Assembly (NCBI GenBank): GCA_029379285.1
Contig: JAQYWP010000002.1
Coordinates: 1-32,677, forward strand
Direction of reading: 5' to 3'
Origin: Rhizonema sp. PD38
GTDB taxonomy: Bacteria > Cyanobacteriota > Cyanobacteriia > Cyanobacteriales > Nostocaceae
Length of the DNA stretch: 32,677 bases
How positions within the stretch are numbered: the stretch's first letter is position 1; every line of letters starts with the position of its first letter. A program made the position numbers and the translations under genes. Of the stretch, positions 1 to 32,677 are shown piece after piece. Under the pieces are notes generated by a model. That model was not told the origin of the DNA. It worked only from the letters and a program-made list of their open reading frames with translations, and ran no database searches.

Positions 1-288
1 ATTATATATATATTGGTGAATTATACTGCTAATTTACTCCCTTGGGTAGGGGTAAATCGTTGCATTTTTATATACCACTACATGACTGGTGTGGTATTTG
101 CGTTTTTAGCGATCGCCTGGCTTGTAGATCGGTGGCTTTTCAGTTATCGTAAAGAACTCCGTGCGATCGGTGTCACCATTACCTTTCTCATTTTAGGCAG
201 CTTAGTTTTCTGGATGCCTATTTATTTGGGTTTACCCCTTACCTCTGATGGTTATAGACTGAGAATGTGGTTTAACTCTTGGATTTAA
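1..288 (+). CDS. Protein-O-mannosyltransferase family glycosyltransferase, C-terminal end (partial)
   Basis: The frame is open to the left edge, so only the last ~95 codons are present. The residues NLLPWVGV, the CxFxYHYM stretch, two hydrophobic helices (about FAFLAIAWLV and ITFLILGSLVFWMPIYLG) and the ending RMWFNSWI match the C-terminal membrane region of GT39/PMT-type enzymes. These transfer mannose from a polyprenyl-phosphate carrier to proteins in or outside the plasma membrane. A TTG at 13 is not a credible start because coding continues upstream. The stop codon (286-288) lies inside a 39-bp sequence that recurs 1.2 kb downstream. Family call is from recalled consensus; the catalytic N-terminal part is outside the window. 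Confidence 0.75.
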   Translation: MIYILVNYTANLLPWVGVNRCIFIYHYMTGVVFAFLAIAWLVDRWLFSYRKELRAIGVTITFLILGSLVFWMPIYLGLPLTSDGYRLRMWFNSWI

Positions 289-308
289 CTGATCAAAGTT
301 AACTTTCT
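270..308 (+). repeat. Left copy of 39-bp direct repeat (3' end of mannosyltransferase gene)
   Basis: This segment covers the last codons and stop of the mannosyltransferase gene plus 20 bases downstream. It matches 1487-1525 at 37 of 39 positions (differences at 289 and 291). The two copies are in direct orientation 1217 bp apart and enclose the DUF6932/HTH pair. A duplicated gene 3' end is the layout expected for attL/attR of an integrated islet, but no integrase is seen between the copies. Confidence 0.85.
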
Positions 309-501
309 GAAGTTGATGCCTCAAAGTAGATAGATTTTAAGAAGTCAAAGAGCAATGAAACTTGACAAAACAAATTATAGATACAGTATCTATTTAACAT
401 CAAAATATGATAAAATATAACATTAGCATTTTTTAAGTAATATGTAAAATACTTTGAGCTCTAATAGCAGCTAACTAAAATATTTGTAATGGTGTGAGTT
501 A

Positions 502-939
502 ATGATTCCGGATTTTGACGAGAATGGCAATTTGCCATCCGGGGTACATTAGGCTGAATGGGAGGAGTTTGAGGAACGATTTGGTAATAATTTGACCAGA
601 CAACTGATGATCACTGGTTTGGAACTGGCCATGAGACAATTAAAACTAGCTGGTTGTCGAATAATTTTTATAGATGGCAGTTTTGTGAGTCGCAAACAAA
701 AACCTGGAGATTTTGATGCCTGCTGGGAAGACAATGGAGTTGATATTAATAAGTTGAAATTAATAGCTCCTACTTTATATAATTTTGCGCTACGACGTAC
801 TGAACAAAAAATTAAGTATAAGGGTGAATTTTTTCCAGCTAATTATCCAGCAAACGATTCTGGTACACCATACATAGATTTTTTTCAATTTGATACAAGA
901 ACGAATAAGCGCAAAGGAATTATTGCTATAGATTTATAA
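502..939 (+). pseudogene. DUF6932-like minimal nucleotidyltransferase, interrupted by an in-frame TAG
   Basis: From ATG 502 the frame reads MIPDFDENGNLPSGVH, then TAG at 550-552, then continues in the same frame as AEWEEFEERFGNN through to the stop at 937-939. The sequence before the TAG fits the usual DUF6932 N-terminus (MIPxFDENGxLPPGIH), and family members, as I recall them, often have Trp after this His, so TGG to TAG is a simple explanation. The rest keeps the family length. The core IDGSF, nine residues, then DFD fits the nucleotidyltransferase signature hG[GS]x(9-13)Dh[DE]h, and YIDFFQFD could give the third acidic strand. A shorter product could start at TTG 592 and would keep the GS/DxD motif. 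The HTH gene follows within 12 bp. Seen: stop and motif. Inferred: MNT-like activity and loss of function. Confidence 0.75.
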
Positions 940-950
940 AGGTGAAAATT

Positions 951-1466
951 ATGATGATAAAAAACGAGCAGGAGTACCATACAACTAAAGAATGGTTGCA
1001 AAGATTTGAACAGTCATTAGCGGAATTGGATAATAATGAAACTTTAAAAGCTGAACCTATACGATGGCAGCTACATAGAGATTCATGCCAAAGTCAAGTT
1101 GATGAGTTAAGAGAAGAAATTGCTGAATATAAAAGATTAACTAGTTGTGATAAGAGCAAGCCTATTCAAATTAAGGTAGAATCTTTTAATAAGCTACCAA
1201 ATGCTTTAATAAAAGCCAGGATAGCTGCTTCGTTGAGTCATAAAGAACTGGCTAATCTATTAGGAATTGAAGAACAAAAGGTGAAGGAGTACGAGGATAG
1301 CGATTATCAATGTGCTAGTTTTATCGAAATCCTCGAAGTCAGTACAGTGCTGGGCGTAGAATTTGAAAGTGCTATTGTGAGGATAGATTTTGACGAGATA
1401 GAAAACGTGAAACAAACTATCCAAAAGTGGAATAAAGGAAGAGTAAATGTTTCAAGTACAACCTGA
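951..1466 (+). CDS. HTH (XRE-like) protein paired with DUF6932
   Basis: A protein of about 171 residues. The N-terminal half (IKNEQEYHTTKEWLQRFEQSLAEL onward, to about residue 60) is charged and helical, with coiled-coil character. Residues around 83-138 form an XRE-type helix-turn-helix with the pattern RIAASLSHKELANLLGIEEQKVKEYE, followed by a helix (EILEVSTVLGVEF). ATG 951 is chosen because aaagg at 938-942 sits about 8 bases before it; GTG 942 and ATG 954 are alternatives. The start lies 11 bp after the upstream stop, so the two genes are probably co-transcribed. Genes of this type commonly sit beside DUF6932 genes, so it is probably the DNA-binding or antitoxin partner; that role is inference. 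Confidence 0.7.
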   Translation: MMIKNEQEYHTTKEWLQRFEQSLAELDNNETLKAEPIRWQLHRDSCQSQVDELREEIAEYKRLTSCDKSKPIQIKVESFNKLPNALIKARIAASLSHKELANLLGIEEQKVKEYEDSDYQCASFIEILEVSTVLGVEFESAIVRIDFDEIENVKQTIQKWNKGRVNVSSTT

Positions 1467-1486
1467 ACAGATCGGCATATCTGGTA

Positions 1487-1525
1487 GTTTAACTCTTGGA
1501 TTTAATTTATCAAAGTTAACTTTCT
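1487..1525 (+). repeat. Right copy of 39-bp direct repeat
   Basis: Same sequence as 270-308 with two substitutions. It would encode a vestigial FNSWI-stop tail identical to the mannosyltransferase C-terminus but is detached from any gene. It marks the right border of the islet, 34 bp before the Uma2 start. Confidence 0.85.
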
Positions 1526-1559
1526 AAGATTTACCTGTACGAAGTGAGGCAAGATCCTG

Positions 1560-2027
1560 ATGACTCAAGCCAAGCCACGTTTCAAAACGATAGAGGAATA
1601 CCAGAACTATGACGATGCAACCGACACCCGCTACGAATTGGTTGATGGGGTGCTGGTAGAAATGGGTGCTGAAAGTACGCTCAACACTCAAATCGCAGTT
1701 TTCTTGTTATTGACGTTCTCGTGCCTTGGTCTTTCCGACGAGCGCTTAGGCGTGAAACAGCAAATTGCAGTGAGCGATCGCAAAGTGACTGCGAGAGAGC
1801 CGGATTTGATTGTACATTCGGTCGAATCAGAGGCAGCGATCAACGGGAAATCTCAGGCATTACTCAGGTTTGAGATGCCAGCACCGCTCCTTGTTGTCGA
1901 AGTGGTTTCACCCGGAAACCCCGGTGAAGAGAATTATGAGCGCGACTATGTTGAAAAACCCCAAGAGTATGCAGCACGAGGCATTTCTGAATTCTGGCAG
2001 ATTGACCCAGAACAACAATCCTCATAA
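1560..2027 (+). pseudogene. Uma2 family endonuclease, 3'-truncated
   Basis: Uma2 (DUF820) proteins have a PD-(D/E)XK nuclease fold and are abundant in cyanobacteria; their role is unclear. The N-terminus is typical (TIEEYQNYDDATDTRYELVDG), with REPDLIV supplying the metal-binding Asp and LLVVEVVSPG the Glu, then QEYAARGISEFWQIDP. The family usually continues 30-50 residues beyond the IDP motif, but this frame ends after EQQSS at 155 residues. The break coincides with the point where the converging CHAT gene also loses family similarity. Start ATG 1560 has gagg about 12 bases upstream. The nuclease core is present, so residual activity cannot be excluded. Confidence 0.8.
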
Positions 2028-2494
2028 GATCTGCCAGCACCTAGTGCATCATAAAATCCAATGGCAAACTCAATAGCTGCCACATCCCCAATAGTCTGAT
2101 TCATGCCGACAACATAATCAATATGTTGGTGAATTGCCACTGCTTGGATTTGTGAATAACAGGCGTTGAGTACAACACACTCTATCTTGCCTTGAAACAA
2201 TCCAAATAACCTTGCTAGCGATTCTGTACTTGCAAGTTGCACTTGCCCAGAATTATTCTCTAAAGCTAAGCCATTGCTACCTGAACCATGCCCACAAAAG
2301 TGAACAATCGCTGGTTGACATTCCAACAGTGCGCGGCGCAGATCTTCAACTCGTATTGCCCAGGAGGTGACGATTTCAAACTGCTCTCGATTTTTAGCAC
2401 GTTTTAGCGCCGCCTGAATTTCCCGTACCTCTTGATCTAGACGCAGTCTACTTATATCTTTAGGATTCGCTGATAATATTAAGATTTTTTTCAT
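1946..2494 (-). pseudogene. CHAT-domain (caspase-like) protease, 3'-truncated
   Basis: The sequence KKILILSANPKD at the N-terminus is typical of cyanobacterial CHAT proteins. IVHFCGHGSG carries the catalytic His and VVLNACYSQ the catalytic Cys, so the His/Cys pair of the clan CD peptidase fold is intact. Similarity runs to FYDALGAGRSYED, after which the frame reads unrelated residues (CCSGSICQNSEMP) that are the antisense of the Uma2 gene. Family members continue past this point and often add TPR, NB-ARC or effector domains, so the 3' part is missing. ATG at 2494 is chosen over the upstream TTG at 2515 because MKKILIL is the usual start. It follows the membrane-protein gene by 65 bp on the same strand. 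Confidence 0.8.
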
Positions 2495-2559
2495 TACGTT
2501 AAGTAGGTCGGTCAAGTTTAACTTAAGGTTAAGTCATCATGTTAAATTATTTTTTTTCA

Positions 2560-3108
2560 TCATCTTTGGTTTTGAAAAAATACTTTCAAAATCTGATGCA
2601 TGCCTTCACTTCCTCCTGCAATTACAAATCCTGTTAGAAACGTGTCAATAACACGAAAAACATGTACTTCCCAAATATCTTGAGGAGGAGGAATAATAAA
2701 ACTCTCCAATATTCTAATTCCTAGTACACTAATTAAAATTCCAAAAAACAAGCCTACATAAAGAACTTGCTGTTTTGTTTCTGATTTATATTTTTGCAAT
2801 TCTAAGTTTTCAGAAGAAGATTCCGATTCCGAATTCGCACTCTTGTTTTCTAGTTCAGATTTTTTGGGACACCTGTAAATACTTACTAAAACTTCTAAAG
2901 CTCGTTCCAAAAAAATCGTAATTAATAAGAGTGAAGTTAACAAATGTAAAATATCATCCGATTTAGATTGAGAAATATTAAAGGTTTTAGGGGGTAAGAA
3001 TACTGCTAGTATAATTGTGAAAATAAGTACGATACACAGTCGTAAGATAAAAGATTTATAAGGAATACCCAATATCTTATAATTTTGTAATTTAGACTTA
3101 GAAACCAT
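2560..3108 (-). CDS. Small membrane protein upstream of CHAT gene
   Basis: A protein of about 182 residues with four probable membrane segments: near residues 19-38 (FILRLCIVLIFTIILAVFL), 55-80 (a Leu/Ile-rich helix ending in ERALEVLVSIY), 120-142 (VLYVGLFFGILISVLGIRIL), and a C-terminal one containing TFLTGFVIAGGSEGMHQIL. A Ser/Glu-rich charged linker joins segments 2 and 3. I recognise no named family, though the VIAGGSEGxHxIL end recalls small holin-like or phage-associated membrane proteins. ATG 3108 is preferred over TTG 3129 because gag lies about 9 bases upstream. It precedes the CHAT gene on the same strand, so a joint membrane-effector/protease role is possible but unproven. Confidence 0.6.
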   Translation of the reverse strand: MVSKSKLQNYKILGIPYKSFILRLCIVLIFTIILAVFLPPKTFNISQSKSDDILHLLTSLLLITIFLERALEVLVSIYRCPKKSELENKSANSESESSSENLELQKYKSETKQQVLYVGLFFGILISVLGIRILESFIIPPPQDIWEVHVFRVIDTFLTGFVIAGGSEGMHQILKVFFQNQR

Positions 3109-3369
3109 ACAGTTAGCTCTATCCCTCAATTTTCTACTTCTTATATAGAAGTAAGCGAAATCAACTTATGCACTTAACTCAGATCTTGCACCTTCTCAAT
3201 AAGGGATAAATCGGTAGTGGCCAACCAACGGCACCATAGGCTTTTTGGTCTTTTATTTTCGCAATAAGATGTTGGTGCAAGAAGTAAGTTAACCCGCAGG
3301 TTGCCACCAACAAACCGCATGACCGCCGTCACAACATATGTGACATTATGCTACATTCACTTGATTGAC

Positions 3370-3396
3370 AGGTTTTGTCAATCCTTGACAAAACCT
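3370..3396. repeat. Perfect 12-bp inverted repeat in intergenic space
   Basis: aggttttgtcaa, tcc, ttgacaaaacct forms a perfect 12-bp stem with a 3-base loop. A run of seven T lies 8 bases downstream on the + strand (3404-3410), so it may act as a loose terminator. There is no + strand gene just upstream, so its target is unclear. The rest of 3109-3589 shows no gene-like frame. Confidence 0.6.
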
Positions 3397-3589
3397 ACCA
3401 TCGTTTTTTTCAAAAAATCAAGTAATATTACTAGTTTTATAGTTTTTTAAATATCTAAGTAGTGAATAACTCTGACACTGCCTGTAATGTCTCATTTTTG
3501 TACTTTTAATCTGCTTTTTCTGAGTTTATTCGGCTTTGTGCAAGATATGAGCCTCCCACGGGCGCGATTAACGCTCCCGCAAAATATGA

Positions 3590-3654
3590 AACAAGCACAT
3601 TTTTATGATATTTCTCAAAGCCTTACTGTATAACGGTCATAAAATATGCTTGTT
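3590..3654 (-). terminator. Long imperfect hairpin downstream of trmB
   Basis: aacaagcacatttttatga (3590-3608) pairs with tcataaaatatgcttgtt (3637-3654), with one mismatch and one bulged base and a ~28-base loop. It lies just past the trmB stop on the transcribed strand. It could stabilise or end the trmB transcript, although there is no clear U tract. Confidence 0.4.
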
Positions 3655-3662
3655 AAGAGGAG

Positions 3663-4373
3663 TTAGGAACTTCTTACTCTTTCAAACACAGCACGATAAA
3701 CAGGTTCACCTTTCTTAATAGTATACAATTCTCTTTCGGTGCCTACTGGGAGCGGGTTTTCTGCAAGCCACTCTCCTGTACCCAATCGACGAAAAGCTGG
3801 ATGTGCAGCAAAGCGATCGCACATTTCTACTGCCACAAACTCGATATCAGATTGTAAAAATACAATTCCATGCGGCACCAAATAATCTGCCAGTTCTTGC
3901 ACTAACTCTGGTTGCACAACTCGCCGTTTGGCATGGCGGTTTTTGAACCACGGATCGGGAAATTGAATTGTAACGCGTTGTAAAGTCCCGGTGGGTAGAG
4001 AAGATAAAAGAGGTCTTAATGAATTATTTACATTACAAAACAAATAGTGCAGATTAGTCAATCCCAACTCATCCTGCCACTTATTTGCCTTGTGTACCAA
4101 CGTTTCCCGAATTTCCAAACCGAGAAAATTCCAGTTCGTTTCCACCTGCGCCATATCTAACAAAAAGCCTCCACATGCACATCCAATATCCAGATGCATT
4201 GGTTGATTTAACTGACTATAAACTTTTTCCCACTCAATAGGAGCAAGGGGTGTTTGATACTTTTGTGAAAGTGGATTAACATGTTGACGGACTCGGCGGA
4301 TACGTACCAAAGACTGATTCTCCTTATTTATATAACTCAACTTGGAAGCTGGTAGTGGGAACTCGGGAATCAT
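3663..4373 (-). CDS. trmB: tRNA (guanine-N7-)-methyltransferase TrmB
   Basis: TrmB methylates G46 in the variable loop of tRNAs using S-adenosylmethionine, in the cytoplasm. The 236-residue protein shows the cyanobacterial N-terminal RVRQHVNPLSQKYQ, the SAM-binding LDIGCACGGF, the acidic LGLEIRE loop, IQFPDPWFKNRHAKRRV (the PDPW/KxRHxKRR signature) and the C-terminal FLQSDIEF. The SAM loop has Cys where I expect Arg in related proteins (GCARGG). ATG 4373 gives an N-terminal extension of about 25 residues before RVRQH, and gggaaaaa precedes it. It is divergent from the metallophosphoesterase gene across 134 bp, where promoters for both must lie. Confidence 0.92.
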   Translation of the reverse strand: MIPEFPLPASKLSYINKENQSLVRIRRVRQHVNPLSQKYQTPLAPIEWEKVYSQLNQPMHLDIGCACGGFLLDMAQVETNWNFLGLEIRETLVHKANKWQDELGLTNLHYLFCNVNNSLRPLLSSLPTGTLQRVTIQFPDPWFKNRHAKRRVVQPELVQELADYLVPHGIVFLQSDIEFVAVEMCDRFAAHPAFRRLGTGEWLAENPLPVGTERELYTIKKGEPVYRAVFERVRSS

Positions 4374-4507
4374 TTTTTCCCATCACCCATGACTCATTAC
4401 CTATTAACAGCCTTTACAAGTATTTCACAACTCAAATGAAACTGCTATTAAGGTTATACTCGTTTTGAAAGGGTTGATCCCCAACTTTTAAAATTACTTT
4501 TAATTCA

Positions 4508-5608
4508 ATGATTTCTAATTTTCGCTTTGCTATAGTTAGCGACTTACACATTGCGCTTCCCCATACAATCTGGAATCATCCCAGTCGTTTTCATTTGGTG
4601 GAAGTCAGTATCCCAGCGTTAGAAAGTGTATTAGAACATTTAACACAACTTGATTTAGATTTTCTTTTACTACCAGGAGACTTAACCCAACATGGTGAAC
4701 CAGATAATCATAACTGGTTACACAAACGCTTATCTGAGCTACCTTTCCCAGTTTATGTTGTTCCTGGGAATCATGACGTTCCTGTGATGATGGCCTCGGA
4801 GCAATCAATTGCTTTCAATAATTTCCCGTATTACTATCATAAATTCGGCTACAGCAATCCTGAAAACATTTACTATTCCTGTCAAATATTGCCCGGAGTC
4901 AGGCTGATTGGTTTAAATTCTAACAATTTTAATGAACAGGGAGAGCAGGTCGGGCGTTTGGATGACAAACAGTTAAGTTGGTTAGAAGAGGAGTTGGCTA
5001 CGATTGATGATGAATTAGTACTGGTGATGGTACATCACAACGTCGTCGAGCATTTGCCAGATCAGTCACGCCATCCTATGGCACATCGCTATATGTTAGA
5101 AAATGCCTCCGAACTGTTGCAATTGCTGCGACAAAATAACGTAAAACTGGTGTTTACAGGACATTTGCACGTTCAGGATGTTGCGTATTCTGAGGGAGTC
5201 TACGATATCACGACAGGTTCTTTAGTAAGCTTTCCTCACCCTTATCGAGTTTTGGAGTATCGTCAGGATAACTACGGTAGAGAATGGTTGCAAGTTTTAT
5301 CGTATCGAGTGAAATCAATACCTGATTTTCCCAATTTGCAACAAGCTTCGCGTCAGTGGATGGGCGATCGCAGTTTCCCCTTTCTAGTCAAGCTACTGAC
5401 TTTACCTCCTTTAAACCTATCATTAGCTCAAGCACAAGAACTAGCTCCAACCTTACGAGATTTCTGGGCAAATATTGCTGATGGAGATGCTGTCTTGGAT
5501 TATACCGACTTTCCCCAAGATCTCCGCCACTACTTTGAAAAATATGGCGCAATCTCTCCAACAGGTTCTCTCTCCTTGATCGATAACAACACAACACTAT
5601 TGCTCTAG
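4508..5608 (+). CDS. Calcineurin-like metallophosphoesterase (CpdA/Icc-like)
   Basis: The dimetal phosphoesterase motifs appear in order: SDLHIA near the N-terminus, LLPGDLTQHGE, VVPGNHD, VMVHHNVVEH and FTGHLHVQD. These ligate two metals and the substrate phosphate. The spacing resembles class III cyclic-nucleotide phosphodiesterases, but the substrate cannot be read from sequence. At 366 residues it is longer than CpdA (about 275); the extra ~90 C-terminal residues have no recognised motif. A tatact box at 4455-4460 could be a -10 element. No membrane segment or signal peptide is seen, so it is probably cytoplasmic. Confidence 0.85.
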   Translation: MISNFRFAIVSDLHIALPHTIWNHPSRFHLVEVSIPALESVLEHLTQLDLDFLLLPGDLTQHGEPDNHNWLHKRLSELPFPVYVVPGNHDVPVMMASEQSIAFNNFPYYYHKFGYSNPENIYYSCQILPGVRLIGLNSNNFNEQGEQVGRLDDKQLSWLEEELATIDDELVLVMVHHNVVEHLPDQSRHPMAHRYMLENASELLQLLRQNNVKLVFTGHLHVQDVAYSEGVYDITTGSLVSFPHPYRVLEYRQDNYGREWLQVLSYRVKSIPDFPNLQQASRQWMGDRSFPFLVKLLTLPPLNLSLAQAQELAPTLRDFWANIADGDAVLDYTDFPQDLRHYFEKYGAISPTGSLSLIDNNTTLLL

Positions 5609-5670
5609 AAGAGCGCAGGTTCTCCCACCGTTAACCCGAAGGGTATAACGGGGCTCACGGCGCTCGTACA

Positions 5671-5774
5671 GGAGTGAGGAATCAGTAAAACTTTTTAGTT
5701 TTGGCTTATGTACGGGCGGGTTTGACAGGACTTTGCGTTTACTCACTCCTTCCTCTCTCATTAAACCCGCCCCT
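5671..5774. repeat. Dispersed intergenic repeat between two convergent genes
   Basis: The segment has ggagtgaggaat at 5671-5682 and tacgggcgggtttgaca at 5711-5727. Both strings recur identically after guaA (10855 and 10971). Here ggagtgag pairs with ctcactcc (5742-5749), and gggcgggttt (5714-5723) pairs perfectly with aaacccgccc (5763-5772), the latter ending at the FIST stop codon. It could terminate transcription from either side. Confidence 0.65.
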
Positions 5775-6990
5775 ACTCCCCAATCTGCGTTTCTCGACAA
5801 ATTCCAAATACAGAAGTGTAATTATGTAGGAAGGTACTGCCACCAACAGGACCAATTTCACCGCCGCAGAAAAAGCCCGTCAGAGGAATATCGTTGAGGT
5901 AGCGCTGAAAGATTTGAGAATCAAAATTGGGTTTTCCATACAATCCTTCGCCTCTCCCCATACAGGAAAACATAAAAGCACCAAAGGCATTAGGTGTGGA
6001 AACTTGTTGTTGATACCTCAAAAGGAGGAATTCCAAATCTTCAGCAGAAGATTTCGCATCGCGCAGGTGGAACTGTATACGTTGTCCGGGACGGACATAA
6101 TCGTTAATGGCGATCGCCCCTGCTGATGGTTCTACGCCTAATATGTTACGAATTAAAAAGTCTCCCTGCTGCAAATCTTGCTTGAATTCATCCATTGCCA
6201 CGCCCACAAACAGAAAGTGCTGTGCCAGTATTCGGTCTTCTTCACTGAGATTGGCAATTAAATCTCGTAACACCACCAGTGGCACTTGTTCGTCGAGTTC
6301 CAAGACGATATTGCGTTCGCCTTTTGTCACTTGGTACGGCTTCCCGATCGGTCGGCATCCTTGGGCAACAATAGTTTCTAAAACGATATTGCCACTCAAA
6401 GCTAAGCCAACTGTTCCTTCCCGATACAAGCGATCATTACAAAATAAACCAATGGAACCCCCAATACCGCCACCGCTTGCCTGTCCCCCTACTTTTACCG
6501 ATCCGGGATAAGCATAATCTAGCCCCTGCAATAAATCGATAATTCCAGAAGAGAAAGAATCAGAGAGCAAGATAAACTGAGGAGTTGGAGACGGAGGCAC
6601 ACCAGTCAAATCGATCCAAGCATTTGGCGGCCCATCCAGATCGGGTAATTTTTCTGTCACAACATGAAAGGCTTGAACATTCACTCCCGGAAGATGTGCC
6701 AAAGTTAGACATAAGGCTGGTTCTGCTTCCAGTTCTTGAGTTTGCCCCCACGATGAAGTCCCAATAACACCACCACCGCTACAACCAATTAACACAGGTA
6801 CTGAGAGCTTTTCGGCGAGGAGAGGTATCAACCGGGAATACTCACTCGTAAAAGCAGACGAAATGAACACCAGTCCTAAGTCCGCAGGTGCCGTCAACGA
6901 AGAACGAGCCCGTTGTACCACATCTGCAACAGCCGCTTCTAGAGAAGGACGGGTTGATAGGGCGTTTGTCCACTGCATTTGGTCTGCCAT
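5773..6990 (-). CDS. FIST N- and C-domain protein
   Basis: A 405-residue protein with FIST_N features in the first half (LGLVFISSAFTSEY, VPVLIGCSGGGVIG, then PQFILLSDSFSSGIIDLLQGL and VKVGGQASGGG) and FIST_C features in the second half (GAFMFSCMGRG, LTGFFCGGEIGPVGG, LHNYTSVFGI). FIST proteins are thought to be small-ligand sensors, sometimes linked to signal transduction; the ligand here is unknown. No kinase, GGDEF or membrane domain is attached, so this is a stand-alone soluble form. ATG 6990 gives the expected length. It converges with the metallophosphoesterase gene across a repeat-filled spacer. Confidence 0.85.
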   Translation of the reverse strand: MADQMQWTNALSTRPSLEAAVADVVQRARSSLTAPADLGLVFISSAFTSEYSRLIPLLAEKLSVPVLIGCSGGGVIGTSSWGQTQELEAEPALCLTLAHLPGVNVQAFHVVTEKLPDLDGPPNAWIDLTGVPPSPTPQFILLSDSFSSGIIDLLQGLDYAYPGSVKVGGQASGGGIGGSIGLFCNDRLYREGTVGLALSGNIVLETIVAQGCRPIGKPYQVTKGERNIVLELDEQVPLVVLRDLIANLSEEDRILAQHFLFVGVAMDEFKQDLQQGDFLIRNILGVEPSAGAIAINDYVRPGQRIQFHLRDAKSSAEDLEFLLLRYQQQVSTPNAFGAFMFSCMGRGEGLYGKPNFDSQIFQRYLNDIPLTGFFCGGEIGPVGGSTFLHNYTSVFGICRETQIGE

Positions 6991-7494
6991 GAGTTTTACG
7001 GCTAGTATTTCTTGATGTTTACATCCTATAGGACATTAATTGCATCATACATAATGTTGATGCTTACCTTTTATATCCCACGAGAGTTCATTCAATCTAT
7101 CTCAAGAATGTTACATAAGGTTATTATTAACTACATATAAGGATATTGTATAATTCATATTTTTTAGGATTGCCGAGCAAATCTTAAAATATAAAGGTGA
7201 ATATACTATAGAACCAAAAGTTTACTATATCTAGTTATTAAGCATTCTTCGCGTTTATCTATCAGCCCCTATGACTTGTCAGAGTTACATTTCATCCGTG
7301 AAGATTTACAAAACCCTCGTTTTCACGAACCATTTGAGTAGGGGCAGTCTGGGCGCTCATGCTTAGATTAAGAATAAACACCAAACTAGCAGATAAATGA
7401 GTAGAATGGTAATACATAGTGCAACAAACTGTCTTCTTTGAACTTTTTCTATACTAGTATTAACAACACACACAAAACTAAGGCAAGGAATAAC
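6991..7494. other. AT-rich intergenic region between FIST gene and cp12
   Basis: No convincing gene. A short + strand frame ends at 7341 with SPYDLSELHFIREDLQNPRF then HEPFE and a TAG. It reads like coding sequence but has no start codon, with a TGA about 50 codons upstream, so it may be a gene remnant. The cp12 promoter must lie in the 3' part; no standard -35/-10 pair could be chosen. Confidence 0.4.
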
Positions 7495-7725
7495 ATGCAA
7501 GAACAAATACAAGCCAAAAGCAAAATAGAAGAAGAACTTGAACAAGCTCGTTCTGTCTGCGATGTCTCAGGTAGCAACTCTGCTGAGTGTGCTGCAGCCT
7601 GGGATGCAGTAGAAGAAATGCAAGCAAGTGCATCTCACAAACGTCAAGCTAAGCCCAAAAACTCTTTACAGCAGTACTGTGAAGATAACCCAGATGCTGA
7701 TGAGTGCAGGATTTATGAAGACTAG
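7495..7725 (+). CDS. cp12: CP12, Calvin-cycle regulatory protein
   Basis: CP12 is a small, largely disordered redox switch. In the dark its oxidised form bridges GAPDH and phosphoribulokinase into an inactive complex; thioredoxin reduction in the light releases them. The 76-residue product has both cysteine pairs, C22/C32 (CDVSGSNSAEC) and C62/C71 (YCEDNPDADEC), the AWDAVEEMQ helix and the canonical C-terminal ECRIYED that inserts into GAPDH. ATG 7495 is chosen because it gives the canonical ~75-residue length and has aagga about 5 bases upstream; the in-frame start at 7438 would add an unconserved tail. A strong hairpin follows 25 bp after the stop, so the gene is probably monocistronic. Confidence 0.95.
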   Translation: MQEQIQAKSKIEEELEQARSVCDVSGSNSAECAAAWDAVEEMQASASHKRQAKPKNSLQQYCEDNPDADECRIYED

Positions 7726-7750
7726 AAGGTGTCGTGAGTCATGATTTCTA

Positions 7751-7786
7751 AGTAAAACCTCACACATAAATGTGTGAGGTTTTACT
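7751..7786. terminator. Perfect 16-bp hairpin after cp12
   Basis: agtaaaacctcacaca, taaa, tgtgtgaggttttact forms a perfect 16-bp stem with a 4-base loop, 25 bp past the cp12 stop. The stem ends in tttta followed by a T-rich stretch (tgaaaatttttctcg). It is a likely terminator or RNA-stabilising 3' end for the cp12 message. Confidence 0.85.
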
Positions 7787-8052
7787 CAGATGAAAATTTT
7801 TCTCGTTTTCTACAACTAAATTTAAGGCATGAAACCATGTTCTTGAATTAAAGGACTGCTTTGAGTTCTATTTAAACAAAAATAAATAACTCAGCACTTA
7901 GCTCTTGCCAGTAGCCTCAGATAGGAAAATCTTTCTCTTGCGATAGATACAAGAGCGTATGACTTTTCTGGTTCTCCGGCTTTATGCCTGCAATTTGAGT
8001 ACTTCAGTTGCGCTCCTATACCATCACCCGCACTCCTTTATGAAAAAAAACT

Positions 8053-8649
8053 ATGGACAATGAAGTTTGGTTTCGCTGGTTAGTGTGGATGGACTACAGA
8101 CTGGCGTTTCTATTTACAGTCATTATTCCTCTAATCTTACTGATTTGGACCTTCGTGCAAAAAGCTGAGGCGATACAACGCTTGTTAATGATTTACTGGC
8201 GAGTATCGAGTTTGCTAGCAATTACGTTGTACTTAATGATCGGCAATTTTGGAGTTGGTTTCATCTCAGGTTTAATGGCGAAAATCCTGATTCCTACTGC
8301 GTTGTGGTTTTGGGTGGATCTCAATGATGAAATCGATTATCAGCAAAGTGGTCCTTTGAAATTAACTTTCACTTCTTGGCGCTGGGCGACAACTTTTTAT
8401 TGTATTTTAGGCGCTTTAGGTGCTTTACCTTTTTTAGGTTGTGCTTTTTCTACAGAGGCGATCGCAACTCCCAATTGTCGTGTCTGGTTTGAGCCGCCAT
8501 TACTTTTTAAACAATATTTTCATTCCGGTAGTAAGCCAGGTTTTCTTGGCTTTATTGGTATTGTTTGTTTAATTATTTACGTACTGTGCTTGAGCTACTT
8601 TGTTTTGTTTAAGCTAGGTAAGCAAGGACGCTCAGCTATACAAGAATGA
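8053..8649 (+). CDS. DUF3177 family membrane protein
   Basis: A 198-residue protein with the typical cyanobacterial DUF3177 N-terminus (WFRWLVWMDYRLAFLFTVIIP) and about five hydrophobic helices, including ILLIWTFV, SSLLAITLYLMIGNFG, LMAKILIPTALWFWVDLND, TTFYCILGALGALPFLGCAF and FLGFIGIVCLIIYVLCLSYFVL. It is an integral, probably plasma- or thylakoid-membrane protein of unknown function. ATG 8053 is the only plausible start. Its last four bases overlap the start of the next gene (ATGA), which implies translational coupling. The family name is from recalled consensus. Confidence 0.75.
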   Translation: MDNEVWFRWLVWMDYRLAFLFTVIIPLILLIWTFVQKAEAIQRLLMIYWRVSSLLAITLYLMIGNFGVGFISGLMAKILIPTALWFWVDLNDEIDYQQSGPLKLTFTSWRWATTFYCILGALGALPFLGCAFSTEAIATPNCRVWFEPPLLFKQYFHSGSKPGFLGFIGIVCLIIYVLCLSYFVLFKLGKQGRSAIQE

Positions 8650-8945
8650 AAAAGTCTATTATTGAGCGCTTGGAACAATACACCGCCAAGCGACCCCAAG
8701 AGGTTTTACTTGTCAGCATAGAATTGGCTGGGGAGGAGGACACAATTGCCATTTTCAAAGGCTTTTCGAGTTCTTTGATGCGTCCAACCGCATACGATCC
8801 AGACATAGCCGTGTTGTCAGATGATGCAAAAATTATCACAATTGACCGAGTGGCAAGTCCTTATAATCCTGAAGCACCTCGTTACCTCCAACAAGGACTA
8901 ACTTGGCAAACTATACAATCTTTATTATCAGAAGTAGCAGTTTGA
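8646..8945 (+). CDS. Conserved cyanobacterial protein coupled to DUF3177
   Basis: A soluble 99-residue protein containing EVLLVSIELAGEEDTIAIFKGFSSSLM, then PTAYDPDIAVLSDDAKIITIDRVASPYNP and a closing LTWQTIQSLL. It resembles a short family conserved in cyanobacteria and plastids (DUF7734-like), whose function I do not know. Its ATG overlaps the DUF3177 stop in an ATGA, so the two are co-translated and may act together. No catalytic motif is visible. Confidence 0.65.
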   Translation: MKKSIIERLEQYTAKRPQEVLLVSIELAGEEDTIAIFKGFSSSLMRPTAYDPDIAVLSDDAKIITIDRVASPYNPEAPRYLQQGLTWQTIQSLLSEVAV

Positions 8946-9210
8946 AGCAAAATTAGTTGTGCTTTAGCTGCCATATATGTTACAATAACGCAAATAATTA
9001 TAAACTCTCATAATAAATATATTTCCGAGTAGCCACTCTAAGGTAAGTTTTTCTTCTTAGTACCAGTTTCAAATTTGTCAGCTTGACAGACGCAAATAAA
9101 GTTGCGTTTGGTAAAGATTTGCATACCTTTATAAGTCTGACAAAGCTAAAAAGTGGTAACAGAACGACTTGATCAGTGACAATTTATCGTTAAATACCAC
9201 TCTCCAGATC

Positions 9211-10833
9211 ATGAATACAGCGGTGACTCTACCAACTGAACAAGCGCCTCAAGATGTACAATCTCTGCGACAGATTAATCGTCAGATGATTGTTATTCTT
9301 GACTTCGGCTCTCAGTATTCCGAACTGATTGCCCGTCGAATTCGTGAGACTCAGGTTTATTCTGAAGTCCTTCCCTATCGCACGACAGCAGAACAATTAC
9401 GCAAACTGAACCCCAAAGGAATCATATTTTCAGGCGGTCCTAGTTCAGTTTATGACAATAGTGCTCCCCAATGCGATCCAGAAATTTGGGATCTGGGAAT
9501 TCCAGTTTTGGGTGTGTGCTACGGTATGCAACTGATGGTGCAACGTTTGGGTGGGGAAGTGGCAAAAGCTGACCGAGGTGAGTATGGCAAGGCATCATTA
9601 TATATAGATGATCCCACAGACTTACTCACCAATGTAGAAGATGGCACAACTATGTGGATGAGTCATGGAGACTCGGTCATTGAGATGCCAACAGATTTTG
9701 AATTACTGGCGCATACAGAAAATACCCCTTGTGCAGCTATTGCCCATCACCAAAAGAAACTTTACGGCGTCCAGTTTCATCCGGAAGTCGTACATTCCCT
9801 TGGCGGTATTGCCTTGATCCGTAACTTTGTCTACCACATCTGCAAATGCGAACCAACTTGGACAACTGCCGCCTTTGTTGATGAAGCCATTCGCGAAATT
9901 CGCGCTCGAGTAGGTGATAAGCGAGTGCTGTTGGCGCTGTCTGGAGGAGTTGATTCTTCAACATTAGCATTCTTGCTTTATAAAGCGATTGGCGAACAAC
10001 TCACTTGCGTGTTTATCGATCAAGGTTTCATGCGAAAGTATGAACCAGAGCGTTTGCTCAAGGTTTTCCAAGAGCAGTTTCATATTCCGGTAGAGTATGT
10101 CAATGCTCGCGAGCGCTTCCTCAGTGCGTTGAGTGGTGTTACCGATCCCGAAGAAAAACGTCGGTTGATCGGACATGAATTTATTCGTGTATTTGAAGAA
10201 ACATCTAAAGATCTCGGTCCGTTTGACTATCTCGCTCAAGGTACACTCTATCCAGACGTAATCGAATCTGCCAATACCAACGTTGATCCGCAAAGTGGAG
10301 AACGAGTAGCGGTGAAAATTAAGAGCCATCACAACGTTGGTGGTTTGCCTCAAGATCTCCGCTTCAAACTTGTCGAACCGTTACGGAAACTGTTCAAAGA
10401 TGAAGTTCGTAAAGTTGGCCGTTCCATTTGCCTACCAGAAGAAATTGTGCAGCGGCATCCATTTCCCGGACCTGGTTTGGCAATCCGTATCTTAGGTGAA
10501 ATCACTGCTGAACGGTTAAATATTTTACGCGATGCTGATTTAATCGTGCGTCAAGAAATTAACCGTAATGGTTTGTACAATGAATACTGGCAAGCTTTTG
10601 CCGTACTGCTACCTATTCGCAGTGTCGGCGTTATGGGCGATCAACGTACCTATGCCTATCCCATCGTTTTGCGGATCGTACAAAGTGAAGATGGCATGAC
10701 TGCTGATTGGGCGCGTGTGCCCTACGATGTACTCGAATCAATCTCTACCCGGATTGTTAATGAAGTGAAAGGCGTTAACCGTGTAGTTTACGACATCACC
10801 TCTAAGCCACCCGGCACTATTGAGTGGGAGTAA
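9211..10833 (+). CDS. guaA: GMP synthase (glutamine-hydrolysing)
   Basis: GuaA converts XMP to GMP with ATP and glutamine, the last step of guanine nucleotide synthesis, in the cytosol. The N-terminal glutamine amidotransferase domain begins at [18 protein letters not shown], has the nucleophile Cys in GVCYGMQ and the His/Glu pair in FHPEV. The synthetase domain has the PP-loop [10 protein letters not shown], and the dimerisation domain ends in the canonical [13 protein letters not shown] 9211 gives 540 residues, matching cyanobacterial GuaA ([14 protein letters not shown]); TTG 9169 would add 14 residues. No strong ribosome site precedes either. Upstream (8946-9168) is AT-rich with no gene. 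Confidence 0.95.
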
Positions 10834-10854
10834 TTGGATGAGGTAAGAGGCAAA

Positions 10855-10987
10855 GGAGTGAGGAATTATGATTTTTATATCCTCACTCCATGTATCGGTA
10901 AGTCGGTTGAGCCAATAAAACCTAAATATGTAAACAAATGTTGACCGACTCAGAAAGCTACTCACAACTTTACGGGCGGGTTTGACA
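10855..10987. repeat. Second copy of the dispersed intergenic repeat, after guaA
   Basis: ggagtgagga (10855-10864) pairs with tcctcactcc (10880-10889) in a perfect 10-bp stem, 22 bp after the guaA stop. The 17-mer tacgggcgggtttgaca at 10971-10987 is identical to 5711-5727. The same two modules occur in the same order in both places. The first hairpin may end guaA transcripts. Confidence 0.6.
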
Positions 10988-11102
10988 ATGGGCAAGACAT
11001 ATTGAAGGCTAATAAATTAGCCGTTCGTTTTTCCAAGTAAGGTTTAAAAACACATGGCTCCCAAACGTTTCGGTTGCTTTTAGGTGGACGAATATCAAGA
11101 CA

Positions 11103-11675
11103 CTAACTACCCATCTTTAAACAACCAAAAACTTGATTAACGGTGAGTACAAGTTTTATTTCTGGTAACATAGGTAAGAAATCTTCTTTCTGAAGCAAGA
11201 CTGGCTGTTGCTCTGGTAAAAACCCTAAAATACTCAAGTCATCAGGGTCGATAAACCATCCAAGGCGGCTACCATTTTTCAGACAGTGGAGAATGTTACC
11301 AATGACTTTGTTTACTTTTTGTTCTGGCGATAGAATTTCTATTGTCCAGTCAGGTGGAAGTTCAAAGTTATCGGGAACTTCACCATCAACGGTAAAGGGG
11401 ATGCAACTCCACTGAAATACTGCTACATCCGGTACGATTGAGCGTCCCCCAAAGCTACATCTCAATTCGGGAAAGGCATAGGCAACTTTTTGCTCTTCAG
11501 TGACTTGATTGACAGCAGCACAAAGTTTACCCTGCAAGCGGCTATGTCTCCCTTTTGCCATTGGCTTTTGGATCATCTCACCGTTGATGTATTCTAGGCT
11601 AGGATCTGTTTCTGGGAGCTTCAGAAACTTTTCCAGGGTAAGTATTTGGACTGTAGAAGGGTGATCAGAAGTCAT
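11103..11675 (-). CDS. Uma2 family endonuclease (intact)
   Basis: A 190-residue protein of normal length for Uma2 (DUF820, PD-(D/E)XK fold). Motifs: TLEKFLKLPETDPSLEYINGE at the N-terminus with the first Glu, PELRCSFGGRSIVPDVAVF with the metal-binding Asp, WTIEILSPEQ with the second acidic residue, and LGWFIDPDD as the late strand. It is more diverged from the other two copies in the window than they are from each other in layout. It stands alone between guaA and the carboxylate-amine ligase. Function is unknown; these genes occur in many copies in cyanobacteria. Confidence 0.85.
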   Translation of the reverse strand: MTSDHPSTVQILTLEKFLKLPETDPSLEYINGEMIQKPMAKGRHSRLQGKLCAAVNQVTEEQKVAYAFPELRCSFGGRSIVPDVAVFQWSCIPFTVDGEVPDNFELPPDWTIEILSPEQKVNKVIGNILHCLKNGSRLGWFIDPDDLSILGFLPEQQPVLLQKEDFLPMLPEIKLVLTVNQVFGCLKMGS

Positions 11676-11914
11676 AGAGGATTTTCACATACAGTTCTAT
11701 GACCTCTAATGCAGTGTTTAAAACACTAATAAAATGTTTCAAAGCATTCCATCAAAAGGATTAAATCTCTCTTTAATCTGAGAAAAACTGTAGGTTTGTT
11801 GAGAATATTTTTATCTAGTAGTAGCGATAATTCTCATGGTAAATAGCTATAGTTCTCTCAGATAATTAAACTTTTTAGCGTTAACAGTAAAGATATTTCA
11901 AGCGCATTTGCGAG

Positions 11915-13024
11915 CTAAGTTTTTGCTGTTTCGGCGACGATGAAATCAACGACATCCTCCAAACGTCCTGTACGCTCGTAAACTTCTCGTTGCCGTGTTG
12001 CACCATTTCCGCGCTGTACTGTTTCGTGTACGAGTGATGAAATCTCGTCCCAGTCTCCAAAATCTTCAAGTGCTGGGCGCAAGAAGGCGAGAAACTTCTC
12101 CAAGAGTTCGCCTGCCGAACTCGCTGTTTGTTGCTCAACATCTATCAGTTCTGCATCTAGTCCATAACGTGCAGCACGCCAGTGAGCAGCACGTATAAGT
12201 TCGTGACGTGTGGCTGGAAATGGTGTGTCAGCTTTTGCTTGGTCGTGACAAGTCCGTGCCAACGCACGTACTAGTCCCGCAATCATAACCGCTTCGTTCA
12301 CTGTCATGCATACATCCGTGACGCGAAACTCTACTGTCGGGTAACGCTCGGAAATACGTACATCCCAGTAAATCTTTGTCCCATCTTCTATACTCCCAGT
12401 GGCAACTAAAGCTTCTACAAGGGCTTTGTATTCCGCTTGTGAGGAGAAAATTAATGGTGGACCGGATATTGGCCACCTCCCCCAAATTTCCGTGCGGTAA
12501 CTCGCATAGCCAGTATCCTTGCCTATCCAAAAGGGCGAGGAAGCAGAAAGTGCTAGCATTGGAGCGAGCCACACTCGCACGCGGTTCATAACGCTGATAG
12601 CCATCTCAGGATCGCCAATGCCAACATGTACGTGACAGCCAAAGATCAATTGCTCGCGTGAAAGTTGTTGATAGTCTTGGATTAACTTCTCGTAACGTTC
12701 TTTAGGTGTAATCTGTTGTTGAGACCACGATGAGAAGGGATGTGTCCCTGCGGCGGCAATTTGGTTTCCGTCAACAGCGGCGGCAGCAATCACTTCCCCC
12801 CGCAAACGCACAAGCTCTGTACGCACTTCAGAAAGCGATCGACAGACGGGTGTACCAATTTCTATCTGTGAGAGCTGCATTTCAGGTTGTACTGCTTCGC
12901 CAAGAGCTTTCTGTGCTATAGGTAAAATTTGCTGCACTCGCGAACACAGCTCGTGTGTCGTCGGGTTGATAATTTGGTATTCCTCTTCAACACCGATGGT
13001 AAAGTCTTGTTTTTCGGATGGCAT
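11915..13024 (-). CDS. GCS2-type carboxylate-amine ligase (YbdK-like)
   Basis: A protein of about 369 residues related to the GCS2/YbdK branch of glutamate-cysteine ligases, which form amide bonds between an amino-acid carboxylate and an amine using ATP. Motifs: FTIGVEEEYQ at the start, with the metal-binding Glu residues; EMQLSQIEIGTPVC; IAAAGTHPFSSW; LIFGCHVHVGI, with the conserved His pair; and YPTVEFRVTDV near the middle. The C-terminal helices are intact. ATG 13024 is preferred over ATG 13039 because ggag lies 9 bases before it. The true substrate is unknown; it need not be cysteine. An N-formylglutamate amidohydrolase-like gene lies divergently about 1.1 kb away with a broken Uma2 gene between them. 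Confidence 0.85.
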   Translation of the reverse strand: MPSEKQDFTIGVEEEYQIINPTTHELCSRVQQILPIAQKALGEAVQPEMQLSQIEIGTPVCRSLSEVRTELVRLRGEVIAAAAVDGNQIAAAGTHPFSSWSQQQITPKERYEKLIQDYQQLSREQLIFGCHVHVGIGDPEMAISVMNRVRVWLAPMLALSASSPFWIGKDTGYASYRTEIWGRWPISGPPLIFSSQAEYKALVEALVATGSIEDGTKIYWDVRISERYPTVEFRVTDVCMTVNEAVMIAGLVRALARTCHDQAKADTPFPATRHELIRAAHWRAARYGLDAELIDVEQQTASSAGELLEKFLAFLRPALEDFGDWDEISSLVHETVQRGNGATRQREVYERTGRLEDVVDFIVAETAKT

Positions 13025-13315
13025 GTCAGCTGTCTCCATAGCTTATACACTTTCACGGTGTATGGTTGATGTCTTATTGGAATTATCCCAGAAAGATGCA
13101 GCTAATTGCGTTACGCATTGCAAAGAACTATAGCAGTTCTTTTTTGAGTCACATACAAAACGTCCTCAATACTGCTTTGGAGTGGCAGATCTCACTCTCC
13201 TAAACTTAGAACGGGCTGGGCGAGAGGGCTAAAAGTGTCTAGGATTCAACTGAGAACTGCTCTTTATGCCTGCTTCTCACTTTACCTAGCAGCAGTGAAG
13301 CACGAATGTTTGGGG

Positions 13316-14054
13316 TTATTGAGGCATAATATCGTCAAGTCTAACTTTCAAGTTCGGGAACAGATGAGAGTATATAGCATCTCTATAGCGATATTGTTGC
13401 TGCTGATACGCGCCGTTAATTAGTTGACAGACGGTAAAGGTGGGTTGTTTTGGATTACCGATGAATTGCTTGCCACCCAAACCGCGAAAGTCTACAATCC
13501 AATATTCTGGGATTTCCAGAAAAGCATATTCTTCTACTTTTCTTGCATAGTCATCTTGCCAATTCGTGCTAACCCTTACGGGTGACGCTCGAGGGCTCGC
13601 TACCGCTACGAAGATCGTCAGTTGCTTCAACGCGGGGAACCCGCACGCCAGATGCCTGCGACGGGAAACCCGTCTTCAGCACTGGCTCCGCAACGCACTG
13701 ACTCACAACTTCGGCAACAAGCTTAATCGTACTGCCTTTACAGATAATAGGTTCTTTTTCCCAAAGCGGTTCGCTGTTAAGTTCTGCTTGATCTAAAACA
13801 ATTACGTCTGGACGTAGTGCTGTCGCTTCAGAAGCTAATGGTTTAACTAGACAACTTTTTGGAATCAGCCAATTTAAATCAGAACGAAAAATTTCTGCAT
13901 AAATTCTACCAGCAATACTTCCTGACACTGCTTCATGAGGACCTGTTGGTTCCATGTCACGTAGTTCCCCGTCAATGAGTTCATAACGGGGATTATCCCT
14001 ATATTCAGTGATAAATTGCTCAAAAGTTAAAAGTTTGGGTGGGGTGTATGTCAT
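13316..14054 (-). pseudogene. Uma2 family endonuclease split by a 133-bp repeat insertion
   Basis: The 5' part (from ATG 14054) reads TPPKLLTFEQFITEYRDNPRYELIDGE, then LRPDVIVLDQ and IKLVAEVVS. The frame then runs into repeat-derived sequence and stops at 13569. The 3' part continues in another frame as STNWQDDYARKVEEYAFLEIPEYWIVD to LKVRLDDIMPQ and a stop at 13316. Removing 13568-13700 (133 bp, not a multiple of three) rejoins VVS to TNWQDDY and restores a full Uma2 of about 200 residues. Seen: the two matching halves and the insertion. Inferred: the gene is inactive, unless the 5' part, which lacks the later active-site residues, has some role. Confidence 0.88.
13568..13700. repeat. 133-bp multi-hairpin palindromic repeat inserted in Uma2
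   Basis: The insert is richer in G+C than its surroundings and holds several short palindromes: acccttacgggt, gcggggaacccgc and acgggaaacccgt. Such clusters of small hairpins are typical of dispersed repeats in filamentous cyanobacteria. It encodes no protein of its own and, lacking a transposase, must have moved by other means. Borders are inferred from where the Uma2 reading resumes and may be off by a few bases. Confidence 0.8.
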
Positions 14055-14160
14055 ACCTGAGTTTTCTATAGAAAATCGATTGTAACATATACAGGATAAG
14101 GGTTAAACCTCATTTGACGCCTCGAACAATCTCCGGCTTATTGAGAAGAAAAGAATTTTA

Positions 14161-15030
14161 TTGAGAAAGAGTGCTTCAAAATTGCTTATCCTAGAAAGCG
14201 GTATAACAGCGACTACAGAGGAGGATGTTCTGAGCGAAGAAATGGTAAATGATGCCTGTTGGGTGTTGACGGCAGGAGACGGGCCTGTGGTAGCTGTAGC
14301 ACTTCACGATGGTCATGATGTCCGACAAGAAGTAGCAGAGCTTTTTGCGATCGCCCCAGATGAGCGCAGACGCGAAGAAGATCCGTTCACCGCACACTGG
14401 ACAGAAGTGGGGAACACACGGATTGTCGTTAGGCGATCGCGATTTGAGTTAGACTTGAATCGCTCTAGAGAGAAGGCAGTTTACCTCAAGCCTGAAGATG
14501 CTTGGGGTCTAAACGTTTGGCAGACGCAACCTTCTCAGGAGATAATTGCACGCTCTCTTACCGAGTATGATGCTTTCTATGCAACCCTCAAACAAGTCTT
14601 TGCAGACTTAGAACGTCGTTTCGGACGTTTCATAGTTTACGAACTGCATACCTATAACCACCGCCGATTGGGACCACTTGCCCTAAGCGCCGATCCTAAG
14701 TACAACCCAGAAGTGAACCTCGGCACGGGCAGGATAAATAGAGACCGTTGGGCACCCGTAGTAGAATGCTTTATGAGCGAAATGCGAGAATTTGATTTTC
14801 TCAGTCGCCAACTTGACGTTCGGGAGAATGTTCGGTTTCAGGGTGGTTATTTCTCCTACTGGGTTTCACAAACATTTCCTCAGTCAGCGTGCGTGCTATG
14901 CATTGAGGTGAAGAAGTTTTTTATGGACGAATGGTCAAATGAGTTAGACTATCAGCAGCTAGACGCCATGCGTTGTGCGCTTCAATCTACTGTGCCTGGT
15001 GTATTGAAGGCTTTAACTATTTCGGCGTAA
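14161..15030 (+). CDS. N-formylglutamate amidohydrolase family protein
   Basis: A protein of about 289 residues in the FGase family, zinc hydrolases that cleave amide bonds of N-acylated amino acids and are distantly related to carboxypeptidases. Candidate motifs are VALHDGHDVR (metal-binding His), RFELDLNR and VYELHTYNHRR (second His). The start is uncertain: TTG 14161 is used, the frame is open back to 14107 without ATG, and the first ATG (14242) would remove 27 residues of conserved-looking sequence. It is divergent from the GCS2-type ligase. Members of these two families are sometimes neighbours, suggesting synthesis and cleavage of the same amide; that link is inference. A decarboxylase gene follows after 106 bp. 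Confidence 0.75.
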   Translation: MRKSASKLLILESGITATTEEDVLSEEMVNDACWVLTAGDGPVVAVALHDGHDVRQEVAELFAIAPDERRREEDPFTAHWTEVGNTRIVVRRSRFELDLNRSREKAVYLKPEDAWGLNVWQTQPSQEIIARSLTEYDAFYATLKQVFADLERRFGRFIVYELHTYNHRRLGPLALSADPKYNPEVNLGTGRINRDRWAPVVECFMSEMREFDFLSRQLDVRENVRFQGGYFSYWVSQTFPQSACVLCIEVKKFFMDEWSNELDYQQLDAMRCALQSTVPGVLKALTISA

Positions 15031-15136
15031 GTTCTCCACACCCATATCAAGTCCGGATAATCACTTAACTAGATTTTACTGACCTACAATAGCCATGTTT
15101 GCTTTGTATTCTAGATTAATAAAAGGTAACTAAACA

Positions 15137-16792
15137 ATGACAAACTTTACTATTGGCGATTATCTAGTGCTTCGTCTTAAGCAGATTGGCATCCAGCATA
15201 TTTTTGGTGTCCCTGGAGACTACAATATGGAATTTCTCGACCATATTGTCAATCAGGAAGGCGTAGAATTAGTAACAACCTGCAATGAACTCAATGCTTC
15301 CTATGCTGCTGATGGCTATGGTAGAATCAACGGTATTGCAGCATTAATTACTACATTCGGTGTTGGTGAACTCAGCGCCATTAATGGGATTGCTGGCTCT
15401 TACGCTGAACACGTCCCTGTTGTGGCAATTACTGGCGCTCCTTCTATCAAAATCCAATCATCTGGCGCACTTGTCCACCATACACTTGGCACTGGCGATT
15501 TCTCCTTGTTTGCCCAGATGTATGAAAAGGTAACAGCCGCGCAAGCTTATTTGACAGCAGAGAATGCAACAGCAGAAATCGATAGAGTTTTAGGTGTGTG
15601 CCTTCTCAAAAAGTTACCTGTTTACATTTCCTTACCTATGGACGTTGCTTCTACTGTTGTGGCTGCACCGTCAGATCCATTTACACCCCCTGTGTTTAAG
15701 AGCGCTCCGGCTACTTTGGCTCTTGCAGTTGATGCAAGTGTAAGTCTGCTGGATAATGCTAAGAAACCAGTGATTCTTGCTGACGTGGGTGTGGATCGCT
15801 ATCACCTGCAAGAGGAATTGCGATCGCTTCTAGCCACCACTGGATACCCTTATGCCACTCTGACTATGGGCAAAGGGCTACTTGAGGAAACTCACCCCCA
15901 ATTCATCGGTATCTATAACGGTGCTATTGGTGAAGACTATGTGCGAAGACGCATCGAAGACGCAGATTGTGTGTTGAGTATCGGTGTCATAATGAGCGAT
16001 TTTAACACAGGAAAGTTTTCTGCCAAACTCGATCCCAAGAGAACGATTGAAGTACATGGGCAGTATCTCAAAGTCACGAGTGCCTTGTACAACAATGTGG
16101 CGATGCACGATTTTCTTTTGGCGTTAAGCAAACGGTTGCTTCCCCGTGATGTCAAAACATTGGACTTAAAGCCGAAGAAGGATAATTTAGACGTTGGTTT
16201 CACCACTCCCTTTCAACCCAACTCAACAGGAGCGATTACACAGAAGCGTTTTTGGTATAGACTGGCTGATTTCCTTACTGAAAAAGATATTGTTGTTGCC
16301 GAGACTGGAATTTCTTTATTTGGGAGTGCGACTATTCCTTTACCAAAGGGAACTACCTTTATTGGACAAGTACTTTGGGGTTCAATTGGCTACTCAGTAG
16401 GAGCAGCGCTTGGTTGTGCGATCACTTCCCTGCAACGACGAACGATTCTACTGGTTGGTGACGGATCGTTCCAAATGACGGCACAAGAACTCTCAACAAT
16501 GTTACGCTACAACCTTAAGCCAATTATTTTTCTCATTAACAACGATGGATACACGATAGAACGTGATATCCACGGTGCGACTCAACCATACAACGATATT
16601 CAACCGTGGAGTTATCACAAGCTTCATGAAGTGTTCGCTCATAACGGCTGGGGCATTAAGGTGAGTACCGAGTCAGAGTTAGAATCGGCACTGCAACAAG
16701 CTGAACAAAATCGCGAAAAACTTGCCTTCATTGAGGTAGTGATGGACAAAATGGACAGCCCGGAGATTCTCTTGAAGCTGGTGCAACAATAG
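15137..16792 (+). CDS. Thiamine-diphosphate 2-keto-acid decarboxylase (pyruvate/indolepyruvate type)
   Basis: A 551-residue protein of normal length for the pyruvate decarboxylase family, which converts a 2-keto acid to an aldehyde and CO2. Active-site residues match Zymomonas PDC: D28 in GVPGDYN, E51 in TTCNELNASYAADGYGR, and H114/H115 in ALVHHTLGTGDF. The cofactor motif starts at LLVGDGSFQMTAQEL and ends at FLINNDGYTIER, supplying the late catalytic Glu. Sequence alone does not separate pyruvate from indolepyruvate or branched-chain substrates. ATG 15137 has aaagg about 9 bases upstream. No alcohol dehydrogenase is adjacent, which gives no support for a dedicated ethanol pathway here. Confidence 0.9.
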   Translation: MTNFTIGDYLVLRLKQIGIQHIFGVPGDYNMEFLDHIVNQEGVELVTTCNELNASYAADGYGRINGIAALITTFGVGELSAINGIAGSYAEHVPVVAITGAPSIKIQSSGALVHHTLGTGDFSLFAQMYEKVTAAQAYLTAENATAEIDRVLGVCLLKKLPVYISLPMDVASTVVAAPSDPFTPPVFKSAPATLALAVDASVSLLDNAKKPVILADVGVDRYHLQEELRSLLATTGYPYATLTMGKGLLEETHPQFIGIYNGAIGEDYVRRRIEDADCVLSIGVIMSDFNTGKFSAKLDPKRTIEVHGQYLKVTSALYNNVAMHDFLLALSKRLLPRDVKTLDLKPKKDNLDVGFTTPFQPNSTGAITQKRFWYRLADFLTEKDIVVAETGISLFGSATIPLPKGTTFIGQVLWGSIGYSVGAALGCAITSLQRRTILLVGDGSFQMTAQELSTMLRYNLKPIIFLINNDGYTIERDIHGATQPYNDIQPWSYHKLHEVFAHNGWGIKVSTESELESALQQAEQNREKLAFIEVVMDKMDSPEILLKLVQQ

Positions 16793-16990
16793 AGCGTTGA
16801 TCGTGGATTGTAGTTGAATGCAACCCCACCCAAAATGTAAATATCTTTTTAGTATTTTTAGGTGAGGACTAAGCGATCGCATCTTGCGTTCAAATAGATG
16901 AAAAATTCTTTAACTCTCAACCTCACCACTTTTTGTTCTCCAAGATACTGATCCACTATAAGATTGTATTATTTCGACTGCTTGTGTAAA

Positions 16991-17350
16991 ATGCTTGTTC
17001 AAAAACTTAGTGCGTGTGAAGAATTCATCGCCGAAGATGGCACCATCTTCCGAGAACAGTTGCATCCTGATAAGCAACCACTGAAATTACGGTATAGTCT
17101 GGCTCATGCAATAGTGCCAATTGGACATACATCTACTCCTCACTCCCTGAAAACTTCTGAAGTTTACTATATACTCATCGGTAACGGAGAAATGCACATA
17201 GATGGTGAACTCCAGTTAGTAGAACCTGGAGATGCGGTGTACATTCCACCTGATACCAAGCGATTTATTCGCAATTGTGGCGATCAACCACTGGTATTCA
17301 TTTGCATAGTCGATCCCGCTTGGAGAATGGAGGACAAAACTGTTTATTAG
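16991..17350 (+). CDS. Small cupin-domain protein
   Basis: A 119-residue single-domain cupin. Cupin motif 1 appears as HTSTPHSLKTSEVYYIL then GNGEMHIDGE, and motif 2 as VEPGDAVYIPPDTKRFIRNCG. Motif 1 supplies probable metal ligands (His, Glu), but the second His of the classic HxH is replaced here by Ser-Leu-Lys spacing, as in other small cupins of this type. ATG 16991 is used; an in-frame TTG at 16964 gives a Cys/Tyr-rich extension with no conservation. The ligand or reaction is unknown. It follows the decarboxylase gene on the same strand after about 200 bp. Confidence 0.75.
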   Translation: MLVQKLSACEEFIAEDGTIFREQLHPDKQPLKLRYSLAHAIVPIGHTSTPHSLKTSEVYYILIGNGEMHIDGELQLVEPGDAVYIPPDTKRFIRNCGDQPLVFICIVDPAWRMEDKTVY

Positions 17351-17361
17351 CACCCCGAGTT

Positions 17362-17463
17362 CTACTTCAAAGCTACTTGTTTTGACATTAGTTCTTGGCA
17401 ACGATAGAGTTCTGCTAAGTTGTTGTAAATAGTGACCACATCGGGATGGTCTTCTCCCAGCCT
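17362..17463 (-). pseudogene. Relic of a TPR-repeat gene (3' end)
   Basis: On the minus strand the sequence reads RLGEDHPDVVTIYNNLAELYRC, then QELMSKQVALK and a stop at 17362-17364. LGEDHPDVxxxYNNLAxLY is the signature of kinesin-light-chain-type tetratricopeptide repeats common in cyanobacteria. Only one repeat is left. The frame stays open upstream but loses TPR character just before an inverted-repeat end at 17507, which suggests the rest of the gene was removed or displaced. Confidence 0.7.
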
Positions 17464-17506
17464 ACAATTGATGCTATCACTTTGCGGTATACTGACAAAA
17501 ATACTC

Positions 17507-17530
17507 TTAAGACTTACGCAAACTCTACTC
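17507..17530. repeat. Solo copy of the TenA-cassette terminal sequence
   Basis: ttaagacttacgcaaactc at 17507-17525 matches the outer ends of the repeats flanking the TenA gene (ttaagactgacgca at 18397, and ttaggacttacgca reading inward from 19247). It is followed by a cttggc-rich string (cttggctttcttggcgtc) often seen in cyanobacterial spacers. It may be a remnant of a related element. Confidence 0.55.
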
Positions 17531-17677
17531 TTTCTTGGCTTTCTTGGCGTCTTGGCGGTTTAATAAAAAATGGCTTGAAACACTTGGAGAACTCAGAATG
17601 AAGCTACTCCATGGAGAGAGAAACTCAATACGAACCTATAAAGTAAACTAAGAAGACGAAGAGCATCAGGAGCAGCC

Positions 17678-18376
17678 ATGTACGTGGTAATTGGTGGAGC
17701 AGGCTTAGCAGGGCTAAGTTTGGCGCAAAAACTGATAAATTTGGGGCATACTGTTGCCGTTATTGACATTGATCCTAAAGCTTGCCGCTATGCCCGCGAA
17801 CAAGTGGGAGTCATGGCTTTTGACGGCAGTGCGGTGAGTACAGAAGTTTTGTTAGAAGCAGGGATTCGTAGAGCCAACTGTTTAGTCGCGGTTCTCCGAA
17901 ATGATGCCTTGAACTTGGCGATGGTAACTCTCGCGAAGCACTACGGTGTTCCCAATATTCTGAGTCGGATGCGGCATCCGGATTTTGCCGAACCCCTGCG
18001 ATTGGCAGGAGCCAACCATATCATCAGTACTGTTGAACTAGCTGTTTCCACAATGGTGAATGCCATTGAGTATCCTCAAGTACAATCGATAATGCATTTT
18101 GAACATGGGCAAATCGAAGTTCTGAAACTTTTGATTCCAAACAATTGCTATGTTGTCAATCGTACAGTGGCTGAAATTGCTCAAGATTCCCGCTTTCCCA
18201 AAGGCTCTCTGATTATTGGCTATCAACCCCATCGCCACGAGGATTTAATGATTCCTGACGGCAGTACAGTACTGGAAGCCGATTCAACTGTGCTGATTGT
18301 AACCAAACCAGGGTCATTACATCAAGTCATTGATTTCATTGAAGGATGTACTTCACGAATTACAAGAGCGTTATAA
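17678..18376 (+). CDS. TrkA/KTN-domain potassium transport regulator
   Basis: A 232-residue protein made of one RCK_N (KTN) and one RCK_C domain. The Rossmann motif is at the very start (VVIGGAGLAGLSLA, GxGxxG type), followed by the acidic VIDIDP that binds the nucleotide ribose, and LVAVLRNDALNLAMV. The C-terminal half (about 140-225) carries the TrkA_C pattern with SLIIGYQPH and VLIVTKPGSL. Such proteins sit on the inner membrane face and gate K+ channels or Trk/Ktr transporters in response to NAD(H) or ATP/ADP. No channel gene is next to it. ATG 17678 has aggag about 6 bases upstream. Confidence 0.88.
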   Translation: MYVVIGGAGLAGLSLAQKLINLGHTVAVIDIDPKACRYAREQVGVMAFDGSAVSTEVLLEAGIRRANCLVAVLRNDALNLAMVTLAKHYGVPNILSRMRHPDFAEPLRLAGANHIISTVELAVSTMVNAIEYPQVQSIMHFEHGQIEVLKLLIPNNCYVVNRTVAEIAQDSRFPKGSLIIGYQPHRHEDLMIPDGSTVLEADSTVLIVTKPGSLHQVIDFIEGCTSRITRAL

Positions 18377-18398
18377 AATGAATGATGCGAAAGTATTT

Positions 18399-18495
18399 TA
18401 AGACTGACGCAAAAGTTTACACTCCACATAAACGAAACTTGGGCTTTTGATTCGCTTTATTCTCAACAAGTCCTACTTTTTGCTGTGAGCAATTA
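18399..18495. repeat. Left inverted repeat of TenA cassette
   Basis: Starts with TA (18399-18400) then agactgacgca. Positions 18442-18495 match the reverse complement of the right arm at about 49 of 54 bases, including the identical strings ctttattctcaacaag and cctactttttgc. The outer part also aligns with small gaps. Confidence 0.85.
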
Positions 18496-19245
18496 CAATA
18501 CTGTATAGGAATTAAAGGAAATATAAAAATGACTATTACTTGCGAACTCCTTTTACAAAATTACGCTCAATCTTGGCAAGAAGCAACTGTGCATCCCTTC
18601 CTTGAAGAGTGTCAATTAGGTACAATTCAACTCCAGCAATTTAATACATGGTTGAGGCAAGATTATCTGTTTGTTTTAGAATTTACGCGAATGGTAGGAA
18701 GAGTATTAGCCAGCGCACCTCCACAACATTTTGATGTGATACTTGGGGGATTGGCAGCTCTTAAAGACGAACTCAATTGGTTTCAAGAAAAAGCTAGTGA
18801 ACGACAACTGAATTTTAATATAAAGAAACAACCAACCTGTATAGAATACTGTGAATACATGCAGAGTATTACAGACAAGCCTTATGCTGTGCAAGCAACT
18901 GCATTTTGGGCTATTGAATTCTCATATAATCAAGGTTGGCAACTCCCAGGTAAGATGCCCGCACCTTACAATGAATTTGCAGAAAGATGGGGAAACCCTG
19001 ATTTTACAAAATATGTAAAACTTTTGGAACAGCAAGCTGATGAGGTTTTAGAAACGGCAGAGGCAGATATTCAAAAACAAGCTGAAGAATCTTTTTTAAG
19101 GGTAGCAAAATTAGAACATGATTTCTGGCAAATGGCTTTTCATACAGCATAACTTTAATCAAAATAGGTAATTGCTTACGGCAAAAAGTAGGGCTTGTTG
19201 AGAATAAAGTCAATCAAAAGCCATTTGTAGAGTGTGCGTAAGTCC
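18401..19245. mobile_element. Inverted-repeat-bounded unit carrying a TenA gene
   Basis: Two long inverted repeats (18401-18495 and 19169-19245) face each other around a single gene of another function, with TA at both outer borders. No transposase is present. The layout suits a MITE-like, TA-targeting non-autonomous element that captured a passenger gene, or two opposed copies of one small element that landed on both sides. Both are inferences; the repeat match itself is visible. Confidence 0.65.
18529..19152 (+). CDS. TenA family protein (thiaminase II-like)
   Basis: A 207-residue all-helical TenA-type protein. TenA enzymes hydrolyse thiamin breakdown products (aminopyrimidines) for salvage of the vitamin. 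Family features: FLEECQLGTIQLQQFNTWLRQDYLFV near the N-terminus, the middle helix TAFWAIEFSYNQGW, and YVKLLEQQADEVL plus EHDFWQMAF at the end. The position that carries the catalytic Cys in TenA_C proteins appears to lack it, while a Glu is present in AIEFSYNQGW, so it looks closer to the TenA_E group. No thi gene is nearby. ATG 18529 follows ggaaat closely. The gene lies wholly between two inverted repeats. Confidence 0.8.
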   Translation: MTITCELLLQNYAQSWQEATVHPFLEECQLGTIQLQQFNTWLRQDYLFVLEFTRMVGRVLASAPPQHFDVILGGLAALKDELNWFQEKASERQLNFNIKKQPTCIEYCEYMQSITDKPYAVQATAFWAIEFSYNQGWQLPGKMPAPYNEFAERWGNPDFTKYVKLLEQQADEVLETAEADIQKQAEESFLRVAKLEHDFWQMAFHTA

Positions 19246-19247
19246 TA
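19169..19247. repeat. Right inverted repeat of TenA cassette
   Basis: Reverse-complement partner of 18399-18495, ending tgcgtaagtcc and TA at 19246-19247. It begins 16 bp after the TenA stop codon, so the cassette has almost no spare sequence. Confidence 0.85.
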
Positions 19248-19304
19248 ATTTTTTTTACATCTATTAGGTTTTATGGGTTCTGCCTACTGAAATGATGAAT
19301 TTTG

Positions 19305-19877
19305 ATGAAGCTATATCTACTCTTTTATTCAGCGATCGCTGTTACTGTACTGACATCTTGCACATCCTCAAAGATTCCTCCGCAGCCACAAGCAGAGACT
19401 AGGCAGGCAAATCCATCTCAAAAGGTGGTAACTTTGGATCAAAATTTTCAGACAGTAATTGGTCAAACTATTTATGTTCCTATATACTCCTACATCTATC
19501 ACGGGGATGATAAAAGAATTTTCCATTTAGCGGCTACTCTCAGTATACGTAATACTGATTTGACCAAACCTATCGTCATTACTTCAGTGCGCTACTATGA
19601 CTCCAATGGTCAATTACTTAAACAATATTTAGAGCGTCCCATTCAACTTGCGGCCCTAGCTTCTACAGATTTTGTAGTAGATAGAGATGAGCAAGGTGGA
19701 GGTTCAGGGGCTAAATTTATTGTGGAGTGGGTAGCACAAACAAAAGTTTTTGAGCCTGTGGTTGAAGCAGTTATGATTGGTACTGACTTTCAACAAGGAA
19801 TTTCCTTGATCAGTCCTGGTAGAGTTATTAAAAGTCAAAATAATTACAAGCCCTCAACTTCAAAGCAGGGATCTTAA
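19305..19877 (+). CDS. DUF3124 lipoprotein
   Basis: A 190-residue protein beginning with a lipoprotein signal peptide: MKLYLLFYSAIAVTVLTSC, with LTSC as the lipobox. The mature part has VIGQTIYVPIYSYIYHGDD, then LAATLSIRNTDLTKPIVITSVRYYD and a late FIVEWVA strand, which fit the DUF3124 family of secreted or periplasmic lipid-anchored proteins of unknown function. ATG 19305 is chosen over the adjacent TTG 19302. Its last four bases overlap the 3' end of the antiporter gene on the opposite strand, so the two stop codons interlock. Confidence 0.78.
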   Translation: MKLYLLFYSAIAVTVLTSCTSSKIPPQPQAETRQANPSQKVVTLDQNFQTVIGQTIYVPIYSYIYHGDDKRIFHLAATLSIRNTDLTKPIVITSVRYYDSNGQLLKQYLERPIQLAALASTDFVVDRDEQGGGSGAKFIVEWVAQTKVFEPVVEAVMIGTDFQQGISLISPGRVIKSQNNYKPSTSKQGS

Positions 19878-21427
19878 TCATCTTCTAGTCTCACCAATTG
19901 CTCATCAATTTTTTTTAGCCGCTCTCGCACAATTTCTTCTGAGAGAATTCGCTTGCGTATTGCCTCGTTTAGTGCCGCTTTTTCCGCCTGTAGTAAACGG
20001 CGACGAATCGCATCAAGTTTCTTGTATTCACCACTTTTGACATCAAACTGATCCAGGCGGCGATTATAGAGTTCCCGTAGTGCCTTTTCTGCACTAGCTA
20101 CGCGCACCTGATATGCTGAGCGCATTTCTTCATAAATAGCTTTTGGTAATATCCCTGACTTCAACAGGCTATCTAATTCATCTTGTGCTGCCTTACCCGT
20201 GATTAACTGGGCTTGCAATTCTTCAACTGGTTGACGAGCTGCAACCGAGTCAGATATGTGTAACCGTTTCACCAGCCAAGGCAAACTCACCGCCTGCCCG
20301 ACTAAAGACAGCAACACCGAGCCAAATACGATGGCAATCAGTTGCTCTCGCCCGGCGATCGCATTGGGTAAGCTGAGCGCCAGTGCCATAGAAAGAGAGC
20401 CTTTGATATTGCCAAGAAATAAGACGTGCTGCCAGCGCCAAGGAATTGGGCGGTCAAACCAACGTATCATAGCTAATAGCAGATAGACACAAAGTAAGCG
20501 TCCTACTTGGTAAGCGAGGATTGCCAGTGCTACAGCCGGCAGAGTTTTCCATAAAGTTCCTAAGTCAACTTCTATACCGATGAGCAGGAAAATAAAACTA
20601 TTAACACCGAAAGAGATTGACTCCCAAAAGCTAAGTAACGTCAATCGAGTAGAAGCTGATACTTTTTCTGAAATCCCTATAGTGCCGACAATTAATCCAG
20701 CAACAACCACAGCTACCACACCGGAAACGCTCAATGATTCCCCGATTTTATAAGCTCCCAATGCTACAGCTACGGTTAGTAAAATACTACTGAGTGGCTC
20801 ATCAGAGCGGACAAATAAACCTGTACTTAAATAGCCCAAAGTAATTCCGAGAACAGTTCCACCAACAATCACCACAAACAATTCTTGTAATCCTTCTAGA
20901 ACTGTTATTGAGCCTGCCGCATTAACTTTCAAAATCAGGCTAAATAAAACCAGTGCCACACCATCGTTAAATAAGCTTTCTCCCTCAATAATTGAGGCAA
21001 GACGAGAAGGAACTGGTACCTCCTTGAACACAGCAATCACGGAAACGGTATCGGTAATTGCTAAAATCACCCCAACCAAAAGTGCCGGAGTCCAAGTTAG
21101 CCCTAGTCCCCATTTTAGCAACACAGCTGTCACACCAGAGGAAATCAAAACCCCAGGTCCTGCTAGTAAGGCTATTGGTTTAATCGTGTTGCGGAGGCGG
21201 CTCATATCAGTATTGATAGCTGCCTCAAACACCAGAATCGGCAGAAAAATATTCAGAATTAGAGAATCATTCAAACCAATACGCCGTGGCAAGAGTTCGG
21301 TGATTGCTAAGCCCGCTAACACTAATCCTGTGACATAAGGAACGCGCAACCTACGGCAAAGCAGAGCTACAACGGTGGCAACGAGCAGGAGAATAATGAC
21401 AACTGTGACTAATTCAGCAACGTCCAC
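19874..21427 (-). CDS. CPA1 Na+/H+ antiporter
   Basis: A cation:proton antiporter in the plasma membrane with about 12 hydrophobic helices over the first ~400 residues, beginning with LVTVVIILLLVATVVALL. Key family residues: the P-loop region around LPILVFEAAINTD, SLFNDGVALVLF with the Asn-Asp ion-binding pair, and GNIKGSLSMALALSLP in the later core helices. A soluble, charged and probably coiled-coil tail of ~110 residues (EELQAQLITGKAAQDEL through to the end) may regulate it. The start is unsure: GTG 21427 gives a tight N-terminus (about 517 residues), while TTG 21493 adds 22 residues. It could also move K+ rather than Na+. Confidence 0.87.
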   Translation of the reverse strand: MDVAELVTVVIILLLVATVVALLCRRLRVPYVTGLVLAGLAITELLPRRIGLNDSLILNIFLPILVFEAAINTDMSRLRNTIKPIALLAGPGVLISSGVTAVLLKWGLGLTWTPALLVGVILAITDTVSVIAVFKEVPVPSRLASIIEGESLFNDGVALVLFSLILKVNAAGSITVLEGLQELFVVIVGGTVLGITLGYLSTGLFVRSDEPLSSILLTVAVALGAYKIGESLSVSGVVAVVVAGLIVGTIGISEKVSASTRLTLLSFWESISFGVNSFIFLLIGIEVDLGTLWKTLPAVALAILAYQVGRLLCVYLLLAMIRWFDRPIPWRWQHVLFLGNIKGSLSMALALSLPNAIAGREQLIAIVFGSVLLSLVGQAVSLPWLVKRLHISDSVAARQPVEELQAQLITGKAAQDELDSLLKSGILPKAIYEEMRSAYQVRVASAEKALRELYNRRLDQFDVKSGEYKKLDAIRRRLLQAEKAALNEAIRKRILSEEIVRERLKKIDEQLVRLEDD

Positions 21428-21743
21428 TTCGGTTTGGGAAAATAATTTGAACTTCTCCCATCTACGTTGCCAAATAGGTGACACAAATGTCAAAAAATTT
21501 AATGCTAAAAAAGAAAATTATGTCTAAAGCAATTTCATAGACTCAGTTCAATATGCCACGGTTTCTAAAAAACTTATCTCGGTTTGAAATTATACAATAC
21601 AAGGTAAGTTATAACAATTAGTGACGATGCATGACAGGATGCCTATTACAGATGCAACACCTTAGATTTTATCAATGCCAGACGTAATTGACTTAATGTA
21701 TAGTCGTACGGCAGGCTCATTTGCCTTTGATGGCACAAATTAG

Positions 21744-23678
21744 TCAGCAAAGATTTTCAATTTCCACGGGTTCGACTTGTTCTGCAAGTTCAAAGTCAAA
21801 AATTCGTGAGTAGAAATAGAGTTCCGCATCCAAAGCGCGTTTGATGTTTTGGGCGTTCCGAAAGCCATGCTGCTCACCTTCAAAGGCAACATAAGCTACA
21901 GGCAATCCTTTACTCCGTAGGATCTTGACCATTGCTTCAGTTTGATTGGGCGGGACAACTTTATCTTCCAATCCTTGAAAGAAGATGACCGGACAGGTAA
22001 GATTGTCTGTGAAGTGAATCGGCGATCGCTCTTGATAAAGCTTTCGCTGCTCTGGGTAAGGACCTACTAAACGATCCAAGTACCGTGACTCGAATTTGTG
22101 CGTATCCCCCGCTAAGGCTTCCAAGTCACTCACGCCATAATAGCTAGCTCCCGCTTTGAATGTGTCGCGCATCGTCAAAGCACAGAGTGTGGTATATCCA
22201 CCTGCACTACCTCCTGAAATTGCCAGGCGATCGCCATCTACCTCTCCTCGTTCTACCAGATAACGCGCACAAAAAACGCAATCATCAACATCGACAATTC
22301 CCCACTGCCCGTCCAGTCGCTGTCGGTAGTCACGCCCATATCCAGTGCTACCACCGTAATTTACATCAACAACTGCTATTCCCCGACTTGTCCAGTACTG
22401 AATTCTATAGTTAAGGCTACTGGAAGCTGCTGCCGTCGGTCCACCGTGGCTTTTGACTAGTAAGGGAGGTTTCTCGCTCTTTGGAGCAGTGTAGTCACAG
22501 TTTTGCGGTGGATAATAAAGGGCATATGCTGTTTGTCCATTAGACGTCGGGAACTCTATTGCCTGAGGTATTGAAATATAGCCCGTATCAATTGTTACAT
22601 TAGTTGAGCGGCATAGCACCTCAAGTGCTTTTGTCTCCAGGTCCATTTGGATAATAGCTTTTGATTGGGTTGCAGAAGAACCGAGAAACACGACTCTTCC
22701 TCTTGAGGCTTGGACACAATCAATTTCCGTGTAGGGCACTTCCAATTTTTGCAGTTGAAGAGTGAGAGTATCAAGAGTGGCTAAGTGCCAAGCGCCTTGC
22801 TGAGTATAAGAGCAAATAATCCTGTGAGTTGACTCGAAAGCATAGGTGGACGTTCCCAAGATCCACTGAGCTTCACCAAACTCCGCTTGTAGTTGAGTCA
22901 GCGGTTCTATCTTTTCATCTCTCCAGCGATAGAGATTCCACCAGCCAGTCCGGTCGGAAATAAAATATAAGTTGTCATCCGGCGACCACTCTGGTTGGAA
23001 TATTGATTCATCTGCACCACCGGCAACTCGTTGGCTGTGGGACACAGAACCGTCTGCGTTCAATTTTCCGACCCACAGTTCTGTACCATCCCACGGCATA
23101 TTTGGATGGTTCCAAGACAGCCAAGCTATGCGAGATCCATCGTGACTGAGGCGCGGTGAGGCATAAAAGTCGTTTCCTTTTACCAGCACCAGAGGGTTTC
23201 CATCTCCCTCCAATCCAATGCTCACTAGAGTATTGATTGGTTCGTGATCGGCAACGGTGCTATCTTCACATACACAAATAATTCGCTGCCGTTGGTAGTC
23301 AAACACACCGTTAGCATATTGCATGGATGCAACAGGTGTGACAGGTTGTGCTTCTTTACTAATCTCCTGACGGTAGAGGCGTCGATCAGCAAAGTTAGAA
23401 AAGTAAACACTGCCATCGGCGACGAGGAAAGAACCACCACCGTACTCATGGACTCGGGTACGCACGTTAAACTCAGTCGATGTCATCTCTTGAGGAGAAC
23501 CATCTACACTGCGTCGCATAACCACAGTTCTACCTTTTTCCGAAGGTCGAGACTCACTCCAGTAAATATCTTCACCATCTAGAACAATCTGTCCCAATCC
23601 GATACCTTGAGACGTTATCAAATTACTTGTGATGGGCGATCGCCAAAACCCGTAACGTGCTACTTGCGGTTTCCTCAT
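21744..23678 (-). CDS. S9 family prolyl oligopeptidase-like peptidase
   Basis: A 644-residue serine peptidase of the dipeptidyl/acylaminoacyl-peptidase type, which cleaves short peptides. The first ~380 residues form a beta-propeller with recurring blades (for instance [19 protein letters not shown] and [19 protein letters not shown]). The C-terminal alpha/beta-hydrolase domain has the nucleophile at about Ser491 in [10 protein letters not shown], the Asp in [11 protein letters not shown] and the His in [16 protein letters not shown] is the oxyanion region. No signal peptide is seen, so it is probably cytoplasmic. ATG 23678 is the only strong start. Confidence 0.92.
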
Positions 23679-24189
23679 GTAATGTACGACGCCAGAGCGC
23701 TCCTTAATATAATGTTACCTTTGTCGAGGGTAATAATTCTACCAAGTCCTTTGTACATTGCCAGCAATATTTTAAAGTTTTTTCTCAAAGCACTCAAGTA
23801 TCAGCGTGCTAAACTTGTACAAGGATCTCGCGATCGTCTCCAACAAATTCACTGAAAAAAGCACTCCAGAAAAAATTTGCTTCAAGTTATCTGACAATTT
23901 TATTCTTGAAGCCTATTCTACAAAGCGTCATCTTAAAATTGGTATAACTCTTCAGCAGTGCCGGATGCATAAACAATTTACCAATACCGTTGCCGTTCCT
24001 CTACTCAAATAAGCACAAAAATCTTAATATTAAGGTGAACGATGCAGCGACATAGTGTTATTTTTAAGAGCGATCTAGATTTTGCGGCGTTGCATAATTA
24101 AGTGATGAACCGTCCTAATGGTGAATCCACTTCCTACTGTAAGAACGCCTGTACTATGAAAGATCGCCGAAGTAAATGATAGGTAGCTT
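23679..24189. other. Intergenic region between divergent genes
   Basis: About 510 bp between the S9 peptidase start and the next gene. Short frames present have no recognisable motif or family pattern. Promoters for both flanking genes must lie here. I see no repeat or RNA gene. Confidence 0.5.
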
Positions 24190-24543
24190 ATGTCCTCAAG
24201 TCATCTGACGCTGAATTTAGTAGAAGGTTCTGTCTCTTTTAGTTTTTCACCCCAAGCTGCACGAGAATTAAAGGCAGCAATCGATGTATTGATGCAGAGT
24301 CTCAAAGCTGTTGCTGCTAAAACCTCTTCTGGTGGCGGTAAACCCAGTCCCCAAAAACCGATGGAATATCGTTACACTGGCGAGGTTTTTTTAGAAATTT
24401 TTTGTAATCCCAATATCTGGCCGACTCCGTTTGCGGCTAAAGTCTTACTTACCATCCGCGATCTGAATATCCGCTTGACGACAGAAGCTGAACTGACTCG
24501 CTTAGTTGAAGATATCAACCAATTTTTAGAACAGGCAGAGTAA
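24190..24543 (+). CDS. Conserved cyanobacterial hypothetical protein
   Basis: A 117-residue soluble protein. The first 50 residues include SVSFSFSPQAARELKAAIDVLM and a Gly/Ser linker (SSGGGKPSP). The second half has GEVFLEIFCNPNIWPTPFAAKVL and IRLTTEAELTRLVEDINQFL, a pattern I recall from short cyanobacterial proteins of unknown function. ATG 24190 has agg about 6 bases upstream. No enzyme motif is visible. The downstream terminator at 25130 is too far away to be clearly its own. Confidence 0.55.
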   Translation: MSSSHLTLNLVEGSVSFSFSPQAARELKAAIDVLMQSLKAVAAKTSSGGGKPSPQKPMEYRYTGEVFLEIFCNPNIWPTPFAAKVLLTIRDLNIRLTTEAELTRLVEDINQFLEQAE

Positions 24544-25129
24544 CTATTGACAATTAACTCCGGAAGACAGCAAGGGAGGATTCTAAACGTTGTTACTACG
24601 CGGTTTGAAGAAACGCTTCGTAACTTTTTACATTCATTTAGACTTGTTCACAATTACTAGTTTGGTCAACTCACGAACCATTGTGAGACCAGATGTGCAA
24701 CTGCTGTTAAAAAAGCTCAGGCAAATAGTTACACATCGGGTCTTATAGAGATATATTGCGTTTGAGATTTTGTATTGACAAGAATCGATTAAAGTACAAC
24801 ACAGTTCAATTTATTGGCGAAGATACTTCCAAGCAAAGCTTCTCCCGTCAATTTTAGTAACTAAAGTACGGGGGTAGATCCCTCAAAAAAGGGGCTATAT
24901 TCTCTGATAAACTCTTCTTTAAGGTAATTTTTGCAGGTGTTCCGCAGCAAGTGTTCGCCGGAAAAATCTTAACTGAACCCTACTAATTAAGCAATTCGTC
25001 TACAGTTTCAAACTATTAGCATACATTTTACAAGGGTTAGACAGTAGGTCTGAAATTTTTCACAACTCTATTCATCGCTGACTGCTAACCGTTGAGAGCT
25101 AGAGGCTTACTTATGACAAGCAGAGATGA
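24544..25129. other. Long gene-free stretch ahead of an orphan terminator
   Basis: No convincing protein frame on either strand over nearly 590 bp. Weak local pairing occurs near 24870-24895 (tagatccctc with aggggcta). Because a clear + strand terminator follows at 25130, part of this stretch may be transcribed as a long 3' end or a non-coding RNA. A ttgaca at 24775 has no matching -10 at normal distance. Confidence 0.35.
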
Positions 25130-25160
25130 TTTCTCACTCTTATGGTGAGAAACTTTTTTT
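25130..25160 (+). terminator. Rho-independent terminator without an obvious gene
   Basis: tttctcac, tcttatg, gtgagaaa, then cttttttt. The 8-bp stem, 7-base loop and T7 run are a classic intrinsic terminator pointing rightwards. The nearest upstream + strand gene ends 586 bp earlier. Confidence 0.75.
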
Positions 25161-25216
25161 CTTCATTCATACATCCAAGACAATCTTCTAACCCAAAATC
25201 TTTGCTCAAAAACTAA

Positions 25217-25453
25217 TTAGTCATTATCCCATTGCTCTCGACCAATAAGATCGGCAATCCGATCGCGTAGTAAAAAATCGCACTTCTCTAATTCATATTC
25301 AACACAAACCCATTCTCTTGCTGGAATGTATTGACAAAGGGTATAGATTGGCTGCTGGCGGCTAACCACCCCTTTTTGAACGAGTTGACGCGCTTCTTCT
25401 TGAATGACGTCTAAAGAGTAGAAATTTATAGAAGGCACCGTATTCACACTCAT
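25217..25453 (-). CDS. DUF4327 family protein
   Basis: A 78-residue protein matching the cyanobacterial DUF4327 pattern almost throughout: SLDVIQEEARQLVQKGVVSR, then QQPIYTLCQYIPAREWVCVE, and CDFLLRDRIADLIGREQWD. Its function is unknown. It is soluble and rich in charged residues. ATG 25453 is the natural start. It stands alone, downstream of the NagZ-type gene on the same strand but separated by about 300 bp. Confidence 0.85.
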   Translation of the reverse strand: MSVNTVPSINFYSLDVIQEEARQLVQKGVVSRQQPIYTLCQYIPAREWVCVEYELEKCDFLLRDRIADLIGREQWDND

Positions 25454-25761
25454 GGTTTTTTACTCACAAATTAACACTTAAGTAGTATTCCCAATACCAA
25501 ATAGGAACTAACACGAACAGAAATAAACTTGTTGCTGGATTTTGGTAGTTTGCTATACGGAACTGTTTACATTTTGACGCTATGTACCCTCAAATTATAT
25601 GAAGAAATGTTAAGTTTATCAACAAACTTTGACATTAGAATAAATTGTATTTCATGTCAACAAAACTGGTTAGCGGATTGAACCTCCTTGCATGATTGGG
25701 TGATTTGTAGTATGATGCCTTGAATTTTATCCGCATAGGAAGTACTTCTTATACAGGTTAA
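25454..25761. other. Intergenic region without a recognisable feature
   Basis: About 310 bp, AT-rich. It must include the DUF4327 promoter. I see no gene, strong hairpin or repeat in it. Confidence 0.45.
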
Positions 25762-27360
25762 CTACTTGCCAAATAATGTCCGTAATGCAGTCTCTTGAGA
25801 TGCTGGCATCTGTCCGTAGGAAAAGACGCAGGGTATATTTGCTGGCAAAAATGGTATAAACTGCTGCAAAATATAAGGACTACCGTACAATAATAAAGCT
25901 TGTAGATTACCGTCTATTAATAGTTTCTTAAACAAATCCTCAGATGTTTGAGTCAGTTTGGCACTACCGCGAAATGGATTACCTCGGATAAACATCTGTA
26001 GCAGAGTTGAAGGCTTGGATAAAAGTGTGGGACTGGTTTGGGTATGACAATCAATGATTTGAGTTGTATATCCCATTTGCGTTGGCAGTGCGATTGCTGG
26101 TGAAAGATGGTCCAAAAAGTCACACTTTAGTAAGTTATCAACCACAATCAAATTATGCGAACGGGTTACTGAATGATTATCAATTTTTATGTCATTTATT
26201 AGTTTTTCTGATAAGAGGGGGACGGAACCATGAATTATTTGACTGTGTTGCAAGATTTCAGTAGCTACGGTAGAGGCTTCATTTTGTGATAAGTCATATA
26301 TGAGATTGGTGGGATTAACTTGGCTTTGAGAGGCTTTAGTCTTAGCTTGCCAAATACGGAGGACAGACTCACGAATACGCGATCGCGGAATATGATCGCT
26401 CTCTACGGCTTCACACACTGCTTGAATTGCCCCGACTGGATCGAGAGGCATCAGTAAAATATCGGCACCAGCTTCCACTGCCATAACAGGAGCTTGGTTT
26501 GCACCGTAACGGTTGGCAATGGCACCCATCACCAGCGCATCTGTGGTGATCAAGCCTGAAAATCCAAGTTTTTGTCGCAACTGCCCTGTTATTATCTTTT
26601 GAGAAAGGGTTGCCGGTAGTTCTGCGTCCCAACCTTGAATAATCAGATGAGCACTCATAACTGTATCGACACCTGAGGCGATCGCGGCTGCAAACGGAGG
26701 CAGTTCCACAGATGCCAGTCGGTTGGCTGAGTGGGGAATCGTTGGCAAATCGAGATGAGAATCAATACTAGTATCGCCGTGTCCGGGAAAATGTTTTGCT
26801 GTTGTTAAGACAGGATAGGTTTTCGCACCTTTGATAAAAGCGCAACTAAGCTGACTCACCTCATGAGGAGTTTCTCCAAACGCACGCACGTTGATGACTG
26901 GGTTGTCAGGATTGTTATTCACATCCACAACAGGGGCAAGAACCCAGTTAAGCCCAATTGCAAGACTCTCTTTTGCAGTGATTGCCCCGAGTTGTTCTGC
27001 GTAGTGTAAACCTAACTTTTCATTTACGCGAAAAATTGTGCTGAGTGCCATTGGTGGCGGGAACCAAGTTGCCCCTGCAAAGCGCTGTCCCACACCTTCT
27101 TCAATATCAGCCGCAATCAGCAGAGGAATTGTTGCCCAGCTTTGTAATTGTTGTGTTCTTATCGCTAACTCCCCAGCACTAGCCCCTAGTAAAATTACGC
27201 CACCAACGCCCAAATCTTGCACCCAGTGTTGGAGTTTTGCTAATGGCGGTTCCCAATCCGGATACTGGATTTGGTGATCAAACAAGAAACCAGAAGCGCG
27301 GACGACTATCATCTGGGCAACTTGTTCAGCAAGGGAGAGTCGATCTATGTCAGGCAGCAT
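25762..27360 (-). CDS. Glycoside hydrolase family 3, beta-N-acetylhexosaminidase (NagZ-like)
   Basis: NagZ removes N-acetylglucosamine from muropeptides in cell-wall recycling. The first ~340 residues form the GH3 barrel: LIAADIEEGVGQRF, LAPVVDVNNNPDNPVINVRAFG, then TAKHFPGHGDTSIDSHLDLP (the KHFPGHGxxxxDxH loop with the acid-base His/Asp) and GLITTDALVMGAI carrying the nucleophile Asp. NagZ alone is about 340 residues; this protein has ~190 more, a second domain ending in ALLLYGSPYILQQF and CVFSYGQMPAS, like the longer GH3 enzymes. No signal peptide is seen. ATG 27360 fits the start of the barrel. Confidence 0.9.
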   Translation of the reverse strand: MLPDIDRLSLAEQVAQMIVVRASGFLFDHQIQYPDWEPPLAKLQHWVQDLGVGGVILLGASAGELAIRTQQLQSWATIPLLIAADIEEGVGQRFAGATWFPPPMALSTIFRVNEKLGLHYAEQLGAITAKESLAIGLNWVLAPVVDVNNNPDNPVINVRAFGETPHEVSQLSCAFIKGAKTYPVLTTAKHFPGHGDTSIDSHLDLPTIPHSANRLASVELPPFAAAIASGVDTVMSAHLIIQGWDAELPATLSQKIITGQLRQKLGFSGLITTDALVMGAIANRYGANQAPVMAVEAGADILLMPLDPVGAIQAVCEAVESDHIPRSRIRESVLRIWQAKTKASQSQVNPTNLIYDLSQNEASTVATEILQHSQIIHGSVPLLSEKLINDIKIDNHSVTRSHNLIVVDNLLKCDFLDHLSPAIALPTQMGYTTQIIDCHTQTSPTLLSKPSTLLQMFIRGNPFRGSAKLTQTSEDLFKKLLIDGNLQALLLYGSPYILQQFIPFLPANIPCVFSYGQMPASQETALRTLFGK

Positions 27361-27579
27361 GGGTAATTCGTCATTCGTTATTCAGATTTTATTGCGAATT
27401 TCTTTTTATGGAGCCAGTTATAATCTGTCCTGTTAGTAAACATTGCTAAGGAGATGTGGATTACTCCTTATTTAAACAAATATGCTGAACTTATATCTGT
27501 AAAAAATACAGCTAAATTTTTTGACTTAACTGTTATTTGTACTACCTATTAAGTTGTGAATTAGAAAAGGCGAACTATG

Positions 27580-28248
27580 TCAGCTTCCTGGTAAAGCAAG
27601 TAGATGTTCGGGTAAGTGATGGCGAGCCCGAAGGGGCAAGCCGCCCTTGGCGGCATCGCCCAGAACTTCTAGTAAAGGACCATATGTCGCAAACTTGACA
27701 ATACTGACAGACGCAACCAGGATATTAATGTGATCGCGGTAACGTCCCAAATCAATACCTAAAAGGCTACATAGGATAATTCTCAGAGTTGCCTTGTGAG
27801 AAACAACCAAGACATGACCCGTCAGATGTTTCTCAACAATTTCGCCGATAACGAGTGTTGCACGACTGGCAACTTGTACGGATGTTTCTCCATGAGTGGG
27901 AGGATTCCAAGCTGGTTCGCTCAACCAGTGGATATATTCATCTGCATAGTGTTGTTGGACAAACTCAAGTGTTTTCCCTTCCCACTCGCCATACTTAATT
28001 TCTCGAAGTCCCGGACGCACTTGCATTTCCATTCCGATGGCATCGCACAGAGGTTTGGCTGTGGCGATCGTTCTTTTCATGGGGCTGGTATATACAGCCG
28101 TCCAAGGTATGGAATGGTAAGCGTCTGCAAATGCCTTTGCCATAGCAGAGCCTTCAGGTGTCAATTCTGGATCGAGATCGCCACAATAGCCTCCTGTACG
28201 GCTATAAGTCGTTTCTCCATGTCTTAGCAAATATAGTCTTAAGTTCAT
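27580..28248 (-). CDS. Histidine phosphatase family protein with an apparent in-frame repeat insert
   Basis: A phosphoglycerate-mutase-like phosphatase. The phospho-accepting His is in YLLRHGETTYS, the second Arg in YTSPMKRTIATA, the Glu in IKYGEWEG and the late His in VVSHKATLRI. The substrate is not predictable. ATG 28248 (MNLRLYLLRHG) is the family-like start; ATG 28290 would add 14 residues. Near the C-terminus, LLEVLGD is followed by AAKGGLPLRA and then RHHLPEHLLALPGS. The ten extra residues are encoded by a palindromic GC-rich segment, while related proteins, as I recall, go straight from LGD to a RxHLP tail. The insert keeps the frame. Confidence 0.85.
   Translation of the reverse strand: MNLRLYLLRHGETTYSRTGGYCGDLDPELTPEGSAMAKAFADAYHSIPWTAVYTSPMKRTIATAKPLCDAIGMEMQVRPGLREIKYGEWEGKTLEFVQQHYADEYIHWLSEPAWNPPTHGETSVQVASRATLVIGEIVEKHLTGHVLVVSHKATLRIILCSLLGIDLGRYRDHINILVASVSIVKFATYGPLLEVLGDAAKGGLPLRARHHLPEHLLALPGS
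27621..27660. repeat. GC-rich palindromic repeat inside a coding region
   Basis: The 40-bp segment starts ggcga and ends tcgcc, and contains nested ccgcc/ggcgg pairing. It is markedly richer in G+C than the gene around it and resembles short dispersed cyanobacterial palindromes. It encodes the ten apparent extra residues of the histidine phosphatase. Confidence 0.55.
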
Positions 28249-28389
28249 AAACTGATCAAACTCCAGAACATTTTGAACTATTAAGGTCATCGCACGCCGT
28301 TGATCTTAAAGTCCATTGGCGAAGCGTAGCAAGCATTCAGTATAGACAATCGCTTGTTGTCCCATCTGCTTGTTGCTGTCGCTGGAATA

Positions 28390-29397
28390 TTAATCAGCTT
28401 TGTATTGGCTGGACAATAACGAGACTAAATCCTGATTAAATAGAGGATGTAGGGTAAGAAGCTCTCTGTCATTACAGTTTGTTAACTGTAAAATCGATTC
28501 GGGTATGCCAAATTCTTGATTTAGATGAGATTGTAACTGCTTCAGTAACCGTTCTTGCTCTTTGACTGTAAGTAATTTCACTTTAACATGAGCGCATAGC
28601 ATGACCTGACCTGTAGTGATTGTCCAGATGTGCAGCTTCTCAATGCTCTCAACTTGAGGAAATGTTTTTAGGCTAGCTGCCACAACAGTCGGGTTGATGG
28701 AGTTTGGTGCGTATTCCATTAAAATTCTCAAGCTCTCCCAAATCAAAGGTACAGCACTCAAACCTGTTAATATAGCAACTATGAAGCTGGCAACTGCATC
28801 TATCCACAACCAATTTAAGGAATAAATTGCGATCGCCGCTAAGATGACACCGAGAGAACTGATGGCATCTGCAACTACGTGAAGGAAGGCACCCCGCAAG
28901 TTGAGATCGTCGTGGCTATGCTGATGAAGTAAGGTGATGTTAAGGATATTGACAACTAGACCAATGACTGATGTGATTAACATGGGCAGACCCAAGACTG
29001 GTTCCGGTGCTTGGAATCGACCTATGGCTTCACAGGTAATCAGGATGGCGATCGCGAGTAAACTGAGACCATTTACCAGAGCCGCTAAAATTTCAACTCG
29101 ACGATATCCAAACGTAGCCCGATCCGCAGCTGGTTTCTGAGCAAAATAACTGGCAAGTAGCGTCAAACCCAAGGCGGCAATATCAGAAAATAAGTGTTCT
29201 GCATCTGCCAGAAGAGATAAACTGTGGCTCCAGAGACCGATGCTTGATTCCATCACGAAAAAGCCACCCAGTAAGCCTATCGTCATCCATAGGGTCTGTG
29301 TTTTCTGCCTTGTCCGAATAACTTCGGTTTGATTAAGAGTACAACAGTTACAACCAACAGCTGAATCAATACCAGAACGCCCCTGTATCAATGCCAT
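28390..29397 (-). CDS. CDF (cation diffusion facilitator) metal exporter
   Basis: Exports divalent metals (Zn, Co, Cd or similar) across the plasma membrane in exchange for protons. The transmembrane core shows LLADAEHLFSDIAALGLT (site A residues in helix 2), AFLHVVADAISSLGVILA (HxxxD in helix 5), and a cytoplasmic C-terminal domain with VESIEKLHIWTITTG. A His-containing loop (LLHQHSHDDLN) lies between helices 4 and 5, typical of zinc exporters. The N-terminus carries a cysteine cluster, GCNCCTLNQ, which could bind metal. ATG 29397 is preferred over GTG 29412. No ArsR/SmtB-type operator was recognised upstream. Confidence 0.9.
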   Translation of the reverse strand: MALIQGRSGIDSAVGCNCCTLNQTEVIRTRQKTQTLWMTIGLLGGFFVMESSIGLWSHSLSLLADAEHLFSDIAALGLTLLASYFAQKPAADRATFGYRRVEILAALVNGLSLLAIAILITCEAIGRFQAPEPVLGLPMLITSVIGLVVNILNITLLHQHSHDDLNLRGAFLHVVADAISSLGVILAAIAIYSLNWLWIDAVASFIVAILTGLSAVPLIWESLRILMEYAPNSINPTVVAASLKTFPQVESIEKLHIWTITTGQVMLCAHVKVKLLTVKEQERLLKQLQSHLNQEFGIPESILQLTNCNDRELLTLHPLFNQDLVSLLSSQYKAD

Positions 29398-29412
29398 TCT
29401 TTTATTCCACAC

Positions 29413-29765
29413 TTTAAAGAAATATAAGTTTTTATAGTATAAACTTGACTTTTTACATATTTTATGATTATTAAAAAGTAAGTATTCACATGCAAACAGA
29501 TTTGACTATCAGCCCATACGGTTGAGAACGCCGTCTCAGTCGGAAATTTCGACTGTTCGTGCTATGGCGCATCTCTACATTGGTTGAGTATCAGTGACTC
29601 TTAAGCTGACGGTTGAATGCTTACTTCACTGATATTGTAATCCGTGCAGGATATGTGAAAAAATTTAGCGGCTAATAGCTAATTGCTTTTTACCATTAGC
29701 TATTGGCAGTCTTCACTTTTAATTCCACTTTTCCGGCACGGACTGAGGTTGTTACCTATTGTTAC
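29413..29765. other. Gene-free spacer with two inverted repeats
   Basis: Holds cagtcg/cgactg at 29537-29555 and aatagctaat/attagctatt at 29674-29704, a perfect 10-bp stem with an 11-base loop. The second lies about 60 bp past the phosphodiesterase stop and may serve as its transcript end. No gene is visible. Confidence 0.5.
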
Positions 29766-31784
29766 TTAAAGACCAGTACTTCGACCAGGAAAACCAGCGA
29801 CATCAAAGTAGCGGGTTTGTCCTACTGTTTGGTATTTAAGAACTGTTGTCAAGCCATTGTTGGCGGGTTCAGATGTCACAGTCCTCTCTAGGAAAGGTAC
29901 CGTTTTTGGTCCTTTTTTGAGGGCTTCGGTGATTGCCCGACCGATTAAGGTGCCATTGCTGTCGGGAATTGGGGGTTTGAGACCGAGAACTTGAGCGATC
30001 GTCACGGCAACATCTGCATTACTCACTGGAGAGAAGTCCACGTAACGTCGCTTAAAGTCAGGCCCCATCGCTGCCATGTAGTTGAAAGTATCTGCACGGT
30101 CAAAAGTTCCGTGCATACCTTGTCCTTGCTGTAAACCAGTATCAGCAACTTCAACGCTACAAGCAAGAGGGTTACCACATCCAGTATCAAAGGAACGAAA
30201 GTTCACGGTGATCGCTGGAGTTGGTGTGAGTGCAGATCCTTGTAAGTTAATTGCACCAAGAGGTAGTGTACCAGGAATAGATCCTAAGGCGCGATCAACA
30301 AACAAACCGCTGACGTAATCTTGTTGCAAAAGCAAATCCACGACACGTCTGGCTAAAGCCTTGCGATTACCAGGACCGGGTAGATAGACTAAGTCTGACC
30401 CACCATTAGCTGCAACTACAACCACAGGATTACTGGGATCTTTGCCAATTAATCCGTCACCCGAGCGAGGACGGGGAATAGTGCCCGAACCTGGAGTGAC
30501 TAATTGATTATTCTGATCGGGATCGTATAGAGGTAGATTTAATCCGTTGGCAAGGTCGATAGCAAGGAAGCCTGCGGGGAGAAATCCTGAATTTACACCA
30601 GGAAAGGAAAGTGAAGTGGAGTAACTCGTAGAACTTTGTTTGCTAATTGTATTGAAGCCGTGATCTGCTGTCACAAATACATCAGTTGTTTTATCTAGCC
30701 CTAAATCCTGCAAAGCAGCTTGAATTTGGGCTAGATTGCGATCAGCATTTTGAACGCCTGCTTTCGAGGTAGGACCGTTGATTCCTGGGATGAGAGAATT
30801 AAGGCTGTCTCCTTGGTTGTGCTGAGAGCCATCGGGATCTCGTGACCAGTATACGATGACAAAAGGCTTATTTCGATCCTTGAACAGGGGAAGAATTGCC
30901 TTTGTCACGCTATCGGTAAAGTATTGCTGTTGAGTAAAGTTGGCAGAAGTTGTTCCCGGAGTCGTGTTTGTACCGGAAAAGCCATTGTTACCTGATTGGT
31001 CGGCATCAGTTGCAGCGACGTTGTTTGAGCGGTTGGGAGCGATCACTGGCAATCCCGAATTCGTTAACGCTGAAGAAATATCAGAGTTCAGTGGTACCCC
31101 AGTCGTGCCACCAGTTGCATCATCAATAACAATGGTGGTTGGTGGGGGGACAGATCCTGAATCTCTATTGCCTTGAGAAACATCTTGAATGAGTATCGGT
31201 CCGACCTTTCCGACTGCTGCGGTACTAAATCCTGCTTCTCGAGCTGCGGCTAATAGAGTTTCCTCATTTAAATAGTTACCCCCAAAATAGTTGTCCACGT
31301 CGGCTAATACGGCATCATTCTCTAAGAAGGGAGTGACGCTATTACCTGCATTAGGGACAGGAAACCCTGAGTAAATCGTGTTACTAAAATCACCAGTATC
31401 GCCTAGATAATGCCCAGTGGCGATCGCAGAACCATTTGCAGTGGTGAAGGTAGGGAACAAGGAATGACTGTTGGGAAAACTGACCCCTGTCTGAGCAACA
31501 TTAAATAGTGCTGGTGTCTCAGTTGCATTTACCGAACTTGGACGTAAACCATCAGCCACAAAGATAATCGCATTGTGCTGTGATGGAACCTGAGCAAACA
31601 AGGGATTGATTGGGAACAGCTTACTTCCCAAGACAATAAAAGCAAACGCACTAATGAAGATGACAATACGTTTCTTCCAGCGCTCAAACCACAGAAAATC
31701 TATTGTACTTGCTGCTCCAGAGTCAGCAATACCTACTGTCGCTGATGTATTTAGTAACCCAGCAAATGATTCAATCCATTTCAT
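29766..31784 (-). CDS. NPP-type nucleotide pyrophosphatase/phosphodiesterase (alkaline phosphatase superfamily)
   Basis: A 672-residue enzyme of the alkaline phosphatase superfamily that cleaves phosphodiester or pyrophosphate bonds with two metals. Metal ligands and nucleophile are visible: IIFVADGLRPSSV (Asp), SLFPTFTTANGSAIATGH (nucleophile Thr and Asn), YWSRDPDGSQHNQGD (Asp, His), FVTADHGFNT (Asp-His) and GQGMHGTFDR (late His). One hydrophobic segment near residues 38-57 (RIVIFISAFAFIVLGSKLF) acts as a signal anchor, so the catalytic part is periplasmic or exported. Two Gly/Asn/Thr-rich stretches (about 205-270) look like flexible inserts. ATG 31784 is the start. It may serve phosphate scavenging. 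Confidence 0.88.
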   Translation of the reverse strand: MKWIESFAGLLNTSATVGIADSGAASTIDFLWFERWKKRIVIFISAFAFIVLGSKLFPINPLFAQVPSQHNAIIFVADGLRPSSVNATETPALFNVAQTGVSFPNSHSLFPTFTTANGSAIATGHYLGDTGDFSNTIYSGFPVPNAGNSVTPFLENDAVLADVDNYFGGNYLNEETLLAAAREAGFSTAAVGKVGPILIQDVSQGNRDSGSVPPPTTIVIDDATGGTTGVPLNSDISSALTNSGLPVIAPNRSNNVAATDADQSGNNGFSGTNTTPGTTSANFTQQQYFTDSVTKAILPLFKDRNKPFVIVYWSRDPDGSQHNQGDSLNSLIPGINGPTSKAGVQNADRNLAQIQAALQDLGLDKTTDVFVTADHGFNTISKQSSTSYSTSLSFPGVNSGFLPAGFLAIDLANGLNLPLYDPDQNNQLVTPGSGTIPRPRSGDGLIGKDPSNPVVVVAANGGSDLVYLPGPGNRKALARRVVDLLLQQDYVSGLFVDRALGSIPGTLPLGAINLQGSALTPTPAITVNFRSFDTGCGNPLACSVEVADTGLQQGQGMHGTFDRADTFNYMAAMGPDFKRRYVDFSPVSNADVAVTIAQVLGLKPPIPDSNGTLIGRAITEALKKGPKTVPFLERTVTSEPANNGLTTVLKYQTVGQTRYFDVAGFPGRSTGL

Positions 31785-31891
31785 TTTGACTACCGTATTT
31801 CTACTAGGTTTTAGATAAATAGCGTGATTTCATCACATTACTGGCATGAATTTAAGCAAAGGCTATAGGAGTGTTAAGAAAAATTTAAGGT

Positions 31892-32243
31892 ATGAACACA
31901 AGTACAATATTTCAAAAGTTGGTAACGAGGAGGAAAATAATATTGCTCGTTCGTAATTGTTAAAAGCGTAGACAGCGCAAGTACGAACCAAAACGCTACG
32001 AATTTAGGAAAAGCTGTACTAAGTAAACAAGCGGTTGAACTTAGACTTAAAGGTTCAGAAGCGTACTCTAGCAACCAGGAACTAGCAAAACAGTTTAGAC
32101 AACAAGCAAGAGAAGCTATGAAGCGCTGTCAAGTATTGCTACAACCTGAATTCGACATAAGAAAAAGTCTGAAAAATAGACAGAGTAAACGTTGTAGCAA
32201 TACAGAAAGCTTCAATCTTATGTCAATAAGCTTCCATAAATGA
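31892..32243 (+). pseudogene. Small frameshifted gene of unknown family
   Basis: From ATG 31892 the frame reads MNTSTIFQKLVTRRKIILLV, then stops at 31961-31963. A second frame, open from 31941 to a TGA at 32241-32243, reads VDSASTNQNATNLGKAVLSK, QAVELRLKGSEAYSSNQELA and KQFRQQAREAMKRCQVLL, which is clearly protein-like but has no start codon of its own. A single-base indel near 31950-31960 would join them into a ~115-residue protein. I do not recognise the family. It could instead be chance reading in an intergenic region. Confidence 0.4.
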
Positions 32244-32399
32244 GAATTTGTGTAGATTTAGGTACAGGAAGTGCTTTAAGATATGTACTAATTTAGGCTT
32301 GCTTCTAGCCTTTTTATGTTTGGGGAAAGCGGCGGAGTCAGGGTTTCGAACGTGACAATTTATAATAATTCGTTACGAAAATTCGCCAACCCTTAACAT

Positions 32400-32558
32400 T
32401 CACCTCCACAATTTTCCGAACCTTTCCGGATTAGTCGCGGTATAGCGAACGGTGTGCTGTATATTCCGATGCCCCAGATAGTCTTGGATCAGCCGTGTAT
32501 CCGCGCCCTGATCCGCCAAAACATAGCCGCACGCATGGCGCAGCATGTGCGGGTGCGC
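32400..32558 (-). pseudogene. Tyrosine recombinase, C-terminal fragment
   Basis: The sequence HPHMLRHACGYVLADQGADT, then RLIQDYLGHRNIQHTVRYTA, and PERFGKLWR with a stop carries the HxLRH, GHxN and Tyr-nucleophile (VRYT) elements of a phage-integrase catalytic core. The N-terminal domain and first catalytic Arg are absent. Residues upstream of HPHML (above about 32560) show no integrase similarity although the frame stays open to 32642, so the gene was cut by a rearrangement. The remaining piece cannot act alone. Confidence 0.85.
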
Positions 32559-32677
32559 TGCTATACCAGTTAAAAACTGTAACTCCTTGTTTTTAAAGAA
32601 TTTCAGATTTTTCTGACTGGAATACCAAGCGTCAGTAGTCACAGTATGAGGCTACAAACCCCAAACCAAAACCTCAG

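Follow-up and report, generated by a model that had tools for sequence, protein, structure and literature searches.

This locus raises the question of whether a single metabolic gene reached its place in the genome of Rhizonema sp. PD38 as the passenger of a transposon that has no transposase. The gene, a tenA homolog, lies between inverted repeats in an 849-bp stretch at positions 18399–19247 of the window (the whole 32,677-nucleotide stretch of DNA that was analyzed). In the initial annotation, the stretch was described as a transposase-free cassette that moves a metabolic gene and is bordered by TA dinucleotides. The reading that we favor, with modest confidence, is that the cassette is a mobile-insertion-cassette-like (MIC-like) element that was built on a MITE and was moved as a unit.

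Anatomy of the cassette

The coordinates originally given for the inverted repeats proved to be exact. The features of the cassette and its borders are as follows (window coordinates, strand, description).

18399–19247, + strand: whole cassette; tenA and its inverted hairpin-repeat arms within MITE-type ends, without a transposase
18399–18418, + strand: outer left end; left-type end of a YAGGACTTACGCA MITE, with a 20-nt match to a MITE in the same genome
18440–18496, − strand: left inner arm; copy of a 57-nt two-hairpin repeat (model R1 bit score, 73.9)
18529–19152, + strand: tenA passenger gene (TenA_E-like, 207 aa); Pfam PF03070, best solved relative 2F2G
19168–19223, + strand: right inner arm; second copy of the 57-nt two-hairpin repeat, in the opposite orientation (model R1, 69.3)
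19223–19247, − strand: outer right end; right-type MITE end, with exact matches of up to 28 nt in other Nostocaceae
18395–18399, no strand: candidate left target duplication, ATTTT; its last base is also the first of the end, suggestive only
19248–19252, no strand: candidate right target duplication, ATTTT; from sequence, suggestive only
17678–18376, + strand: trkA-like gene; borders the insertion site on the left; domain match and synteny
19302–19877, + strand: DUF3124 gene; borders the insertion site on the right; domain match and synteny

The inner parts of the arms (18442–18496 and 19168–19222; 55 nt) are 91% complementary and are spaced by 671 nt. Outward of them, the pairing continues, interrupted by indels, as far as TAAGACTGACGC at 18399 on the left and GCGTAAGTCCTA, which ends at 19247, on the right. 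As had been noted at the outset, a thiaminase-like gene is the only one enclosed, and the right repeat starts 16 bp past its stop codon (19150–19152). The right arm also starts directly after an in-frame TAG (19165–19167), at which the Nostoc reading frames end. The stretch has two features of a MIC: it is bracketed by inverted repeats of a MITE family, and only a passenger gene, with no transposase gene, is located between the ends.

The outer ends and their MITE family

The conserved end of this MITE family, YAGGACTTACGCA, occurs about 140 times in the Rhizonema sp. PD38 genome; using TTAGGACTTACGCA, 140 sites were found at ≤1 mismatch, compared to 5 for the reversed control. Paired YAGGACTTACGCA ends delimit MITEs of about 80–380 bp, and foreign inserts are frequent in the middle of these elements. 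The canonical MITE is 93 bp long and has two distinct ends, the left one reading YAGGACTTACGCAAAA(A/G)TTGC and the right one, read inward, YAGGACTTACGCACACTCTACGAATTC. Outside the GGAC core, left ends have TA or CA, and right ends have TA or TG. An exact 5-bp duplication is located immediately outside the ends in 29 of the 43 paired elements (2.1% with shuffled flanks).

In the cassette, the two ends are in the proper order, left-type at 18399 and right-type at 19247; the MITE that matches the outer left end carries the same T to G variant. TA is indeed present at both outer ends, as the initial annotation had stated. However, because YAGGACTTACGCA-ended elements duplicate 5 bp, this TA is part of the conserved end and not a duplication. 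When the cassette's flanks were read directly, no exact in-register target duplication was found: in register, the flanks are TATTT and ATTTT (3 of 5 bases equal). Were one T of the T-run to have been lost, the flanks would be ATTTT on both sides (5/5), which is suggestive only.

A further end-like sequence at 17507 had been taken to indicate repeated activity. It is a real right-type end of the same MITE family, but it belongs to an ordinary truncated MITE fragment (the right half, 17507–17581) that is unrelated to the cassette, and repeated activity at the locus is not supported: no second copy of the cassette, here or at another location, was found in 218 family genomes. The truncated MITE is joined to a gene remnant (17568–17604) whose fuller counterpart in a relative, G001, resembles part of a toxin-antitoxin pair.

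A candidate source of transposase

The same 13-bp ends (with one mismatch in some) are found on an insertion sequence (IS) of about 1.19 kb that is located on Nostocales plasmids. Two of its three copies have exact 5-bp duplications (ATTTA and AAATT). Its transposase matches Pfam DDE_Tnp_1 and is labeled IS701 in two records. Published IS701 has a 4-bp duplication and a length of 1400–1550 bp (PMC2266710), compared to 5 bp and about 1190 bp for the IS with YAGGACTTACGCA ends; because of this misfit, the latter is termed “IS4/IS701-like” here. Having the cassette's ends and a DDE_Tnp_1 transposase, it is the likely helper among IS4/IS701-like insertion sequences, and it probably drives the abundant Nostocaceae MITE group. 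No intact helper transposase, only fragments, was found in the Rhizonema sp. PD38 assembly, which consists of 1297 contigs and breaks at repeats. One IS4/IS701-like transposase fragment (71% identity, one stop) is located at the window's right end (32553–32675).

The inner arms

The inner arms do not derive from the MITE: each is a copy of a 57-nt repeat that forms a pair of small hairpins, and the two copies face in opposite directions. Copies in family genomes were counted using a pattern search and a covariance model (R1). The repeat was found in 35 of 218 Nostocaceae-family genomes, with one to three copies in each that adjoin unrelated genes. When the left arm was compared to the whole Rhizonema sp. 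PD38 genome, its sole match was the right arm (E = 4e-15; next, E = 0.08). The arms had no match in plasmid records, nothing credible in Rfam, and no counterpart beside tenA of other genera; neither a terminator nor a convincing promoter signal was detected.

Both Rhizonema arms have GTAGG where most or all of the copies in other genera have GCAGG or GCTGG, and both have CAAAAGCC where most or all of the others have ACAAGCC. Because these derived bases are common to both arms, the arms share an origin and do not have the independent histories that had initially been considered; the pattern points to a single repeat copy that was doubled in inverted orientation. The left arm extends further outward than the right one, and it resembles a longer copy in another genus.

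An arrangement of two independent MITEs flanking tenA was also considered. It is disfavored by the outer ends, which are the left-type and right-type ends of the same element, and by the inner arms, which are not derived from a MITE.

The initial annotation had proposed a search for the repeats alone and with other passengers. Both the 57-nt repeat and the MITE ends do occur elsewhere, but gene-bearing elements of 0.4–3 kb with YAGGACTTACGCA ends were absent among the sites listed for this genome and two others. In the genus termed g7, a member of the family, the 57-nt repeat has the same neighborhood in several genomes, with a pheT-like gene and a small antitoxin-like gene close by; these genomes usually have a single copy, an unexpected pattern for a mobile repeat.

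Insertion site and distribution

Four Rhizonema genomes were sampled; the loci compared to that of the window are from Rhizonema sp. NSF051, Rhizonema sp. PD37, and an “uncultured Scytonema” metagenome-assembled genome. The cassette is present in all four, at one site between trkA and DUF3124. That tenA might be found at this locus in all relatives without the repeats had been raised initially; instead, 14 other Nostocales genomes have trkA beside DUF3124 with no intervening tenA. The trkA–DUF3124 gap was 17 to 160 bp in the nine tenA-less genomes in which it was measured. Because of this distribution, the cassette is, as judged by gene order, a genus-level insertion. Approximately 105 bp of Rhizonema intergenic DNA lie outside of the cassette, and they are not alignable to the 22-bp gaps in those genomes whose DUF3124 is most similar.

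The cassette is older than the split of the four sampled Rhizonema genomes. In one relative (G002), 105 bp have been lost, including the left end and most of the left arm; in Rhizonema PD37 (G003), tenA is frameshifted. These observations fit a cassette that landed once and has since been vertically inherited while decaying.

Other differences were observed near the site. In Rhizonema PD37, a deletion equivalent to window positions 17366–18028 removes the start of trkA, and the antiporter gene lacks the piece corresponding to 20518–20771. At the end of trkA (18346–18376), the relatives' stop codon (TGA after ACTTCA) is CGA in the window, and the protein is a few residues longer toward the cassette.

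The passenger gene

The 207-residue product of tenA matches Pfam TENA_THI-4 (E = 7e-26), and its best solved relative is the Arabidopsis protein 2F2G, with which the sequence TAFWAIE aligns identically. The glutamate of FWAIE is found in place of the active-site cysteine of TenA_C. The TenA_E class lacks this cysteine and has a conserved glutamate instead, and cyanobacterial members have already been described (PMC5635689). Compared to known TenA_E thiamin-pyrimidine salvage proteins, the cassette's TenA is alike in its lack of the cysteine, its FWAIE glutamate, and the closeness of plant 2F2G, and nothing notable is different. By this likeness, the gene would be a TenA_E-like gene for thiamin-pyrimidine (vitamin B1) salvage.

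Rhizonema tenA and Nostoc tenA are 91–92% identical in DNA sequence, and their identity at fourfold sites is 83–88%. The corresponding fourfold-site values for the flanking genes, compared to eight other genomes (members of the family or order, other than the tenA-bearing Nostoc strains), are 42–60% for trkA, 43–74% for DUF3124, and 32–46% for nhaP. In the tenA tree, the four Rhizonema sequences are located beside seven from the Nostoc group, with 100/99 support for the eleven. Because the fourfold-site identity to Nostoc is far above that of the flanking genes (83–88% vs. 32–74%), tenA is, on this comparison, a gene horizontally exchanged between Rhizonema and the Nostoc group, in either direction. 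The similarity to Nostoc begins 3 nt upstream of the start codon, extends to the TAG at 19165–19167, and ends where the right arm starts.

The Nostoc copies of tenA are without arms and have variable neighborhoods. These strains share a conserved block of ca. 700 bp (from 62 nt before the start to ca. 20 nt past the stop) between differing flanks; because of this, tenA may be mobile in Nostoc by another route.

Origin of the cassette

In the course of events that we favor, YAGGACTTACGCA MITE ends would have enclosed an inverted pair of 57-nt hairpin repeats and a horizontally exchanged TenA_E-like gene, without a transposase. The 849 bp would have arrived as one transposed unit, with an IS4/IS701-like transposase acting in trans, and vertical inheritance and decay would have followed the landing. 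The original description of a transposase-free metabolic-gene cassette is upheld by the MITE-type ends, the tenA-less site in other genera, and the exchanged passenger; the movement itself is what we infer from them. Weighing against this reading are the cassette's single copy at one site, the in-register flanks that agree at 3 of 5 bases, the fragmentary transposases of this genome, and the absence, among the listed sites, of another gene-bearing MITE of the group.

A lesser, though still substantial, possibility is that the 849 bp never moved whole: an ordinary MITE between trkA and DUF3124 could have gained the repeat and tenA later, the gene by recombination and the second arm by inverted duplication. 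The central foreign inserts often carried by YAGGACTTACGCA MITEs are in keeping with such stepwise growth, as are the occurrence of the 57-nt repeat, unrelated to the MITE, on its own elsewhere and the single location of the whole cassette. However, a single short intergenic region would then have had to undergo several independent events before the genus diverged, and none of the four Rhizonema genomes shows an intermediate.

It is improbable that the arms serve the expression of tenA, with hairpins that shield or tune its mRNA, and that mobility is incidental. The two-hairpin fold of the repeat, the retention of the arms in three of four Rhizonema genomes, and the co-directionality of tenA with trkA and DUF3124 would suit this role. 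Arguing against it are the armless tenA of Nostoc, the unrelated genes beside other copies of the repeat, the lack of terminator and convincing promoter signals, and the loss of most of the left arm in one relative.

The helper type named in the initial annotation, Tc1/mariner or IS630, did not hold up: that the cassette derives from such an element by TA duplication is very improbable, given that the outer TA dinucleotides and the presence of IS630-type transposases in the genome (19 DDE_3 domain matches) are outweighed by the 5-bp duplications of same-ended elements, the varying bases outside the GGAC core, the DDE_Tnp_1 transposase of the IS that has these ends, and the absence of a pair of YAGGACTTACGCA-type ends around any of the 19 matches, for which reason these transposases were rejected as helpers.

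Returning to the favored reading of a MIC-like element moved as a unit, a broader proposal can be attached to it: YAGGACTTACGCA MITEs might be gene-capture vehicles of the Nostocales that, when mobilized in trans by an IS4/IS701-like element, carry individual metabolic genes (tenA, for example) from one lichen-forming cyanobacterium to another, with the 57-nt repeat aiding capture. We regard this as unlikely.

Comparison with known systems

Across this lichen-forming cyanobacterial genus, a vitamin-salvage gene shared with Nostoc is located within MITE ends in an ancient ion-transport gene cluster. As an example of a metabolic gene borne by a very small transposon, the locus is credible, although the element has probably been immobile for a long time. 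The sequences also define, for an abundant group of Nostocaceae MITEs, both the ends and the 5-bp duplication.

Most known transposase-free cassettes come from antibiotic-resistance settings. One mobile insertion cassette is MIC231 of Bacillus cereus. Further examples are the mic of qnrD (PMC3913671) and the MICE of qnrS2 (PMC5444012). All three are like the Rhizonema cassette in that they have IS-type inverted-repeat ends, a passenger that replaces the transposase, and presumed mobilization in trans. The Rhizonema cassette differs in its end family (YAGGACTTACGCA, 5 bp), its vitamin-salvage passenger, the unrelated hairpin repeat nested in its arms, and a mobility that is putative. Cyanobacterial MITEs such as Nezha (reviewed in PMC10969869), compared here by description, are also short and non-autonomous, with inverted ends and many copies per genome; they differ in that no conserved gene is carried. 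Objects of the cassette's kind are known already; what is new is its passenger, its host, its end family, and its nested hairpin-repeat arms.
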